The notes under the pieces: generated by a model | Seen by the model: only the letters and a program-made list of their open reading frames with translations | What the model was told of the DNA's origin: nothing | Databases searched by the model: none | Origin: a bacterium | GTDB lineage: Bacteria > DYJV01 > JALVYZ01 | Assembly (NCBI GenBank): GCA_027037705.1 | Contig: JALVYZ010000428.1 | Span: 1-6,278, forward strand | Length of the DNA: 6,278 bases | Direction: 5' to 3' | Shown here: piece by piece, positions 1 through 6,278 of the stretch | How the letters are laid out: each line of letters starts with the position of its first letter | How positions within the stretch are numbered: position 1 is the stretch's first letter | Program-made: the position numbers and the translations under genes

Positions 1-112
1 TACTTCTTGAAATGGAATATTTACGACAAACATCAGCGATAGAAGAATTAGGAAGTTTAGCTTCAGCTAATATTTGTATTATTTTATCAATGGGATATTT
101 AGTTTTTTTCAT
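1..112 (-). CDS. IS3-family transposase OrfA, N-terminal part (partial at window edge)
   Basis: The minus-strand ATG at 112-110 opens 37 uninterrupted codons to the window edge, starting MKKTKYPIDKIIQILAEAK and ending CRKYSISRS. This is the helix-turn-helix DNA-binding part of IS3-type OrfA, the protein that recognises the element's ends and is normally joined to the OrfB integrase by programmed frameshifting. The second copy at 1462-1574 is about 95% identical (five substitutions and one indel by hand alignment), but this copy keeps the reading frame where the other is frameshifted. A weak AAGG lies just upstream of the ATG. Identity between the copies stops abruptly at the ATG, so the leader here has diverged or been rearranged. 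Family assignment is confident; activity is unknown because the rest is out of view. Confidence 0.75.
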   Translation of the reverse strand, partial: MKKTKYPIDKIIQILAEAKLPNSSIADVCRKYSISRS

Positions 113-237
113 TGACCTTATTTCCAATTTTTAAAAAAACACAAATGAAAGTTATAGAATAAAAAATTTACAGATTAACAACAAAAAAATTAAGTTGGGA
201 TTTTTCTAAACCCTGAGGTAGAGACTTTTTCTTGACA
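1..237 (-). mobile_element. IS3-family insertion sequence, left copy (partial, runs off the window)
   Basis: This interval holds the start of an IS3-type orfA (112 down to 1) and the non-coding stretch upstream of it. Read on the minus strand, the probable outer tip at 237 begins TGTCAAGAAAAAG. This resembles the tip of the second copy at 1656, TGTCACCAAAAAT, and both start with the TG typical of IS3 ends. A competing candidate end is the 10-base string TTTTTGGTGA at 245-254, which also occurs at 1645-1654. The 125-base leader between tip and orfA start is longer than in the right copy (82 bases), so the boundary is uncertain. The rest of the element lies outside the window, so I cannot say whether this copy is intact. 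Confidence 0.6.
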
Positions 238-260
238 TTAACAGTTTTTGGTGATGTAAA
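232..260 (+). promoter_or_regulatory. Possible outward promoter from the IS end toward licD
   Basis: A perfect -35 box TTGACA (232-237) lies 17 bases before TGTAAA (255-260), which matches four of six -10 positions. The -35 coincides with the probable tip of the IS copy, whose minus-strand tip begins TGTCAA. Outward -35 boxes in IS3-family ends are a known feature. If active, it would give a licD transcript with a leader of roughly 120 bases. An alternative -10, a perfect TATAAT at 306-311, lacks a recognisable -35 at 17 bases. The poor second base of the -10 keeps confidence low. Confidence 0.35.
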
Positions 261-384
261 GGAGAAATTAGTGAGAGAAATTTAATAATTAAAATAATAA
301 TAGCTTATAATATTGGAATTTGCTATTTATATTAAACATTATACATTTTTTAAAAGAAAATTCTTGATAATTTTGTCTGGATAA
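238..384. other. AT-rich non-coding leader of licD
   Basis: No open reading frame of useful length is present on either strand. The stretch holds the string TTTTTGGTGA (245-254) shared with the right IS copy, a TATAAT at 306-311, and only a weak ribosome-binding sequence (TGGA at 378-381) before the licD ATG. I see no folded RNA element. Confidence 0.5.
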
Positions 385-1116
385 ATGATAGATTTAAAAC
401 AAAGACAAAAATTACTTTTAAATTTACTAAAAGAATTTGATCAATTTTGTTCAAAGTATGATATTCAATATTGGTTAGAGGGTGGGACATTATTGGGGGC
501 TATAAGACATAAAGGTTTTATACCATGGGATGATGATGTTGATGTTGCTATGACAAGAGATAATTATATTAAATTTCTTGCAATTGGTGAAAAATATCTA
601 CCTTCTAATTTAAAAATAGAAAATTTTAATAATACTAAAATTCGTAAAATATTTTTTATAAAAGTCATAGATGTTAAAAATAATGTTTTTTTAGACGTTT
701 TTCCAATGGACATAATAAAAAAAGAATATATTAAATTTTATTATATTATACGATTTTTTTTAGGAATTAGTTATAATGATAATGTAAAATCTTTTAAAAA
801 TACTATAAAAAAGATTATATATAACACTATTAATTATTTAGATAGGCAAAAATTATTAAATTTTTTTTCAAATATTTTAAATAACCCAAAAAGTGATTAT
901 ATTATTTATGGATTAGAAGCATATTCAGCTTTGGCTCCAGGCAAAATTTTTTATATAAAAAAAGATAATATTTTTCCTTTAAAAAAACATATTTTTGAAG
1001 ATAGTTTTTTTTATATTCCAAACAATTATGATGAATACTTAAAAAAATTATATGGAAATTATATGAAATTACCTCCAAAAAAGGATAGATTTCCAACACA
1101 TTATAATTACAAATAA
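385..1116 (+). CDS. LicD-family phosphotransferase-like protein
   Basis: Complete 243-residue member of the LicD (fukutin-related) family in the nucleotidyltransferase-fold superfamily. Such proteins usually transfer phosphocholine or other phospho-substituents onto surface glycans such as LPS or teichoic-acid-like polymers; the substrate cannot be read from the sequence. The N-terminal signature GGTLLGAIRHKGFIPWDDDVD (33-53) supplies the metal-binding acidic cluster D49/D50/D51/D53. A further acidic motif, FLDVFPMD, follows at 102-109, and the typical C-terminal pattern is present (YGNYMKLPP, about 223-231, then R and H). There is no signal peptide or clear membrane segment, so it is probably cytosolic or peripheral. 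It stands alone, with no glycosyltransferase or choline-uptake/activation genes beside it, and sits between IS3 remnants. Its GC is strikingly low: sampled 60-base rows gave 12-22%, against about 25-40% in nusA. The ribosome-binding site is weak. Acquisition by transfer is an inference. Confidence 0.85.
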   Translation: MIDLKQRQKLLLNLLKEFDQFCSKYDIQYWLEGGTLLGAIRHKGFIPWDDDVDVAMTRDNYIKFLAIGEKYLPSNLKIENFNNTKIRKIFFIKVIDVKNNVFLDVFPMDIIKKEYIKFYYIIRFFLGISYNDNVKSFKNTIKKIIYNTINYLDRQKLLNFFSNILNNPKSDYIIYGLEAYSALAPGKIFYIKKDNIFPLKKHIFEDSFFYIPNNYDEYLKKLYGNYMKLPPKKDRFPTHYNYK

Positions 1117-1205
1117 AAGTTGATGTAAAATTAGATTTAATAGATATCAACAGAGTATATTAGAATAGATTTTAAGGCAACTTTTGTAACTTTAGCCTAT
1201 TAAAA

Positions 1206-1325
1206 TTATTTAGAAGCAAAAATAAAAATACTTAATTCTGGTCTATCTCCTGTTTTTATTATTTTTGGTTTGTCATATTTAAGAAAACAGTTTTCAAGAA
1301 CTTCAACTATAAAGTTATCATAAAT
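1206..1325 (-). pseudogene. Remnant of IS3-family OrfB (integrase catalytic core)
   Basis: On the minus strand, 39 codons before a TAA at 1208-1206 include VLENCFLKYDKPKIIKTGD followed by RPELSIF. This aligns with the segment around the second catalytic aspartate of IS3/retroviral-type integrases, usually close to GKP.II.TDNGPEF. Here the DNG has become GDR, so the catalytic aspartate is lost. There is no start codon, and only about 20 bases separate this piece from the orfA stop, which implies a large internal deletion. Possible traces of the next conserved block (V-K-L-x-F-I-x-P-G-K-P-like) may continue toward 1150, but they are too decayed to call. The match was made by eye. Confidence 0.5.
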
Positions 1326-1345
1326 ATAATTATGAATTTTGCTTC

Positions 1346-1574
1346 CTATTCTTTTTCAGCCAATAATCTTTTAAGTCGTAAGTTTTTATCTTCAAGAGCT
1401 TTAAGTCGTTTAGCTTCAGAAGAAGAAAACCCTTTATATTTTTTTCTTAATTTATCGAAAGTACTTCTTGAAATGGAATATTTACGACATACATCAGTGA
1501 TAGAAGAATTGGAAAGTTCAGCTTCAGCTAATATTTGTATTATTTTATCAATGGGATATTTTAGTTTTTTTCAT
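1346..1574 (-). pseudogene. IS3-family transposase OrfA, frameshifted
   Basis: From the minus-strand ATG at 1574-1572 the reading opens MKKTK but runs into TGA at 1550-1548. Removing one base from the T run at 1559-1562 (three Ts at the matching place, 98-100, in the left copy) restores a 75-residue OrfA ending at TAG 1348-1346. The restored protein has the helix-turn-helix (ILAEAELSNSS..., SISRSTFDKLRKKY) followed by the leucine-zipper-like segment SSEAKRLKALEDKNLRLKRL typical of IS3 OrfA. Family members generally continue beyond LLAEKE, so the early TAG is probably a further truncation. GGAGG at 1587-1583 is well placed for the 1574 start; an upstream in-frame ATG at 1580 is too close to it. 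The gene is non-functional unless the indel is a sequencing error. Confidence 0.75.
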
Positions 1575-1640
1575 AAACATTACCTCCAGTAATATTGATT
1601 TAAATAACATAAAAGAGATAAAATTCGTATTTTTAATTTT

Positions 1641-1656
1641 CCGATTTTTGGTGACA
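1641..1656 (-). repeat. Probable IS3 terminal inverted repeat, right copy
   Basis: Read on the minus strand the sequence is TGTCACCAAAAATCGG. It starts with TG, has the C-rich then A-rich look of IS3-family left ends, and lies 82 bases upstream of orfA, a normal distance. It shares 10 of its first 12 bases with the candidate tip at 237-226. No partner repeat is visible at the other end because the element is truncated. Confidence 0.4.
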
Positions 1657-1901
1657 AGCTCATTAATATTTTGTTTTTTTAATATTATAAAGCCTTATTA
1701 ATAGTAAAAAAGTTAAACATTTTATAACAAATATTTAGATAAAATTTATTAAAAATTAATTCAGGATATGCTAAAAGAATATTTATATTCAACTTAATAA
1801 GATAATACATAAAGTTAAAAGGATTGAAAATTCATAATATAATTCACTTAAAATAATAAAGGAGTTATTAGATTATTTCTAAGTGGGAGTGTTTTAATTT
1901 T
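1657..1901. other. Non-coding region upstream of the glycosylase gene
   Basis: About 245 very AT-rich bases with no supportable gene on either strand. A possible promoter for the glycosylase-moeA pair is TTAAAA (1815-1820), 17 bases, then a perfect TATAAT (1838-1843); the -35 is weak. A GGAG at 1861-1864 has no usable start codon at the right distance. No clear terminator or structured RNA was seen. Confidence 0.45.
1815..1843 (+). promoter_or_regulatory. Possible sigma-70-type promoter for the glycosylase gene
   Basis: TATAAT at 1838-1843 matches consensus fully and is preceded at 17 bases by TTAAAA. It would place the transcript start near 1850, about 50 bases before the gene. In such AT-rich sequence a TATAAT is not strong evidence alone. 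A second option is TTGAAA (1824-1829) with TAAAAT (1849-1854) at a long 19-base spacing. Confidence 0.3.
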
Positions 1902-2492
1902 ATGTTAAAAAAACAATTATTATTTAATTCACTTTATATAAAAATAAAAACCTGTCAAAAATGTAGATTATGGGAGACAAGAAAAAATGTAGTATTAGGA
2001 GAAGGAAATGTAAATGCAAAATTGCTTTTTGTTGCTCAAGCTCCTGGGAAAAATGAAGATGAAAAAGGCAAAATTTTTATTGGTCCAGCTGGAAAAATTT
2101 TTTTTGAATTATTAAAAATTGCAGAAATTGAAAAAGGAGAAATTTTTATTACAAATTTATTAAAATGTTTCTTACCTAAATACCGTAGGCCTAAATGGGA
2201 TGAAATTTATAATTGTAAAAACTATCTTTTTGAAGAATTAAACATTATACAACCTAAATTAATCTCACCTCTTGGATATTATTCAACAAGAGTCATTTTA
2301 GAATATTATCATTTTCCAATACCTGAAAGAAGAAATGATTATAACAAAATTTTTGGTAAAATTTTTTCAAGAGATAATTTAATAATTATTCCACTACCTC
2401 ATCCAGCATTAATATTTCATGATAAACAAAGAAAACAAGGTTTAATCAAAGGATTCCAAATCTTAGGTAAAATATATAAAAAATATAGTTGA
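1902..2492 (+). CDS. Type-4-like uracil-DNA glycosylase with an iron-sulfur cluster
   Basis: A 196-residue protein of normal family length that should remove uracil from DNA (from cytosine deamination or misincorporated dUMP), starting base-excision repair. The four cysteines expected to hold a [4Fe-4S] cluster are present: C18 and C21 (CQKC), C89 (NLLKC) and C105. The substrate-binding and catalytic blocks follow family order: VAQAPGKNED (44-53), GKIFIGPAG (56-64), TNLLKCFLPKYRRP (84-97), a late LGYYSTR segment (124-130) and the PLPHPA motif with H167. In the first motif the usual Glu of GEAPG is Gln (AQAPG). Q also occurs in related superfamily members, so the protein may be a diverged paralogue and its activity is slightly less certain than its fold. 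The ATG at 1902 has GGGAG at 1885-1889, a rather long 12-base spacing. moeA follows after 47 bases, so cotranscription is likely. Confidence 0.85.
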   Translation: MLKKQLLFNSLYIKIKTCQKCRLWETRKNVVLGEGNVNAKLLFVAQAPGKNEDEKGKIFIGPAGKIFFELLKIAEIEKGEIFITNLLKCFLPKYRRPKWDEIYNCKNYLFEELNIIQPKLISPLGYYSTRVILEYYHFPIPERRNDYNKIFGKIFSRDNLIIIPLPHPALIFHDKQRKQGLIKGFQILGKIYKKYS

Positions 2493-2527
2493 AATTTTTT
2501 ATTTTATATTTTACTTTTTTAAAAAAA

Positions 2528-2542
2528 GTGAGGTTAAAAATG
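2528..2542 (+). promoter_or_regulatory. Ribosome-binding site fixing the moeA start
   Basis: GTGAGGT at 2528-2534 places GAGG six bases before the ATG at 2540. This favours ATG 2540 over an in-frame TTG at 2489, which overlaps the end of the glycosylase gene and would add 17 non-conserved hydrophobic/basic residues. The palindrome at 2513-2529 (ACTTTTTT, A, AAAAAAGT) abuts this site and would be only a weak AT-stem in RNA. Confidence 0.7.
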
Positions 2543-3757
2543 AAAAAAATGATATCTGCAGATGAAGCTATAAAAATAATTTTAACAAATACAAAGTTAC
2601 TTCCAGTTGAAAAAATTTTTATAAATAAATCATTAAGAAGAGTTTTAGCAGAAGATATCTTCTCTCCTTATAATATCCCTTTTGCAGATAACTCTGCTAT
2701 GGATGGTTATGCCTTAAAATCTACAGACACAATTGGAGCAAATGAAAAAAACCCCACAAAGTTAAAAATTGTAGGAATAATACCTGCTGGGAAAGTCTTT
2801 AAAGGCAAAATAAAATCAGGTGAAGCATGTAAAATTATGACTGGCGGAATAATTCCAGATGGAGCTGACTGTGTAGCAAGAAAAGAAATTTGCAAAGAAG
2901 AAAATGGTTATGTTTATATCTTTGAAGAGGTAAAAAAGGAAAAAGATTTGAGAAAAACAGGAGAGGATATAAAAAAGGGGGAATGCGTTTTAAAAAAAGG
3001 GACAGAAATAACACCAGCAGTAGTTGGAGTCTTAGCTTCAGTAGGAAAAAGTAATATTTACGTTTATAGAAAACCTAAAGTATCAATTATCATTTCAGGA
3101 GATGAAATTGCAGATATTGATGAACCATTAATTAAGGGAAAGGTTAAAAATTCAAATACCTACACTTTAATTTCTATGATAAAAGAAAGTGGAGGTATAC
3201 CTATAAATAGAGGGATTATTAAAGATGATAAAGAAAATCTAAAAAAAGCAATAAAAGAATGTTTAAATTCAGATATAATTTTATCAACTGGTGGAGTGTC
3301 AGTAGGAGATTATGATTTTACAAAAGAAGTTATTGAAGAATTAGGATTCAAAGTGCATTTCTGGAAATTGAGAATTAAACCAGGTAAACCTCTATTGTTT
3401 GCAACATTTGAGGATAAATTATACTTTGGGATACCAGGTAATCCTGTATCAACAATGGTTGTTTTTTACAATTTTATAATGCCTGCTATTTTAAAAATGC
3501 AAGGAAAGAATAACATTTTTTTACCAGAAACAGAAGCAATTCTCGATGAGGATTTAAAGAAAAAAGATGAAAGGAAAGAATATATTAGAGGAATTTTGTA
3601 TAAAAAAAATGGGAAATTATATGTAAAATCAACAGGTCCTCAAGGATCAGGAATATTAAAATCAATGGTTTTAGGAAATTGCTTTATAGTTGTTAATGAA
3701 AATCAAAAATTTATTAATAAAGGTGAATTAATAAAAGTTCTTATTTATAGAATGTAG
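2540..3757 (+). CDS. moeA: Molybdopterin molybdenumtransferase MoeA
   Basis: The 405-residue product from ATG 2540 matches the usual MoeA length (about 400-411). MoeA inserts molybdate into adenylylated molybdopterin in the last step of molybdenum cofactor synthesis; some family members act with tungstate. Signatures in order: PFADNSAMDGYA (47-58), the substrate-binding/dimer region; MTGGIIPDGAD (100-110); the MoCF-like domain with SGDEI (186-190) and LSTGGVSVGDYDF (248-260); KPGKPLLFA (280-288) with the conserved Lys; GIPGNPVS (297-304); and a small C-terminal beta domain (about 330-405). All expected acidic and lysine residues in these motifs are present, so it should be active. No other cofactor genes (mog, moaA-E, mobA) are in the window, so the pathway must be encoded elsewhere. 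It probably shares a transcript with the glycosylase upstream; the hairpin at 3817-3843 would end it. Confidence 0.93.
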   Translation: MKKMISADEAIKIILTNTKLLPVEKIFINKSLRRVLAEDIFSPYNIPFADNSAMDGYALKSTDTIGANEKNPTKLKIVGIIPAGKVFKGKIKSGEACKIMTGGIIPDGADCVARKEICKEENGYVYIFEEVKKEKDLRKTGEDIKKGECVLKKGTEITPAVVGVLASVGKSNIYVYRKPKVSIIISGDEIADIDEPLIKGKVKNSNTYTLISMIKESGGIPINRGIIKDDKENLKKAIKECLNSDIILSTGGVSVGDYDFTKEVIEELGFKVHFWKLRIKPGKPLLFATFEDKLYFGIPGNPVSTMVVFYNFIMPAILKMQGKNNIFLPETEAILDEDLKKKDERKEYIRGILYKKNGKLYVKSTGPQGSGILKSMVLGNCFIVVNENQKFINKGELIKVLIYRM

Positions 3758-3781
3758 TTTATTTTAATGGATTAAAAGTAC

Positions 3782-3810
3782 TTGACATTTTTTAAAAAAG
3801 TTTTTATGAT
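3782..3810 (+). promoter_or_regulatory. Near-consensus sigma-70-type promoter of the rimP-nusA-infB operon
   Basis: TTGACA (3782-3787, perfect), a 17-base spacer, then TATGAT (3805-3810, five of six). This is the best promoter in the window. It predicts transcription starting near 3816-3818, about 35 bases before the rimP ATG. That start point coincides with the left base of the hairpin at 3817-3839. Confidence 0.75.
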
Positions 3811-3816
3811 AAAATT

Positions 3817-3843
3817 AAAGTGGGCTTAAAGCCCACTTTTTTT
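3817..3843 (+). terminator. Intrinsic terminator: end of moeA transcript and/or leader attenuator of rimP operon
   Basis: AAAGTGGGC (3817-3825), loop TTAAA (3826-3830), GCCCACTTT (3831-3839): a perfect 9-bp stem running into seven Ts (3837-3843). It is a textbook Rho-independent terminator on the + strand, 59 bases after the moeA stop. Unusually, it lies downstream of the operon promoter at 3782-3810, so transcripts from that promoter must also pass it. The 5' end of the mRNA would start with this stem. Whether it terminates promoter-proximal RNA, or only moeA read-through, cannot be told from sequence. Confidence 0.85.
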
Positions 3844-3855
3844 ATGGGAGAATGA
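3844..3855 (+). promoter_or_regulatory. Unusual rimP initiation region with a three-codon upstream frame
   Basis: The only Shine-Dalgarno-like string, GGGAG (3846-3850), is separated from the rimP ATG (3852) by one base, far shorter than the usual 5-9. The string is inside ATG GGA GAA TGA (3844-3855), a three-codon frame whose stop overlaps the rimP start as ATGA. The upstream ATG directly follows the terminator T-tract. It could be a coupling device or chance. Confidence 0.4.
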
Positions 3856-4325
3856 AAACAAAAGAAATTATTGAAAAAAGTTATAATATTTTAGAAAAAT
3901 TTATTGAATCTCTTGGATACGAAGTTTTATTAATTGAATTTCAAAAAGAACAGATTGGATGGGTGTTAAGAGTGTATATAGATAAAGATGGTGGTGTAAC
4001 TATTGACGATTGTGCTAAAGTTAGTGAATTAATTTCTCCAATTTTAGATGTTGAAGACTATATTCAAAGCTCTTATAATTTAGAAGTATCAAGTCCAGGA
4101 TTAAATAGACCATTAAGAAAAAAAGAACATTTTGAGAAAGTATTAGGAGAAAAAGTAAAAATTGTATTAGAAGAAGGGATTGAAGAATATGATAACAGGA
4201 AAAATTATAAAGGAAAGTTAAAAGAAGTTTCAGAACAAGATGTTGTTATTGAAATAGATAAAAAAAATTATAAAATCCCAATAAAAAAAATAAAAAAAGC
4301 AAATTTAATATATAAATTTAAATAA
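3852..4325 (+). CDS. rimP: Ribosome maturation factor RimP
   Basis: A 157-residue RimP of normal length. It binds the 30S subunit precursor and helps late assembly around protein S12; it acts in the cytoplasm. The N-terminal alpha/beta domain (about 1-80) contains VLRVYIDKDGGVTIDDC (38-54) and the SELISPILD segment (58-66). The linker signature LEVSSPGLNRPLRK (77-90) is nearly perfect, and the C-terminal Sm-like barrel fills the rest (about 91-157) in a lysine-rich form. This start matches the family's N-terminus, and no better in-frame start exists, although the ribosome-binding site is only one base away. It is the first gene of the operon, directly behind the promoter/hairpin region, with nusA 11 bases downstream, the usual partner order. 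Confidence 0.93.
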   Translation: MKTKEIIEKSYNILEKFIESLGYEVLLIEFQKEQIGWVLRVYIDKDGGVTIDDCAKVSELISPILDVEDYIQSSYNLEVSSPGLNRPLRKKEHFEKVLGEKVKIVLEEGIEEYDNRKNYKGKLKEVSEQDVVIEIDKKNYKIPIKKIKKANLIYKFK

Positions 4326-4336
4326 AGAGGTGTGAA

Positions 4337-5608
4337 ATGAGCCTAAAATTAAATTATGTTCTCGAACAAGTTAGCCGTGAAAAAAATATTGATAAAGATG
4401 TCTTAATTGAGGCAATTGAAAAAGCTGTATTAGCAGCTGCGAAAAAAAAATTTCCAGATAGGGATTTAGAAGCTCACTATAATGAAAATACAGGAGAAGT
4501 AGAAGTATTTGAATTTGTAGAAGTTGTTGAAAAAGTAGATGATTCATATAGACAAATATCATATGAAGAAGCAAAAGAGATAGATCCTGAAGTTCAAATT
4601 GGAGATGAATTAGGATTAAAAATCCCATCTGAAGAATTGCAAAGAACTACTATCCAGGTTGCAAAACAAATTATAATAAATAAACTTAGAGATGCTGAAA
4701 GGGATGTAATTTATAATGAATACAAGGATAGAATAGGTGAATTAATAATTGGATATTTACAGAGAATTGAAAATGGAAATTTAATAATTAATTTAGGAAA
4801 AACAGAAGGAATAATTCCAAGACAGGAACAATCTCCTGCAGATAATTTCTCTCAGGGTGAAAGAGTAAAAGCTGTAATTATAGATGTTAGAAAAGAAACA
4901 AAAGGACCTCAAATTATCTTATCAAGGACCCATCCTGATTTATTAAAAAGATTATTTGAATTAGAAGTCCCTGAAATTTATGAAGGAATAGTAGAAATAA
5001 AATCTGCTGCAAGAGATCCTGGAAAAAGAGCAAAAATTGCAGTCTATTCAAGAAATGTAGATGTTGATCCTGTTGGAGCATGTGTTGGAATGAGAGGATC
5101 CAGAGTTAATGCTGTTACAAAAGAACTACGAGGTGAAAGAATTGATATTGTTAGATGGGATCCTGATCCAGTAGAATTTGTAAAAAATGCTTTATCACCA
5201 GCTCAAATTAATAAAATTAACCTTAATGAAGAAGATAGAATTATGGAAATTATAGTTCCAAATGAAAATTTATCAGTTGCAATAGGAAAAAGAGGCCAAA
5301 ATGTTAAATTAGCTGCAAAATTAACAGGTTACAGACTTGATATAAAGAGTGAAGCAAAAGCTGAAGAAGAATTTGAAAGTGTATTTAAACCATTAAAGGA
5401 AAAAACAGATATTGACTTTTTATCAATGAGGATACTATTTGATGAAGGATTTAGAACTATTCCAGCAATTGCAGAAGCAGACCCAGATGAAATTGCAGAT
5501 ATTTTAGATATAGATACTGAAAAAGCATATGAAATAATTGACGCAGCAAAAGAAATTTATGAAGAAATGCAAAAAAAAGTAGAAGAAGAAGTGGATGGCG
5601 AGGAATAA
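4337..5608 (+). CDS. nusA: Transcription elongation/termination factor NusA
   Basis: A 423-residue NusA. It binds RNA polymerase near the RNA exit channel, stimulates hairpin-dependent pausing and intrinsic termination, and takes part in antitermination complexes. Domains in order: polymerase-binding N-terminal domain (about 1-128, opening with VLEQVSREKNIDKDVLIEA); S1 domain (about 134-200, IIGYLQRIENGNLIINLGK onward); KH1 with the GMRG loop (251-254) after DPVGACV; KH2 with GKRG (317-320) before QNVKLAAKLTGYRLDI; then a single helix-hairpin-helix/acidic-repeat-like C-terminal domain (about 358-412) and a very acidic tail. It is longer than the Bacillus-type protein, which lacks this domain, and shorter than the E. 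coli one, which has two repeats. AGAGGTG (4326-4331) is a good ribosome-binding site. Its 3' end overlaps the next gene by 14 bases. The hairpin ahead of the operon is a candidate for NusA self-control. Confidence 0.95.
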   Translation: MSLKLNYVLEQVSREKNIDKDVLIEAIEKAVLAAAKKKFPDRDLEAHYNENTGEVEVFEFVEVVEKVDDSYRQISYEEAKEIDPEVQIGDELGLKIPSEELQRTTIQVAKQIIINKLRDAERDVIYNEYKDRIGELIIGYLQRIENGNLIINLGKTEGIIPRQEQSPADNFSQGERVKAVIIDVRKETKGPQIILSRTHPDLLKRLFELEVPEIYEGIVEIKSAARDPGKRAKIAVYSRNVDVDPVGACVGMRGSRVNAVTKELRGERIDIVRWDPDPVEFVKNALSPAQINKINLNEEDRIMEIIVPNENLSVAIGKRGQNVKLAAKLTGYRLDIKSEAKAEEEFESVFKPLKEKTDIDFLSMRILFDEGFRTIPAIAEADPDEIADILDIDTEKAYEIIDAAKEIYEEMQKKVEEEVDGEE

Positions 5609-6155
5609 ATTTTTAAGGACTTGTATAATATGTAGAGAGCCAAAAGAAAAAGATGATTTATATAGATTTACGATTGTTAATGGTGAGGTGACTCTTGATT
5701 ATTATAAAAAACTTGAAGGTAGAGGATTTTATATTTGTAAGAATAAAGAATGTTTAGAAAAATTGAATAGAAAAGTAATTGTAAAAAATATTAAAAGAGA
5801 AAATTTTAATATTGATAAAGAAAAAATTTTGAAAACTTTAAAAAATATGATAAAAGCTCACATTTATAATACAATAAAAATTTGTAATAAATCTGGAGCG
5901 ATTGAAGCAACATTTAATAGATTAAATAACTGTGATAGAGAAATATGCATGATTATTTTAGCTAATGATTGTTCAGAAAATACAATTAAAAAGGCAAAAA
6001 AATTTTTAAAAGATACTTTTTTAATTCAAGATTTATTTTCTAAAAATGAACTTGGTAAAATAATTAGCAAAGACGAAGTAGCTCTGATTGGAATAACAGA
6101 TAAAAAATTTTGTGAAAAATTAAAGCAACTTTATACTGAATATTTGGGGGTTTGA
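5595..6155 (+). CDS. ylxR: YlxR (DUF448) RNA-binding protein fused to a YlxQ/L7Ae-like domain
   Basis: The 186-residue product combines two normally separate operon proteins. Residues 1 to about 75 are YlxR/DUF448: RTCIICREPKEKDDLYRF (8-25) and GRGFYICKNKEC (42-53), with the cysteine pairs C10/C13 and C48/C53. Residues about 83-186 resemble the L7Ae/L30e ribosomal-protein fold of YlxQ: a degenerate IKICNKSGAIEATFNRL stretch, then ICMIILANDCSENTIKKAKKF, close to the family's LV.IA.DASENT.KK. The exact roles are not settled; RNA binding, and for YlxR nucleoid-linked or RNase P-related roles, have been proposed in other bacteria. The ATG sits inside the last codons of nusA (14-base overlap) with no strong ribosome-binding site, so translation is probably coupled to nusA. 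Similar two-domain proteins are known in some proteobacteria. Confidence 0.88.
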   Translation: MARNKFLRTCIICREPKEKDDLYRFTIVNGEVTLDYYKKLEGRGFYICKNKECLEKLNRKVIVKNIKRENFNIDKEKILKTLKNMIKAHIYNTIKICNKSGAIEATFNRLNNCDREICMIILANDCSENTIKKAKKFLKDTFLIQDLFSKNELGKIISKDEVALIGITDKKFCEKLKQLYTEYLGV

Positions 6156-6162
6156 TTTAATG
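6146..6162 (+). promoter_or_regulatory. infB ribosome-binding site inside the end of ylxR
   Basis: GGGGGT (6146-6151) is formed by the last codons of ylxR and lies eight bases before the infB ATG at 6160. The ylxR stop (6153-6155) falls between them, so terminating and initiating ribosomes overlap, consistent with coupled translation. Confidence 0.6.
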
Positions 6163-6278
6163 GAAATGGATAAAATTTTATCTCTTTCAAAAGAACTTGG
6201 TGTAAGTCCAGAAGAGATAATTAAAACTATTGAAAGAAAAAAGAAAGAGAAAGAACATACAGAAAAGTCTCTTGAAGA
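6160..6278 (+). CDS. infB: Translation initiation factor IF-2, N-terminal fragment (cut by window edge)
   Basis: Thirty-nine codons are visible, beginning MEMDKILSLSKELGVSPEEI. This is the small helical IF2_N module at the start of bacterial IF-2, with the typical K-E-L-G-V-S core, followed by a lysine/glutamate-rich stretch that starts the usual charged linker. IF-2 is the GTPase that brings initiator tRNA to the 30S subunit and promotes subunit joining; its GTPase domains lie beyond the window. The call rests on this short module together with the invariant position after nusA-ylxR. The start has a good ribosome-binding site four bases after the preceding stop. Confidence 0.88.
   Translation, partial: MEMDKILSLSKELGVSPEEIIKTIERKKKEKEHTEKSLE

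Follow-up and report, generated by a model that had tools for sequence, protein, structure and literature searches.

The window is contig C428, 6,278 nucleotides long, from a draft assembly of 2.05 Mb split over 496 contigs. It contains a short intrinsic-terminator hairpin lying between two genes of the same strand and on the predicted start point of the downstream operon. Does this hairpin serve the upstream gene, moeA, or the rimP-nusA operon that follows it? The features that bear on this question are listed below.

2540-3757, + strand: moeA (Pfam and NCBIfam)
3782-3810, + strand: sigma-70-type promoter TTGACA-17-TATGAT of the rimP-nusA operon (from sequence; an upstream promoter is conserved in relatives)
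3817-3843, + strand: rimP-leader intrinsic-terminator hairpin of the AAAGUGGGCUU-AAA type with T tract (fold, covariance model R1, conservation before rimP)
3845-3849, + strand: GGGAG, probable rimP ribosome-binding site (from sequence; directly after the T tract)
3852-4325, + strand: rimP (NCBIfam NF000927, 164.8 bits; Pfam RimP_N and RimP C-terminal domain)
4337-5608, + strand: nusA (TIGR01953, 425 bits; Pfam NusA_N, S1, and KH_5)
5595-6155, + strand: ylxR/L7Ae-like gene of the same operon (Pfam YlxR, 63.3 bits; weak L7Ae-type matches)
6160-6278, + strand: first part of the following gene, truncated where the contig stops, reading MEMDKILSLSKELGVSPEEIIK

The encoded NusA has an N-terminal domain, S1, KH, and one C-terminal-repeat-like stretch. 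The truncated gene is probably infB, as judged from its resemblance to the start of a 907-aa IF-2 gene at the same place in G001, a genome of the same order and the one other genome available for comparison at the phylum level. At the other end of the window, a LicD-family gene (385-1116; Pfam) lies between two direct copies of a fragment, at 1-109 and 1462-1570, that share 93% identity over 109 nt. Read by eye on the - strand, the repeated fragment resembles the start of an IS3-type transposase OrfA, and the + strand ORF at 1332-1592 is therefore probably spurious.

The promoter was located as described in an earlier sequence-only reading of this DNA, with the -35 box TTGACA at 3782-3787 and, after a 17-nt spacer, the -10 box TATGAT at 3805-3810. 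With 11 of 12 consensus matches, it is the sole + strand site in the window to score that high. Genome-wide, the pattern TTGACA-N15..19-TATNAT occurred at 29 sites as compared with 10 for the reversed pattern (an approximately threefold enrichment), and many of the 29 precede a ribosome-binding site and start codon by a few tens of bases. Both observations make this promoter class credible. Among these 29 consensus promoters, only that of rimP has a terminator within 90 nt downstream. The gap between the -10 box and the hairpin is 6 nt, and the predicted start point at about 3816-3818 (6-8 nt past the -10 box) coincides with the first bases of the hairpin, in agreement with the earlier claim that the predicted start lies on the terminator.

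The hairpin itself, which the sequence-only reading had given as a perfect 9-bp stem with seven Ts at 3817-3843, was also confirmed. Positions 3817-3839 fold at -14.0 kcal/mol (z-score -3.9 against shuffles) into a 10-bp stem with a loop of 3 nt, or a stem of 9 bp when the loop is taken as 5 nt, and the first three of the seven Ts at 3837-3843 pair with AAA on the 5' side. A scan of the window returned three terminator-like sites where 1.1 would be expected, and two of these are this one hairpin, seen once on each strand. Eight nucleotides separate the T tract from the rimP ATG, and the whole leader is thus only about 35 nt long. A longer fold (3817-3900) retained the same hairpin with no competing structure, and neither an antiterminator nor a larger leader structure was visible in either fold. 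A dispersed repeat or mobile hairpin was rejected as its source, since TGGGCTTNAAGCCCA occurs only once in the genome with up to one mismatch allowed, namely in the rimP leader. Two further BLAST matches in the same genome (L003 and L004) were AT-rich stretches and were taken for chance.

Hairpins before rimP have been described previously. The rimP-leader was reported by Naville and Gautheret (2010) as their most ubiquitous transcription attenuator (PMC2965389), and the window hairpin is this organism's rimP-leader; the element as such is therefore already described. It shares with the published element the gene, the place, the G-rich 5' and C-rich 3' arms (GGGc...gCCC), and the T tract, and it is likewise without a visible antiterminator or larger conserved structure. 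The stem GTGGGC...GCCCAC followed by TTTTTTT has the expected stem and T tract, the downstream genes were confirmed as rimP and nusA, the distance to the gene (8 nt) falls inside the reported 4-130 nt, and homologous placement was found in G001 and in 111 of 178 loci. We found no difference that matters, the window hairpin being one that begins at the predicted start point. Rfam gave no match to the window at the gathering threshold. The gammaproteobacterial rimP leader, RF01770, which occupies the same position before the same gene and is a longer tandem structure, reached 17.6 bits where its gathering score is 47, and the permissive mode returned only sub-threshold matches to terminator-containing families.

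In order to follow the hairpin across bacteria, we compared rimP or nusA loci from about 200 genomes, nearly all of them very distant. The strict pattern GTGGG-N(1-14)-CC[CT][AG]C was found upstream of rimP in the 111 loci mentioned above, and a looser terminator finder detected a terminator-like leader hairpin in 132 of 180. GTGGG was present in 107 of 142 leader terminators compared with six of 89 same-strand terminators elsewhere, and some of these six may be rimP leaders just beyond the limits used. One batch of 80 loci contains mutually close relatives, and the one-per-genome set is consequently the better basis for counts. In G001, AGAAGTGGGTTAATCACCCACTTTTTTT lies 40 nt before rimP, and the gene upstream encodes an unrelated 656-aa protein in place of MoeA. 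The upstream gene is divergent in 12 of the 51 genomes where one could be called, and the distance from hairpin to rimP start varies from 13 to 250 nt among relatives.

An alignment of 55 one-per-genome sequences with the window excluded (A1) showed pairing in 94.7% of stem cells. Both sides had changed in 43 cells versus 13.4 in shuffles, the covarying pairs being those that lie beyond the core and the one at its inner end; the core columns are invariant because the sequences were picked by the pattern GTGGG...CCCRC. The covariance model built from A1 (R1) recovered the window hairpin at 36.1 bits (E 9.5e-8). When R1 was run over the whole genome, other hairpins scored 28-34 bits versus 36 for the rimP leader; those that were readable had GCGGG...CCCGC, one of them right after a stop codon, and are probably ordinary terminators. 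With such terminators close behind, R1 is not a specific genome-wide detector, and the rimP hairpin is set apart by its place and its conserved recurrence, not by its sequence alone.

Several variants were also seen. Elsewhere in the window's own genome (G000), terminators are often of the form AAAAAGCGGG...CCCGCTTTTT and readable on both strands (C454:466, C305:11925, and C166:8990; L247, L251, and L252). The GTGGG core is not universal, as five loci (L007, L010, L011, L022, and L034) carry, ahead of rimP, a terminator-like hairpin whose core differs (GGTGGACTCTCGTAGTCCACC in L011, for instance). L190 has two tandem GTGGG...CCC-type hairpins, 101 and 43 nt before rimP, an arrangement that recalls the tandem form of Gammaproteobacteria, where in contrast the upstream hairpin is inverted. 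A search of phage records gave NusA of bacterial type only, in records containing host DNA.

The promoter is conserved alongside the hairpin. Using a matrix of the E. coli/B. subtilis type, we scored the best sigma-70-like site within 90 nt upstream of the hairpin and obtained a mean of 10.1 for the 55 one-per-genome relatives. Shuffles gave 5.9, with none of the 300 shuffle means above 6.7, and a control stretch further upstream gave 4.6. The distance between the two elements looks two-peaked in these 55 leaders, at 8-15 and 24-33 nt. Measured from the -10 box to GTGGG, 22 leaders fall at 24-33 nt, where shuffles gave 8.9 and at most 16, and 13 fall at 8-15 nt, where shuffles gave 7.2 and at most 14, the shorter class being only suggestive as its count is below the shuffle maximum. 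The window, with 9 nt, belongs to this class, and distances of 8-11 nt were seen 23 times versus 6.0 expected when all 110 loci, related genomes included, were considered. As to the spacing between promoter and hairpin in relatives, the compact class thus recurs in distant genomes, while the promoter of the sole close relative is not clear. The tight fit between promoter and hairpin is real, and being present in other bacteria it is not new. In Streptococcus agalactiae, RNA-seq showed that transcripts of gbs0413-gbs0418 (rimP-nusA-infB), for which NusA feedback was proposed, terminate 31 nt past their start site (PMC4448216), and the compact form was therefore already known; the terminator about 30 nt from the start of the same operon was mapped there and is predicted from sequence here.

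We consider it likely that the rimP-leader is a factor-controlled transcription attenuator, consisting of one short terminator before rimP-nusA-ylxR-infB and responsive to NusA. The sequence-only reading had likewise proposed an attenuator-type terminator of rimP-nusA, and its sequence, its place, and its closeness to a promoter proved to be conserved across distant bacteria. Transcription would begin on the hairpin or a few bases from it at most, near 3817, giving the RNA AAAGUGGGCUUAAAGCCCACUUUUUUU. Control would act via polymerase-bound factors and the speed through the T tract, as the leader is too short for an antiterminator. The best candidate is NusA, a product of the operon itself and a factor that promotes intrinsic termination as well as hairpin-dependent pausing. 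Plentiful NusA would help the hairpin to stop RNA polymerase after about 25-28 nt, and when NusA is scarce more polymerases would read through into rimP-nusA. Termination at the hairpin and its response to NusA in this organism are what we infer, the NusA step by analogy with B. subtilis, E. coli, and S. agalactiae. In B. subtilis, NusA controls its own synthesis by stimulating intrinsic termination in the 5' leader of the operon that encodes it (reviewed in PMC12288461), a leader of about 180 nt (PMC2965389) that is considerably longer than that of the window, and NusA represses its operon in E. coli according to work cited in PMC2965389. On these grounds, NusA probably limits its own production through this leader. 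Against this, an early complex might not allow efficient formation of a hairpin so near the 5' end.

The simpler possibility raised in the sequence-only reading, that a mere moeA 3' terminator came to lie by chance against the next promoter and is escaped by polymerase, gains some support from the locus itself, where moeA, which is on the same strand, stops at 3757 with no other terminator before the hairpin, and from the ordinary terminators of this genome, which include GC-rich hairpins of a similar kind with T tracts. It is contradicted by the relatives. The recurrence of the hairpin before rimP, downstream of genes that differ (G001) or diverge, shows that it belongs to rimP-nusA, and the concentration of the GTGGG core in rimP leaders points the same way, leaving this explanation highly improbable. 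As nothing else lies between the two genes, the rimP-leader hairpin may still end RNA from moeA as a side effect.

A constitutive brake, by which a fixed fraction of polymerases terminates and the operon is kept at a low level with no sensing of NusA, would agree with the lack of a visible sensor or antiterminator in the folds. We regard it as unlikely in view of the feedback in B. subtilis (PMC12288461) and the repression in E. coli (as cited in PMC2965389), and of a stem sequence conserved beyond the needs of termination alone (PMC2965389 and our leader counts). That same conservation suggests recognition, and could be taken to mean that RimP or another RNA-binding protein reads the GTGGG stem, or that the hairpin affects translation or RNA stability, the stem ending (3839) only 6 nt before the ribosome-binding site (3845). 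The variable distance between hairpin and rimP in relatives is ill-suited to a translational role and the retained T tract is consistent with termination, so that control of this kind appears very unlikely.

The two-peaked distance might reflect a constraint of early elongation. A start on the hairpin requires that the hairpin form in RNA of near-minimal length. Rather speculatively, and with a low probability in our estimate, rimP-leaders may have two geometries, one with the start on the hairpin and the other with the start about 15-25 nt ahead of it. In the first of these, that of the window, the outcome would be decided by NusA as it arrives and sigma departs. If true, transcription would be controlled at a point that lies between escape from the promoter and attenuation.

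The attenuator interpretation extends a described and nearly universal element to an isolated lineage, in which the promoter, the hairpin, and their conservation with rimP are observed, and the nearby promoter, not the hairpin alone, is found to be conserved. The compact class would in addition provide a natural template of very small size with which to study how early after initiation NusA is able to affect termination.
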